From Motilibacter rhizosphaerae (GTDB taxonomy: Bacteria; Actinomycetota; Actinomycetes; Motilibacterales; Motilibacteraceae): a stretch of 50,852 bases of DNA. The notes beneath the pieces were generated by a model. The model saw nothing but the letters and a program-made list of their open reading frames with translations. It ran no database searches and was not told the DNA's origin. The DNA is taken from the NCBI RefSeq assembly GCF_004216915.1, contig NZ_SGXD01000008.1:1-50852 (forward strand). The letters run 5' to 3'. The translations under genes and the position numbers were made by a program. This document shows, piece after piece, positions 1 to 50,852 of this stretch. Within the stretch, counting starts at the first letter, position 1, and each line of letters opens with the position of its first letter.

Positions 1-866
1 AACCTGGCGCGTGTCTCGACCCAGTCGGCGAGGACGAACCCGGCGCGTTCGAGCGCACCGGCGCGCTGCACCTGCACTCCTGTCGGGTCGCTCAAAGCGT
101 CGAAGACGGCGTCGACGATCCGCATCCGCGGATGCGTCGCGCCGAACAGCGGCATGGCGCGGCGGACCGCGGCGAGGAAGCGGGCCCGTCCGAGCCGGCG
201 CACGGCGGCAAGGTCCGGGCGGGACAGCGCCGTGTGGAGGGCGGCGCACCAGGTCGCGGATCGGAACGGTGCCGGTGAGGCGTCCAGCGCGGCGGGCCAG
301 GCGCATTCGAGCACGTCGCGGAGCTCCTGGACCTGCGCGGTCGCGGTGGTGGTGAGCTGGGAGCGGCGGGCGCCGAGGTGGCGCAGCCGGGCGTAGGGCT
401 CGGTGGTGCGTTCGGGTTCGTAGCAGCGCAGCCCGGCGGCGAGCCGGGCGATGAGAACCGCGTCCTTCGGGTCGGACTTGTCAAAGGTGAGGTCCTCGGC
501 CTCGCGGGCCCGGTAGACCAGCAGCGGCTGCACGCAGACCAGCGCGAGACCGCGCTCGGCAGCCAGCTGGTCGAGGATCCGCCAGCGGTGCCCGGTCGGC
601 TCGCACGCCACCGTCACCGACGCGAACCCCGCGGCCTTCGCCTGCGCGAGCGCCCAGTCGAGCAGGTCGCCGAGCTGCCACGCCTTGACCGTGACTCGGC
701 GGCGGGCCAGGACGCGGGAGTCGTGGTCGGTCACGACCGCGGCCTGCACCTCGTCAGCAAGGTCGATCCCGACGATCGCGTGGCTGCCTGGCAGCAGTTC
801 GCGCAGCCGCCCGAGGCGGTCGTTGCGGTTGCGGTCACCTCGGGACAGGTCGCTACGGTTGCTCAC
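1..866 (-). CDS. IS110-family transposase, partial (C-terminus beyond the window edge)
   Basis: DEDD-type IS110 recombinase, read on the minus strand from a GTG at 866 with no stop before base 1. The N-terminal half carries the DEDD RuvC-like signature: an Asp in GIDLAD, a Glu in VACEPTGHRW and Asp residues in FDKSDPKDAV. The frame is open throughout, so this copy may be functional, but the C-terminal Tnp_20 domain with the catalytic serine lies outside the window. It is clearly related to, but not identical with, the complete copy at 3922-5271, which points the other way. The GTG is chosen by alignment with that copy and by the preceding GAGGAGG. Members of this family are guided by an element-encoded bridge RNA. 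Confidence 0.92.
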   Translation of the reverse strand, partial: MSNRSDLSRGDRNRNDRLGRLRELLPGSHAIVGIDLADEVQAAVVTDHDSRVLARRRVTVKAWQLGDLLDWALAQAKAAGFASVTVACEPTGHRWRILDQLAAERGLALVCVQPLLVYRAREAEDLTFDKSDPKDAVLIARLAAGLRCYEPERTTEPYARLRHLGARRSQLTTTATAQVQELRDVLECAWPAALDASPAPFRSATWCAALHTALSRPDLAAVRRLGRARFLAAVRRAMPLFGATHPRMRIVDAVFDALSDPTGVQVQRAGALERAGFVLADWVETRAR

Positions 867-868
867 GG

Positions 869-921
869 ACGTCCTCCTCGATGCGTGGGACACCAAGCCC
901 AACACCGCATCAGGGGGACGT
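869..921 (-). other. Conserved hairpin in the 5' leader of the IS110 transposase gene (copy 1)
   Basis: On the minus strand ACGTCCCCCT pairs with AGGAGGACGT (one mismatch), and an inner GATGCG/CGCATC stem lies above it. The apical sequence TTGGGCTTGGTGTCC is shared with the copy at 3865-3920. The distal arm holds the GAGGAGG ribosome-binding site, so folding would hide the start of the transposase gene. The inner stem differs in sequence from copy 2 but stays paired. Confidence 0.55.
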
Positions 922-956
922 TCCTACGTCTACCCCTGACCCGTAGACCGAGTTAC

Positions 957-970
957 TAGCGGACGTTCGC
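957..970 (+). repeat. Dispersed motif GCGGACGTTCGC, site 1
   Basis: The sequence TAGCGGACGTTCGC lies just outside the presumed left end of IS110 copy 1. Near-identical 12-14 nt sequences occur at 1560, 2235, 5497 and 49946, always between or at the edges of genes. Its function is unknown. Confidence 0.4.
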
Positions 971-1077
971 ACAGCGGTCGCGGAGGGCGGCAGACGCGGG
1001 GCTGGGCGCGGCCGGAGGTTGAGCAGGTCTGCGCGAGGGTGCTCCCGCGGAACGGTCGGGCAGGTGGGCGCGGGCCT

Positions 1078-1503
1078 TCAGGACAGGCGCTGCTCCCAGT
1101 TCAGCTCGTGGTCTCCGGGCCGTGGAACCCGCTCGAGCTGGGCCTCCAGCTCCGGCTCGTCCAGAACTCCGGCGGCCACGAGGAACTCGGCGGTGTCCTG
1201 CACCCCGAAGTGCGAGACGATCTTGTCGTGCTCGTCGAAGCCTAGGATGGCGACGGCGGGCCAGCCGGCAGAGCTCTCCTCCCTGGTGGCGTTGACCCAC
1301 ATCTGCACGACCACGTCCCTGCCGCTCTCGATCACTCGATCCACGCGGACGTTCAGGTAAGGCAGGAACCGAGCGCGAATGACGTGGAGAGCGAGCAGCC
1401 CGCTCGTGGGTTCGTGCTGAGCGTCTCTTGCGGCAAGTCCAGCGCGCTCCTGCAAGGACCCCAGGCAGTAGCGGCGGGCTAGCTCAGCTCGTGGAGACGG
1501 CAC
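1078..1503 (-). CDS. NTF2-like / SnoaL-type small protein
   Basis: Predicted cytoplasmic protein of 141 residues. The central and C-terminal parts (from about residue 45: a run of the type LNVRVDRVIESGRDVVVQ, then WPAVAILGFDEHDKIV) look like the beta-sheet of the SnoaL/NTF2 fold, which hosts small-molecule isomerases and hydrolases as well as binding proteins. The N-terminal helices are short and not typical, so the start is uncertain; the GTG at 1503 gives an ELARRYC-like opening helix, and no ATG fits. No catalytic Asp/His pair can be assigned. The gene lies alone between IS110 copy 1 and the P-loop gene, on the same strand as both, with a copy of the dispersed motif upstream. The substrate is unknown. 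Confidence 0.5.
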   Translation of the reverse strand: MPSPRAELARRYCLGSLQERAGLAARDAQHEPTSGLLALHVIRARFLPYLNVRVDRVIESGRDVVVQMWVNATREESSAGWPAVAILGFDEHDKIVSHFGVQDTAEFLVAAGVLDEPELEAQLERVPRPGDHELNWEQRLS

Positions 1504-1559
1504 CGGCCAAGCGAACCATGCTCTGGGGCAGCGACGGACCTCCACCTGCCAGCGGCATG

Positions 1560-1572
1560 TGCGGACGTTCGA
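1560..1572 (+). repeat. Dispersed motif GCGGACGTTCG, site 2
   Basis: TGCGGACGTTCGA lies in the short gap between the stop of the P-loop gene (1589, minus strand) and the NTF2-like gene. See the copy at 957-970. Confidence 0.4.
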
Positions 1573-1588
1573 GCCCGTCAGTGGCGGG

Positions 1589-2173
1589 TCAGGCGGGCTG
1601 CGCAGTCGCGCTGAGCGGTCCGCGTATCCAGCGGTCCGCGTTGCCGTGACTGGTGAGCCGGACGACTGCGAGGTCGGGGCGTTCCTGCATGAGTGCGTGG
1701 ATGCGTGGGGCGGTCTTGTGGTGGGTCGTCCATGCCCACCGGACGATGTGCTCGCGGTCGGTGAGAATGGTGCTGAGCGGAGGCTCGACGTTGCCGTTCC
1801 AGAGCTCGAGGCGGCGCAGCCGGCGGCGGAGCGTCCTGTCGATGACCTGCCGCATGACGAGGACCCTGGGCAGGTCGAGCCAGATGACGAGGTCGGCTGC
1901 GGCTGCGAGGTGCGCGCGCACCGCGTCGTACTGCCACTCGGTGGTCCAGGCGGGCTTGCTGCTGAAGCTGCGGACGTCGTGCTCGAAGGTGGGGCGGGGG
2001 GTCCAGCCGGGGCCGTGGTAGAGCGCGTCGATCTCGACGTAGGGGATGCCGAGCGTGCCGGAGACGCGGCGGGCGAGGGTGCTCTTGCCAAAGCCCGAGG
2101 TGCCAGCGATGAGCACTCGTCGCGGACGCGCCGGCAGCGGATCGGTGGGACCTAGCAGCGGCACAGCCCTCAC
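1589..2173 (-). CDS. P-loop NTPase, topology-modulation/adenylate-kinase-like
   Basis: About 194 residues. A Walker A motif GTSGFGKST follows the first beta strand (RRVLIAG) about 20 residues from the chosen start. It is followed by IPYVEIDALYHGPGW, the substrate-region pattern of the FlaR/topology-modulation family of small adenylate-kinase-like proteins. DLVIWLDLPR is the Walker B-like strand, and the Arg-rich stretch around TLRRRLRRLELW may form the lid. The biochemical substrate of this family is poorly defined. GTG 2173 is preferred because it leaves a short N-terminus; a TTG at 2215 is also open. Neither has a good ribosome-binding site. The gene diverges from the sigma factor at 2311. 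Confidence 0.75.
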   Translation of the reverse strand: MRAVPLLGPTDPLPARPRRVLIAGTSGFGKSTLARRVSGTLGIPYVEIDALYHGPGWTPRPTFEHDVRSFSSKPAWTTEWQYDAVRAHLAAAADLVIWLDLPRVLVMRQVIDRTLRRRLRRLELWNGNVEPPLSTILTDREHIVRWAWTTHHKTAPRIHALMQERPDLAVVRLTSHGNADRWIRGPLSATAQPA

Positions 2174-2234
2174 GCTATGGCAGCCAGATGAGAGCGCGCG
2201 CTTGCGAGGACCCAATACGCGCGCAGAGCGGCAT

Positions 2235-2250
2235 TACCGGATGTTCGCGG
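2235..2250 (+). repeat. Dispersed motif CCGGATGTTCGC, site 3
   Basis: TACCGGATGTTCGCGG lies in the divergent promoter region between the P-loop gene and the sigma factor gene. It is one or two bases from the other copies of this motif. Confidence 0.35.
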
Positions 2251-2310
2251 TCCTGATGCAGCGAGCGGGCCTGCTTGGTGCGTCTTACTGGTGTGGGCAG
2301 GCTGGAGGGT

Positions 2311-2802
2311 GTGGAGTTCGAGGGCTGGGTCGCCGCGCGCGGGCCCGCGCTGCTCCGCCTCGCGTTCCTGCTCACCGGTGACCATCACCTGGCTGAGGAC
2401 ATCACGCAGACCGCGCTGATCGGAGTGCACCGGCGGTGGCACCGCATCGAGCGGGACGACCCGGACGCCTACGCCCGGCGAGCTGTGCTGAACGCTCACC
2501 TCGACCGGAAGCGACGGCGGGCGAGCGCCGAGTTACCCGCCGATCTGGCAGGTTGGGAGACCACCGCCGCACCGGACCTGGCGGAGGCCCTGGTCGCTCG
2601 TTCGCAGATGTGGCAGGTCCTCGCGACGCTCCCGCCTCGGCAGCGGGCCGTGCTGGTCCTGCGCTACTACGAGGACTGCGACGACCGCGTCATCGCCGAC
2701 CTCCTCGACTGCTCCGAGAGCACTGTGCGCTCCAACGCCGCCCGCGCACTCGCAGCACTCCGCCGCACCCTTCCCACATCCGCCTCAGGAGCCGAGTCAT
2801 GA
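2311..2802 (+). CDS. ECF RNA polymerase sigma factor, SigE family
   Basis: About 163 residues. The opening FEGWVAARGPALLRLAFLLTGD followed by AEDITQTAL is typical of the actinobacterial SigE-like ECF group (region 2). Region 4 is present at about residues 100-155: LPPRQRAVLVLRYYEDCDD with the helix-turn-helix DLLDCSESTVRSN. The last codons overlap the next gene by four bases (ATGA), so the two are translationally coupled. GTG 2311 gives the family-typical N-terminus; in-frame GTG codons also exist at 2293 and 2278, and the GGAGG before 2311 is very close to that start. The likely partner is the membrane protein that follows. Confidence 0.85.
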   Translation: MEFEGWVAARGPALLRLAFLLTGDHHLAEDITQTALIGVHRRWHRIERDDPDAYARRAVLNAHLDRKRRRASAELPADLAGWETTAAPDLAEALVARSQMWQVLATLPPRQRAVLVLRYYEDCDDRVIADLLDCSESTVRSNAARALAALRRTLPTSASGAES

Positions 2803-3812
2803 CCAGCGTCGAAGACGAGCTCCGCGCCACCCTCCAGCACGCCGCCGGCCTCGCCCCCAGCGGGGAGGACCTGCTGACATCGCTCGAGCGCCGGGAACGG
2901 ACGCAGAGCCGCCGCCGCTGGGCCGTGAGCCTCGCGGCCGCTGTCGTAGGTGTCGCGCTCGCCAGCGGGGCGGCGCTGCTCTCCGGTCTCCACCACGAGC
3001 ACGCGGCGCCCGCAGCGGGCGGGACCACCAGCGTGCTGCGGTACCGGGGCGTCGAGGTGAGCGTGCCAGCGGCCTGGCTCGACCCCCAGCGCCAGAGGTG
3101 CGGCAGCTCGGTCGCTGACGCGGCCTACGTCGCGCGCCGCGCGGTACGGGACTGCCTCGTCCTCGGGCCGGAGCACGTCGAGGTCATCGCGTTCGACTCC
3201 TCGGGCTCCTGGTCCGACGCCGCCGCGTGGGTAGCTGCCCGAGCGGCAGGCCGGGCGTCGTCGTACCGGACGATCGCCGACCGCCACGTCACCGTCGCAG
3301 TGTTCGCGCCGGAGAGCCAGCGGAAGGTCATCGACGCCACCTTGAAGAGCCTGCGGGTGCTCAACGCAGCCGACGTCGTCGACGGGTGCGCAGCCACCAC
3401 CCCGGACCCCTCGGCCACCGGCCCGGCGACCATCCCGTTCCTGATCCCTCAGCCGTCGCCCGCGGTGCGGATCTGCTCCTACAACGCCATCGGCGGGACC
3501 CGCTGGCTCAGCACAACGCGCCGTCTCTCCGGGCAAGCCGTGACCGGTCTCGCCCGACAGATCGCCACGGGCGCGGGTTCGTCCCTGCCCGCGGACGACT
3601 GCCCGCCCCAGGCCGAACCTCCTTACCTCGCTGACAGCTGGGTCCTGGTCTTCGACAGCTCCTCAGCAAAGTCCCTTCCAACTCGAGTGGACGTCGAACC
3701 CGCAACCTGTGGCGGGCCCCCGCCCGGAGCTGCCATCACCGGCCAGAAGGCCCGCGCAGCCAGCTCGCAGCTCCTCGAGACGCTCGCCCGCTACAGCGTG
3801 CCCCTCCCTTGA
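2799..3812 (+). CDS. Single-pass membrane protein, putative partner of the upstream sigma factor
   Basis: 337 residues. A short cytoplasmic N-terminus (about 45 residues: SVEDELRATLQHAAG and an RRERTQSRRR basic patch) is followed by one membrane segment (about 47-68, AVSLAAAVVGVALASGAALL) and a long extracytoplasmic domain with several Cys residues (CGSS, DCLVL, DGCAA, RICSY, DDCPP, ATCGG) that could form disulfides. The four-base overlap with the sigma factor gene and the topology suggest an anti-sigma factor or surface sensor. No canonical zinc-binding anti-sigma motif (HxxxCxxC) is visible in the N-terminus, so regulation of the sigma factor is an inference from position. Confidence 0.7.
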   Translation: MTSVEDELRATLQHAAGLAPSGEDLLTSLERRERTQSRRRWAVSLAAAVVGVALASGAALLSGLHHEHAAPAAGGTTSVLRYRGVEVSVPAAWLDPQRQRCGSSVADAAYVARRAVRDCLVLGPEHVEVIAFDSSGSWSDAAAWVAARAAGRASSYRTIADRHVTVAVFAPESQRKVIDATLKSLRVLNAADVVDGCAATTPDPSATGPATIPFLIPQPSPAVRICSYNAIGGTRWLSTTRRLSGQAVTGLARQIATGAGSSLPADDCPPQAEPPYLADSWVLVFDSSSAKSLPTRVDVEPATCGGPPPGAAITGQKARAASSQLLETLARYSVPLP

Positions 3813-3864
3813 CCGCCCGGTCCGCGGCATAGGAACGCATTGTGCGTGTCGGTGTCGGACGTGA

Positions 3865-3920
3865 GACGTCCTCCTGATGCGCTTGTTGGGCTTGGTGTCC
3901 CAGCGCAGGAGGAGGACGTC
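3865..3920 (+). other. Hairpin sequestering the ribosome-binding site of the IS110 transposase
   Basis: GACGTCCTCC (3865-3874) pairs perfectly with GGAGGACGTC (3911-3920), and an inner TGCGCT (3878-3883) pairs with AGCGCA (3902-3907). The roughly 18-nt loop contains TTGGGCTTGGTGTCCC, also present in copy 1. The 3' arm contains the GGAGGAGG site for GTG 3922, so the fold should limit translation. It could also be part of a longer element-encoded RNA. Confidence 0.6.
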
Positions 3921-3921
3921 C

Positions 3922-5271
3922 GTGGTCAACGGTAGTGGTGTCTCGCGTGGTGACCGGAGCCGGAACGCGCGCCTGTCGCGGCTTCGTGAGCTGGTGTCGG
4001 CTGGTCGTGCGATCGTCGGGGTCGACTTGGCGGACAGCAAGCAGATGGTCGTGGTCACTGATCACGACTCAAGGGTGGTGGCGCGGCGCACGTTCCGCTG
4101 CCGGGCGTGGGATCTGGGGGCCGCGTTGGACTGGGCGGCGGCGCAGGCCGCGCGGCAGGGGTTCGTGGGGGTGACGGTGGCGTGCGAGCCGACCGGGCAC
4201 CGGTGGCGGGTGCTGGGACAGCTCGCCGCCGAGCGGGGAATGCCGTTCGTCTGCGTCCAGCCGCTGGTGTCGTCATGGGCGCGGCGCGGCGAGGACCTGA
4301 CCTTCGACAAGACCGACGACAAGGACGCGGTCATCATCGCCCGGCTGACCGCGCAGTTGCGCTGCTATGTCCCGGAGCCCGTGGAGGAGACCTGGGGCCG
4401 GCTGCGCCACCTCGGCGCCCGCCGCGAGCAGCTGGTCAGCGAGCTTGTCGGGCAGGTCCAGCAGATGCGTGACCTGCTCGAGTGCGTGTGGCCCGCGGTC
4501 CTGGCCAGCGCGGCGCAGCCGTTCAAGTCCCGCACGTGGGCGGCCGCTTTGACGGTGGTGCTGGACCGCGATGGCGGGGACTTCGCCCGCACCCGTCGGC
4601 TCGGGCGCGCCCGGTTCGAGGCGCAGGTGCGCAAGGAGGTGGTCCGTTGGGGAGCGCAGAAGCCGTGCCTGCGGATCGCGCGGAAGGTGTTCGACGCGCT
4701 GGCGGATCCGGCCGGGGTGCTCGCTCACCGGCGCGGCGCGCTGGAGCGGGTGGCTCTCGTGCTTGAGGACTGGCACTTGACAGCGGGGCGGTGCGCGCAG
4801 ACCGAGACCCGGATGGTCGCGGTGCTCGACGAGCTCGAGTTGACCGAGCTGGTCACCTCCATCCCTGGGCTCTCGCCCGTTGGTGCGGCCGCGATCCTCG
4901 CCGAGACGGGGGACCTACATCGCTTCACCTCGGCGCGGGCGGTGGTCAAGCACGCGGGCCTGGCGCCGCGGGAGAAGGCCTCGGGTGGGTTCGTCGGGCG
5001 GACGAAGCTGACCGGGCAGGGCCGGCCCGGGCTGCGCCTCGCCGCATGGCGGGCGGCCTGGGGAGTGCTGCAGCACAGCCCTGTCCATGCGGCCCGCTAC
5101 CAGCACCTCACCGGCAGGGCGGAGAACCGGCTGACCCCCACCCAAGCGCAGGCGGCGGTCGCGGCCGCGCTGCTCCGCCAACTCCACGCGGTCGTCACTA
5201 CCGGCCGCCGGTGGGATCCCGACATCGCCGCCCACGGCGTCGCGCGGCCCGCTCTCGCGCCCGCCGCCTAA
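3922..5271 (+). CDS. IS110-family transposase (DEDD recombinase), complete
   Basis: 449 residues, full length for the family. The N-terminal RuvC-like domain carries D35 (GVDLAD), E89 (ACEPTGHRW) and the Asp cluster near residue 132-135 (DKTDDKDAV). The C-terminal Tnp_20 domain (about residues 310-400) has SIPGLSPVGAAAILAETGD and KHAGLAPREKASGG, the latter carrying the candidate catalytic serine. IS110 enzymes recombine donor and target through a bispecific bridge RNA. GTG 3922 has a GGAGGAGG site four to ten bases upstream, inside a hairpin; an in-frame ATG at 3877 lies inside that hairpin and is less likely. The element lies between the membrane protein gene and the histidine kinase, with about 230 bp of non-coding DNA downstream. 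Confidence 0.95.
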   Translation: MVNGSGVSRGDRSRNARLSRLRELVSAGRAIVGVDLADSKQMVVVTDHDSRVVARRTFRCRAWDLGAALDWAAAQAARQGFVGVTVACEPTGHRWRVLGQLAAERGMPFVCVQPLVSSWARRGEDLTFDKTDDKDAVIIARLTAQLRCYVPEPVEETWGRLRHLGARREQLVSELVGQVQQMRDLLECVWPAVLASAAQPFKSRTWAAALTVVLDRDGGDFARTRRLGRARFEAQVRKEVVRWGAQKPCLRIARKVFDALADPAGVLAHRRGALERVALVLEDWHLTAGRCAQTETRMVAVLDELELTELVTSIPGLSPVGAAAILAETGDLHRFTSARAVVKHAGLAPREKASGGFVGRTKLTGQGRPGLRLAAWRAAWGVLQHSPVHAARYQHLTGRAENRLTPTQAQAAVAAALLRQLHAVVTTGRRWDPDIAAHGVARPALAPAA

Positions 5272-5378
5272 CGGTCACCGTCAGCCGCCGGAGAGGGCCG
5301 CACAAGCAGGCGGTCGGGGCGAGCCCCACGCGGCATTGAGGCATCTGCTGACCTCGCCGCTAATCCTGGGCAGCCCCG

Positions 5379-5451
5379 CCCGTCGTCTGTCCAACCCGAT
5401 TACGCGCTGTCGGGACCCATCCCGATTGCTCTATGCAGGGCCAGACGACGG
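5379..5451 (+). ncRNA. Candidate IS110 bridge RNA segment (stem, internal loop, hairpin)
   Basis: Downstream of the transposase, CCGTCGTCTG (5380-5389) pairs perfectly with CAGACGACGG (5442-5451). Inside is a perfect TCGGGA-CCCA-TCCCGA hairpin (5410-5425), leaving an internal loop of 20 nt on the left and 16 nt on the right. A stem closing a large asymmetric internal loop capped by a hairpin is the architecture of a bridge RNA guide loop. The element ends and any pairing with flanking DNA are not established, so this is a structural inference. The rest of 5272-5505 holds no gene. Confidence 0.4.
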
Positions 5452-5496
5452 ACGAGGCACCGACCACCCACTTGACCCAGAACCTCTTACGCTGAT

Positions 5497-5511
5497 TAGC
5501 GGACGTTGCGC
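5497..5511 (+). repeat. Dispersed motif TAGCGGACGTTGCGC, site 4
   Basis: It lies directly upstream of the histidine kinase start and shares TAGCGGACGTT with site 1 at 957. It may mark an IS110 boundary or a regulatory site. Confidence 0.4.
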
Positions 5512-8472
5512 AAGTTGATGAGGGAGTGCTGGTGCGCGGCTTCTGTCGGTGTGAGGGTTCGGCTCATAGGGCAAAGCGAGCCGTTGACTGCTCACATCCC
5601 GGTGGCAGCTGTCGAAGTGGCACGAGTGGGAGCCCTGGGCGAGCCTGTCGGTGGCGAGGCGCTGCGGCTGGCTGCGCTGCACGAGTACGCGCTGCTCGAC
5701 ACGCCTGCGGGTGACGAGCTCGAGGCGGTGGTGCGGCTGGCGGCGGCCGTGGCCGGGGTGCCGACTGCGACGCTGAACCTGGTGGACGAGGACCGGCAGT
5801 GCCAGCTGACGACGGTCGGGTTCGAGGGTCAGGACTCCGCGCGCTCGGACTCGATGTGCGCGGTGCGGTTCCTTGAGGGGCGCACCGTGTGGACACGAGA
5901 TGCATGCCTGCACCCGGACTATGCGGGGAACCCGTGGGTGACGGGCGTGCTGGCGGCGGTGCGGTTCTACGCCTCGGTGCCGCTGGTCACTCCTGCCGGG
6001 CACGCGCTGGGGACCTTGTGCGTGTTCGACAGCGAGACCCGGGAGCTCACCGACAGTCAGCTCGCGCTGCTGGAGGACGCGGCGCGGGTCGTGCTGGCCC
6101 TGTTCGAGCGGCGCCGCCAGGCCCGGGAGAACGCCCGGCTCGCCGCGCAGGCGGACGAGCAGCGTGAGCTGCTCGAGCACGCGGTCCGCGAGCTCGCGGA
6201 GCGTCAGGAGTTCACCGACGCCGTCCTCGAGACCGTGGAGGTCGGCATCGTCGCCGCCGACGCCGAGGGCAGGCTCACGCTGTTCAACCAGGCCGCTCGC
6301 GACTGGCACGGCCTGGACGCCGACCACAGCCTGCAGCCCGCCGAGCACGCCGAGCGCTACCACCTGACCCATGCTGACGGTGTCACCCGGCTCGCGCCGC
6401 ACGAGGTCCCGCTCGCCCGCGCGCTCCACGAGGGCAAGGTCAGCGCGGTGGAGATGGTCATCGCCCCGGACGGGCGACCGCCGACGCGGGTGCTGGCCTC
6501 CGGTAGGGCGTTGACGGCGGCGGACGGGACCCTGTTGGGCGCCGTCGTCGCGCAGAGCGACATCACCGACCAGCGTGTCCGCGAGGCGGGGCTGGCGGAA
6601 GCACACGCGGCCCTCGCAGCGTCCGAGGAGCGGCTGCGGCTGGCGTTCCACCACTCGCCGCTCGGGGTGTTCCTGACGAGCCTGCAGCCGGGTGAGGTGG
6701 GCCGATTCCTATTCGCGAACCCGGCGGTCTGCCGCATGACCGGCTACAGCGACGCTGAGCTCACCGGCGGCATGACGTTCCGGGACCTGCAGCACCCGGA
6801 CGACCACGCCTCGACCGCCGAGCACCTGCAGCGACTGATCTCGGGCGAGACCGACGAGGGGACGCTGGAGCGCCGCTACCGGCACCGGGACGGCCATCTG
6901 CTGCACGTGACCCTGCACGCGGCGGTCGTCCGTGGCGAGGACGGTATTCCGAGCCATCTGGTCACCCAGGTGCAGGACGTGACCGAGGCGCGCCGCGCCC
7001 GCCGGGAGATCGCCCGGCAAGCCCGGCTCGTGGACGCGATCCCCAGCCCGGTCATCGTCCGCGACCTCGACGGCACGATCCTGTTCTGGAGCGCCGGCGC
7101 CCAAGCCGCCTACGGCCACCCCGCGACCGCCGCGGTCGGCCAGATCACCCACGACCTGCTGGCCACCCGGTTCCCGCTGCCGCTCGCAGACCTTGAGCAG
7201 GCCCTGGCGGTGGAGGGCTGCTGGTCGGGGGAGCTGCAGCACACCGCCGCTGACGGCCGTCAGCTGACGGTGCTCAGCTCGATGGTGCGCCACGAGCCGG
7301 ACGACGGCACCGCGCCGGTCATCCTGGAAATCAACACCGACATCACCGCGCTGCGGCACGCCGAGCGCGCCCTCGCCGCCAGCGAGCGCCGATGGCGGGC
7401 GCAGTTCGCGCACTCCAGCGTCGGCCAGGCGGTCCGCGGGCTCGACGACCGCATCCTCGAGGTCAACCCCGCGTTCGCCGCCATGCTGGGGCGAGCGCCG
7501 GAGGAGTTGGTCGACGCCACCATGACCGAGCTCATCGCCCCCGAGGCGAGGCGTGCCCGGGCGAGCCATCTCACCGACCTTCACGCCGGGAACGCCGACA
7601 GCGCCGGACGGGAGACACTCCTGCTGGCGGCGGACGGACGCCGAGTGCCCGCCCACGTCTCCGTCTCGCTCGTGAAGGACGAGGACGGCGCTCCCGAGCG
7701 CGTCGTGGCGCTGTTCACCGACATCACCGCCCGCAGAGCCGCCGAAGCCGCGCGCGACGCTGCGGCTGCTGCCCTCGCCGACCGCAACGTCCAGCTCGAG
7801 CGGGCCAACCGGCTCAAGCTCGACCTCATCGGCATGGTCGGCCACGAGCTCGGCAACCCCCTCGCCTCGATCCTCGGCTACAGCGAGCTCGCGAACGAGA
7901 ACTGGCACGCCCTCGACGACGACGACAAGCGCGGCAACCTCGCGGTGATCGAGCGGAACGCCCGCACCCTGGCCCGCACCCTCGCCGAGGTCCTCGCGCT
8001 GGTCTCCCTCGACGCCGGCCAACTCCGGGCCCACCCCGAGACCGTCCACCTCTCCGGCGTCCTCGACGCTGCCGCCGCCCACGCCCCCCGCACCGACCAG
8101 TGCGTCGTCAGCTGCCCGCAAGGCCTCGCGGTGCACGTCCAGCCCGGGCACCTCGACCAGATCCTCGCCAACCTGCTGTCCAACGCCGCCAAGTACGCCG
8201 GCGGCGCGACAGCCCTCACCGCCACCGCCCGCCCCGACGGCACCGTCGAGATCCACGTCACCGACAACGGACCCGGCATCCCCGCCGACCTTTATGATCG
8301 GCTCTTCACCCGCTTCGCCCGCGCCGACAGCACGTCCAGAACCGTCAAGGGCACCGGCCTCGGGCTCTACATCACCCGCGAGCTCGCCCGCGCCAACGCC
8401 GGCGACATCGCCCACCGCCCCTCCCCGAGCGGCACCGGATCGACGTTCGTCCTCACCCTGCCCGCAGCGTGA
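5506..8472 (+). CDS. Sensor histidine kinase, GAF - 4xPAS - HisKA - HATPase
   Basis: Up to 988 residues, with no membrane segment, so a cytoplasmic sensor. Domain order: GAF (about 50-205, starting LAALHEYALLDTPAGDELE), a short coiled coil, then PAS domains at about 230-350, 375-500, 505-615 and 625-750. The HisKA domain (about 770-840) carries the phospho-acceptor His at residue 780 in GHELGNPLASILGY, and the HATPase domain (about 870-988) has the N box NLLSNAAKYAGG and the G boxes DNGPGIP and GTGLGLYI. All catalytic boxes are intact. The TTG at 5506 is the outer limit; ATG 5518 or a later GTG near 5602 may be the true start, since conserved sequence begins near residue 45. No response regulator gene is adjacent. 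Confidence 0.9.
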   Translation: MRKLMRECWCAASVGVRVRLIGQSEPLTAHIPVAAVEVARVGALGEPVGGEALRLAALHEYALLDTPAGDELEAVVRLAAAVAGVPTATLNLVDEDRQCQLTTVGFEGQDSARSDSMCAVRFLEGRTVWTRDACLHPDYAGNPWVTGVLAAVRFYASVPLVTPAGHALGTLCVFDSETRELTDSQLALLEDAARVVLALFERRRQARENARLAAQADEQRELLEHAVRELAERQEFTDAVLETVEVGIVAADAEGRLTLFNQAARDWHGLDADHSLQPAEHAERYHLTHADGVTRLAPHEVPLARALHEGKVSAVEMVIAPDGRPPTRVLASGRALTAADGTLLGAVVAQSDITDQRVREAGLAEAHAALAASEERLRLAFHHSPLGVFLTSLQPGEVGRFLFANPAVCRMTGYSDAELTGGMTFRDLQHPDDHASTAEHLQRLISGETDEGTLERRYRHRDGHLLHVTLHAAVVRGEDGIPSHLVTQVQDVTEARRARREIARQARLVDAIPSPVIVRDLDGTILFWSAGAQAAYGHPATAAVGQITHDLLATRFPLPLADLEQALAVEGCWSGELQHTAADGRQLTVLSSMVRHEPDDGTAPVILEINTDITALRHAERALAASERRWRAQFAHSSVGQAVRGLDDRILEVNPAFAAMLGRAPEELVDATMTELIAPEARRARASHLTDLHAGNADSAGRETLLLAADGRRVPAHVSVSLVKDEDGAPERVVALFTDITARRAAEAARDAAAAALADRNVQLERANRLKLDLIGMVGHELGNPLASILGYSELANENWHALDDDDKRGNLAVIERNARTLARTLAEVLALVSLDAGQLRAHPETVHLSGVLDAAAAHAPRTDQCVVSCPQGLAVHVQPGHLDQILANLLSNAAKYAGGATALTATARPDGTVEIHVTDNGPGIPADLYDRLFTRFARADSTSRTVKGTGLGLYITRELARANAGDIAHRPSPSGTGSTFVLTLPAA

Positions 8473-8648
8473 CGGCGAGCGAAGCGGATTGCTTCCCAGA
8501 AGGGCGCGGCTCTCGCTAGCTGCGGGGTTCCTGGGCGAGCTCGGCGGGCGTTCCCCTGCCCGGCTCCGCGGCTTCCCGAGCCCCCCTGCGCTGTGCGCAA
8601 CACCCTGTGAAGCGTTTGATCATGGCGGCAACGTGAGAGCGCGGACTC

Positions 8649-8678
8649 CTCAGGCAGGCACAGCACGCAACCGATGTT
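8649..8678 (+). promoter_or_regulatory. FliA/WhiG-type promoter of surface protein gene 1
   Basis: CTCAGG (8649-8654), 15 nt, ACCGATGTT (8670-8678). This fits the actinobacterial flagellar sigma consensus as I recall it (CTCA-N15-17-GCCGA). The block GCAACCGATGTTGCGG is identical upstream of the paralogue at 18778. Transcription would start about 55 nt before GTG 8741. The rest of 8473-8740 holds no gene. Confidence 0.6.
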
Positions 8679-8740
8679 GCGGGCGAACAGGCCGGAGTCG
8701 TATGCCCGGCCGCCAGCTGCACACTCCGGGGGAGTTCCGC

Positions 8741-11700
8741 GTGGTCCTGAAGTCTCGTCGTGCCTCTCGTGCCGCGATCCGCCGCTCCCTGCGGCGCCCG
8801 CTCCCGCTGGTCGTGGCCTTCGCGTCAGCGGTCTCGGTCGTCGGAGGTCTCGCCTCACCGGCGTCGGCGTACATCAACTCGACCGTGCAGCGGGTCAACC
8901 TGGCGAACAACTCCTGGCCCGCTCAAGGAGTCTTCGACTCGGCGGGGAACTTCTACACCGTTAACGAGGACGGCACGATCTCCAGGATCAGCGCGGGTGG
9001 CATCCTCACTCAGGCCTGGGTCTCCCTGCCGAGCGGCTTCGACGGGCAGGGCATCACGATCGACGGTTCCGGGAACCTCTACGTCCCGGACTGGAACCAC
9101 AACAAGCTCGTGAAGGTCTCGGCAGCCGGCGCCGTGAACCCGAACTGGGGGACCGTGAGCTCGAACTACGACGCGCAGAACGCGCTCGTCGACGCGGCTG
9201 GCAACGTGTACGTCACCAACCAGTTCGCGGGCACCATCTCCAAGATCACCGCGGCGGGCGTGAGCACCCCGGCCTGGGCAACACTCGCCTCAGGCGCCCG
9301 ACCGTACGGCCTCGCGCAAGACTCCGCCGGCAACCTGTACACCGCCAACTTCGGCAACAGCACAATCAGCAAGATCACGCCAGCAGGTGTCATCACCCCG
9401 GTATGGGCCACCTTGGCAGCGAACTCCCAGCCCAAGGAGATGGCCTTCGACTCCCACGGCAACCTGTTCGTCGCCAACTTCGCCACCAACGCGGGTATCG
9501 CCAAGGTCACTCCTGCTGGTGCCGTCACGAACTCCTGGGCGCCCGGCGACGGAGGACTCTCGGTCGTCGTGGACGGGCAGGACAACGTCTACGAGACGGA
9601 ATACACCCAGGACAACGTCACCAAGACCACGCCCGCGGGCGTGCAGTCCATCTTCGCGCAACTCCCGGCAGGAACCCGCCCTGCGGATGCGAAGTTCGAC
9701 TCGAGCGGCCGGCTGTTCGTCGTCGGCGACGAGAGCTTCACCGTCTCGATCGTGGCCCCCGCGGCGGCTCCCTCGACTCCGGCGCTGAATTCGGCCACAG
9801 CGGGGGACCAGCAGGCGACCCTTGACATCACCCCCTCGACCGGTAACGGGACGCCCGTCACCGGGTACGAGTACTCGACCAACGGCGGCACCAGCTGGGC
9901 GACGCTGTCGACGAGCTCGGGCAGCAACGGCCACTTGACCGCGACCGTCACCGGGCTGACCAACGGCACGAGCTACAGCTTCACGGTGCGCGCACTGTCC
10001 GCTGCCGGGCCGAGCTCCGCGTCCGGGGCGCAGACCGCCACCCCGTACGGCGCCGCCGGGCAGGTGACCATCTCCACGGCCACGGGCGGCGACACGACCG
10101 CGACCCTGACCTTCGCGCCGGCCGCGCCGAACGGCACTCCCGTCACCGGCTACGAGTACTCCGTGGACTCGGGCACCACATGGGCGACTCTGCCCACAAC
10201 GACCTCGAACGGCACGGTGACCGGCACGGTCACCGGTCTGACGAACGGGACCTCCTACAGCGTCCAGGTCCGGTCCCAGTCGGCGGGCGGCGCGGGCGCG
10301 GCGTCGTCGGCGGTGTCGGTGACCCCGCAGACCGTGCCGTCCGCCCCCTCCGGCATGGCGTGGACGCAGGCGGACGGCTCGGTGGGGGTGAGCTTCCCCG
10401 CACCGGGGGATAACGGCTCCGCGATCAGCGGCTACGAGGACTCGACCGACGGTGGCGGCTCCTGGCACTTGCTCACCACCACGACGAGTGGGTCGACGGT
10501 GTCGGGCACGATCGCGTCGCTGGCCAACGGCTCCGCTTACAGCCTGGAGGTCCGGGCGGTCAACGGTGTCGGTGCCGGCGGGGCGTCGAGCGCGCTGACG
10601 GTCCTGCCGCGCTCCGTCGCGTCGCACGCGATGGGCACGAACGCCGCGCCGTACTCGGGCGGCTTTGACGCGGCCGGCAACTTCTATGTCACCAACGAGG
10701 ACAACGGCCACCGGTCGATCACGAAGATCGCCCTGGACGGCAGTGTCACCCCGGGCTGGGCCACCTTCAGCAACATGGGGGTGGAAAACCTCGCGGTGGC
10801 CCCCGATGGCACGATCTACGCGGCCAACAGCGGGGCGCGGGCGATCTCGAAGATCGACCCTGATGGCACGGTGCACGACCTGTGGGTGCCGGTGCCCTCG
10901 AACTCCAACCCGCAGGGCATCGTGATCGGCCCGGACGGCAACGTCTACGTGGCTCTCTACAGCCTCAACGAGGTCGCTCAGATCACTCCCGGCGGCACCC
11001 TGAACGCCTCCTGGGCCGTGCTCGGCTCCGGCAAGTACCCGCTCGGGCTGGCGTTCGACCAGTCCGGCAACCTCTACGTCGCCGACAACGGCGACGGCAC
11101 CATCGCCAAGATCGCTCCCGGCGGCGCCGTCAACGCCTCATGGGGGCGGCTGAGCGGAAGCTCCGACCCGCAGTACCTCGCCATCGACTCGGCCGGCAAC
11201 GTCTACGCCACCAACTGGTCGACCAACGACGTGTCAAAGGTGACCCCGGCCGGTGTGGTGACGCAGAGCTGGGGCCACCTCAGCCGCCCCGTCGGCATCG
11301 CCGTCGACTCGCAGGACAACGTCTACGCCACCAGCTACGGCGACGGCAGCGTCCTGCGGATCAACCCGGCCGGCGTCGAGACTGCGCAGTGGCTGCACCA
11401 GGCGGCCAACAGCGGAACGACCGGTGTCGCGGTCAGCCCGACCGACGACGTCTACGTCAGCAATGACGGCGCGGGCACCGTCGTCGTCGCCCCCGCGGAT
11501 CCTTCCGCCCCCGGCGCGCCTGTCGTCACCACGACCCACGCCTACGACGGCCGCGCCACCGTGACGTTCCGCGCCCCTACCAGCTCCGGGCACGGCACCG
11601 TCACCGGCTACGAGTACTCCCTCGACGGCACCACCTGGCACACCGCGACCACCACCGGCGCCAGCCCCTACACCCTCGAGCTGACCGGCCTGACCAACGG

Positions 11701-13459
11701 CACGACCTACCAGGTCCAGATCCGCGCCACCAGCCGCCTCGGCACCGGTCGCGCCGCCACCGCGTCGGTCACCCCCTACCGGGCGGCGACCCCGAGCGCC
11801 GGCACCGCCGTCGCGGGGACCTCCTCGGTGACCGCGAGCTGGACCGCGCCGGCACCGTCGAGCAGCATCACCGGCTACACGGTCACGGCGCACCCGGGGT
11901 CCGCGACCTGCGAGACGCACGCCGCGTCCGACACGTCGTGCGTGTTCGGCGCTGAGTCTGGGGTGTCGACGACGTTCACGGTCGTCGCGCACGACTCCAA
12001 CGGCTCGGACTCCGTCGCGTCCGGCCCGTCGAACGCGGTAACGCCGACCGCGCCGGTCGTCCCGGCGGCGGCGCCCGCGAACGTGCCCACGACGCTGACG
12101 ACGGACCGGGGGCAGATCGCCCTCGCGGTCCCGTCGCAGCAGATCACCGTCATCGGCACCGGGTTCGCGCCGTACTCGACGGCGAAGGTGGTCGTCTACT
12201 CCACGCCGATCGACCTCGGCACCGTCACCACCGACGCCAACGGCAAGTTCTCCGTCCCGGTCACCGTCCCCGCCTCCCTGGAGGCCGGGCACCACACGTT
12301 CCTCGCCACCGGCGTCGACCCGCAGGGCGCCGCGCGGGCGATGGAGCTCCCCGTCACCGTCCCGCCGACCACCGCGGGGTCGACCGGCGCGAACACCGGC
12401 ACCCAGCAGACCGTCCTCCCCGTCCCGGCCGGCGGGGCGATCACCCTGCTCGGCGCGGGCGGCTCCCCGGCCACCACGGTCACCGTCGCGGAGGGCACCT
12501 ACGCGCTCGACGCCTCGACCGGCACGATCACCTTCGTCCCGGTTGCCGGGTTCGTCGGCACCGCACACCCGGTCACCTACCGGCTCACCGACGCCCTCGC
12601 CTCCGTCGTCACCGGCACCTACACCGCCGTCGTCACCGGCACCGCCAGCACCGGATCCGGTGCCGGCAGCGCGGGAAGCAGCGGCCCGACGGGCACCGGG
12701 CCCACAGGCACGGGCACTGGCACGGGCAGTGGCACTGGCTCGACCGGGACTGGCTCGACGGGCACCGGTGTGAAGCCCACGCCGGGCGGGGCGAAGGCCG
12801 CCGCCCACGTGTCGGTGGCGGCGCTCGCCGTCGCCACCGGCCCGACCGCGCACGCGACGGTTCCGGTGCACTGCACCCTCACCACCGCCACCGTCGGGAC
12901 CTGCACCGTCACCCTCACCGCGACGGTGTCCGGGCGTCACGAGGTCATCGGCACCGGCACCGTGAAGGCCCGCGCCGGCAAGCATGTCGTAACCGTCCAG
13001 GTCCGGCTCAACGCCCTGGGCCGCGCGCTCGCCAACACGGCCGGCGGGATCACGGCCACCGCGACCGCGACGGTCACCCCCCGCGGCAGCCACACCACCG
13101 TCACCGGCGCCGGGACCACCAGGGTCGCGCTCCAGCATGTCACCGTCGCCTCGGTCTACTTCGCCACCGACTCCAGCACGCTCACCGGCCCGCAGCTCCG
13201 CGTCCTCGCGGGCCTGCGCCGCCACCTGGCGGGCGCGCGCAGTGTCACCGTGGTCGGGCACACCGACGACCGAGGCACCACCGCCTACGGACTCACCCTC
13301 GGCCGGGCACGCGCGGCCCACGTCGCCACCGCCCTCACCGCCGGGCTGCACCTCCACACCATCGTGATCACCAAGGGCGAAGCCGACCCCAAGGCCAGCA
13401 ACGCCACCCCCGCCGGCAAGGCCCTCAACCGCCGCGCCGACATCACCATCACCTACTAG
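8741..13459 (+). CDS. Giant secreted surface protein 1: NHL propellers, Fn3, CshA repeat, OmpA-like peptidoglycan-binding domain
   Basis: 1572 residues. Signal peptide 1-43 (basic N-region, hydrophobic core, ASPASA cleavage). Domains in order: NHL-type beta-propeller (about 45-340, repeating FDSAGNFY and SKITPAG units), three Fn3 domains (340-622), a second propeller (625-915), two Fn3 domains (920-1105), an Ig-like domain (1110-1205), a CshA-type fibril repeat (1215-1300), a Gly/Ser/Thr linker, a further beta-rich domain, and a C-terminal OmpA domain (1463-1572: VYFATDSS, VVGHTDDRG, LGRARA, NRRADI). The OmpA domain should bind diaminopimelate peptidoglycan and anchor the protein in the wall. 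GTG 8741 has GGGGGAG six bases upstream; ATG 8702 is the alternative. Adhesion or cell-envelope sensing is likely; the ligand is unknown. Confidence 0.88.
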   Translation: MVLKSRRASRAAIRRSLRRPLPLVVAFASAVSVVGGLASPASAYINSTVQRVNLANNSWPAQGVFDSAGNFYTVNEDGTISRISAGGILTQAWVSLPSGFDGQGITIDGSGNLYVPDWNHNKLVKVSAAGAVNPNWGTVSSNYDAQNALVDAAGNVYVTNQFAGTISKITAAGVSTPAWATLASGARPYGLAQDSAGNLYTANFGNSTISKITPAGVITPVWATLAANSQPKEMAFDSHGNLFVANFATNAGIAKVTPAGAVTNSWAPGDGGLSVVVDGQDNVYETEYTQDNVTKTTPAGVQSIFAQLPAGTRPADAKFDSSGRLFVVGDESFTVSIVAPAAAPSTPALNSATAGDQQATLDITPSTGNGTPVTGYEYSTNGGTSWATLSTSSGSNGHLTATVTGLTNGTSYSFTVRALSAAGPSSASGAQTATPYGAAGQVTISTATGGDTTATLTFAPAAPNGTPVTGYEYSVDSGTTWATLPTTTSNGTVTGTVTGLTNGTSYSVQVRSQSAGGAGAASSAVSVTPQTVPSAPSGMAWTQADGSVGVSFPAPGDNGSAISGYEDSTDGGGSWHLLTTTTSGSTVSGTIASLANGSAYSLEVRAVNGVGAGGASSALTVLPRSVASHAMGTNAAPYSGGFDAAGNFYVTNEDNGHRSITKIALDGSVTPGWATFSNMGVENLAVAPDGTIYAANSGARAISKIDPDGTVHDLWVPVPSNSNPQGIVIGPDGNVYVALYSLNEVAQITPGGTLNASWAVLGSGKYPLGLAFDQSGNLYVADNGDGTIAKIAPGGAVNASWGRLSGSSDPQYLAIDSAGNVYATNWSTNDVSKVTPAGVVTQSWGHLSRPVGIAVDSQDNVYATSYGDGSVLRINPAGVETAQWLHQAANSGTTGVAVSPTDDVYVSNDGAGTVVVAPADPSAPGAPVVTTTHAYDGRATVTFRAPTSSGHGTVTGYEYSLDGTTWHTATTTGASPYTLELTGLTNGTTYQVQIRATSRLGTGRAATASVTPYRAATPSAGTAVAGTSSVTASWTAPAPSSSITGYTVTAHPGSATCETHAASDTSCVFGAESGVSTTFTVVAHDSNGSDSVASGPSNAVTPTAPVVPAAAPANVPTTLTTDRGQIALAVPSQQITVIGTGFAPYSTAKVVVYSTPIDLGTVTTDANGKFSVPVTVPASLEAGHHTFLATGVDPQGAARAMELPVTVPPTTAGSTGANTGTQQTVLPVPAGGAITLLGAGGSPATTVTVAEGTYALDASTGTITFVPVAGFVGTAHPVTYRLTDALASVVTGTYTAVVTGTASTGSGAGSAGSSGPTGTGPTGTGTGTGSGTGSTGTGSTGTGVKPTPGGAKAAAHVSVAALAVATGPTAHATVPVHCTLTTATVGTCTVTLTATVSGRHEVIGTGTVKARAGKHVVTVQVRLNALGRALANTAGGITATATATVTPRGSHTTVTGAGTTRVALQHVTVASVYFATDSSTLTGPQLRVLAGLRRHLAGARSVTVVGHTDDRGTTAYGLTLGRARAAHVATALTAGLHLHTIVITKGEADPKASNATPAGKALNRRADITITY

Positions 13460-13472
13460 CACCAGCACCGCG

Positions 13473-13500
13473 AAGGGCCGCCCCCACCGGGGCGGCCCTT
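13473..13500 (+). terminator. Hairpin terminator after surface protein gene 1
   Basis: AAGGGCCGCCCC - CACC - GGGGCGGCCCTT is a perfect 12-bp stem 14 bases after the TAG stop, followed by CCTTG. The same hairpin, slightly longer, follows the paralogue at 21728. Confidence 0.85.
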
Positions 13501-13638
13501 CCTTGTCGCCTAGCCCTACACCTGCCGACCGTTCCGTCTTCGGTACGAGCGGCAGTCCGAGGCGCACCGACTGCGTTGGCGGGTGGTGCGCAAGCGCCGG
13601 GTGACCGTGAGGTGATCAGCTGGGCTATGACCGTGAGG

Positions 13639-14013
13639 TCACGACGGGGCTTGGGCGACGGCGTCGTCGACGCTGGCGTAGAGGGGGAAGACTCGCTCCA
13701 GGGCGGTGAGCTTGAGCAGCCGCTTGGTCATCGTGGTGCCGGGAACGATGGCGAGGGTCCCGTGGAGGGCGGCGAGCCGCTTGTACGTGCCGACGAGCAC
13801 GCCGAGCGCGGTGGAGTCGAGGAAGGTGACGCCGGTGAGGTCGAGCAGGACGTCGGTGTGGCCTTCGGCGGGGAGGTCGATCAGCCGCTGGCGCAGTGCC
13901 GGCGCGGTGGCGGCGTCGATCTCCCCAGCGACCGTGAGGACCAGCCACGCGCCGCGCGGGGTCGCCATCATCGACAGGGCGCCCTCACTGTCCGAGCGTC
14001 CGCTGGTCTCCAC
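13639..14013 (-). CDS. STAS-domain anti-sigma factor antagonist
   Basis: 124 residues. A single STAS domain with the strand VLTVAGEIDAATAP, the conserved DVLLDLTGVTFLDSTALGVLV block and a C-terminal helix. The Ser in FLDSTALG is the residue phosphorylated by anti-sigma kinases in the SpoIIAA/RsbV family, so this copy can be regulated by phosphorylation. GTG 14013 is preferred because GAGGACG precedes it; the open frame extends upstream to 14112. It faces surface protein gene 1 tail to tail and lies just downstream of the frameshifted small gene. A partner kinase is not in this window. Confidence 0.85.
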   Translation of the reverse strand: METSGRSDSEGALSMMATPRGAWLVLTVAGEIDAATAPALRQRLIDLPAEGHTDVLLDLTGVTFLDSTALGVLVGTYKRLAALHGTLAIVPGTTMTKRLLKLTALERVFPLYASVDDAVAQAPS

Positions 14014-14118
14014 GCTGCGTCCTCGCCCTCGTCGCGGGGCGGGGGATGCTCCACTCGGCGCCGCGATCTTAGGGGTGGAGTTGTCGCCCGACAACCGCGC
14101 GGAGTGCGTCAACGACGG

Positions 14119-14419
14119 TCACGGGCAGGGTCGGTGACGGTGAGCCGGCTCCGCGGTGACCTTGACGAGGCGCGGGAGGTGCAGGGCGTGGCGGGGTGCG
14201 GAGGCGCGCACGGCGGCGACAGCTTCGTCCCGTGCCTTTTGCCGGGGACTCGGCATGGTCGACGTTCAGCGAGATGCAGACGACACGGTCAGGGTGGAGG
14301 TGGGCGGAGGGCCAGGCGGTGTCCAGGTCGTCAGCGAGCGCGTCGAGCGCTGCGACGGTCTCCTCGATGTCGCAGCTCTCGGGCAGCCGCCACTGGACTC
14401 GGGCCCGCCAGGTGAGCAT
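14119..14419 (-). pseudogene. Small hypothetical protein gene with a +1-base frameshift
   Basis: The ATG at 14419 has a strong AAGGAGA site five bases upstream and begins MLTWRARVQWRLPE. The reading frame is convincing up to DHAESPAK, then turns Arg/Pro-rich. Removing one G in AAAAGGCACGG (about 14243) restores a natural continuation, ARDEAVAAVRASAPRH, ending at a TGA at 14119-14121 after about 99 residues. As written, translation would run on to 14069. It may be a disabled gene, a sequencing error or +1 recoding. The N-terminal half looks like a small alpha/beta domain; its function is unknown. Confidence 0.6.
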
Positions 14420-14602
14420 GAGCGTCTCCTTCTCCGTCGTGGTCGCTGTCCGGTGGGACCGCAGAGGGGGTGCTCGACGGCGCCTGCGTTCGGCGGAGAT
14501 GGGGAGGGCGAGGACGTTGAGGGCGCCGGCGCCCGTTCCCCTGGTTGTGCGCAGCACGCGCTGCTCCGGGCCCGGCGGGGAAGTCCTGCTGGGCCGGCGG
14601 CC

Positions 14603-15160
14603 CTAGAGCTCGCGGTCCTCGCGGTGCTCGCGGAGGCCGGTGCCGGGTCTGGTGGTGGGGAGGTGGTCGAGGATCCAGGGGTCGAGGACGGCGCCGAGCA
14701 GGTTGGCGAGCGCGACAGCGGTGCCGCGTCCGAGCCGCCCGAAGGCTTCGCTCATGAGGGGCCGGACGATCTCGACGGCGTGGGCGAGGACGGGCGAGGC
14801 GGCGGGGGTCAGGTCGAGCCACGTTCGCCTGCGGTCGTGCTCGTCGCGTTGCCGACGGAGGAGCCCGGCCTCCTCGAGGCGGTGGGCGAGCCCGGTGACG
14901 GCGGCGGGCTGCACTCCGAGCAGGGCGGCGAGCGTGCCGGACGGCAAGGTTCCGTGCACGGCGAGGACGTAGAGCGCGTGGACGTCGAGCGGGAGCAGCC
15001 CGAGCTCGTCCGCGGCCTGGTCGACGCCGGCCCGCACACTGTTCGCGGCCAACAGGGCGAGGTAGCCGAGCTCGAGGCCGTTGTCCGCGACGATGGGCTC
15101 GGCGGCCGGAGTGTCTCGGGGCAGGGCGGCCAGCATGCTAGTTCTCTCGTCAGCAACCAT
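14603..15160 (-). CDS. MarR-family transcriptional regulator
   Basis: About 185 residues. A winged helix-turn-helix occupies roughly residues 50-125: a helix like [15 protein letters not shown], the recognition region [25 protein letters not shown], and the wing [17 protein letters not shown], which are hallmark MarR features. Long N- and C-terminal helices would form the dimer interface. ATG 15160 is taken as the start; ATG 15136 with a GAGAG site is an alternative. It is divergent from the chemoreceptor gene, with about 135 bp between them, so it could regulate that gene. No ligand can be predicted. Confidence 0.85.
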
Positions 15161-15243
15161 CAACGGGTGAAGCGTCGACTCGCCCGCAACAGGAGCATCG
15201 GCCTCGTGATGCTTCAGCGGTGAAGCTCTCCGGGGCACCCTGG

Positions 15244-15272
15244 CTCAGGTTGCCTCCTCGGGTGCCGACCTT
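15244..15272 (+). promoter_or_regulatory. FliA/WhiG-type promoter of the chemoreceptor gene
   Basis: CTCAGG (15244-15249), 14 nt, GCCGACCTT (15264-15272), about 25 bases before ATG 15298. It has the same -35 hexamer and a matching -10 as the promoters of the two surface protein genes, as expected for a chemotaxis gene under a flagellar sigma factor. Confidence 0.65.
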
Positions 15273-15297
15273 GGGGTTACCCGCCCCAGGAGGATGC

Positions 15298-16842
15298 ATG
15301 TTCGGCAGACGAGGCGCCCCGGCTACCGCGTCGACGGCGCAGCCGCGCGACGTGGAGGCGTTGGAGGCAGTGGTCGATGCGCTAGCCGGCGACATCAGCG
15401 ACCTGCAGGAGGCGCGGGCGCGGATCATCACCGCGCTCGTCGATGCGCTGGGGCTGGCCTACGGGGCGCTGTGGACGAGGAACTCCGACGGGCATTTCAG
15501 CCTCGTGGCGGAGACCGGCGAGCTCGTCGCGCCGATGGGCGCCGCAGCGGACGGGGCACGGCTGATCCCGGCGGACGCGGGGATGCTCGGGGCCGCGGTG
15601 TCGTCCCGCCGTGCGGTGAGCGTGACAGCGGAGCCGGAGCCGGGCACGCACTGCGCCCGGTGGCGGCACGCGCGTGGCCTGGGCATGGTCGAAGCAGCCT
15701 GCGTACCGGTCATCTCTGACGGCGCTGTCATCGCGGTCATGGAGTTCTTCGGCGGGAGTGCCTTGCCGGAGTTCGCCAGCGAGAAGTGGGCGTCGATCGT
15801 CCGCATCGGGCTCATGGCCCGCGACCACGCGATCGACCGCATGGCCCTGCGCGACATGCTGCACGACCGCGCCGCGCTGACCGAGGTCGTGAGCAGCGTG
15901 GGCGACGCGGGCACCGAGCACGAGGCCATCCGCATGGCGCTCGACAGCGTGCGCAAGGCGTTCGGCTGGGCGTACGGCTCGTACTGGGCGCTCGACGACC
16001 GGGAGCAGGTGCTCCACTTCTCGCTGGAGTCCGGCTCGGCGGGGGAGGAGTTCCGGCGGGTTACGCTGTCGGCGTCGTTCGCTGAGGGTGTCGGACTGTC
16101 CGGGCGTGCCTGGCAGGCACGTGACCTGGTGTTCGTGCGTGACCTGGCCGAGATGACCGACTGCGTGCGCGCCCCAGCCGCGCAGCGCGCCGGGGTGAAG
16201 TCGGGGATCTGTTTCCCTATCCTCGACGGCCGAGACGTCATCGGCACGATGGACTTCTTCGTCACCGAGACCATCGAGTTGTCCGAGTCGCGGGCCGCAG
16301 CGCTGCGCAACGTGCAGCAGCTGCTCTCGCAGCGCCTCGCGGTCCTGCGCCGTACGGAGCGTGACGCCACCAAGGCCGTGCAGCTCCTCGACACCGTCAC
16401 TCAGCTGCGTGAGGCCTCGATCGAGGCCGGGCATGTCGCGCAGCTTGCCGCGGACGGTTCGAGCACCATGACCACCCATGTCGCAGCGCTGGCCGAGGCC
16501 TCGAGCGCGATCGGCGAGATCATCAAGATCATCACGGGTATCGCGGAGCAGACCAATCTGCTCGCCCTCAACGCCACCATCGAGGCTGCCCGGGCCGGTG
16601 AGGTGGGCCGCGGGTTCGCCGTCGTGGCCAACGAGGTCAAGGACCTGGCCCGCGAGACCAGCGAAGCCACCTCACGCGTCGCGACCCAGATCGCCGCGAT
16701 CCAGCAGACCAGCGAGACCGTCGCCCAAGGAATCCACGGCACCGGCCAGACCATCGGGCAGCTGGAAGGCGTCCAGCTCCGGATCAACGGGATCCTCGAG
16801 GAGCAGGCACGCATGGCCGCCGAATTCGAGCTCAGGAAGTAA
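15298..16842 (+). CDS. Soluble chemoreceptor, GAF-GAF-MCP
   Basis: 514 residues with no membrane segment, so a cytoplasmic receptor. Two tandem GAF domains (about 25-185 and 190-365) are followed by a short methyl-accepting signalling domain (about 375-514). It has the highly conserved hairpin tip [20 protein letters not shown] and [16 protein letters not shown], which contacts CheA and CheW. The helical bundle is short, so few methylation sites are expected. ATG 15298 has AGGAGG four bases upstream. A flagellar-type promoter lies just before it and an 84-residue gene follows after five bases. No other che gene is in the window. Confidence 0.93.
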
Positions 16843-16847
16843 GCCGC

Positions 16848-17102
16848 GTGGACGGTCCGCAGCCGGTCGACGCCCTTCACCTCGACGCCATCCGCACGGC
16901 CGTCGCGATGCTGGGGCGGGCCAACGAGAGTGACTGGCACGCCGTGCACGAGCTGTGGGCCGCTACCGGTGACGGCGAGCAGCTGGAGCTGGTGATGACC
17001 CTCGCGGCGGCGGCGGTCGCGCTGCTCGGGGCAGCGCACCCGGAAGGGCACACGCAGGAGCTCATCGGGCAAGTTGCGCTGCAACTAGCCTCGCGCTGGT
17101 GA
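16848..17102 (+). CDS. Small hypothetical protein downstream of the chemoreceptor
   Basis: 84 residues, starting at a GTG five bases after the chemoreceptor stop, so probably translated from the same mRNA. It is mostly helical: DALHLDAIRTAVAMLGRAN, a WHAVHELWAATGDG turn, then an Ala/Leu-rich helix LVMTLAAAAVALLGAAH. The hydrophobic helix is short and flanked by charged residues, so a soluble helical bundle is more likely than a membrane protein. I do not recognise the family. Its position suggests an accessory to the receptor. Confidence 0.6.
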   Translation: MDGPQPVDALHLDAIRTAVAMLGRANESDWHAVHELWAATGDGEQLELVMTLAAAAVALLGAAHPEGHTQELIGQVALQLASRW

Positions 17103-17154
17103 GCGGCACGCGGGCGGGGGAGGGCGAAGGAGCAGTGACCTCGGAGGATGTGCA

Positions 17155-17611
17155 TGCGCGCCCGGCACCACCATGACCTGACCGGGGGCTTCTGCCCGGA
17201 GGGTTGCGGGCCTTCCAGTTCGGCGCGTCGATGGTCGTCGTCTGCGCGGCGCTCGTCGCCCTCACCAGCGTCGTGCTGAATGAGGCGCTCGCGGACAGAA
17301 CACTCGCATTGGCCACCGAGTGCATCGCGGTGCTCCTCGCGGCCGTGAGCCTGCTACTGCCGTGGGAGCGTCTGCCTCCGCCGGCGCTGCTGCTCTACCC
17401 GGTGCTGGTCGTCGGCCCGCTCGCGGTGGCCGAGCAGGGGTCCGCCGCGTACAACGGGCTGTTCACCATCGCCGCGACCTACACCGGCGTCACCCAGCGA
17501 CGCTCCATCGCCCTGGCAGGTGTTCCCGCGCTCGTACCGTTCGCCGTGCTCGCCAACGACGGCGTGACCCGCGAGCTGCTCGCCCGGCTGCCGGTCTCGC
17601 TGGCCGTCTAG
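17155..17611 (+). pseudogene. Membrane domain of a diguanylate cyclase, separated from its GGDEF domain by an in-frame TAG
   Basis: From a TTG at 17204 the frame encodes 135 residues with about five hydrophobic helices (GASMVVVCAALVALTSVVL, ECIAVLLAAVSLLL, LLLYPVLVVGPLAV and others). It ends at TAG 17609-17611 in the middle of the last helix, LPVSLAV-stop-TMLAFLLADL, and the same frame continues into a GGDEF domain. A TGG to TAG change would explain this. The better start, ATG 17155 preceded by GGAGG, is in another frame (MRARHHHDLTGG); adding one G near 17201 would join it to the membrane domain. Two lesions make loss of function likely. Confidence 0.7.
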
Positions 17612-17614
17612 ACG

Positions 17615-18127
17615 ATGCTCGCCTTCCTCCTCGCCGACCTCGTCGACCGCCACCGCCGCCTCCGCCAGACCGAGCAGGACGCCGCGGAGACCGACCCGCT
17701 CACCGGCCTCGCCAACCGGCGACGACTCGACGGCTGCCTCGCGGTCCTCCAACCCGGCGATACGCTCGTCATGCTCGACCTCGACCACTTCAAGCAGCTC
17801 AACGACACCCACGGGCACGAGGTCGGGGACGCGGTGCTCGCCGACTTCGGGGCAGTACTGCAAGGGGCCCTGCGCAACGGCGACACCGCCGTCCGCTACG
17901 GCGGAGAGGAGTTCCTCCTCCTGCTTCCCGCAACCAGCCTCGACGGCGCCCGACTGGTCACCGACCGGCTCCGCTCCGCGTGGTCGGCGGCGCGCCCCGA
18001 CTCCACGTTCCCCACCGGGATCGCCCTGCATCAGGGCTCAGACCGCCCACAGCACACCCTCCGCCGAGCCGACCAGGCGCTCTACGAGGCCAAGCGGCGC
18101 GGCCGCAACCAGACGGTGACAGCCTGA
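17615..18127 (+). CDS. GGDEF domain (diguanylate cyclase), possibly re-initiated after an in-frame TAG
   Basis: 170 residues from ATG 17615, four bases beyond the TAG that ends the membrane part. The opening LAFLLADLVDRHRRLRQ is the end of a membrane helix plus a linker coiled coil; then DPLTGLANRR, MLDLDHFKQLND, and the active loop RYGGEEF. The allosteric I-site RNGD lies five residues before GGEEF. All residues needed to make c-di-GMP from GTP are present. Whether it is expressed depends on re-initiation or readthrough; without the membrane sensor it would be uncontrolled or inactive. Confidence 0.75.
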   Translation: MLAFLLADLVDRHRRLRQTEQDAAETDPLTGLANRRRLDGCLAVLQPGDTLVMLDLDHFKQLNDTHGHEVGDAVLADFGAVLQGALRNGDTAVRYGGEEFLLLLPATSLDGARLVTDRLRSAWSAARPDSTFPTGIALHQGSDRPQHTLRRADQALYEAKRRGRNQTVTA

Positions 18128-18284
18128 CGGCTGACGTCTAGACGTCGCAGGCGCTGCCCGGCGTGCGGCGGGTGGCCGAATGAGGAGTCGCCGGCGCGTC
18201 GCTCGCACGCGACCCCTCCTCGCCAGGTGCACGCACTGGTAGCGAAGCCCGAAAGGCGCGTCGGCAGCAGCGGCGAGCGGTCCG

Positions 18285-18480
18285 CGGTCAGGCGGCAAGC
18301 CGATCGTCGTGCCGCAGGTGCTCCGCGAGCTCGGCGAGGCGTACCGCCCCGCCCGCGGCCACCAGGATGAGATCACGCTGCTGCTCGCTCAGCGGCCCGC
18401 CAACTCGTCGAGAAGCGCTTCGAGGTAGCCCTGCACGGCCGTCAGCGGCGTCCTCAGCTCGTGCGGCCCGGCTGCAGCCG
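18285..18480 (-). pseudogene. Remnant of a histidine kinase dimerisation domain
   Basis: On the minus strand, PHELRTPLTAVQGYLEALLD is a classical H-box. It runs into a stop (LAGR-stop), but shifting frame gives PLSEQQRDLILVAAGGAVRL and LAELAEHL, the normal continuation of a HisKA helix pair. Neither the sensor part nor the ATPase domain can be found nearby. It is therefore a decayed fragment with at least one frameshift. The rest of the 650-bp gap 18128-18777 holds only the promoter at 18688. Confidence 0.6.
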
Positions 18481-18687
18481 GCAGCAGACGGCGTCGTCCA
18501 CCTCGCCCACCACTACCCCCGGGTGCTCGTCGTTTCCTCGTCCTTCGGATGACAGCCATCACGGAGCGCAGCGCCGATCCGGCGAGGACGAAGTCCTGGT
18601 CAGCGGCGCGTGCCAGCAGCGTCCGCCCTGAGACGCCGCTGCTGGCAAGCGCGCGACCCGCCAAGAGGGCGACAGAGGATCGGTGGC

Positions 18688-18716
18688 CTCAGGGCAGGTC
18701 GGAGGCAACCGATGTT
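18688..18716 (+). promoter_or_regulatory. FliA/WhiG-type promoter of surface protein gene 2
   Basis: CTCAGG (18688-18693), 14 nt, ACCGATGTT (18708-18716). The 16-base block GCAACCGATGTTGCGG (18705-18720) is identical to that upstream of the paralogue. The transcript leader would be about 55 nt. Confidence 0.62.
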
Positions 18717-18777
18717 GCGGTGAGCCGGCCGGCGTGACCGGGCGCGGGGGACCGCTTCATCGGAAGGACACGGGACG

Positions 18778-21711
18778 TTGAAGGACGAGACGAGCAGGCG
18801 TGGGGCGCGGCGCTCGCCGCGGGCAGGGCGCAAGGTAGCCGGAGTGGTCAGCGCGGCGCTGCCGCTGGCCGGCCTCCTCGCGGTGCAGACTCCGGCCTGG
18901 GCCGCGACGACCACCCTCTACTCGACGGGGTCGGGGTCGTGCATCTACCAGGGGGCGTTCGACTCCCAAGGCAACTACTACGGCGCCGACGAGTGCAAGA
19001 ACCGCATCGTCAAGCTCGACCCCTACGGCAACCTCGACGTCAACTGGGCTGTGCTGCCCGCAGGGTCTGTGACTGAGGGCATCACGGTGGCTCCCGACGG
19101 CACCGTGTACGCGCCCGACCAGGCGCACCAGTACGTCGTCAAGGTGAGCCCGCTCGGTGTCGTCAACGCCACCTGGGTCCAGCTGCCGGCGAATGCCTAC
19201 GCGCAGGAGCTCGTCCTCGACCACGCCGGCAACCTCTACGTCGCCGCGATGAGCGCCAACGAGATCGACAAGATCGACACAGCGACCGGTCAGCTCACCA
19301 CGTTTGCGACGCCGACCGGTCCGTACGGCCTGGCGTTCGACTCCCAGCAGCACCTGTGGAGCGCCAACAACGGCGGCGACTCGATCACCGAGTACGACCT
19401 TCAGGGCAACCTGCTCAACACCTACCCCGTGCCCCTCGGCTCGAGCCTCGAGGCCCTTGTCGTCGCCCCCAACGACGACGTCTACGCCGCGGCATGGCGT
19501 GGCGGGTTCATCTCCAAGATCGACGCGAACGGCACGTTCACGCAGGCGTGGGCGACCGTGAACCGTCCCGCCGACCTCGACATGGACTCGCAGGGCAACA
19601 TCTACGCCAGCGAGTCCACCCGCGCTGGCGGCCTCACCAAGATCGACCCCAGCGGCGCCGTGACCGCGCAGTGGGCGACACCGTTCCCGGCCTCCTCGTG
19701 GCCGATCGGCGTCAACGGCTCGCCGACCGACGACGTCTACGTCGCCCTCGACGGCGGCGGCGTCATCATGGCGCCCGCGGACCCCACAGCGCCCGGCGCT
19801 CCCACCTCGCTCGTCGTCAGCCGCGCCGACCGCGGGGCGCACCTCTCCTTCCAGTCCCCGGTGCGTACCGGGCACTCGCCCATCACCGGGTACGAAGTCT
19901 CGACCGACGGCGGCACCACCTGGACCGCCCTGACCACGTCCGCCCTGACGGGCGCGCTCACCGCCGACCTGACCGGGCTGACGAACGGCACCACCTACAC
20001 CGTCCGCGTCCGCGCGGTGAACGCGATCGGCACGGGCCCTGCCACCGCGTCCGCCTCCGTGGTCCCCGCTCTCGGCCGCGCAGCGACGCCGACCGCTCCG
20101 GTCGCGGTCGCTGGGACCTCCTCGGTGACGGCGTCCTGGGCCGCGGTGCCTGGCGTGACCGGCTACACCGTGACCGCGCACCCGGGTAACGGGACGTGCG
20201 CGACGCACTCCGCGTCGGACACCTCGTGCGTGTTCGGCGCCGAGGCCGGGGTGCCGACGACCTTCACCGTCGTCGCGCACGACCCGAGCAGCTCGGACTC
20301 GGCCCCGTCGGCCGCGTCGAACGCGGTCGTGCCCGCCGCTCCTGTGGCCCCGGCCACGGTTCCGGCCAACGTCCCGGTCACGCTGACCACGGACAAGGGG
20401 CAGATCGCGCTCGCGGTCCCCAGCCAGCAGATCACGGTCATCGGCACCGGGTTCGCGCCGTACTCCACGGCCAAGGTCATGGTCTACTCCAGCCCGATCG
20501 ACCTCGGCACGGTCACCACCGACGCCAACGGCAACTTCTCCGTCCCGGTCACCGTTCCGGCGTCTCTGGAGGCGGGGCACCACACGTTCCTCGCGACCGG
20601 TGTCGACCCGCAGGGCGGGCCCCGGGCGATGGAGCTGCCGGTCACCGTCCCGCCGACCACCGCGGGGTCCACCGGGGCGAACACCGGCACGCAGCAGACC
20701 GTCCTCCCCGTCCCGACCGGCGGGGCGATCACCCTGCTCGACGGCAACGGCGCGCCCGTCACGACCATGACTGTGGCGGAGGGCACCTACGCCCTCGATG
20801 CTTCCACCGGAACCATCACCTTCGTCCCCGTCGCCGGGTTCGTCGGCACCGCCCACCCGGTGACCTACCGGTTCACCGACGCCCTGGGCTCGATCGTGAC
20901 CGGCACCTACACCGCCGTCGTCACCGGCACCGCGAGCACCGGGTCCGGTGCCGCCAGCGCCGGAAGCAGTGGCACGACGGGCACCGGCACGACGGGTACG
21001 GGCAGCACCGGCTCGGGTGCGACGGCCAAGCCGGCGACCGGGGGGACGGCTGCCGTGCACGTGTCGGTGGCGGCGCTCGCGGTCGCGACCGGCGCGACCG
21101 CGCGTGCGACGGTTCCGGTGCGCTGTGCCCTGAACGCTTCGACGGTGGGGGCGTGCACGGTCACCCTGACCGCGACCGTGTCCGGCCGGCATGAGGTCAT
21201 CGGCAGCGGCACCGTCAAGGCCCGGACCGGCGCCCGCACCGTCATCACGCACGTCCGGCTCAACGCCCTCGGCCGGGCACTCGCGAACACCGTCGGCGGC
21301 GTGACCGCGACCGCGACCGCGTCAATCACCCCCCGCGACTCCCGGGCAGCGGTGACCGGCAGCCGCGCCACCCGGGTAGTGCTGGAGCACGTGACGCTCG
21401 CCCCGGTGTACTTCTCGTCGGACTCGAGCAAGCTCACCCCTGTCCAGGCGCGGATGCTGGCCGGTCTGCGCCGACACCTCGTCGGCGTCACCGGCGTGAC
21501 GGTGGTCGGGCACACCGACGACCGCGGCACCGCCGCCTACGGCATGTGGCTCGGGCAGCGCCGCGCCGCGCGCGTCGCCGCCGCCCTCACCGCCGGGCTG
21601 CACCTGCACACCGTCGTCGAGACCAAGGGCGAGGCCGATCCCAAGGCCAGCAACGCCACCCCCGCCGGCAAGGCCCTCAACCGCCGCGCCGACATCACCG
21701 TCACCTACTAG
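18778..21711 (+). CDS. Secreted surface protein 2: NHL propeller, Fn3, CshA repeat, OmpA-like domain
   Basis: 977 residues, paralogue of the protein at 8741-13459. Signal peptide 1-42 ending QTPAWA. One NHL-type propeller (about 43-335), two Fn3 domains (338-525), an Ig-like domain (530-625), a CshA repeat (630-720), a Gly/Ser/Thr linker, a beta-rich domain and a C-terminal OmpA domain (870-977, VVGHTDDRG and NRRADI). It lacks the first propeller and three Fn3 domains of its larger relative, while the last 500 residues are nearly identical. TTG 18778 is the only in-frame start, with GGAAGGA nine bases upstream. It should be wall-bound through peptidoglycan and displays a binding propeller outside. 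Confidence 0.88.
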   Translation: MKDETSRRGARRSPRAGRKVAGVVSAALPLAGLLAVQTPAWAATTTLYSTGSGSCIYQGAFDSQGNYYGADECKNRIVKLDPYGNLDVNWAVLPAGSVTEGITVAPDGTVYAPDQAHQYVVKVSPLGVVNATWVQLPANAYAQELVLDHAGNLYVAAMSANEIDKIDTATGQLTTFATPTGPYGLAFDSQQHLWSANNGGDSITEYDLQGNLLNTYPVPLGSSLEALVVAPNDDVYAAAWRGGFISKIDANGTFTQAWATVNRPADLDMDSQGNIYASESTRAGGLTKIDPSGAVTAQWATPFPASSWPIGVNGSPTDDVYVALDGGGVIMAPADPTAPGAPTSLVVSRADRGAHLSFQSPVRTGHSPITGYEVSTDGGTTWTALTTSALTGALTADLTGLTNGTTYTVRVRAVNAIGTGPATASASVVPALGRAATPTAPVAVAGTSSVTASWAAVPGVTGYTVTAHPGNGTCATHSASDTSCVFGAEAGVPTTFTVVAHDPSSSDSAPSAASNAVVPAAPVAPATVPANVPVTLTTDKGQIALAVPSQQITVIGTGFAPYSTAKVMVYSSPIDLGTVTTDANGNFSVPVTVPASLEAGHHTFLATGVDPQGGPRAMELPVTVPPTTAGSTGANTGTQQTVLPVPTGGAITLLDGNGAPVTTMTVAEGTYALDASTGTITFVPVAGFVGTAHPVTYRFTDALGSIVTGTYTAVVTGTASTGSGAASAGSSGTTGTGTTGTGSTGSGATAKPATGGTAAVHVSVAALAVATGATARATVPVRCALNASTVGACTVTLTATVSGRHEVIGSGTVKARTGARTVITHVRLNALGRALANTVGGVTATATASITPRDSRAAVTGSRATRVVLEHVTLAPVYFSSDSSKLTPVQARMLAGLRRHLVGVTGVTVVGHTDDRGTAAYGMWLGQRRAARVAAALTAGLHLHTVVETKGEADPKASNATPAGKALNRRADITVTY

Positions 21712-21727
21712 CACCACCAGCACCGCG

Positions 21728-21758
21728 AAGGGCCGCCCCCACCCCGGGGGCGGCCCTT
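21728..21758 (+). terminator. Hairpin terminator after surface protein gene 2
   Basis: AAGGGCCGCCCCC - ACCCC - GGGGGCGGCCCTT, a perfect 13-bp stem shortly after the stop and followed by CT. It is homologous to the terminator at 13473, so the duplication that made the paralogues included it. Confidence 0.85.
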
Positions 21759-21955
21759 CTCGCCGCCACCGTCCTCCGTCCTGAGGCCGTACGGAAGCAC
21801 GTAGAGGGGGAGCCCGACGTGCGCGAACAGCCGCAAATCGGCATGAGAGTGCGTTGCCTGAGGGCGTGACATGGCCGTCGCGGTTGGGCCTGGTACGTGT
21901 TGGAGGGGGTGCGAGTCTGCTGGTCCGCGACCGTCCAAGCGTGGGGCCGGGTGCG

Positions 21956-23080
21956 CTAGCGGCCGGTCAGGTGGAAGGCGCGCGTCGAGGCTGCGCGCGA
22001 CCCGTAGGCGGTCGGCGGCTGCCTTACGCGGTAGACGTTCGTGCCGGCGTGCGGGGTTGCGAGGACGCGGTACGTGCAGCCGGCCAGCCACTCCGGCCCG
22101 CGCTGGAGGTGCACCTGCGTCCTGCCGACCGCTCGCCAGGCGCGGCCGACCTTGCGCTGGAGTTGCGGCCGCGCGTCGCGGCACGCCCACCCGGCCCGTC
22201 CGGTGATGGCGACATCGGTGCCCGCGCGGACGCTCGTGCGTGCCGCCCGGGCGGTGACCGAGCCGGCGTACGGCGCGACGGGCGAGCACGTCTGCTCCCC
22301 GCGGCGCCCGGTGCCGACGACGGACTCGTCGCCGCCCAGCGGGCGGCGCAGGACGACGGAGGAGCCGGGTCGGCTCCGCGGGTAGGCCCACCGCACCGTC
22401 CCGTCGACGCCCGTGCGCACGAAGGTGCCCCAGGGGTGCGGGTCGCAGTACTCCCAGGCCAGCACGCCGATGCGCAGCCCCGGCACCGGCCGGTGCGTGT
22501 CCCGCGTACGGGCGACGACGCGGTAGACGACCGGGCTGCCGGCCTTGACGGGCAGGCGCGTCGCGGGGACCAGCGACAGCACCACCGGGTCGCTGCCGCG
22601 GACGACGACGGGCGGGACCGGCGGCGGGTCGAAGCGATTGTCGCCGCCGTCCCCCTCGGGCACGATCCCCACGGTCTCGACGTGCCAGGTGCCGGCCTGC
22701 GCCGCGGTCACCGGGACCTGAGCCGTCCACGTGCCGTCCACCGGCGTGCCTGCGCTCAGCTGGAGCGGCGCCTGCAGGTCGCTGCTGGCGATCTCGAGCG
22801 GCCCGGACCGGACCAGGCGCACGCAGGGGCAGGTCGAGGTCGGCTGCTCGTCCCCGGCCTCCAGCTGCTGCAGGGCCGTGCCGACGCGGACGCCGGCCGG
22901 GTTCGAGAGGTGCACGCTCACCGACAGGTGACCGACGTGCGCGCCGGTGAGCGGAGCGGTGGGGGCGCTGAGCGCGACCTCGTGCAGCCGCGTCCCCTCC
23001 GAGGTGTCCGCCTCGGCGTGCGGGGCGACGAGCGTCAGCGGGAGCAGCAGGGACGCCGCGAGCATCCGGGTCTTCTTCAC
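21956..23080 (-). CDS. Secreted protein of unknown function
   Basis: 374 residues from GTG 23080. Signal peptide of about 25 residues (KKTRMLAASLLLPLTLVAPHAEA). The mature part is beta-rich with repeated Ig-like strands (GTWTAQVPVTAAQAGTWHVE; SPVVYRVVARTRDTHRPV) and several Cys (TCPCVRL, EYCDPH, ACRDA, GCTY). These look like two or three bacterial Ig-like modules joined by Pro-rich turns. No catalytic motif is visible and I do not recognise the family. It converges on surface protein gene 2. The start is chosen for the signal peptide; the open frame extends to 23119. Confidence 0.7.
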   Translation of the reverse strand: MKKTRMLAASLLLPLTLVAPHAEADTSEGTRLHEVALSAPTAPLTGAHVGHLSVSVHLSNPAGVRVGTALQQLEAGDEQPTSTCPCVRLVRSGPLEIASSDLQAPLQLSAGTPVDGTWTAQVPVTAAQAGTWHVETVGIVPEGDGGDNRFDPPPVPPVVVRGSDPVVLSLVPATRLPVKAGSPVVYRVVARTRDTHRPVPGLRIGVLAWEYCDPHPWGTFVRTGVDGTVRWAYPRSRPGSSVVLRRPLGGDESVVGTGRRGEQTCSPVAPYAGSVTARAARTSVRAGTDVAITGRAGWACRDARPQLQRKVGRAWRAVGRTQVHLQRGPEWLAGCTYRVLATPHAGTNVYRVRQPPTAYGSRAASTRAFHLTGR

Positions 23081-23195
23081 GGACAGGGGAGACCCTGGTC
23101 GAGCGATCCGGTTCACCAACGCCCCGGGACGTGTGGCGGAGCAGATGAGTAGTCCCGCTCAGGCGCGGTCACCCTCGTCGCGGCAGCCTCAGGAC

Positions 23196-23513
23196 ATGAC
23201 CTCCCAGCACGCACTGTCCCCGGAGATCCTCGCGGCTCTGCCCCCCGGGCCCCCTCTCCCGCTCCCGCCGTCGACGCACCGCCGACGACGCTGGTGGCAG
23301 GTCGTGCTGGTAGGCGCGGTCGGGGTGGCCGCCGTCCCGGCGGCGACGGTCGCGGGCTTCCTCGGATCCATCATGGTGAGCGGCTGCCTCATGGGTGCGT
23401 GCCACCCGCCCTCGGGCGAGCAGGTCCAGGGGTACTGCCTCCTCGCGGTGGCCGCTCTGCTCCTGCTCGCGCCGGGCCTGCTCGCGACCGCGCTGTGGCG
23501 CAGCGCTCGCTAG
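23196..23513 (+). CDS. Small membrane protein ending at an in-frame TAG
   Basis: 105 residues. A Pro-rich cytoplasmic N-terminus (LPPGPPLPLPPSTHRRRR) is followed by two hydrophobic helices (WQVVLVGAVGVAAVPAATVAG and YCLLAVAALLLLAPGLLATAL). It stops at TAG 23511-23513, yet the same frame continues into another hydrophobic stretch (VVVPLPLMLLGIVVLL). The original protein probably had three helices. ATG 23196 is the start; ATG 23145 in the same frame is possible. Function unknown. Confidence 0.6.
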   Translation: MTSQHALSPEILAALPPGPPLPLPPSTHRRRRWWQVVLVGAVGVAAVPAATVAGFLGSIMVSGCLMGACHPPSGEQVQGYCLLAVAALLLLAPGLLATALWRSAR

Positions 23514-23516
23514 GTC

Positions 23517-23747
23517 GTGGTGCCTCTGCCGCTCATGCTGCTCGGCATCGTGGTGCTGCTCCGGAGCTCCTTCGACCCGCCTCGCCGCCTCCAGGACGAC
23601 GATGGAGGCGATCCGGCCTGGGACGCTCCTCCGACGTCGTCCATCGCCCGCTCCTCGACGACCAGAGGCGGCTCCGGCCGGGGGAGGTGGCGGCCAGCGG
23701 GTCGGGTCACCCCATCGAGGAACTCGTTCCCTTCCACGCACTCGTAG
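23517..23747 (+). other. In-frame continuation after the TAG at 23511
   Basis: Starting at a GTG one codon after the TAG, this frame opens with a hydrophobic helix VVPLPLMLLGIVVLL and then an acidic/Pro stretch (RRLQDDDGGDPAW) before becoming Ser/Arg-rich. Only the first 35 residues look protein-like. It is best read as the detached C-terminus of the preceding membrane protein. The rest of 23514-23870 holds no gene. Confidence 0.35.
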
Positions 23748-23870
23748 GTGGAGGTGGAGGTCGAGAGGGAGGGCCCGCGGCACAGCGTCGCGCCCCGGCG
23801 TACGCTGCACCCAGGTCCCAGTGCGGGACTGAGCCCCTCCGCTCGCGGAGGGAGACAGGCGGACCGTCCG

Positions 23871-24377
23871 ATGGACGACCAGCCAGACGGCTTCACCCAG
23901 GTCCGGGTGCTCGACGAGCCCGGGTGCCTCGTGCTCGAGATCAGCGGTGACGCGCCCGACCGCCGCATCGCGGAGTTCCGGGCCGATGTCGGAGGCGCTG
24001 TCACCGGACGACCCGACGGTCTCGTCATCGACCTCACGCGCCTGCGCAGCTGGGAGCACGAGGCGCAGGGCTTCCTGCTCAACCTCGTCCGCCGTGAGCG
24101 GCACCGCGGCAGGACGGTCGTGGTGCGCGGCCTAAAGGGCACCGCCGCCGCCCAGGCGCAGGCGAGCGGGATGCGGCTGCTGATCGTGCGGGGTTCCGGC
24201 GAGCCGGGCCTGCCACCCGCCCAGCTGGTGGCGGCGTCCGCGGCGACAGCCCCTGCCGACGTCGAGCGTGACCCGCGGACCCACCGGCCCAGCCGGCACA
24301 CGACCTGCAGGTTCGGGCACCCCGGGGTGGCCGGCTCGCCGCGCTGCGACGAGGGTCACCTCGTCCTCCCGCTCTAG
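23871..24377 (+). CDS. STAS-like protein lacking the phosphorylatable serine
   Basis: 168 residues from ATG 23871. Residues about 8-105 have a STAS-like pattern: CLVLEISGDAPD as the first strands, GLVIDLTRLRSWEHEAQGFLL at the position where anti-sigma antagonists have DxSG, then GRTVVVRGL. The usual Ser is replaced by the EHEAQG region, so phosphorylation control is not expected. The C-terminal 50 residues contain a Cys/His pattern (TCRFGHPG, PRCDEGH). It ends at TAG six bases before, and in the same frame as, the GGDEF-EAL gene, so the two are probably co-expressed. The assignment rests on pattern only. Confidence 0.55.
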   Translation: MDDQPDGFTQVRVLDEPGCLVLEISGDAPDRRIAEFRADVGGAVTGRPDGLVIDLTRLRSWEHEAQGFLLNLVRRERHRGRTVVVRGLKGTAAAQAQASGMRLLIVRGSGEPGLPPAQLVAASAATAPADVERDPRTHRPSRHTTCRFGHPGVAGSPRCDEGHLVLPL

Positions 24378-24383
24378 CCCCGG

Positions 24384-26063
24384 GTGGAGCTGGAGGACTG
24401 GTCCGCGCTCGCCGAGGGCCTGGGCGACAACCCCGGGGAGGGGGTCGTGCTGCTGCGGGCCGTACCCGACGGCAGCGGGGGTACTGACTTCCTGCACGAG
24501 TACGCGAACGGTGCGACGGAGCGGGTGATGCGGCAGGGCCCCCTCGCGGGGGTGCCGCTCTCCGCCGTCCTGCCCACCGGCAGTGGGCCGCTCCTCGCCG
24601 CGCTGCGCCAGCTGCAGCTGACGGGGGGCCGCTGGGAGGGTGAGCTGCCCTGGCCCAGCAGCGCCGATCCCTCGGGCTCCCCCGGGACGTGGGCGGTCGT
24701 GTGCGTGGCCGTGGGCAGGGAGCGCTACGCCTGCCAGTACCGCGACGTCTCCCCGCAGCGCGAGGCTCTGCGGGCGCTCGCCCACGACGCGCTGCACGAC
24801 GCCCTCACCGGGCTCGCCAACCGCCGCCTGTTCGAGGAGCGGGTGGGTCGTGCTCGTGCGCGGCTCGCCAGGCACCGCGCGCCCCTCGCCCTCGTGCTCT
24901 GCGACCTCGACGGCTTCAAGGAGGTCAACGACCGCCTGGGGCACGCCGCCGGCGACGCTCTGCTCCAGGAGGTCTCCCGCCGCATGGAGGCGGCGCTGCG
25001 CCCCGAGGACACGGTCGCCCGCTTCGGCGGCGACGAGTTCGTCCTGCTGTTGGAGGACCTCCCCGACACGGTCGTCGCGCCTGTGCGGGCAGCGGAGCGG
25101 GTGCGAGCGGCCGTCGGCGGGGAGTACGTCCTGGAGGGGCGCGCCGTCCACCTGACGCTGTCCCTCGGCGTCGTCACGACGAGCTCCCCGCTGCCCGCCG
25201 AGGAGCTCCTCCGCATGGCCGACACCGCGCTGTACGAGGCGAAGCGGAGGGGCCGTGACAGGACGGAGGTCTTCAGCCCCCGTCTGCGCGAGCACGCCTC
25301 GCTGCGGGCAGACGTCGCCGACGAGCTGCGCCGCGCCCTGGCCCACGGCGAGCTGGTCGTGCACTACCAGCCGAAGACGGAGCTGGCGACAGGGCGCATC
25401 GCCGGTGTCGAGGCCCTCGTGCGCTGGGAGCACCCGCAGCGCGGCCTGCTCCTGCCTGAGGACTTCCTGGAGGCCGCGCTCGACAGTGGCCTGATCCTCC
25501 CGCTGGGCGCGTTCGTGCTCGACCGGGCGTGCCGGGACGTGCAGGGCTGGCGCGGGGGCGAGGGTGTCCGGCTCCAGGTCAACACCTCGGCCGAGGAGGT
25601 GCTCCACCCGGGCCTCGTCGGCGCCGTCAGCAGTGCCCTGTCCGGAAGCGGGCTCGACCCCGGCCGGCTCGAGCTGGAGGTGACCGAGACCAGAGCCTTC
25701 GCCGACGTCGACGCCGCAGCCCACCAGCTGGACCAGGTAGCCGCCCTCGGCGTCACCTTCGCGCTCGACGACTTCGGGACGGGGGCGTCCTCGCTCGCGT
25801 GGCTGCAGCGCTTCCCGGTGAGCTGCGTCAAGATCGACCAGTCCTTCGTGCGCCACCTCGCCACGAGCAGCACGGACGCCGCGATCGCGGCGGCCGTGGT
25901 CACCCTCGGCCACGCGCTCGGGCTGCAGGTCGTGGCCGAGGGCATCGAGGACGCCCGGCAGCTCGAGCTGGTCACCGCGCTGGACGTGGACCTCGGTCAG
26001 GGGTTCTACCTGGGACGACCGGCCAGCAGCGCCGAAACCGAGGCGTTGCTGCTCGCGCGCTGA
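24384..26063 (+). CDS. GGDEF-EAL c-di-GMP turnover protein with N-terminal PAS-like region
   Basis: 559 residues, no membrane segment. A PAS-like region (1-125) is followed by GGDEF (about 130-290: DALTGLANRR, LCDLDGFKEVND, active loop ARFGGDEF, I-site RPED) and EAL (about 305-555: GVEALVRW, NTSAEEV, ELEVTET, ALDDFGTG, VKIDQSFV, VAEGIED, QGFYLG). All metal-binding and catalytic positions of both domains appear intact, so it may both make and hydrolyse c-di-GMP, with the PAS region setting the balance. GTG 24384 has no clear ribosome-binding site and lies six bases after the STAS-like gene in the same frame; coupled translation is likely. Confidence 0.92.
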   Translation: MELEDWSALAEGLGDNPGEGVVLLRAVPDGSGGTDFLHEYANGATERVMRQGPLAGVPLSAVLPTGSGPLLAALRQLQLTGGRWEGELPWPSSADPSGSPGTWAVVCVAVGRERYACQYRDVSPQREALRALAHDALHDALTGLANRRLFEERVGRARARLARHRAPLALVLCDLDGFKEVNDRLGHAAGDALLQEVSRRMEAALRPEDTVARFGGDEFVLLLEDLPDTVVAPVRAAERVRAAVGGEYVLEGRAVHLTLSLGVVTTSSPLPAEELLRMADTALYEAKRRGRDRTEVFSPRLREHASLRADVADELRRALAHGELVVHYQPKTELATGRIAGVEALVRWEHPQRGLLLPEDFLEAALDSGLILPLGAFVLDRACRDVQGWRGGEGVRLQVNTSAEEVLHPGLVGAVSSALSGSGLDPGRLELEVTETRAFADVDAAAHQLDQVAALGVTFALDDFGTGASSLAWLQRFPVSCVKIDQSFVRHLATSSTDAAIAAAVVTLGHALGLQVVAEGIEDARQLELVTALDVDLGQGFYLGRPASSAETEALLLAR

Positions 26064-26480
26064 CGTGCGCGCTGCTGCAGGCACGGTACGGCCCCGACAT
26101 CGTCCCCCGACTGTCGCTCATCAGGAGCGGACTTGCCCGCGCGACGTCCGCTCACCGGCACCACGGGACGTCCGGGCGCGTGCTCGACTCGTTCCCTCGC
26201 TTCCCGGCCCGAGGCGGACGGAGGTCGCCCGTTGCTCCGCCACGTCGGAACGCCCGGCTGCTCAGGACGAGCCACCTCCGCGGGTGCCCGTGGTCCCCGC
26301 CCGGCTCGCGTCGTCGCGGGCGGAGGTCGGCGCGAGTGCCCGCCGCGTACGGGGAGGCGCACAGGTCCATCGCGTTGCCGCAGGTGCGCATGTCGCGCCA
26401 CACGCGGCTGCCGCGCGACTGGTCGTAGGACGCCGCGCCGCACGGCCCCTTCGGGCATGCCCAGGCCGAGGAGCTCGCCG
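26064..26480. other. 417-bp region without a convincing gene
   Basis: Open frames exist on both strands but are Arg/Pro/Ala-rich shadows. On the minus strand near 26340-26450 a short stretch (YDQSRGSRVWRDMRTCGN) resembles the end of a CGNR zinc-finger protein but lacks the first Cys and everything around it, so at most it is a decayed fragment. Confidence 0.5.
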
Positions 26481-27233
26481 TCAGCGCTGACCCCCGCTGA
26501 CGAACAGCACCTCCCCGGTGATCCACCGGGCGGCATCGGAGGCCAGGAAGGCCACCACCTGGCCGTAGTCCTCGGGTACGCCCAGCCGGCCCAGGGGGAT
26601 CTCCGCGACCGCGGCCTCGGCTGCCGGCGATCCGGGGAAGCCCATCGCGCGGGTGCCGTCGGTGTCGGACGCGCTCGGCGCGACGGCATTGACCCGTACG
26701 CCGCGCGGGGCCAGTTCCCTGGCCGCCACGCGGGTCGCGGAGTTCAGGGCGCTCTTGGTCGCGACGTACACGGAGCTGAACGGTGGGTGGGTGGAGGTGC
26801 CGGCGGTGGAGATGTTGACGATCGAGGCGGACCGGCCGAGGTCGTCCTGAGCCGCGAAGGCCTGCATGGTCAGCAGCGGGCCGAGCACGTTCGTGTCCAC
26901 CTGGCGGTGGAAGTCCTCCTCGGTCAGGGCGGAGAGCGGCGCGAACGCGACGACCGCGGCGTTGTTGACGAGGATGTCGACGGGGCCGAAGGCGTTGCGG
27001 GCAGCGGTGAACATCGCCTCGACGTCGGCGCGCTGGCCGACGTCACCCTGCACCGCGAGCGCCTGTCCTCCCGCGGCGACGATGTCGTCCACGACCCTCT
27101 GAGCGCCGGCGGCGTCAGTCCGGTAGTTCACCACCACTGCGGCCCCTGCGGCGGCGAGAGCGGAGGCGAGATGGGCGCCGATCCCCTTGGAGGCGCCGGT
27201 GACGAGTGCTGTGCGGTTCTTCAGATCGCTCAT
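26481..27233 (-). CDS. Short-chain dehydrogenase/reductase (SDR)
   Basis: 250 residues, classical SDR length. The NAD(P)-binding motif TGASKGIG lies at about residues 12-19, with NNAAVV near 90. The catalytic residues are visible as Ser in NISTAGTS and YVATK. The C-terminal GEVLFVSGGQR is the usual SDR ending (DGG-like). An Arg after the first Rossmann fold (NYRTD) suggests NADP preference. It starts at ATG 27233, divergent from an HxlR regulator, an arrangement in which HxlR proteins commonly repress the oxidoreductase until a quinone or aldehyde is sensed. The substrate is not predictable. Confidence 0.92.
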   Translation of the reverse strand: MSDLKNRTALVTGASKGIGAHLASALAAAGAAVVVNYRTDAAGAQRVVDDIVAAGGQALAVQGDVGQRADVEAMFTAARNAFGPVDILVNNAAVVAFAPLSALTEEDFHRQVDTNVLGPLLTMQAFAAQDDLGRSASIVNISTAGTSTHPPFSSVYVATKSALNSATRVAARELAPRGVRVNAVAPSASDTDGTRAMGFPGSPAAEAAVAEIPLGRLGVPEDYGQVVAFLASDAARWITGEVLFVSGGQR

Positions 27234-27258
27234 GGCACTGACGCTAGGGAACGTGCTC

Positions 27259-27292
27259 ACTTCTCGGAAGTAGGCACCTTTTGGTAAGGTGC
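27259..27292. promoter_or_regulatory. Two inverted repeats between the SDR and HxlR genes
   Basis: ACTTCTCGGAAGT (27259-27271, 5-bp arms) and GCACCTT-TTGGT-AAGGTGC (27274-27292, perfect 7-bp arms). The second overlaps a TAAGGT -10-like sequence just before ATG 27297. They fill the 63-bp divergent promoter and are the obvious binding sites for the HxlR protein. Confidence 0.75.
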
Positions 27293-27296
27293 TGCC

Positions 27297-27710
27297 ATGC
27301 CGGTGAGTCCGCAGCTGCAGTCCGCGTTCCGGCTCCTCGCCGGCGACACCTTCGACCGCCGCTGTCCCTCCCGCGCCATCTCCGACCAGGTGACCACCCG
27401 CTGGGGCACCCTGATCATCGCGGCACTCATCACTGGCCCGCACCGCTTCTCCGAGCTGCACCAGCGGATCGGCGGCATCAGCCAGAAGATGCTGTCGCAG
27501 AACCTGAAGTCGCTGGCCCGGGCAGGGCTGGTCGACCGGCACGTGGAGGCGACGACCCCGCCCCAGGTGACCTACTCGCTCACCGCGCTCGGTGAGAGCC
27601 TCGCCGAGCCCCTCTGCGGACTGCTGACCTGGTTCGGTGCCCACACCGACGACCTCCTCGCTGCTCAGGAGCGCTACGACAGCGGGTCGACGGTGGCGGC
27701 GCAGGCCTGA
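27297..27710 (+). CDS. HxlR-family transcriptional regulator
   Basis: 137 residues. The winged HTH of the HxlR (DUF24) family: CPSRAISDQVTTRWGTLII, ALITGPHRFSELHQRIGGISQKML, LKSLARAGLVDR and the wing VTYSLTALGESL. A Cys near residue 23 (RRCPSR) sits where redox-sensing members such as YodB and QorR carry their thiol, so oxidative or electrophile control is possible. It is divergent from the SDR gene, with two palindromes in between, which implies autoregulation and control of the SDR. Confidence 0.92.
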   Translation: MPVSPQLQSAFRLLAGDTFDRRCPSRAISDQVTTRWGTLIIAALITGPHRFSELHQRIGGISQKMLSQNLKSLARAGLVDRHVEATTPPQVTYSLTALGESLAEPLCGLLTWFGAHTDDLLAAQERYDSGSTVAAQA

Positions 27711-27773
27711 GCGCACGCCGGCAGCCGAGCGGGGGCCTGGACGGAGGACTCCGGGCAGGAGGCGGGCGAGCCC

Positions 27774-27802
27774 TTGACACCCCTGTGAAGCGGGGGAATA
27801 GT
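27774..27802 (+). promoter_or_regulatory. Sigma-70-type promoter of the carboxylesterase gene
   Basis: TTGACA (27774-27779), 17-bp spacer, AATAGT (27797-27802). A consensus -35 is rare in such GC-rich DNA. The leader to GTG 27921 would be about 110 nt. Confidence 0.65.
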
Positions 27803-27920
27803 CGCTTTCGCCTGCGTAGGTCCTAGGCAGAACCTCGGTGAGGGGCAGGCAGACGTGGCCGCCCTCCCGCCGCCCGCGCGCGCTCGTGCGGACATCCAGT
27901 ACCCCGACGAAGGGACGACT

Positions 27921-29552
27921 GTGACCACTGCCCTGACCCTCCTCCCCGCTGCCCGACGGCGCAGGAGGACCCGCGCGCGCAGGCTCTCCGCCCTCGCGAC
28001 CGCGACGGCCGCGCTGGTGGTCGGCGCCGGCGCTCTCACGCCCACCACCGCGTCGGCAGCGCCGGGCCCCGTCGTGACGACGGCGTCCGGTGCCGTCCGT
28101 GGCAGCAGCAGCGGCGGTGTGGACGCGTTCCTCGGCATCCCGTACGCCGCGGCGCCCACCGGCGCCCTGCGCTGGAAGCCGCCGCAGCCCGCAACGCCGT
28201 GGCCGGGCACGCGCGACGCCACGGCCTTCGGCAACCCCTGTCCGGTGCTGCCCAGCACCAACGGCCCGCGGTCCGAGACCGAGGACTGCCTCGTCATCAA
28301 CGTGTGGCGTCCCGCCGGTGTGCAAGCGGGAGCCCGCCTGCCCGTGCACGTGTTCATCCACGGCGGCGGCCTGGTCAACGGCAGCGGCGCCCAGAACGAC
28401 GAGACCAAGCTCGTCCACGACACCGGCGTGATCGGCGTCTCCTTCAACTACCGGCTCGGGGTCTTCGGTTTCCTCGGCCTGCCCGCCCTCACCTCCGAGG
28501 GCGGCGAGTCGGGCAACTACGGGTTCCTCGACCAGCAGGCGGCGCTGCGCTGGGTGCAGGCGAACATCGCCCGCTTCGGCGGCAAGCCCGGAGCCGTCAC
28601 CATCGACGGTGAGTCCGCCGGCGGCTTCTCCGTCTGCGGGCACCTCGTCGCGCCGGGCTCGCGCGGACTCTTCAAGCGGGCGATGATCCAGAGCGGCTCG
28701 TGCCCGAGCATCACCCAAGCTAGGGCGGAGGCGAACGGCGCAGCCTTCGCCGCCAAGACCGGTTGCGCGGCAGGGGATCTGTCGTGCCTGCGGGGTCTCC
28801 CGGTGGCGACGCTGCTCGACGCGAGCTCGTCGTTCGGACCGTCCTTCGTCAGCGGCACGTCGACGTTCCCGGTCGCGCCGAAGGATGCCGTGGCAGCAGG
28901 GCAGTTCGCCCGCGTACCGATCCTCGTCGGCGCCAACCGCGACGAAGGCCGTACTTTCGCCCAGGGCTTCATCGGGCAGGGCCAGTCGGCGTACCTCGCC
29001 TGGGTCAACGGCACGTTCGGCTCCAACGCGCCAGCAGTCCTCGCGCACTACCCGTGGCCCGCGACGTCGGACCAGTTCACCGCGGCGTACCTCGTGGCAG
29101 CGGTCGAGACCGACTCCGGCATCCTCGCCCAGATCGGCGGCTGCGGACTGCGTGACGTCGTCCGGACCTTCGCGCAGTGGACTCGGACCTACGCCTACGA
29201 GTTCGACAACCGCACCGGCCCCGGGCTCGTCCAGATCCCGGGCTACGTCTGGGGTGCCGGCCATGCCGCCGAGCTCGCCTACATCTGGCCGTCCTTCAAC
29301 AACGGCACGCCCATCGCACCGCTGTTCAACGCGGGTGAGCAGCAGCTCGCCAACGAGATGACGCAGTACTGGGGCGCCTTCACGAAGAACGGTCGCCCGC
29401 GCGTCGCCGGCCTGCCGTCCTGGCCGCGCTACGACCACCGCGGGTCGATGATCTCGCTGCGCCCGGCGGGCGCCAGCACCACCATCAACGACAGCACCTT
29501 CTCCGCCGAGCACCAGTGCTCGTTCTGGAACAGCCTGCCCGCGCAGAGCTGA
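27921..29552 (+). CDS. Secreted type-B carboxylesterase/lipase
   Basis: 543 residues. Signal peptide of about 45 residues (RRRRRTRARR, hydrophobic core, TTASAAPG). The alpha/beta-hydrolase fold of the carboxylesterase B family: FLGIPYAAAP, EDCLVINVWRP, the oxyanion-hole FIHGGGLVNGSG, and nucleophile Ser232 in IDGESAGGFS. Glu342 in NRDEGRTF and His448 in GAGHAAEL complete the triad. Cys pairs (NPCPV/EDCL, GCAAGDLSC) match the family disulfides. GTG 27921 has AAGGGA six bases upstream. It hydrolyses carboxylic esters outside the cell; the natural substrate is unknown. The gene is monocistronic, with its own promoter and a terminator hairpin. Confidence 0.93.
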   Translation: MTTALTLLPAARRRRRTRARRLSALATATAALVVGAGALTPTTASAAPGPVVTTASGAVRGSSSGGVDAFLGIPYAAAPTGALRWKPPQPATPWPGTRDATAFGNPCPVLPSTNGPRSETEDCLVINVWRPAGVQAGARLPVHVFIHGGGLVNGSGAQNDETKLVHDTGVIGVSFNYRLGVFGFLGLPALTSEGGESGNYGFLDQQAALRWVQANIARFGGKPGAVTIDGESAGGFSVCGHLVAPGSRGLFKRAMIQSGSCPSITQARAEANGAAFAAKTGCAAGDLSCLRGLPVATLLDASSSFGPSFVSGTSTFPVAPKDAVAAGQFARVPILVGANRDEGRTFAQGFIGQGQSAYLAWVNGTFGSNAPAVLAHYPWPATSDQFTAAYLVAAVETDSGILAQIGGCGLRDVVRTFAQWTRTYAYEFDNRTGPGLVQIPGYVWGAGHAAELAYIWPSFNNGTPIAPLFNAGEQQLANEMTQYWGAFTKNGRPRVAGLPSWPRYDHRGSMISLRPAGASTTINDSTFSAEHQCSFWNSLPAQS

Positions 29553-29568
29553 TCCGGCCCAGCAGTGC

Positions 29569-29602
29569 CGCGCCGCAGTCCCGACGGGGACTGCGGCGCG
29601 GT
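29569..29602. terminator. Bidirectional terminator hairpin
   Basis: CCGCGCCGCAGTCCC - GACG - GGGACTGCGGCGCGG, a perfect 15-bp stem in the 55-bp gap between the convergent carboxylesterase and ROK genes. Confidence 0.85.
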
Positions 29603-29607
29603 CTGCG

Positions 29608-30801
29608 TCAGACGTGGAAGGAACGGCGCGGGCGTACGGGTTCGGGGAGCTGCTCGAGCGCCGCGCGGATGGCCCCCCGGATGTCGGAGTCCGGCCCCAC
29701 CAGGGCGAATTCCGGCTCGGCGTGCCCCGTCGAGATCGCCTCGGCGCGGACGGTCTCGCGGAAGAGCTCGAAGTACGCCGTGGCCCCCTGCGCGTACGCC
29801 GTGCCGCCGAGCAGGACGATGCTCGGGTTCAGCATGTTCACCATCCACGCAGTGGCGCGGCCCACCTCGACGGCCGCCTCGTGGAGCAGGCCGTCCACGC
29901 GAGCGTTGCCGACCGCGGCCAGCCCGGCCAGCGTGTGCGGGATCTCCTTGCGCCGCAGGACCTGTCGCACCTTGCGGTCGATCGCCCAGCCCGCGGCGAC
30001 CGTCTCGAGGCAGCCGGCCCTGCCGCAGATGCACGGGTCCGTCGAGCTGGTCGTGCGGCAGTGGCCCAGCTCTCCGACGGCGCCGGCGGCCCCGTGGACG
30101 ACGCGTCCACGGGTCACCGCACCGGCGGCCAGGCCGATGTGCAGGAACACCATGAGCACCTCGTCGTGCCCGACGGCGGCGCCGTCCGCGAGCTCGCCGA
30201 GCACGGCGGCCGAGGGCGGGCTCAGCACGGTGACGGGCACGTCGAGCCGTCGTGCCAGCGGTTCCTTGAGCGGCACGTCGGTCCACCCGTACGGCGGGAA
30301 CGACAGGCAGACCCCGGTGCGCCGGTCGATGAGGCCCGGTGACAGGACGGTGACCGCCCCCAGCGGCGGCGTCCCGGGGACCCCGGCCAGTCGCTCGACC
30401 TCGTCGGCCACCTCCTCGAGGCACCGCTCGGACGAGAGGTCCACGTGGATGAGCGACCGCTCGCGGACCGCGCCCGAGGCGTCGCAGAGGGTGACCGCCA
30501 CTTCGCCCTGGTAGAGCGCGCACACGGCGACGGAGGCGACCTCCGGGCGGAAGCGCAGGAGCGAGCCGGGGCGCCCGCCCTGGGGACGCGCTGCGGCATC
30601 GACGGCGCCGTCCTCGACGAGCACGCCGGCGCGGAGCAGCGAGGCCACGATCGCGGCGATGGTCGAGCGCGACAGGCCCGTGGCGCGACCCAGGTCGGCG
30701 CGGCTCGCCGGCCCGTCCTCGCGCAGGATCCCGGCCACCAGGACCTCGTTGGCGTCGCGCAGCAGCGAGGTGCTCCCGTGCGCGCCCGGGGCCGGGGACA
30801 T
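29608..30801 (-). CDS. ROK-family transcriptional regulator
   Basis: 397 residues. The N-terminal winged HTH (about 10-75: LLRDANEVLVAGILREDGPASRADLGRATGLSRSTIAAIV) is followed by an ROK sugar-kinase-like domain. The ROK zinc motif is present as GHC...CICGRAGCLET, but the kinase catalytic Asp motif is not obvious, as in NagC/XylR-type repressors. It likely senses a sugar or sugar phosphate. ATG 30801 is used because upstream sequence is low-complexity. It is divergent from a 74-residue membrane protein gene. No sugar transport operon is next to it, so the regulated genes are elsewhere or it controls itself. Confidence 0.9.
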   Translation of the reverse strand: MSPAPGAHGSTSLLRDANEVLVAGILREDGPASRADLGRATGLSRSTIAAIVASLLRAGVLVEDGAVDAAARPQGGRPGSLLRFRPEVASVAVCALYQGEVAVTLCDASGAVRERSLIHVDLSSERCLEEVADEVERLAGVPGTPPLGAVTVLSPGLIDRRTGVCLSFPPYGWTDVPLKEPLARRLDVPVTVLSPPSAAVLGELADGAAVGHDEVLMVFLHIGLAAGAVTRGRVVHGAAGAVGELGHCRTTSSTDPCICGRAGCLETVAAGWAIDRKVRQVLRRKEIPHTLAGLAAVGNARVDGLLHEAAVEVGRATAWMVNMLNPSIVLLGGTAYAQGATAYFELFRETVRAEAISTGHAEPEFALVGPDSDIRGAIRAALEQLPEPVRPRRSFHV

Positions 30802-30862
30802 GCGGCCGAGTCTAGGAGACGGAGCGCGGGCAGCAGCCCCGGGAGAGGAGGAGGATGGCGTC

Positions 30863-31087
30863 GTGGACGACCGACGACAGCGCACGAGCGCGCCGCACCC
30901 TCCCGCGCAGGTGGCCCTCGGCCTGGCGGCGCTCTTCACGGTCGCCTGGGTGGTCAAGGACCTGCTGGCCGGTACGGGCCTGCTGCACGCGCTCGTCGCC
31001 GGGCTGCTGACCGGGGCGTGCGCCGGCGCGATCTACTGGGTCGTCCTCCGGGTCATCCGCACGGTGGGCGACGCGGAGGACGACTAG
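30863..31087 (+). CDS. Small two-helix membrane protein
   Basis: 74 residues. A charged N-terminus (DDRRQRTSAPH) is followed by two hydrophobic helices (VALGLAALFTVAWVV and HALVAGLLTGACAGAIYWVVL) and an acidic tail (GDAEDD). GTG 30863 has GGAGGAGGA eight bases upstream. It stops three bases before the end of the convergent zwf gene. The family is not recognised and the function unknown. Confidence 0.7.
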   Translation: MDDRRQRTSAPHPPAQVALGLAALFTVAWVVKDLLAGTGLLHALVAGLLTGACAGAIYWVVLRVIRTVGDAEDD

Positions 31088-31090
31088 CGC

Positions 31091-32587
31091 TCAGCGCGGG
31101 CTGCGCCAGGTCCGCTCGAACGGCAGGCGCCAGGCGTGCGGCGCGACGAGCTGGTGGATGGCGTTCGGCCCCCAGGACCCCGGCGCGTACGGCTTCACCG
31201 GCGGCGGGTCCTGCAGCAGCGGCATCGAGCGCTCCCACAGGCTCTCGATGCCCTCGGCGGTGGTGAACAGCGTGTGGTCGTCGCGCATGGCGTCGAGGAT
31301 GAGCCGCTCGTACGCCTCGAGCACGTCACCGGCGTGCGAGGTGTCGTGCGCCGAGAACTGCATGGACAGCTTGTCCATCCGCATGCCCGGCCCCGGCCGC
31401 TTGCCGTAGAACGACAGCGACACCTTGGTCTCGTCCGCGAGGTCGAAGGTGAGGTGGTCCGGGCCCTGGCGCCCGACGCCGGAGCCTGTGGGGAACATCG
31501 ACTTCGGCGCCTCGCGGAAGGCGATGGAGATGATGCGCTGGCCCTCGGCCATGCGCTTGCCGGTGCGCAGGTAGAACGGCACTCCCGCCCAGCGCCAGTT
31601 GTCGATGCCTGCGCGCAGGGCGATGAAGGTCTCGGTCTCAGAGTCCGGGTGGACGCCCTCCTCGTTGCGGTAGCCGATGTACTGGCCGCGGACGACGTCC
31701 TCGGGGTTGATCGGGAGCAGGGAGCGGAAGACCTTGTTCTTCTCCTCGCTGATCGCCCGCGGCTCCAGAGCGGTGGGCGGCTCGATGGCGACGAAGGCCA
31801 TGACCTGGAACAGGTGCGTGACGACCATGTCCTTGTACGCGCCGGTGACGTCGTAGAAGCCGGCGCGACGGTCGAGCCCCAGGGTCTCCGGGATGTCGAT
31901 CTGGATGTGGTCGATGAAGTTGCGGTTCCAGATGGGCTCGAACAGGCCGTTGGCGAAGCGGAAGGCCAGGATGTTCTGCGCCGCCTCCTTGCCGAGGAAG
32001 TGGTCGATGCGGAAGATCTGGCTCTCGTCGAAGACGGCGTGGACCTGCTCGTTGAGCCGGATCGCGCTCTCCAGGTCGGTGCCGAACGGCTTCTCCATGA
32101 TGACCCGGGAGCGCTCCACGAGGCCCGCGTCCCTCAGCATGGTGACGACCGCGAGCGCGGCCCGCGGCGGGACCGAGAGGTAGTGCAGGCGGCGCACGCC
32201 CGGGCCCAGCTCGCCCTCGGCCTCCGCGACCGCCTTGGCGAGCGCCTCGGGCCCTGCGCTCTGCGGGACGTAGCGCAGCTTGCCGGCGAACTCCGCCCAC
32301 TGCTCGGTGTTCAGCGGGTGCGAGCTGAACTCCTCCACCGCCTCGAAGGCGAACTCGCGGAACTGGTCCGTGCTGAGGTCCTCGAGGGAGGTCGCGACCA
32401 CCTGCACGTCCGGGGTGAGCGCGGACAGCGCGAGGTACGCCAGGCCCGGCAGGAGCTTGCGCCGCGAGAGGTCGCCGGTCGCGCCGAACAGCACGATGAC
32501 GTGGGGGTCGAGGTGGTCGGGCTCGCGGCTGTAGGACCGCGCGCTGGGGTCCGGGTATGCCACGGTCTGGGCGCGTCCGTCTGCCAT
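31091..32587 (-). CDS. zwf: Glucose-6-phosphate 1-dehydrogenase
   Basis: 498 residues, normal length. It oxidises glucose-6-phosphate to 6-phosphogluconolactone with NADP, the first step of the oxidative pentose phosphate pathway. The coenzyme-binding GATGDLSRRKLLPGL lies at about residues 34-48. The active-site signature RIDHFLGKE carries the catalytic His and substrate Lys, and IMEKPFG is conserved. ATG 32587 gives a short non-conserved N-terminus. Unusually for actinobacteria, no opcA, transaldolase, transketolase or pgl gene is adjacent, so this may be an extra isozyme. Confidence 0.95.
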   Translation of the reverse strand: MADGRAQTVAYPDPSARSYSREPDHLDPHVIVLFGATGDLSRRKLLPGLAYLALSALTPDVQVVATSLEDLSTDQFREFAFEAVEEFSSHPLNTEQWAEFAGKLRYVPQSAGPEALAKAVAEAEGELGPGVRRLHYLSVPPRAALAVVTMLRDAGLVERSRVIMEKPFGTDLESAIRLNEQVHAVFDESQIFRIDHFLGKEAAQNILAFRFANGLFEPIWNRNFIDHIQIDIPETLGLDRRAGFYDVTGAYKDMVVTHLFQVMAFVAIEPPTALEPRAISEEKNKVFRSLLPINPEDVVRGQYIGYRNEEGVHPDSETETFIALRAGIDNWRWAGVPFYLRTGKRMAEGQRIISIAFREAPKSMFPTGSGVGRQGPDHLTFDLADETKVSLSFYGKRPGPGMRMDKLSMQFSAHDTSHAGDVLEAYERLILDAMRDDHTLFTTAEGIESLWERSMPLLQDPPPVKPYAPGSWGPNAIHQLVAPHAWRLPFERTWRSPR

Positions 32588-32727
32588 GCGCTCATGCTGC
32601 CACGGACGCGCCGGCGCGACGCGGCGGGCGGGGACCCGGCTGTGGCAGGTTGTCGTATCCGGGCCGACCCGTTCGTGGTGGAGGTACGACGCGGTCACCG
32701 AGGCCGTACGGAACGAGGAGGACTCCC

Positions 32728-33090
32728 ATGGCGCACTACCTGCTCAGCGTGCACGGCCCGGCCGAGCGCGGCGAGTTCGGCGACTACGGCTCCCGCGAGG
32801 CGATGGAGGAGGCGTTCGCCGCGACCGGTGCCTTCAACGAGGAGCTGAAGACCTCCGGCTACTGGGTCTTCGCCGGCGGGCTCGAGCCGGCCGCGACCGC
32901 CACGGTCGTCGACGGCCGGGGGGAGGCTCCCGTGCTGAGCGACGGGCCGTACCTCGAGACCAAGGAGCTCATCGGGGGGTTCTGGGTCGTCGACGTCCCC
33001 GACCTCGACGTGGCGCTCTCCCTCGCCGCCGCCGGGTCGAAGGCGTGCCGGGGCGTGGTCGAGGTCCGCCCCTTCGAGGGCGTGGCCTGA
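32728..33090 (+). CDS. DGPF/YCII-family protein paired with an ECF sigma factor
   Basis: 120 residues. The DGPF signature appears as SDGPYLETKELIGGFWV, preceded by a typical FAGGLEP. The YCII fold is a small ferredoxin-like dimer with no agreed reaction. ATG 32728 follows GAGGAGGA. It lies immediately upstream of a sigma factor with a long C-terminal extension; DGPF genes next to such ECF42-type sigma factors are a known conserved arrangement and are proposed targets of that sigma factor. Confidence 0.88.
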   Translation: MAHYLLSVHGPAERGEFGDYGSREAMEEAFAATGAFNEELKTSGYWVFAGGLEPAATATVVDGRGEAPVLSDGPYLETKELIGGFWVVDVPDLDVALSLAAAGSKACRGVVEVRPFEGVA

Positions 33091-33140
33091 TCGGCGTCGA
33101 CGACGCGGGGGGCGCGCCGGCTCCGCACGACCGGCCCGGC

Positions 33141-34340
33141 GTGCGTGCCGTCGAGCGCGTCTTCCGCGAGGAGTACGGCCGCGTGGTCGCCTCGCTCGTC
33201 CGCCGCTTCGGCGACATCGACGTCGCCGAGGAGGCGGCGGGCGAGGCGCTCGTGGCGGCGCTGGAGAAGTGGCCGGACACGGGCGTCCCTCCCAACCCCG
33301 GCGGCTGGCTCACGACGACCGCGGGGAACCGCGCGATCGACCGGCTGCGCCGCGAGGGACAGCGCGACGCCAAGCACCAGGCGGCCGTCATGGTCTACGA
33401 CGACACCCCCCACGAACCCACGGGTCCGGTCGAGGACGACCGGCTGCGCCTGCTGTTCACCTGCTGCCACCCCGCGCTCGCTCCGGAGGCACGGGTCGCG
33501 CTCACGCTCCGCCTGCTGGGCGGGCTGTCCGTGGCCGAGATCGCGCAGGCGTTCCTCGTGCCCGAGACGACGATGGGGCAGCGGATCACCAGGGCGAAGA
33601 AGAAGATCGCCGCGGCCCACGTGCCCTACCGGGTCCCGGCCGCTGCCGACCTCCCGGAGCGGCTCGGCGGCGTGCTGACGGTGCTGTTCCTCATCGGCAA
33701 CGAGGGCTACCTCGCCAGCGGGGAGGGGGCTCCGCTGCGTACCGACCTCATGGACGAGGCGGTCCGGCTGGCCCGGCAGCTGCGCCGCCTGCTGCCCGAC
33801 GAGCCGGAGGTCGCCGGCCTGCTCGCCCTCCTCCTGCTCCTCGAGGCACGGCGGGACGCCCGCGTACGCGACGGGCAGCTGGTGACGCTGGCGGACCAGG
33901 ACCGGGCCGGCTGGGACCGGGCCCTCATCGCCGAGGGACACGGCCTCGTGCGCGAGTGCCTCGCCACGGGCCGCCCCGGACGCTTCCAGGTCCTCGCCGC
34001 GATCAACGCCGTCCACACCGACGCCCCGAGCGCGCAGGACACCGACTGGTCGCAGGTCGTCGCGCTCTACGACCAGCTGCTGCGCTTCGACCCCTCACCG
34101 GTCGTCGCGCTGAACCGCGCAGTCGCGGTGGCCGAGCTCGACGGTCCCGAGGTGGCCCTCGCCCTGGTCGACCGGCTGCCGCTGGAGGGCTACCACGCCT
34201 GGTACGCGGCCCGCGCCGACCTGCTGCGCCGGCTGGGCCGCAGCGGTGAGGCGAGGGACGCGTACGACGCGGCGCTGGCCGCGACCCGCAACTCCGCCGA
34301 GCGGGCGTACCTGCAGCGGCGGAGGGGCGAGCTGGTCTGA
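33141..34340 (+). CDS. ECF42-type RNA polymerase sigma factor with C-terminal TPR-like domain
   Basis: About 399 residues, twice the length of a plain ECF factor. Region 2 (about 1-75: VERVFREEYGRVVASLVRRFGD, AEEAAGEALVAAL) is followed by region 4 (about 110-170: LGGLSVAEIAQAFLVPETTMGQR) and a 230-residue helical C-terminus with TPR-like repeats (AINAVHTDAPSAQDTDW, NRAVAVAELDGPEVAL, YHAWYAARADLLRRLG). In this group the extension replaces an anti-sigma factor. GTG 33141 is chosen because RAVERVF is the family start; an upstream CTG at 33087 overlapping the DGPF stop would add 18 residues. It is co-directional with the DGPF gene. Confidence 0.9.
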   Translation: MRAVERVFREEYGRVVASLVRRFGDIDVAEEAAGEALVAALEKWPDTGVPPNPGGWLTTTAGNRAIDRLRREGQRDAKHQAAVMVYDDTPHEPTGPVEDDRLRLLFTCCHPALAPEARVALTLRLLGGLSVAEIAQAFLVPETTMGQRITRAKKKIAAAHVPYRVPAAADLPERLGGVLTVLFLIGNEGYLASGEGAPLRTDLMDEAVRLARQLRRLLPDEPEVAGLLALLLLLEARRDARVRDGQLVTLADQDRAGWDRALIAEGHGLVRECLATGRPGRFQVLAAINAVHTDAPSAQDTDWSQVVALYDQLLRFDPSPVVALNRAVAVAELDGPEVALALVDRLPLEGYHAWYAARADLLRRLGRSGEARDAYDAALAATRNSAERAYLQRRRGELV

Positions 34341-34420
34341 GGGGCGGCGCCGATGGAAGCAGGCCCGCTCGAGCGCGTGACGCCCGGAGTGAGGACGAGG
34401 CGTCTGGGCAGGAGACGATC

Positions 34421-34621
34421 ATGCGCGTAGTGCGGTGGTTGGCCGCCGAGGTGCTCCTCGCGGTCGTCAGCTTCGGGGTCGGGATCCCCTTGGCCCGCCT
34501 GTTCCTTGCCAGCACCTGGAGAGGCGCCGTCGACGTGGCGCTGTGGTTCGCCCTCCTCGGAGTGGTCGCGTCCCTCGTCACCGCGTGGATGAAGCCGCTC
34601 ATCGACGGAGTCAAGCGCTGA
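34421..34621 (+). CDS. Small membrane protein
   Basis: 66 residues with two hydrophobic helices (WLAAEVLLAVVSFGVGIPLA and VALWFALLGVVASLVTAW) and a basic C-terminus. ATG 34421 has AGGAGA five bases upstream. It may be the last gene of the DGPF/sigma transcript or independent. Function unknown. Confidence 0.7.
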   Translation: MRVVRWLAAEVLLAVVSFGVGIPLARLFLASTWRGAVDVALWFALLGVVASLVTAWMKPLIDGVKR

Positions 34622-34672
34622 CCGTGCTGCGGCGGACCTTTCGGACCGCGCTCACCTCTGCTTCGTGGGAGG

Positions 34673-35521
34673 TCACCGCATCTCGAGCGGCACCTTGCGG
34701 GTCGGCGGCGGGAACGACCGGTCGAGCTCGTCCAGCTCCTCGGGGCTGAGGACGAGGTCCAGCGCCGCGCGGTTCTCCGCGACCCGCTCGGGAGTCGAGG
34801 CCTTGACGACCGCGAAGACGTCGGGAAGGCGCAGCACCCAGGCGAGGGCGAGCTGGGCTGGCGTGACGCCCTTCGCGGCGGCCAGCTGGCGGACGGCGGG
34901 CTGCCGGAGCAGCTCGCCGTGGTCGACGGGGGAGTAGGCCATCAGCGGCACGCCGGCGGCGCGGCACCTCGGCAGGAGGTCGTGCTCCAGCCCGCGACGC
35001 GCGAGGTTGTAGAGCACCTGGTCGGTCTGCACCTGCGACCCGCCGGCGACCGAGGCCAGCTCGTCGAGGTCCGGCGCGTCGAGGTTGCTCACGCCCCAGC
35101 CGCGGATCTCCCCTGCCTGCAGCAGGTCCTCGAACCCGGCGACCGTCTCGGCGAGAGGTACGCGCCCGCGCCAGTGCAACAGGTAGAGATCGAGGTGTCC
35201 GGTGCCCAAGCGCCGCAGGCTGGCACGGCACGCGTCCACCGTCCCCCGCCGCGTGGCGTTGCTGGGGAGCACCTTGCTCACCAGGTAGACGCTGTCCCGC
35301 CGCCCGGCTACGGCTTCGCCGACGAGCTCCTCGGCGGCGCCGTCGCCGTACATCTCCGCCGTGTCGATGAGCGTGAGGCCGCTTTCGATCCCCGACCGCA
35401 GCGCGGCCAGCTCCGTGGCCCGACGGGCAGGGTCCTCGCCGAGGTACCAGGTGCCCAGACCCAGCGCAGGAACGGCGTCCCCGCCGGGCAGGGACACGGT
35501 CCGGGTGGTGGGTGCGGTCAT
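34673..35521 (-). CDS. Aldo/keto reductase
   Basis: 282 residues, TIM-barrel AKR family. The catalytic tetrad is visible: Asp in DTAEMYG, Tyr in the same motif, Lys in LVSKVLP, and His in LYLLHWRG. The C-terminal NADPH-binding part (VVKASTPERVAENRAAL) is typical. It should reduce aldehydes or ketones with NADPH; the substrate is unknown. ATG 35521 follows GAGACCACCG with a weak ribosome-binding site. The neighbouring genes give no pathway. Confidence 0.92.
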   Translation of the reverse strand: MTAPTTRTVSLPGGDAVPALGLGTWYLGEDPARRATELAALRSGIESGLTLIDTAEMYGDGAAEELVGEAVAGRRDSVYLVSKVLPSNATRRGTVDACRASLRRLGTGHLDLYLLHWRGRVPLAETVAGFEDLLQAGEIRGWGVSNLDAPDLDELASVAGGSQVQTDQVLYNLARRGLEHDLLPRCRAAGVPLMAYSPVDHGELLRQPAVRQLAAAKGVTPAQLALAWVLRLPDVFAVVKASTPERVAENRAALDLVLSPEELDELDRSFPPPTRKVPLEMR

Positions 35522-35621
35522 CGGTGGTCTCCTCGGCAGCACGCGAGCTCGCCCGGTGTCGGGGCCTCCGGCGACCGTACAGAGCGCGACGGCGCCCTGG
35601 CATCGGCAGGTCTGCCGATCG

Positions 35622-37124
35622 TCAGCCGCAGGCGATGTTCGAGACGCCCTCGTGCGCACCGGTGTCGTCGCACGCGACGCGGTTGCCGCTGGCGGCCTTC
35701 GGCGGGTAGACGCCCACGGTCCAGCCGGGAACCCCGCCCGCGACGCGGTTCCCGCGGAACACGTTGTCCTGCCCCCACCCGGCGAGGACCTGGTGGACCT
35801 GGAAGGCGTCGAGCAGCGTGGTGCTGCCGGAGTTGCCGGTGACGGTCCAGTCGTTGCCCTTGATGTCGACCCAGGAGTCGGCGCTGTTCTGCCCGCTGGT
35901 GCCGTCCTTGCTGAAGTGCACGCCGCGGATGACGCCGCCGGTGGTGCCCTCCTTGACGTCGATGCCCTCGGCCGCCGTGTTCGAGACGGTGTCGTCGGCG
36001 ATGAGGACGTGGTCCGTACGGTCCGGCTTGCCGCCGGTGACCTTGCCCCAGTTGGACTGCGCCGAGCCGACGTAGACGCCCTCACCGAAGCGCGCCTGGA
36101 ACAGCCCGGTGTCGTGGACGGTCGAGTCGATGATCGAGCTGGAGCTGGAGCCGTCCCGGAAGTGCACGCCCTCCTCGCCGATCGACCCGACGTCGAGCCC
36201 CTGCAGGACGCTGCCGATGGAGCCGTCGAGGACGATGCCCTTCTTGGCCGTACGGACCGTGAAGCCGACGAGGTGCCAGTAGCTTCCGGTCACGTGCAGC
36301 GCGTAGCCGCCCTTGGTCGTCTCGCCCGTCGTCAGCACCGCGCGCGGCGAGCCCACGAGCACGACGGGAGCCGTCCGAGTCCCCGACCCGGAGGCCTCGA
36401 ACTGCGTGGAGGTGTACGTGCCGTCCGCCAGCTGGATGCGGTCACCGGGCTTCGCGCGGGCCAGCGCGGTCGTCAGCTCGTCCGCGCCGGACACGTGCAC
36501 CGTGTGCTTGGCCGGAGGCAGCGAGCTCAGCGGGACGGAGGCGCGCACCACGGTGGCGACGGGTGCCGCCGTGCCGCTCACGGTGAAGCGGGCGCGGTAG
36601 CGGTGCGGCGAGCCGCCCACAGTGGCGCGTGCTTCGAGGTGGTGCTCGCCCTTCGCCAGCTTCAGCGTCACCGCGAACGGAGCCGCCGTCTGCTTCGCCA
36701 GCACCTGGTGGTCCACGAGCCAGACGACCGTCGTCGTGCCCCCGGGGGCGGCGACCGTGAGCGGCGACTGGACGACTTCGCCGCCCAGGGACTCCAGCGG
36801 GACGGCGCCCTTCGGCGCTGCGGCCGCGGTGGCGCCCGGCACCGTCAGGTCCGGTTGGGCCTGGGCCGTGTAGGGCGGAAGCGACGGGCTGGCCGCGACG
36901 CGCACGGCGTCGGCGGAGCCCGGGGTGGGCGCTCCCGGGACAGCGGAGCCGAAGGGGGAGGGCACCGCCTGCCGGCCGGACGACCCGAAGTCCACCAGCC
37001 CGCTGAAGCCCACGATGGCTGCGACGAAGACGACGGCGAGGATCGCACCGGCGATGCGGGAAGCAGTCCTGTCCACGCCCGCTGACGACGCGCAGGCTCG
37101 TCGCGGCGTTCCCGTCCCCGGCAT
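35622..37124 (-). CDS. Membrane-anchored or secreted beta-helix (pectate-lyase-like) protein
   Basis: 500 residues. An N-terminal hydrophobic helix (about 24-42, ASRIAGAILAVVFVAAIVGF) acts as an anchor or signal. Then come a Pro/Ala-rich spacer, an Ig-like domain (about 90-180), and a right-handed parallel beta-helix (about 190-500). The last begins with the DELTTALARAKPGDRIQLADG pattern seen at the start of pectate-lyase-like folds and has repeats such as ADDTVSNTAAEGIDV. Two Cys near the end (ACDDTG, NIACG) may pair. It is likely a polysaccharide-binding or -cleaving protein outside the cell. No catalytic Arg/Asp set can be assigned. It is divergent from the DJ-1 gene. Confidence 0.8.
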   Translation of the reverse strand: MPGTGTPRRACASSAGVDRTASRIAGAILAVVFVAAIVGFSGLVDFGSSGRQAVPSPFGSAVPGAPTPGSADAVRVAASPSLPPYTAQAQPDLTVPGATAAAAPKGAVPLESLGGEVVQSPLTVAAPGGTTTVVWLVDHQVLAKQTAAPFAVTLKLAKGEHHLEARATVGGSPHRYRARFTVSGTAAPVATVVRASVPLSSLPPAKHTVHVSGADELTTALARAKPGDRIQLADGTYTSTQFEASGSGTRTAPVVLVGSPRAVLTTGETTKGGYALHVTGSYWHLVGFTVRTAKKGIVLDGSIGSVLQGLDVGSIGEEGVHFRDGSSSSSIIDSTVHDTGLFQARFGEGVYVGSAQSNWGKVTGGKPDRTDHVLIADDTVSNTAAEGIDVKEGTTGGVIRGVHFSKDGTSGQNSADSWVDIKGNDWTVTGNSGSTTLLDAFQVHQVLAGWGQDNVFRGNRVAGGVPGWTVGVYPPKAASGNRVACDDTGAHEGVSNIACG

Positions 37125-37286
37125 GCTGCGCCCGATCGTGCACCCCGGCACCGGGACGGGATCGGCACATCTGCCGATACCGGACACCACGCGGCAGCGG
37201 GTCTGCTGGGGGCGAGGGCTCACGGCGTCGAGCGCAGGAAGCCGCTCCTGCGACGCCGGCCGTGCCCGCGACCGGAGAGAGACGGC

Positions 37287-38003
37287 ATGTCCGTGCGACG
37301 CAGGCTCAGGGGGACGAAGGTGGCCGTCCTCGCGGCCGACGGCTTCGAGAAGGTCGAGCTGGTGGTCCCGCTCCGCGCCCTGGAGGCGGCCGGGGCGAGC
37401 GTCGACGTGGTGTCCCTGCGGCGAGGGCGCATCCGTGGGGTCAACCTGCACATGCCCGCCAGCCGCGTACGCGTCGACGTGACGGTCGACGAGGCCGACC
37501 CCAGCGGCTACGACGCGCTGCTCCTCCCCGGCGGGTTCATCAACCCTGACCTCCTCCGGCAGTCCGCTGCGGCGCGGGAGTTCGTCCGCGGCTTCGTCCT
37601 GCGGGACAAGCCCATCGCCACGCTCTGCCACGGCCCGTGGGTGCTCGCGTCCGCCGGTCTGCTCGAGGGCCGGACCCTCACCTCCTGGCCAGGGATCCGC
37701 GACGACCTGGTCAACGCCGGGGCCGTCTGGCTCGACCAGGAGCTCGTGCAGGACGGGAACCTCACCACGAGCAGAGGGCCGCAGGACATGACGGCGTTCG
37801 TGCACGGGATGATCGAGGCCTTCTCGTCGGCGCCGGCGCAGCGGGCCGCACCGGCGCGTACGTCCGACCGGCAGCGCGACACGCCCGTCGACTGGGCGGT
37901 CGGCGCACTCCACTGGTCACCGAAGCCGTCGACCGCGGCCGTCGCGAGCATCGGCCTGGCGGCCGCGGCCCGGCGCGCTCTGCGTGGCCGGGCGGCGGCG
38001 TGA
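37287..38003 (+). CDS. DJ-1/PfpI-family protein
   Basis: 238 residues. The flavodoxin-like fold of class I glutamine amidotransferase-like proteins: KVAVLAADGFEKVEL with the conserved Glu, YDALLLPGGF, and the nucleophile Cys in ATLCHGPWVLASAG at about residue 114. PfpI-type members act as proteases, deglycases or chaperones; the specific role here is unknown. A tail of about 50 residues beyond the fold (HWSPKPSTAAVASIGLAAAAR) may be a weak amphipathic helix. ATG 37287 follows GAGAGACGGC. Confidence 0.9.
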   Translation: MSVRRRLRGTKVAVLAADGFEKVELVVPLRALEAAGASVDVVSLRRGRIRGVNLHMPASRVRVDVTVDEADPSGYDALLLPGGFINPDLLRQSAAAREFVRGFVLRDKPIATLCHGPWVLASAGLLEGRTLTSWPGIRDDLVNAGAVWLDQELVQDGNLTTSRGPQDMTAFVHGMIEAFSSAPAQRAAPARTSDRQRDTPVDWAVGALHWSPKPSTAAVASIGLAAAARRALRGRAAA

Positions 38004-38119
38004 GCGCTACCCGCGCAGGACGGCCGCTGCACCCGGCGGTCCTGCGCTAGCGCCCACCCGGCGACGTGCGCGGACGAGGCTCTCGCCAGGATATGAGGCC
38101 TGAGGACCGAGGAGGGCGC

Positions 38120-38836
38120 GTGAGCGGGACAGCGACCGGCGGGGGCTGGCTGCACGACGCCCGGCACGGTCCTCTGCCTGCGCTGCTGCTCGCGCTGACG
38201 GTCGCGACGGGTGTGGTCGACGCCGTCAGCATCCTGGCGCTGGGCCGGGTCTTCATCGCCAACATGACCGGTAACGTCGTCTTCATCGGCTTCGCGCTGG
38301 CCGGTGCGCCGGGCTTCTCGCTCGTCGCCTCGGTGCTCGCGCTGGTCGGCTTCCTGCTGGGCGCGGCGGCGAGCGGCGTGCTGGTCGCGCGGTGGCGCAC
38401 GGCCCGGGGGACCCTGCTCGCCGTCGGCACCACCGTCGAGGTCGTGCTCCTCGCCGTCGCGCTGGTCATCGCGACGGTCTGCTCGGAGCCGTACGGCGCC
38501 GCGCCGCGCGATGCCGTCGCCCTGGTGGCGGCTGGGGCCCTCGGCATGCAGAACGCCGTCGCCCGCGAGCTCGCCCTCCCCGATGCGACGACCACCGTGC
38601 TGACCATGACGCTGACGGGTCTCGCCGCCGAGCTGCGTCGGCGCGACGTACGGGTGCTCCTGCGCCGGCTGGTCGCGGTCGCCGCCATGCTCATGGGGGC
38701 GTCGGCGGGAGCTGTCCTGGTCCTGCATGCGGGCGCCGCCTGGGCCATGGCGCTCGCGCTGGTGCTCGTCGGCGGGGTGAGCGCGGGAGCGTGGACCCTC
38801 GGACGGCGACCGGGCGCGTGGCAGTCGCCGCGCTGA
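38120..38836 (+). CDS. YoaK/DUF1275-family membrane protein
   Basis: 238 residues with six predicted helices. The family hallmark VVDAVSILALGRVFIANMTGN is at about residues 33-53, followed by GMQNAVARELALPDATTTV with the conserved second half-motif. The family is widespread and of unknown function; transport has been suggested. GTG 38120 is preceded by GGAGGG; an ATG at 38093 would add nine residues. Confidence 0.88.
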   Translation: MSGTATGGGWLHDARHGPLPALLLALTVATGVVDAVSILALGRVFIANMTGNVVFIGFALAGAPGFSLVASVLALVGFLLGAAASGVLVARWRTARGTLLAVGTTVEVVLLAVALVIATVCSEPYGAAPRDAVALVAAGALGMQNAVARELALPDATTTVLTMTLTGLAAELRRRDVRVLLRRLVAVAAMLMGASAGAVLVLHAGAAWAMALALVLVGGVSAGAWTLGRRPGAWQSPR

Positions 38837-38920
38837 CTGGCCCAGATGACCAGGGAGACGTCAAGGGACGGCGCTGGGCGATCGCCAACGGCCCCGGGTG
38901 GATGGTCGCGGGTCCGCGCG

Positions 38921-41089
38921 CTACAGCGCGTGCAGGGCTTCCGCGGTCCACCGGCCCGGCTCGAGCACGGGGATCGTCGGCGCCGGCTCCCCGAACAGGA
39001 ACCCCTGGACCAGGACGACGCCGAGACCGGCGAGGGCGCGGAGCTCGTCCCCCGTCTCGACGCCCTCCGCGATCGTCGTCGCTCCACTGCTGACGGCGAA
39101 GTCGTGCAGGGCACCGACCAGCGCGCGGCGGACCGGGTCATCGTCGATGCCGCGTACGAGCGACATGTCGATCTTGATGAGGTCCGGTCGCAGGCGCAGG
39201 ACGTGGCGCATGCTCGCGTACCCCGCGCCCGCGTCGTCCACCGCGATCCGCATGCCCCGAGCGCGGAAGGGCGCGAGGACCTCGTGCAGGTCCTCGTAGG
39301 ACGTCACCGGCGCGTGCTCGGTGATCTCCAGGACCACGCGCGCGGGGTCGCACCCGTCCAGCAGGACGTCCAGACCGCCGTCCGTCACGACGGAGGGCGA
39401 CATGTTGACGGTGACGACGGGTGCCGAGATCGGCGGGTCGAGGAAGAGCAGCGCGGCTCGCCCGGTCGCGACCTCGAGCCGGCCGGTCATCCCCACGCTG
39501 GCCGCGGCGGCGAACCACTGCGCGGGTCCACGCTCGCTGCCCCGGAAGCGGGTGAGTCCCTCTGCGGCGACGATCTCGCCGGTGCGCAGGTCGACGATGG
39601 GCTGGAGCACCGCCGTGCGTCCTTCGCCGTCGCACAGCGCCGCGACCTGGTCGCGCAGGTCCTCGTGGAGGCGCATCTCCTCCGCCTCGTGCAGGGCCCG
39701 GTAGTGCATGTCCTCGAGGACCTCCGCGATGAGCCTTGCGGAGTTGAGGTCGTCGGAGCCCAGGTCCGGCGCCGGTGCCGCTCCGATGGCGCAGAGCATC
39801 CCGCGGGTGCTGCCGTCGGGGTCCTGCAGGGGCACCCCGAGGTAGGAGCCGATGCGCAGCTCGAAGGTCACGGGGAGCAGCGCGCCCTGCGGGTCCGCCC
39901 GGGCGTCGGGGATCAGTGCGGGCATGGTCCCGTTGAGCACGCTCGTGCAGTAGGCCCCTGCCAGCGGCAGACCCGTTCCGGGGGTCGGAGCCAGCGCCCC
40001 GCGGGCCGCGTCGACGAAGCGGAAGACCTGCTCGGAGCCGACGAACTCGCTCGTCCACGCGACGTCCATCCCCACCTGGAGCCGCAGCAGGCGGAGCAGG
40101 CGGAGGACCGACCCGGCGTACCCCTCGTCGCCCTCCTCGGCCGGGTAGCCCGCCCCGAGCACCACCTCGACGGGCTCGCCGCCGGCACCGGCCGGGAGGG
40201 CCCCGCGGCCCGAGCGCGCGGTCCTGCCGCCGCCGGCGGCCTTGGCCCGGGCCATCGCGTCGTAGGCCGCCGCGACCAGCTCCTCCGGCTCCTCGTCCCA
40301 GCTCGTCGCGGTGTGGATGCCGATGCTCACCGCGACGCGGATGCGACGCCCGCCGGCACGGAAGGGGTCCTCCATCGCCCTCGTGACGCGGGTCGCGATC
40401 TCCTCGGCCGCGAGGCCGGCGGGGTACCCGGCGACGGCGATGACGAATTGGTCGGCGACGAGCCGGCCGACCGTGTCGGAGGGGCGTACGCAGCGCTGCA
40501 GCCGACGGGCCACGCCGATGAGCACCTCGTCCGCGACGTCGTGGCCGTGCGTGGTGTCGATGGCCGTGAAGTCGTCGAGGTCGATGACGAGCACCGCCAC
40601 GGCACCGCGGGTGCGCCGGGCCGCCACGCTCGCCTGGGTCAGCCGCTCCTCGACGAGGAAGCGGCCGGGCAGGCCCGTGAGGGCGTCGTGGGTCGAGCGG
40701 CGCAGCGCGGCTGCGTGCGCGACGCGGGCCTCGGGCAACCGGCTCAGGCGGACGACCGCGCTGCCGGCGTCCAGCGGCCAGCTGGTGACCTCCACCCGCG
40801 CGGGGCTGTCCGGGCCGCGGCCGGGGAGCTCGATCCGGACCTCGCGGCGCTCCCGGAGCGTCGCCGCCACGCCGTCGACGAGCGCCGTCGCAGCGGTGGT
40901 GCCGAGCTCGCGGGACCACCGGTCGGCGTCCAGGAGGAGCTCCCCCTGCGCCGGTCGGGCGGGGGTCGCGGCGAGCCAGGCCGCGCTGGCGAGCACGACC
41001 CGCCCGTCCGGCCCGGCTACGGCCTGCTGGTCCGGAGCCCCCTCGAACAGCTCGCGCCACAGATCGGCCGACTGCTCGTCCACCTGCAC
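38921..41089 (-). CDS. c-di-GMP phosphodiesterase, PAS - degenerate GGDEF - GAF - EAL
   Basis: 722 residues, cytoplasmic. A PAS-like region (1-125), GGDEF (130-290), GAF (310-470) and EAL (480-715). The GGDEF loop reads RLVADQF, so cyclase activity should be lost, but the I-site RPSD remains and could sense c-di-GMP. The EAL domain has EGL in place of EAL with the metal-binding Glu kept, then VNMSPS, LEITEH, AVDDAGAGYASM, IKIDMSLV, IAEGVET and VQGFLFG, so it should hydrolyse c-di-GMP to pGpG. Placing a GAF domain between the two catalytic domains is unusual. It converges on the DUF1275 gene. Confidence 0.92.
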   Translation of the reverse strand: MQVDEQSADLWRELFEGAPDQQAVAGPDGRVVLASAAWLAATPARPAQGELLLDADRWSRELGTTAATALVDGVAATLRERREVRIELPGRGPDSPARVEVTSWPLDAGSAVVRLSRLPEARVAHAAALRRSTHDALTGLPGRFLVEERLTQASVAARRTRGAVAVLVIDLDDFTAIDTTHGHDVADEVLIGVARRLQRCVRPSDTVGRLVADQFVIAVAGYPAGLAAEEIATRVTRAMEDPFRAGGRRIRVAVSIGIHTATSWDEEPEELVAAAYDAMARAKAAGGGRTARSGRGALPAGAGGEPVEVVLGAGYPAEEGDEGYAGSVLRLLRLLRLQVGMDVAWTSEFVGSEQVFRFVDAARGALAPTPGTGLPLAGAYCTSVLNGTMPALIPDARADPQGALLPVTFELRIGSYLGVPLQDPDGSTRGMLCAIGAAPAPDLGSDDLNSARLIAEVLEDMHYRALHEAEEMRLHEDLRDQVAALCDGEGRTAVLQPIVDLRTGEIVAAEGLTRFRGSERGPAQWFAAAASVGMTGRLEVATGRAALLFLDPPISAPVVTVNMSPSVVTDGGLDVLLDGCDPARVVLEITEHAPVTSYEDLHEVLAPFRARGMRIAVDDAGAGYASMRHVLRLRPDLIKIDMSLVRGIDDDPVRRALVGALHDFAVSSGATTIAEGVETGDELRALAGLGVVLVQGFLFGEPAPTIPVLEPGRWTAEALHAL

Positions 41090-41315
41090 GGTCCACGCCC
41101 CTTCGCGCCCCGTTCCCCCTGACCACCGCCAGTCTGCACCGTTGCCCCATCGCCGTGCTGGTCTTCGGCTCCCGGGTCAGCCCTCAGGTCGCCGAGAGGG
41201 TGGAGCAGCGCCGGCGGGAGGTGCCCAGCGCGAACGCTCGGGCGAGGACCAGATCCACGTCCTGATCCGCCCTGGCAGGGCCCGACTGCAGCAGCATCGC
41301 CGCACGGAGCACGGA

Positions 41316-42560
41316 TCATGCTGGGAGGCGGGTGGCGCCGGGTGCGGTCCGTTCGTTCATCGCGCGCCAGCGGTGACCGAGGGGCAGGACGCCGGTGAGC
41401 AGGTACGCGGCCCCCGCCGCCGCCATCGCTCCGTGGACACCCAGCGTGGAGGCGAGCAGGGCCCCGACGAGTCCCCCGAGCGGCATGCCGGCGAACGCCA
41501 CCGCGACGCTCACGGCCAGCACCCGAGCGCGGAGTGCCTCGGGGATGCGCTCGAACTGCACCGTCGCCAGGATCGGGTTGAGCAGTCCGGCGGCCAGCCC
41601 GCCGCTCAGCACGACCGCGACGAGCAGCGGGACCGGGGCATCGAGCGCGGTCGCGACGAAGCGGGGGAACCCGGCCAGCAGCAGGCCGACCGCGAACGTC
41701 GCACGCCTCGGCAGCCGCGTACTGAGGCGCACCATCGCGAGCGAGCTGACCGTGGCGCCGAGCGCTGCCGCGCCGAACACCACACCGATGGTGCCGGCAC
41801 CGCGCCCCTCGCTCCGCACCCACAGCGGAAGCAGCGGGGTGGCGAAAGCGGTGTCCAGCAGGTTGGTCACGAGGAGCATCTGCGCGATGGCGAGCAGCAG
41901 ACCATCGCGGCGCAGGAAGCGAAGGCCGTCGGTGAACCGGTTCAGGTACGCCCCCTCCGTTGGTGTGGGGGTCCGTCGCGGCACGAGCAGCGTGCAGCCC
42001 AGGGCCGCCACGAAGCTCGCCGCGTCGAGGGCGACGACGGGTGCTGCGCCGAACTCCGCAACGAGGACGCCCCCCAGCGGTGCCCCGACGAGCGCCGCTC
42101 CGCGGTCGACACCCTCGTAGAACGCTGTCGCGGTCGCGGTGGTCGTGCCCGAGCCCGCGGCGACGTCGGGCAGCAGCACGAACTTGGCGTTGTCACCCGG
42201 TCCGCGCGCCGCCCCCAGGAGCGCGACCAGGACGAGCAGCATCGACAGGTGCAGCATGCCCGCTGCGTGGAGCACGGGGACGGCCGCCGCCGCCACTCCG
42301 CTGAGTCCGTCGCACACCAGGCTGGCGCGCCGGGGGCCTACCCGGTCGACCACCGGTGAGCCCGCCACCGAGCTGACGACGTACGCCGCCAGCTCGGCGA
42401 AGGCGACCAGGCCCGTACGGGCCGCACTTCCCGTCGTGACCAGCACGAACCACGGCACCGCGATGACCGACATGCGGGTGCCCACCGTGGAGACACCCTG
42501 AGCCACGAGCAGCGCCGGGAGTGCCCGGCGCGGGGTCCGTGCGGCGACGCCGAGGGTCAC
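41316..42560 (-). CDS. MFS transporter
   Basis: 414 residues, about twelve membrane helices. The opening LLVAQGVSTVGTRMSVIAVPWFVL and the loop SPVVDRVGPRRASLV match the exporter type of the major facilitator superfamily (MdtH/EntS-like, often drug efflux). GTG 42560 overlaps the stop of the upstream ArsR gene by four bases (GTGA), so the two form a coupled operon and the regulator probably controls the pump. The substrate is unknown. Confidence 0.92.
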   Translation of the reverse strand: MTLGVAARTPRRALPALLVAQGVSTVGTRMSVIAVPWFVLVTTGSAARTGLVAFAELAAYVVSSVAGSPVVDRVGPRRASLVCDGLSGVAAAAVPVLHAAGMLHLSMLLVLVALLGAARGPGDNAKFVLLPDVAAGSGTTTATATAFYEGVDRGAALVGAPLGGVLVAEFGAAPVVALDAASFVAALGCTLLVPRRTPTPTEGAYLNRFTDGLRFLRRDGLLLAIAQMLLVTNLLDTAFATPLLPLWVRSEGRGAGTIGVVFGAAALGATVSSLAMVRLSTRLPRRATFAVGLLLAGFPRFVATALDAPVPLLVAVVLSGGLAAGLLNPILATVQFERIPEALRARVLAVSVAVAFAGMPLGGLVGALLASTLGVHGAMAAAGAAYLLTGVLPLGHRWRAMNERTAPGATRLPA

Positions 42561-43168
42561 CGGTGGCCCCTCGGGGCGGCCGCCGGCTCGGGCAGCAGCT
42601 GCCACTGGAAGCTCACCCGCTCCTCGTCCGGCGCGAGGGTCCGGTCGGGTTCGTGGCGCTGGAAGTCGGCGAGCAGGACCTCGATGCGATCGAGCAGCTC
42701 CTGCGCGCGGGCCGGAGTGAGGTCGAGGGTCGTGTCCGAGAGCGACCCGACCTGCAGCCACTCCGCGGGCGCTGTGTCCATGGCCGCGACCCAGCTCTGC
42801 ATGCGCTGCGCGTGCGCCGCCGCGACGACGCCCACGAACTCGATGGCGGCAGCCCGCGCAGCGGGATCGGACGGGATGTCCTCGAGCCGCGTGCCACGGT
42901 GCGCTGCCCGCCACCAGCGCTCGCGACCGTGCCGGTCAGCCGGGCCCTCGTCTTCCACGATGAAGCCGTACGTCGCCAACGTCCGCAGGTGGAAGCTCGC
43001 GGACGCGCTGGACACGCCCACCCGCTCGGCGAGCTTCGTCGCCGTCGAAGGACCGTCGCGACGCAGCAGCGCCAGCAGGCGCATGCGCAGCGGGTGGGCG
43101 ATGCCGCGCAGGGTGCGTGCGTCGAGGACGAGCTCGTCGGCAGGCGGGTGGTCGGGGACGTTCGTCAC
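42557..43168 (-). CDS. ArsR-type winged-helix regulator of the MFS pump
   Basis: 203 residues. A winged HTH at about 10-90: ARTLRGIAHPLRMRLLALLRRDGPSTATKLAERVGVSSASASFHLRTLATYGF and the wing EDEGPADRHGRERWWR. It lacks the metal-binding ELCVCDL motif of classic ArsR, so it senses something other than a thiophilic metal. The C-terminal 110 residues are helical and may hold the ligand site. GTG 43168 is chosen because it follows directly on the promoter; the open frame reaches 43204, past the operator. First gene of a two-gene operon. Confidence 0.9.
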   Translation of the reverse strand: MTNVPDHPPADELVLDARTLRGIAHPLRMRLLALLRRDGPSTATKLAERVGVSSASASFHLRTLATYGFIVEDEGPADRHGRERWWRAAHRGTRLEDIPSDPAARAAAIEFVGVVAAAHAQRMQSWVAAMDTAPAEWLQVGSLSDTTLDLTPARAQELLDRIEVLLADFQRHEPDRTLAPDEERVSFQWQLLPEPAAAPRGHR

Positions 43169-43173
43169 CGGGG

Positions 43174-43200
43174 CAACGTAGTCTTTGCAAAGAACCGTTG
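43174..43200 (-). promoter_or_regulatory. Operator within the promoter of the ArsR-MFS operon
   Basis: A perfect 12-bp palindrome TCTTTGCAAAGA (43182-43193) flanked by CAACG and CGTTG arms. On the minus strand it lies between TTGCCA (-35) and TACGTT (-10) with an 18-bp spacer. The -10 ends about six bases before GTG 43168, so the mRNA is probably leaderless. Confidence 0.7.
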
Positions 43201-43232
43201 GCAAGAGACGGGCTCGGAACGCCGTTCACCGG

Positions 43233-44294
43233 CTACCGGCTAGCGGTCTGCTCGTCGGTGACTGCCGCTGCGCCCGCTTGGAGTCGTCGCCCGAGCTCGG
43301 ACACCACGTCGCGCAGGGCCTCGGGGTGGTCGATGACGAAGGGTCGGTCGAGCGCGGCCAGTGCCGCTGCGACCCATGGCAGGCGTTCGGCGCGCATGAA
43401 CACCTGCAGCCATCCGGCGGTGCTGGTGGTGGTGCCCTCGATCGGCGTGGCGGACGCGAGCGTCTCGGGGATCTGCGACCTCAGGTGCGTCAGGTCGGTG
43501 CGGATGCGGAACGACACGTCGTGCAGATCTGGGGTTGGTGCGAGGGGCCCGAGGACCTGCTGCACGGGGTCGCTGCCGGCGGGCGTGCTGAAGGTGCCCT
43601 CGAGCACGGCGACCGCCTGGATGCGGTCGAGGCGGAAGGTACGCCCGGCCTGGCGCTGCACGTCGAACCCGGTCAGGTAGAGCCGGCCGCGGTGCGCGAC
43701 GACGCCGTACGGGTGCACGACACGCTCAGCCGGTACGCCCTGGCGCGTGGTGTAGCCGAACCTGACGGGGTGCCGGTCCCGGGCCGCCTCGGAGAGCTCC
43801 AGCAGTGCTCGCGCCTCGGTGCCGGCCGCCCCGTGCTCCCCGTGCCGGCCGGGCGGGCTCTGCCCGCCGCTGCCGTCTGGTCCGTCGTGGTCAGGGTGGG
43901 CGGTGAAGTTCACCACCTGCAGCACGGCGGCCACGCGCTTCGCGAGCGCCTCGGGCAGGACCCGGCGGATCTTGGCCGTGGCACTCTGCACGGCCAGCGC
44001 GGATGCCGGTCCGGAGCGCGACTGCTCGCTGAGCAGCAGCGCCCACACCACCGCGAGCGCCTCCTCGTCGCTCAGCATCAGCGGAGGCAGCCGGTAGTGG
44101 CGCGCCAGCCGGTAGCCGCCGTAGCGCCCGCGGACCCCGTCCACCGGGACGTCGAGATCGCGCAGGTGCTCCACGTAGCGGCGGACCGTGCGCTCGTCGA
44201 CCGCGAGCCGTTCCGCCAGCTCCGACACCGTGCGCGTGCCCCCGGTCTGCAACAGCTCGAGCAGGGCCAGCACTCGAGCGGTGGGACGAGCCAT
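43233..44294 (-). CDS. WYL-domain transcriptional regulator (YafY type)
   Basis: 353 residues. An N-terminal DeoR-like HTH (1-60: ALLELLQTGGTRTVSELAERLAVDERTVRRYVEHL), a middle helical region, a WYL domain (about 165-240: HPVRFGYTTRQG, VVHPYGVVAHRGRLYLTGFD) and a C-terminal WCX-like domain. WYL domains bind nucleic acids or small ligands. A low-complexity His/Gly/Pro insert near residue 150 is unusual. ATG 44294 gives the family start MARPTARVLALLE. It is divergent from a VOC gene at 44356, the common arrangement in which the regulator controls the glyoxalase-like gene. Confidence 0.9.
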   Translation of the reverse strand: MARPTARVLALLELLQTGGTRTVSELAERLAVDERTVRRYVEHLRDLDVPVDGVRGRYGGYRLARHYRLPPLMLSDEEALAVVWALLLSEQSRSGPASALAVQSATAKIRRVLPEALAKRVAAVLQVVNFTAHPDHDGPDGSGGQSPPGRHGEHGAAGTEARALLELSEAARDRHPVRFGYTTRQGVPAERVVHPYGVVAHRGRLYLTGFDVQRQAGRTFRLDRIQAVAVLEGTFSTPAGSDPVQQVLGPLAPTPDLHDVSFRIRTDLTHLRSQIPETLASATPIEGTTTSTAGWLQVFMRAERLPWVAAALAALDRPFVIDHPEALRDVVSELGRRLQAGAAAVTDEQTASR

Positions 44295-44355
44295 GTCCAC
44301 ATCCTGCACGAATACCGGGCGGGATGTGTCCGGCAATGGTCCTAGCGTGCCACTC

Positions 44356-44802
44356 ATGACGCATACCAACACCGTCCAGCTGGCTTCTGTCCGCGTGCTC
44401 ACCGAGGACGTGGAGGGCCTCGTCCGCTTCTACGGGCTGCTCACCGGGGCGACCCCGCAGTGGCTCACCGAGGACTTCGTCGAGCTGGTGACCCCGTCCG
44501 CGACGTTCGCGCTCAGCCACCCGCGGCGCGTCGCCTTCATCACCGACCGGACCCCGCGGGCTGCTGCCAACAGCAGCGCCATCGTCGAGTTCCTCGTGCA
44601 GGACGTCGACGAGCTGTTCACTCGCCTGCAGGCCGAGTTCGGCGACGCGCTCGATGTGGTCCAGCCGCCGACGATGATGCCCTGGGGCAACGTCTCGGCC
44701 CTGGTGCGGGACCCCGACGGGACACTGGTCAACCTGTACGCGCCGGTCACCGCGCAGGGAGTCCAGCTGCAGCAGCAGCGCACGCCCAAGATGCTGCCCT
44801 GA
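44356..44802 (+). CDS. VOC (glyoxalase/bleomycin-resistance-like) protein
   Basis: 148 residues, two beta-alpha-beta-beta-beta units. First half SVRVLTEDVEGLVRFYGLLTG; second half IVEFLVQDVDELFTRL and LVRDPDGTLVNLYAP. The metal-ligand positions are not conserved (no His in the first strand; VNLY instead of a Glu-bearing end), so a binding protein is more likely than a metalloenzyme. Divergent from the WYL regulator with a 61-bp shared promoter. Confidence 0.85.
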   Translation: MTHTNTVQLASVRVLTEDVEGLVRFYGLLTGATPQWLTEDFVELVTPSATFALSHPRRVAFITDRTPRAAANSSAIVEFLVQDVDELFTRLQAEFGDALDVVQPPTMMPWGNVSALVRDPDGTLVNLYAPVTAQGVQLQQQRTPKMLP

Positions 44803-44946
44803 GGGGCCGCGGCGTTCCACCTCGCCGACCTGGGCAGGAGCGGGACTCCCGCCGCCGGCGACCGCGTACGGCCAGCGGGCAGGGCCCGGGCACGACTCGC
44901 GGGCGACTCGTGTCGTGGACGGGTGGGGCCTCGCCTCCGCTCTACG

Positions 44947-45330
44947 TCAGACGCCGTGTGACCGCCAGTCGTAGGTGGAGGGGACAGTAGCGGGACGCCC
45001 TGTTCCGTAGACGAGAGCGATCTCCTGGTGGTCGGCGAGCTGGATGTCGGCCGGGTCCCCGTTGACGAGCGCGCCGTTGACGTAGGCGTGCAGCGTCGTG
45101 CCGTTGGCGGTGGTGAGGCCGCCGAGGTGCGTGGCGTCGAGCCGGACGTTCCACTCGACGAAGGCTTGTCCGAGGGTGAAGCGCGCCCTGTCGCTGCTCG
45201 ACTCGACGTGCAGGATGCCGCTCTCGTCGTGGGTGTGGAGCTCGGCGAAGAGCTGGCGGGCGGGATCGACCCCGAGGCCTGCGGGGACGGTCTGGGCCCG
45301 GCCGTCGACGATGACGTCGCCGTCAGGCGC
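44947..45330 (-). pseudogene. C-terminal remnant of a secreted or membrane-anchored protein
   Basis: About 125 codons in good frame: DVIVDGRAQTVPAGLGVD, ELHTHDESGILHVES, FTLGQAFVEWNVRL, LHAYVNGALVNGDPAD, HQEIALVYG, ending SHGV-TGA. This matches a common actinobacterial domain that follows an N-terminal membrane anchor. No ATG, GTG or TTG exists in frame and the 5' end runs directly into the last codons of the desaturase gene, so the N-terminal half has been deleted. Confidence 0.65.
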
Positions 45331-46477
45331 GGTAGCGCTCCACCAGAGGGCAGGTGAACGGGTCGCGTGCGGCGAGGCCGACGCGGTTGAGGTAGCGCAC
45401 GACGATCGCGTACGAGCCCAGCAGGCTGGTCTGCGTGTAGGGCACGCCGCGCTCCTCGCAGAACGCCCGGACGAGCGGCTGCGCCCGGCGCAGGTTGGGC
45501 CGCGGCATGCTCGGGAACAGGTGGTGCTCGACCTGGTAGTTGAGCCCTCCCATCGCGAAGTCCGTCAGACGTCCGCCGTCGATGTTCCGCGAGACCAGCA
45601 CCTGACGGCGGAGGAAGTCGAGCTTCGCCTCGCGCGGTACGACGGGCATGCCCTTGTGGTTGGGCGCGAACGAGCCGCCGAGGAAGACGCCGAGCAGCCC
45701 GACCTGCAGGGCGAGGAAGGCCGCGGCCTTGCCGACGGGGAGCACGAGCAGGACGACCGCGAGGTTGGCCCCGAGCCGAGCGGTGATCAGCCCGAGCTCG
45801 AGGCGGCGGTAGGGCGCGTCGCGCCGGGAGAGCAGCACGCGGAAGCTCGCGACGTGGAGGTGCAGGCCCTCGAACGCGAGCAGCGGGAAGAACAGCCAGC
45901 CCTGCCGGTCGGTGAACCAGCGCGCGACACCGGACCGGCGGTGGGCCGCCTGCGCGGTGAAGGCAATCACGCCCGCCCCGATGTCCGGGTCCTTGCCCTC
46001 CTGGTTGGGCGCCGCGTGGTGGCGGCTGTGCTTGCTCGCCCACCACGTGTGGCTCAGGCCGCCCAGACCCCCAGCGATCAGCCGGGCGGCCCAGGTGTTG
46101 CACGCGGCGGAGGCGAAGATCTGCCGGTGCGCTGCGTCGTGGCCGAGGAAGCCGAACTGCGCCGCGACGAGGGCGAGGCCGGCAGCGACCGCGAGCTGGA
46201 ACCACGAGTCCTGCAGGACCACGAAGACGGCCCAGCCGGCGAGGAAGGCCGCGGTCGACCCGAGGATCCGCGCCCAGTACCAGGGCAGGCGGCGCTCCAG
46301 GAGGCGGGCGTCACGGACGGTGCGGGACAGCTCGGCGTACTCGCTCGCGCAGCGGCTCGTCCGCGGCCGCGCCGGGGCGGTTATCGCTGCACCGGGGCGG
46401 CGACGATGTCGCGGGTGGTCTGCATGGTCGGACTCCAGCCTGCCGGTGGTCCCGCCGCTCCCCGCTGAGCACCGCAC
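45323..46477 (-). CDS. Fatty acid desaturase (membrane di-iron)
   Basis: 384 residues from GTG 46477. It introduces double bases into membrane-lipid acyl chains at a di-iron site. The three His boxes are present: GHDAAH, HSRHH and QVEHHLFP, with membrane helices in between; the Gln-led third box is typical of acyl-lipid or front-end desaturases. The start is doubtful. A better start, ATG 46425 with GGAG upstream, gives MQTTRDIVAAPVQR and then a TAA at 46381, while the desaturase frame continues with TAPARPRTSR. One extra base near 46385 would join them, so the gene may be frameshifted at codon 12 or depend on the poor GTG. Confidence 0.88.
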   Translation of the reverse strand: MRCSAGSGGTTGRLESDHADHPRHRRRPGAAITAPARPRTSRCASEYAELSRTVRDARLLERRLPWYWARILGSTAAFLAGWAVFVVLQDSWFQLAVAAGLALVAAQFGFLGHDAAHRQIFASAACNTWAARLIAGGLGGLSHTWWASKHSRHHAAPNQEGKDPDIGAGVIAFTAQAAHRRSGVARWFTDRQGWLFFPLLAFEGLHLHVASFRVLLSRRDAPYRRLELGLITARLGANLAVVLLVLPVGKAAAFLALQVGLLGVFLGGSFAPNHKGMPVVPREAKLDFLRRQVLVSRNIDGGRLTDFAMGGLNYQVEHHLFPSMPRPNLRRAQPLVRAFCEERGVPYTQTSLLGSYAIVVRYLNRVGLAARDPFTCPLVERYRA

Positions 46478-46517
46478 CGGGCCTCACGGTAGACGACGTT
46501 GCCCATCTCCGCCCGCG

Positions 46518-46806
46518 GGCGTCCGCCGCCTCGTCTGGCCGGCGGGCTTCACGGCCCGCCGGAACGACCAGGGGCTCGTCCAGGTGCTTGACCCGGAGGG
46601 ACGGGTCGCCCTCACCGAGGGCGACACCTTCACCTACGGAGGGCCCGGCGTACCCGTCCGCTCTGTCAAGGACGTCTGCGGCGGTCTCGGACGAGGCTCC
46701 ATGTTCGCGATGGAGAGCTGGCCGACGAAGACGACCTCCCTCGTGCCCGTCACCGGCGCGCTGCAACTTGTCGGCGGGCCACCGACCCAACCACGCGACC
46801 GGCGGC
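46518..46806 (+). pseudogene. Start-less gene fragment ending at the IS3-family element
   Basis: A protein-like frame without a start codon: GVRRLVWPAGFTARRND, VQVLDPEGRVALTEGDTF, YGGPGVPV, DVCGGLG. The WPAGF/LDPEGR pattern is seen in secreted actinobacterial proteins of unknown function. The upstream part is missing and the fragment runs into the inverted repeat at 46807. Confidence 0.5.
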
Positions 46807-46849
46807 AGGGACTGCCCAGGGTTCGGTTGACACGGGTGGGTGGGGGCGG

Positions 46850-47134
46850 TCACGCCGCTGGCGCGACTTGAAGCAGTGTCTCGTATTCGATGGGGGTGAG
46901 TCTGCCGAGCCGGTCCTGACGTCGTCGGCGGTGGTAGGTGGTCTCGATCCAGGTGACGATGGCGAGGCGGAGCTGCTCGCGGGTCTGCCAGCGGCGCCGG
47001 TTGAGGACGTTCTTCTGAAGCAGCGCGAAGAACGACTCCATGGCGGCGTTGTCCGCGCAGGTGCCGACCCGACCCATCGAGCCGCGAAGCCCGCCGGCGG
47101 TGAGGGCGCGGACGAAGGCGTGGGAGCGGAACTG
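46850..47134 (-). pseudogene. C-terminal part of IS3 orfB
   Basis: Reads FRSHAFVRALTAGGLRGSMG, then NAAMESFFALLQKN with the third catalytic residue (Glu) and the family ending RLTPIEYETLL. Its N-terminal part lies beyond the IS30 element at 48583-49169; joining them across the CTG target site recreates SDRGSQ-FRSHAF. Confidence 0.85.
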
Positions 47135-48582
47135 ACCAGGCTCAACCGGTCGTTGCAACACCTGCCTGTTGCAGCGACTGTAGGCGCTCGTCGAGGACCT
47201 CGGCGGGTGTCTTCCAGCCGAGGACCTGTCGGGGCCTGCTGTTGATCGCTGTCTGGACGGCGAGGAGGTCGTCCCGGTTCCAGCGGGACAGGTCGGTGCC
47301 CTTGGGGAAGTACTGCCGGAGCAGGCCGTTGGTGTTCTCGTTCGTGCCACGCTGCCAGGGCGAGTGGGGGTCCGCGAAGTAGACCGCCATGCCGGTGGCG
47401 ATGGTGAACTGCGCGTGCGCAGCGAGCTCTTTGCCCCGGTCCCAGGTCAGCGACCGCAGCAGATCCGAGGGCATGCTGGCGACCGCGGCCTGCAGGGCGG
47501 TGTTCATCGCGACGGCGCCGTAGCCGGCGAGAGCGGGCCCGTTCTTCACCGGCGCGACGAGCCCGTAGCCCTCGAGGCGCGGCAGGTGCACGAGCAGCAG
47601 GTAGCGGCTGGTGCGTTCGACGACCGTTCCGATGGCCGAGCGGTTCAGCCCGATGATGAGGTCGCCTTCCCAATGGCCCGGGACCGCCCGGTCCTCGGCC
47701 TCCGCCGGCCGCTCGCTGATCACGACCTCTGCGGTGACGTGGCCCTGGGGCTTGTTGCGCGAGCGTTCCCGAGGCTTGCGCAACGCCCGCCCGGTGCGCA
47801 GGCAGGCCACCAGCTCCCGCTTCAGCGCGCCGCGTCCCTCGATGAAGAGTGCCTGGTAGATCGCCTCATGACTGATGCGCATGCCCTCATCGTCAGGGAA
47901 GTCCACGACGAGGCGTGCGGAGATCTGCTGCGGGCTCCACGCGCTCGCCCAGCGACGGTCCGCGCGGCGCGGCTTGTTCAGCCCCGTCCAGGTGGTCAGC
48001 GGGCCGGCGGCGACGGTCCCGTCCGGGCGTTGCAGCTGCCCGGAGAGCCGCTCCTGCACGTACTCCTTCAACCGCGGGTTGCTCACCAGCTTGGCTGGCT
48101 TTGGGCGCCGCGCCGCAGCTTCGGCCTTCCACTGCGCGACCGATGCCCGGTACTCGGGCGTGTGCCCGCGGGTGGCGGCGTTGCGCCGCAACTCCCGCGA
48201 GACCGTTCCCGGGTCCCGCTGGAGACAGCGAGCGATCGCGCGGACCCCAAGCCCCTGCGCCTTGAGGACCGCGAGCTCCTCACGCTCGGCGAGGCACAGG
48301 TAGCGGCCGGACGGCTCGGCCAGGCTCAGCGGCGGCATCCCGCCAGCCTCGCGAAACCAGCGCGCACCGACCGGCGTGGACACGCCGACACCGCGCGACG
48401 CGTCCTCGCTGCTCTTGCCCTGTCCGATCAGTCGCCAGAACGCCCGCTCCACCTCCCGCGCGGGAGACGGCCGGCCCGGTGACCTCATCACCGGCCGCAC
48501 CGCCCGGTCCGCTGCCTGTTGACGACGCACCACCACACACCTCCACGATCACGAGATGTTGCGACGACCGGTTGAGTCCGCC
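47135..48582 (-). mobile_element. IS30-family element, complete, with CTG target duplication
   Basis: 1448 bp. Left end ACCAGG-CTCAACCGGTCGT and right end (reverse) GGCGGA-CTCAACCGGTCGT form imperfect inverted repeats of about 29 bp. The host sequence CTG is present at both junctions (47132-47134 and 48583-48585). Removing the element and one CTG restores the IS3 orfB frame. Confidence 0.9.
47142..48488 (-). CDS. IS30-family transposase
   Basis: 448 residues, intact. The N-terminal HTH part (REVERAFWRLIGQGKSSEDA and the second HTH LAVLKAQGLGVRAIARCLQRD) recognises the ends. The rve-type DDE core has D in HWEGDLIIG, D in SLTWDRGKE and E in RGTNENTNGLL. ATG 48488 is the family-typical start; the frame is open to 48536. 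The gene nearly fills the element, so this copy is probably recent and active. Confidence 0.93.
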   Translation of the reverse strand: MRSPGRPSPAREVERAFWRLIGQGKSSEDASRGVGVSTPVGARWFREAGGMPPLSLAEPSGRYLCLAEREELAVLKAQGLGVRAIARCLQRDPGTVSRELRRNAATRGHTPEYRASVAQWKAEAAARRPKPAKLVSNPRLKEYVQERLSGQLQRPDGTVAAGPLTTWTGLNKPRRADRRWASAWSPQQISARLVVDFPDDEGMRISHEAIYQALFIEGRGALKRELVACLRTGRALRKPRERSRNKPQGHVTAEVVISERPAEAEDRAVPGHWEGDLIIGLNRSAIGTVVERTSRYLLLVHLPRLEGYGLVAPVKNGPALAGYGAVAMNTALQAAVASMPSDLLRSLTWDRGKELAAHAQFTIATGMAVYFADPHSPWQRGTNENTNGLLRQYFPKGTDLSRWNRDDLLAVQTAINSRPRQVLGWKTPAEVLDERLQSLQQAGVATTG

Positions 48583-49169
48583 CTGGCTGCCTCTGTCCGA
48601 GTGCACAACGGTCCCGGGCGCGGGGCGGCGCAGGGCGATCGCATTGCGCAGGGCGTTGACAGCGAGCTCGGCGGTCATGCGGATGTCGATCGAGTAGCCC
48701 ACGATGCGGGTGGAGCAGGCGTCCTTGATCGCGCAGAGGTACAGCTTGCCCTCGGCGGTGGGGTGCTCGGTGATGTCGGTGAGCCACAGCTCGTCGACTC
48801 GGCTGGCGGTGAACTCGCGGGTCACGAGGTCGTCGCGGACCGGTGGCCCGGGCCGTCGGCCGGTCCCGCGCTTGCGGGAGTGCGCGGAGAAGAAGCCCTG
48901 CTGGGTGCAGAGCCGGTTGACCCGGTTGCGGGAGGCGATGTGGCCGCGGGCGGCGAGAGCTGGTCGGTGATGAACCGGTAGCCGAACTCGGGGTCGTCGT
49001 GGTGGACCTCGAGGGCGGCGTTGATGAGGTGGGCGTCGTCCCAGTCCCGCTGGCTCACCGGCTCGGCGCACCACGCGTAGTACGCCTGGGGAGAGAACCC
49101 GAGGACCCGGCACGAGCGGGTCACCGGGATGGCGTCGGCGGCGAGCTCGCGAACCAGCGGGTACATCAT
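48583..49169 (-). pseudogene. N-terminal part of IS3 orfB, frameshifted
   Basis: Starts MMYPLVRELAADAIPVTRSC and continues to YRFITDQL, then shifts: two extra bases (TC) near 48955-48959 put the continuation AARGHIASRNRVNRLCTQQG in another frame. The core WLTDITEHPT and VVHSDRGSQ with two catalytic Asp are present. The frame is cut at SDRGSQ by the IS30 element. Confidence 0.85.
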
Positions 49170-49473
49170 TTTGGAGGACGTCGCGGGCGAAGTAGGCCGT
49201 CGCCCGGCGCAGGATCTCGTTCTCCTGCTCGAGCTGCTTGGTCCGGCGGCGCAGCTCGCGGAGTTCCGCAGACTCATCACCGCCGCCCGACGACGGCGCA
49301 CCTGGGGCGCCGCCGGCGGCGCGGGCGTCGTCGCGGTCGGCGATCCGCAGCCAGCGCGACAGGCAGGACTCCGAGACCCCGGAGCTGCGGGCGACCTTCG
49401 CGATGGACTGGTCACCCTGCCGGGCGACCTTGATGACGTCCTCGCGGAACTCCTTGGGATAGGGCGTGGGCAC
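49167..49473 (-). pseudogene. IS3 orfA (DNA-binding subunit), end altered
   Basis: MPTPYPKEFREDVIKVARQG, HTH VARSSGVSESCLSRWL, leucine-zipper region LRRRTKQLEQENEIL and ATAYFARDVL are all present. The expected ending PK-stop is lost by one missing C before AAAATGATG, so as written the frame runs on. orfA itself is otherwise intact. Confidence 0.8.
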
Positions 49474-49545
49474 GATGCTGATCCTTCCAGCGAGGACAAG
49501 ATCCTCACAGCGGAAGTGTCAACCGAACCCTGGGCAGTCCCTCCG

Positions 49546-49700
49546 GTGTCTATGGCGTGCTCTCGCTGGTGATGGCCGGGTCGGTGTTGTACAACGCGAG
49601 GCGGGTTGGTCGACCGGCGCTGAAGCGGACCCTCCTGGTCGTCGCAGGGGTCATGGCCGGGGTGGGCCTGGTCGAGTTGCTCGTTGCCTTCTTGAGGTAG
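49546..49700 (+). pseudogene. C-terminal fragment of a small membrane protein cut by the IS3 element
   Basis: Reads VYGVLSLVMAGSVLYNARRV, then a second helix TLLVVAGVMAGVGLVELLVAF ending with TAG 49698-49700. The first helix begins right at the inverted repeat, so the N-terminus was removed by the IS3 element. 49701-49945 holds no gene I can support. Confidence 0.5.
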
Positions 49701-49945
49701 TCCGCTGGCGCGCATAGGGCGGCAGCGGATGTCGCGCAGCGAGGGGACGCCGTCTCGGCGTCACGACGCCCGGGCCGGGTCTAGCGGCCGTGCGCTCTGG
49801 TGCTGCGCATCCTCTCCTGCGCCTCGGGGTTGCGGGAGGATCGAGCAGCAGCTCGCTGCCTCGGCTTCGCTGGGCATGGGAAGCGACGCTGTCCGACTCG
49901 TGCAGCCGGGCGAGTGCCAGTGCCGCTGAGCGCCAGCGGCGGCAC

Positions 49946-49960
49946 GTGCGGATGTTCGCC
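49946..49960 (+). repeat. Dispersed motif GTGCGGATGTTCGCC, site 5
   Basis: Fifth copy of the motif first seen at 957. It is followed at once by a GGGGCT-CGTA-AGCCCC hairpin (49963-49978) and, 13 bases later, by the start of a small gene. Confidence 0.4.
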
Positions 49961-49962
49961 AG

Positions 49963-49978
49963 GGGGCTCGTAAGCCCC
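49963..49978 (+). other. Perfect hairpin upstream of a small gene
   Basis: GGGGCT-CGTA-AGCCCC, a 6-bp stem with a 4-nt loop, 13 bases before ATG 49991. There is no T tract; it may be a leader structure or an operator. Confidence 0.4.
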
Positions 49979-49990
49979 TACGGTCTCTGC

Positions 49991-50158
49991 ATGGGCGAGC
50001 AGCGATCACGGCTCTGGCAGATGGCCGAGTCCCTCGGGGTCGTGGAGGACTCAAGCAAGCGCCCGACCCGGGGCAGTTCGGCCTGGTGGCGACGGCTGGC
50101 CGGTTTGGTGTTGGCGATCGTTGTTGCGCCGGTGGTTGTCGCCCTGCTGCAGCGGTAG
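49991..50158 (+). CDS. Small tail-anchored membrane protein
   Basis: 55 residues: a polar N-terminus (EQRSRLWQMAESLGVVEDSS), a basic WWRR stretch and a single C-terminal helix LAGLVLAIVVAPVVVALL. ATG 49991 lies just after a hairpin and the dispersed motif. Family and function unknown. Confidence 0.5.
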   Translation: MGEQRSRLWQMAESLGVVEDSSKRPTRGSSAWWRRLAGLVLAIVVAPVVVALLQR

Positions 50159-50196
50159 GCGGGGAGCGCGCCCACGGGGGCATGAGCGGACCAGTC

Positions 50197-50382
50197 TCAG
50201 CGAGGGCGCCGACTCCAGAGGTCCACCACAACCGCGGCCACGAGTAGAGCCGGCAGCAGGAAGGCCCAGCGCCATCCGCCGGAGGACCAAACGGAGAGCG
50301 TCAGCGCAGCGGCCTCAACGACGCCTAGGAAGAGCAGAACGAGGGGCAGTGCAGCTCGTCGCCCGGCGGGCTTAGATGTCAT
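50197..50382 (-). CDS. Small two-helix membrane protein
   Basis: 61 residues, helices LPLVLLFLGVVEAAALTLSV and WRWAFLLPALLVAAVVVDLW. It diverges from the next gene. Not recognised. Confidence 0.5.
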   Translation of the reverse strand: MTSKPAGRRAALPLVLLFLGVVEAAALTLSVWSSGGWRWAFLLPALLVAAVVVDLWSRRPR

Positions 50383-50441
50383 GGCAGATGCATACCCCGA
50401 CCGCTGTTGGCCAACGAAGCGCTAGTCGTGGGTGGCAAGTG

Positions 50442-50684
50442 GTGAGCGAGGATGACGTCATGCCCGACGTCAACATCATGATCAGCGTCGACCTGACGTA
50501 CTCGCAGGAGGAGCAGGACGCTCTACTCGAGCGCCCCGACAGTTGGTCCCGTGGGTACTTTGCCCAACATCGGGTGCTCCCGAGCGACCTGACCGACGAG
50601 GAGATGGACGCCGCGCTGGCGCACGCGTTGCGACCGCTGCTCTTCACCCTGGGTCTGCTGTCGGAGCCAAAGGCCCCGAGTTAG
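50442..50684 (+). CDS. Small acidic hypothetical protein
   Basis: 80 residues from GTG 50442, or 74 from ATG 50460. It reads VNIMISVDLTYSQEEQDALL, then DLTDEEMDAALAHALRPLLF, an amphipathic helical pattern with many acidic residues. No family recognised; the codon bias supports a real gene. Confidence 0.5.
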   Translation: MSEDDVMPDVNIMISVDLTYSQEEQDALLERPDSWSRGYFAQHRVLPSDLTDEEMDAALAHALRPLLFTLGLLSEPKAPS

Positions 50685-50790
50685 TCCCAGGCCGCTCTCC
50701 AGTACGTGGTCCCGGGATCAGCCGAGCGCGGGCCCATGGGCAACGCAACGTCCTTTAATCGGCATTATGCGGGTGATCCGTGTCAAGTGA

Positions 50791-50852
50791 TCATGATGCT
50801 GGTGCGGAGTCGAGGCGGTGGAGGAGGTCGGCGTAGAGCTGCTGGCGGCCCG
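50791..50852 (-). CDS. C-terminus of an unidentified gene, partial
   Basis: The frame enters from the window end and reads GRQQLYADLLHRLDSAPAS-TGA, stop at 50791-50793. Too short to name; the AT-richer downstream ATCCGTGTCAAGTGATCATG may be the end of another insertion sequence. Confidence 0.3.
   Translation of the reverse strand, partial: GRQQLYADLLHRLDSAPAS

Follow-up and report, generated by a model that had tools for sequence, protein, structure and literature searches.

The window, by which we mean the whole stretch of DNA analysed, spans positions 1-50,852 of contig C8 in a genome of 4.3 Mb. It encodes two related surface proteins and a chemoreceptor, each preceded by a candidate flagellar-type promoter, and carries one further site of this form on the opposite strand:

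8649..8678, plus strand: putative flagellar-sigma-type promoter 1, CTCAGG-N15-ACCGATGTT, before the 1572-aa surface protein; matrix score 17.6
8667..8680, no strand assigned: inverted repeat GCAAC-CGAT-GTTGC across the -10 of promoter 1
8741..13459, plus strand: surface protein, 1572 aa, signal-like N-terminus, two Vgb-type propellers, fn3 repeats, a CshA repeat and a C-terminal OmpA domain
15244..15272, plus strand: putative flagellar-sigma-type promoter 2, CTCAGG-N14-GCCGACCTT, before the chemoreceptor; matrix score 17.55
15298..16842, plus strand: GAF-GAF-MCP chemoreceptor, 514 aa, by domain matches
18688..18716, plus strand: putative flagellar-sigma-type promoter 3, CTCAGG-N14-ACCGATGTT, before the 977-aa surface protein; matrix score 18.8
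18705..18718, no strand assigned: inverted repeat GCAAC-CGAT-GTTGC across the -10 of promoter 3
18778..21711, plus strand: surface protein, 977 aa, signal-like N-terminus, one Vgb-type propeller, fn3, a CshA repeat and an OmpA domain
21838..21862, minus strand: fourth site, CTCAGG-N14-GCCGA(T), directed towards the 3' end of the 977-aa gene

A preliminary description had placed CTCAGG sites before these three genes, and they lie exactly where it put them, with core matches at 8649-8674 (CTCAGG-N15-ACCGA), 15244-15268 (CTCAGG-N14-GCCGA) and 18688-18712 (CTCAGG-N14-ACCGA). Between the end of the extended -10 block and the gene start there are 62 bases at 8741, 25 at 15298 and 61 at 18778; the gene caller gives alternative in-frame starts at 8702 and 18844 for the surface proteins and at 15370 for the receptor. 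The FliA/WhiG-type promoter of motile actinobacteria has the form CTCA-N15-17-GCCGA, and the flagellar promoter consensus of Actinoplanes missouriensis reportedly has CTCA at -35. The spacings of 17, 16 and 16 bases fall within this range, and promoters 1 and 3 deviate at the first base of the -10 element, with A for G. The TAAA-N15-GCCGATAA consensus of enteric bacteria and Rubrobacter is matched by none of the three, which all have CTCA and a -10 of ACCGATGTT or GCCGACCTT. A scan of the three upstream regions for sigma-70-like promoters found none, a weak test at about 75% GC, and across the whole window no riboswitch or other RNA family reached its gathering score.

Both strands of the window hold four matches to the pattern, against a mean of 0.31 and a maximum of 2 in 100 shuffles. 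Ranked by a weight matrix that includes receptor sites from outside the window (see below), the fourth site comes first at 22.65, followed by the other three at 19.97, 19.61 and 18.23 and then by a next-best score of 15.08. The best scores of 15 shuffled windows ran from 13.8 to 19.4, so that one score of about 18-19 in 50 kb could be chance; chance would be very unlikely to yield four such scores with three located at gene starts.

The proteins were also as described: both surface proteins have propeller and OmpA matches, and 15298-16842 encodes a GAF-MCP receptor. Each surface protein begins with a hydrophobic, signal-like segment and ends in an OmpA domain (PF00691, 35.8 and 37.0 bits against a cut-off of 27.2). 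Domains of this type bind peptidoglycan, with TD and R residues that bind diaminopimelate, and the 977-aa protein retains the conserved TD and R residues in the alignment. The best solved match to its OmpA domain is YiaD (2k1s), followed by mycobacterial Rv0899 entries. Its propeller, modelled at a mean pLDDT of 89 from a three-sequence alignment, shares its fold with virginiamycin B lyase (Vgb; 2qc5, TM 0.84), a designed seven-bladed protein (7big, TM 0.82) and, more weakly, the sensor propeller of PknD (1rwl, TM 0.60); identity to the Vgb entries is 15-18%, and here the fold is one segment of a large repeat protein that also has an OmpA domain. The C-terminal halves of the two paralogues are 81% identical over 508 residues, and a nearly identical GC-rich hairpin follows both stop codons (13460-13510 and 21712-21760). 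The receptor has a single hydrophobic peak (19-residue hydropathy 1.77 at residue 130), which falls inside the first GAF match, and the protein was therefore taken to be cytoplasmic.

The window also encodes GGDEF/EAL proteins at 17615-18127 and 24384-26063, the first of which, a GGDEF gene, comes after the receptor and may share its transcript, and an IS110-family transposase at 4078-5271, near the left end of the contig. Downstream of the fourth site the simple gene caller found no minus-strand gene within 6.7 kb. A strong hairpin lies at about 21725-21760, some 80-110 bases past the site, and a scan for a T-run terminator of a minus-strand transcript found none. The site, located past the 977-aa gene and antisense to it, could give rise to a small or antisense RNA.

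Flagellar genes, sigma factors and the site form across the genome

All flagellin matches in this genome, five strong ones in tandem and a sixth that is weaker, fall within a flagellar cluster at C1:650-750 kb; the tandem genes (L064) occupy C1:716.8-721.9 kb, with a strict-form site before the first only. The cluster also contains a CsrA-like gene, recognised by eye, and at about 709.9 kb a FliA-like sigma factor whose FliA_WhiG score of 187.1 bits is just under the cut-off of 189.6. For this protein, searched with 252 residues from which the N-terminus is missing, the best structural matches are entries named 'RNA polymerase sigma factor' (6pfv, 6pfj) and the next best are FliA entries (6pmi, 9wsf, 9wsm, 1rp3). 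The highest FliA_WhiG score, 284 bits and above the cut-off, belongs to a WhiG-like sigma at C3:228646, so the genome does encode a factor of this family. The gene adjoins recombinase-like and rpsB-like genes (both named by eye), surroundings that we take to be those of Streptomyces whiG.

To score sites we trained a weight matrix on nine sites from the flagellar cluster alone, picked by CTCA-N15/18-RCCGA. The 100-kb flagellar stretch has 12 pattern matches, of which three (3724, 17214 and 25230) were excluded as lying within genes at least 494 bases from the next start; three sites overlapping the end of the gene upstream and one located 274 bases from its gene were kept. A second matrix, to which seven receptor sites from outside the window were added, served for the window ranking above (18.2-22.7). 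The flagellar-cluster matrix gives 17.6 for the gene at 8741, 17.55 for the receptor and 18.8 for the gene at 18778, whereas none of 265 genes reaches 13 (maximum 12.5) in stretches taken at arbitrary intervals from this genome, 300 kb in all. The genome has 18 chemoreceptor matches. Of the 16 chemoreceptor units elsewhere in the genome, 10 have a site scoring at least 13, in one case located before the operon's first gene, and six do not; one further locus (L074) was dropped for want of a gene call.

The form CTCAGG-N14/15-RCCGA occurs 37 times in the genome, against 17 for the reversed pattern. For 24 of the 37 a gene start follows at a distance of 0-110 bases (for 23 when the 977-aa protein is given the start chosen by the caller), as it does for 21 of 33 when the window is excluded and for 3.9% of random positions. 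These starts come from a simple gene caller rather than an annotation, and six of them, only 9-10 bases past a site, are probably placed too far upstream. The wider pattern CTCARG-N14/15-GCCGA was poorly specific (51 matches against 34 for the control in the same genome), and we therefore relied on the CTCAGG form and the matrix. Within the cluster, sites precede flagellin (in the CTCAAG form) and FlgN-like, FliI-like and CheY-like genes; an FlhF-like gene and chemoreceptors have them in other parts of the genome. Flagellins and chemoreceptors excepted, these names were read by eye from the first residues, and the gene classes of the 37 matches were assigned by hand. A genome scan for enrichment at flagellar and chemotaxis genes, the check proposed with the preliminary description, has thus come out in its favour, with flagellin, FlgN-, FliI- and FlhF-like genes and 10 of 16 receptor units among the hits. 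Spacing, enrichment and the presence of sigma genes all fit the FliA/WhiG-type promoter that it proposed, and because sites are enriched before flagellar and chemoreceptor genes, membership in the regulon is supported in silico.

Sites of the same form also lie upstream of sensor kinases and secreted-looking proteins. The latter include a heparinase II/III-like protein (L150, C2:916500-921000) and an 818-aa protein with no Pfam match (L151, C2:448500-453500). Just downstream of further sites are two T2SSE-family ATPase genes, by reading PilT-like (L154, C3:392500-396500) and PilB-like (L155, C3:498000-504000), and GGDEF and GGDEF-EAL genes (L153 and L017). The ATPase sites suggest joint control of pili and flagella. 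Excerpts of published work describe WhiG-like flagellar sigma factors of A. missouriensis that direct flagellar and type IV pilus genes, and flagellar-type promoters before pilus and diguanylate cyclase/phosphodiesterase genes in Rubrobacter radiotolerans, where they are read by WhiG, a member of the same sigma family (PMC8325347). The ATPase, GGDEF and GGDEF-EAL sites found here agree with both. The R. radiotolerans consensus differs, as excerpted, in being TAAA / GCCGATAA with type IV pili as the main output, whereas here it is CTCA(G/A)G / GCCGA with flagella and wall-surface proteins.

These similarities bear on which sigma factor reads the promoters. If it were WhiG rather than FliA, as in Rubrobacter, the genes would belong to a surface programme gated by c-di-GMP rather than to flagellar assembly proper. 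The WhiG-like sigma on C3 outscores the cluster copy (284 against 187.1 bits), and the sites before the two ATPase genes and the GGDEF and GGDEF-EAL genes recall the R. radiotolerans WhiG regulon as excerpted (PMC8325347); the matrix that finds them was, however, derived from flagellar genes. We regard this assignment as unlikely, if well short of far-fetched. WhiG and flagellar sigma factors are reported, in the same excerpts, to share promoter specificity (PMC8325347), and for that reason sequence does not separate the two.

Conservation in relatives and the ACCGA sites

Homologues of the window receptor in related genomes share 59-64% identity with it. Twelve receptor loci were found, two of which (L208 and L210) are partial matches and were excluded. 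The seven homologues in four relatives score 20.3, 20.3, 18.9, 16.7, 15.3, 12.42 and 12.29, with sites about 34-73 bases before the estimated start. In two of the relatives, 1 of 134 and 1 of 138 background genes score at least 15, and 2 of 134 and 5 of 138 at least 13. Because this background also reaches 13, the homologue scores of 12.4 and 12.3 speak neither for nor against a site; the remaining five of seven, all at least 15, indicate that the site is conserved before receptor homologues. Among the three genes, it is the receptor for which membership in the regulon is best supported.

For the surface proteins, the comparison rests on 18 OmpA-domain matches: four are MotB by sequence, two have the gene or its upstream region interrupted by a contig end (C118 and C173), and 12 were scored, one of them under the Pfam cut-off. 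Six weak loci found as named relatives of the surface protein were left out. Sites scoring at least 13 precede all three non-MotB OmpA-domain proteins of this genome and three of nine in relatives, namely one of three in G002 (14.7), two of three in G003 (20.0 and 18.1), none of one in G001 and none of two in G004. The closest relatives of the window proteins have no site (G003:C266, 49% identity, 7.6; G002:C5, 47%, 6.9), and the only OmpA-domain relative in the same genus scores 5.3. Three site-bearing proteins, from contig C3 of this genome, G002 and G003, have Big_9, Listeria-Bacteroides repeat, CshA and OmpA domains in common and seem to form a single orthologous group. A Pfam scan of 11 of the 12 proteins shows propellers in the two window proteins only; the recurring link to the site is therefore with OmpA-domain surface proteins and not with propellers as such.

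The two surface-protein sites have the -10 form ACCGA, which accounts for 6 of the 37 genome matches against about 7.5 expected by chance and so is not enriched; three of the six are near a gene start, one of these within the preceding gene. This lack of enrichment, together with the missing sites in the closest relatives, would be expected if the two sites were accidental or vestigial, the surface proteins used an unrecognised promoter and the receptor alone belonged to the regulon. Yet the sites score 17.6 and 18.8 against a maximum of 12.5 among 265 background genes, the block has been retained although the rest of the two upstream regions has diverged, and sites precede the third OmpA-domain protein of this genome and three in relatives. 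We consider this reading improbable.

The retained block itself admits another explanation. Within the 150 bases upstream of the paralogues, GCAACCGATGTTGCGG is the sole common word of at least 8 bases, and the inverted repeat lies inside it; CTCAGG is also common to both regions, at a distance that differs by one base. In a plain alignment of the regions the CTCAGG blocks fall in different columns. The element could serve chiefly as the operator of a dimeric regulator (GCAAC-N4-GTTGC), its likeness to a flagellar promoter being secondary. An identical 14-base repeat occurs in both regions, the version with the CGAT centre is confined to these two regions among the five genomes searched, and ACCGA is not the usual -10 form in this genome. 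Against this, CTCAGG stands at promoter distance in both regions, a one-base change in spacing being tolerated by sigma promoters; the general repeat is in no clear excess in this genome (5 places, 3 for the control); and the third OmpA-domain protein and the receptor have GCCGA sites with no repeat. An operator as the main function seems to us a long shot, and the two functions can in any case coexist. We read the GCAACCGATGTTGCGG block as a probable sigma -10 element with a possible additional operator; common descent of the upstream regions also contributes to the similarity.

Taking scores, enrichment and receptor conservation together, the proposal that the two surface proteins and the receptor belong to the motility regulon is supported in silico. 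We put the probability that the three sites are FliA/WhiG-type promoters, and their genes part of a flagellar-sigma regulon, at roughly 0.83.

Proposed flagellar control of surface proteins

All five genomes examined from the order carry flagellin, and the contrast between flagellated and non-flagellated bacteria was therefore drawn at the level of the class, in 79 genomes, with the reversed pattern as control. The 16 genomes with flagellin over the cut-off hold 202 matches against 95 for the control, and the 63 others, among which G070 and G072 (flagellin matches below the cut-off) are counted, hold 426 against 393 (Mann-Whitney p = 0.0001; p = 0.003 without the four genomes of the same family). 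One flagellin-less family (f4; G007, G034, G051 and G067) shows an excess of CTCAGG-N14-GCCGA, 51 against 15, and without it the flagellin-negative group has 375 matches against 378. The excess in this family could reflect a WhiG regulon in bacteria that lack flagella. G020, also flagellin-negative, is in excess as well (20 against 4). Because single flagellin-negative genomes exceed the control, the excess of the motif holds for groups and not for single genomes.

Other motile actinobacteria offer points of comparison. In the abstracted account of sporangium formation in A. missouriensis, flagellar, pilus and receptor genes are among 136 that are strongly raised, with sigma dependence unstated there (PMC11960193). 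The transcript of its wall protein SspA is reported in excerpt to rise in fliA mutants (PMC13293333), the opposite of the direction proposed for the window surface proteins, and the excerpted description of its regulon names no OmpA-domain or propeller proteins, unlike the set found here. The motility island of Kineococcus radiotolerans, whose zoospores are motile, has FliA and CsrA and no FlgM (PMC2587704, excerpt), and CsrA-like (by eye) and FliA-like genes are also found in the cluster here; the same excerpt notes that regulation could not be fully discerned and gives no promoter form (PMC2587704).

We envision a scenario in which RNA polymerase with the cluster sigma on C1 or its WhiG-like paralogue on C3 would transcribe the surface-protein and receptor genes along with flagellar and chemoreceptor genes, pilus-motor-like genes and c-di-GMP genes. 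Once exported, the surface proteins would be held on peptidoglycan by the OmpA domain, and their propellers, fn3 and CshA repeats would reach outward and most likely attach to a surface or polymer as motile cells land. A part in adhesion or motility of swimming cells, as the preliminary description suggested, would follow from domain content, and an adhesive function is plausible at about even odds. More broadly, and with a little less confidence than an even bet would demand, the flagellar sigma of these actinobacteria may run a programme of dispersal and landing that comprises flagella, receptors, pilus motors, c-di-GMP enzymes and peptidoglycan-anchored OmpA-domain adhesins; the fourth promoter (21862, minus strand) may also give a short antisense or small RNA that targets the end of the propeller gene.

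The mechanism is one already known, and these findings extend a known type of regulon; its cargo of OmpA-domain surface proteins appears to be new. Among the titles and abstract openings listed in our search, whose coverage takes in little of the subscription literature, none described actinobacterial OmpA-domain or propeller surface proteins as controlled by a flagellar sigma. To our knowledge, the coupling of swimming with attachment has been little studied in motile members of this group. The matrix provides a ready list of further candidate regulon genes in the genome. Should the promoters work, these uncharacterised proteins would be assigned to a stage of expression and given a role open to testing, and one sigma factor would tie motor, sensing and wall-surface proteins together. 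The apparent control of the surface proteins and the chemoreceptor by flagellar-type promoters suggests that swimming cells also display attachment proteins.
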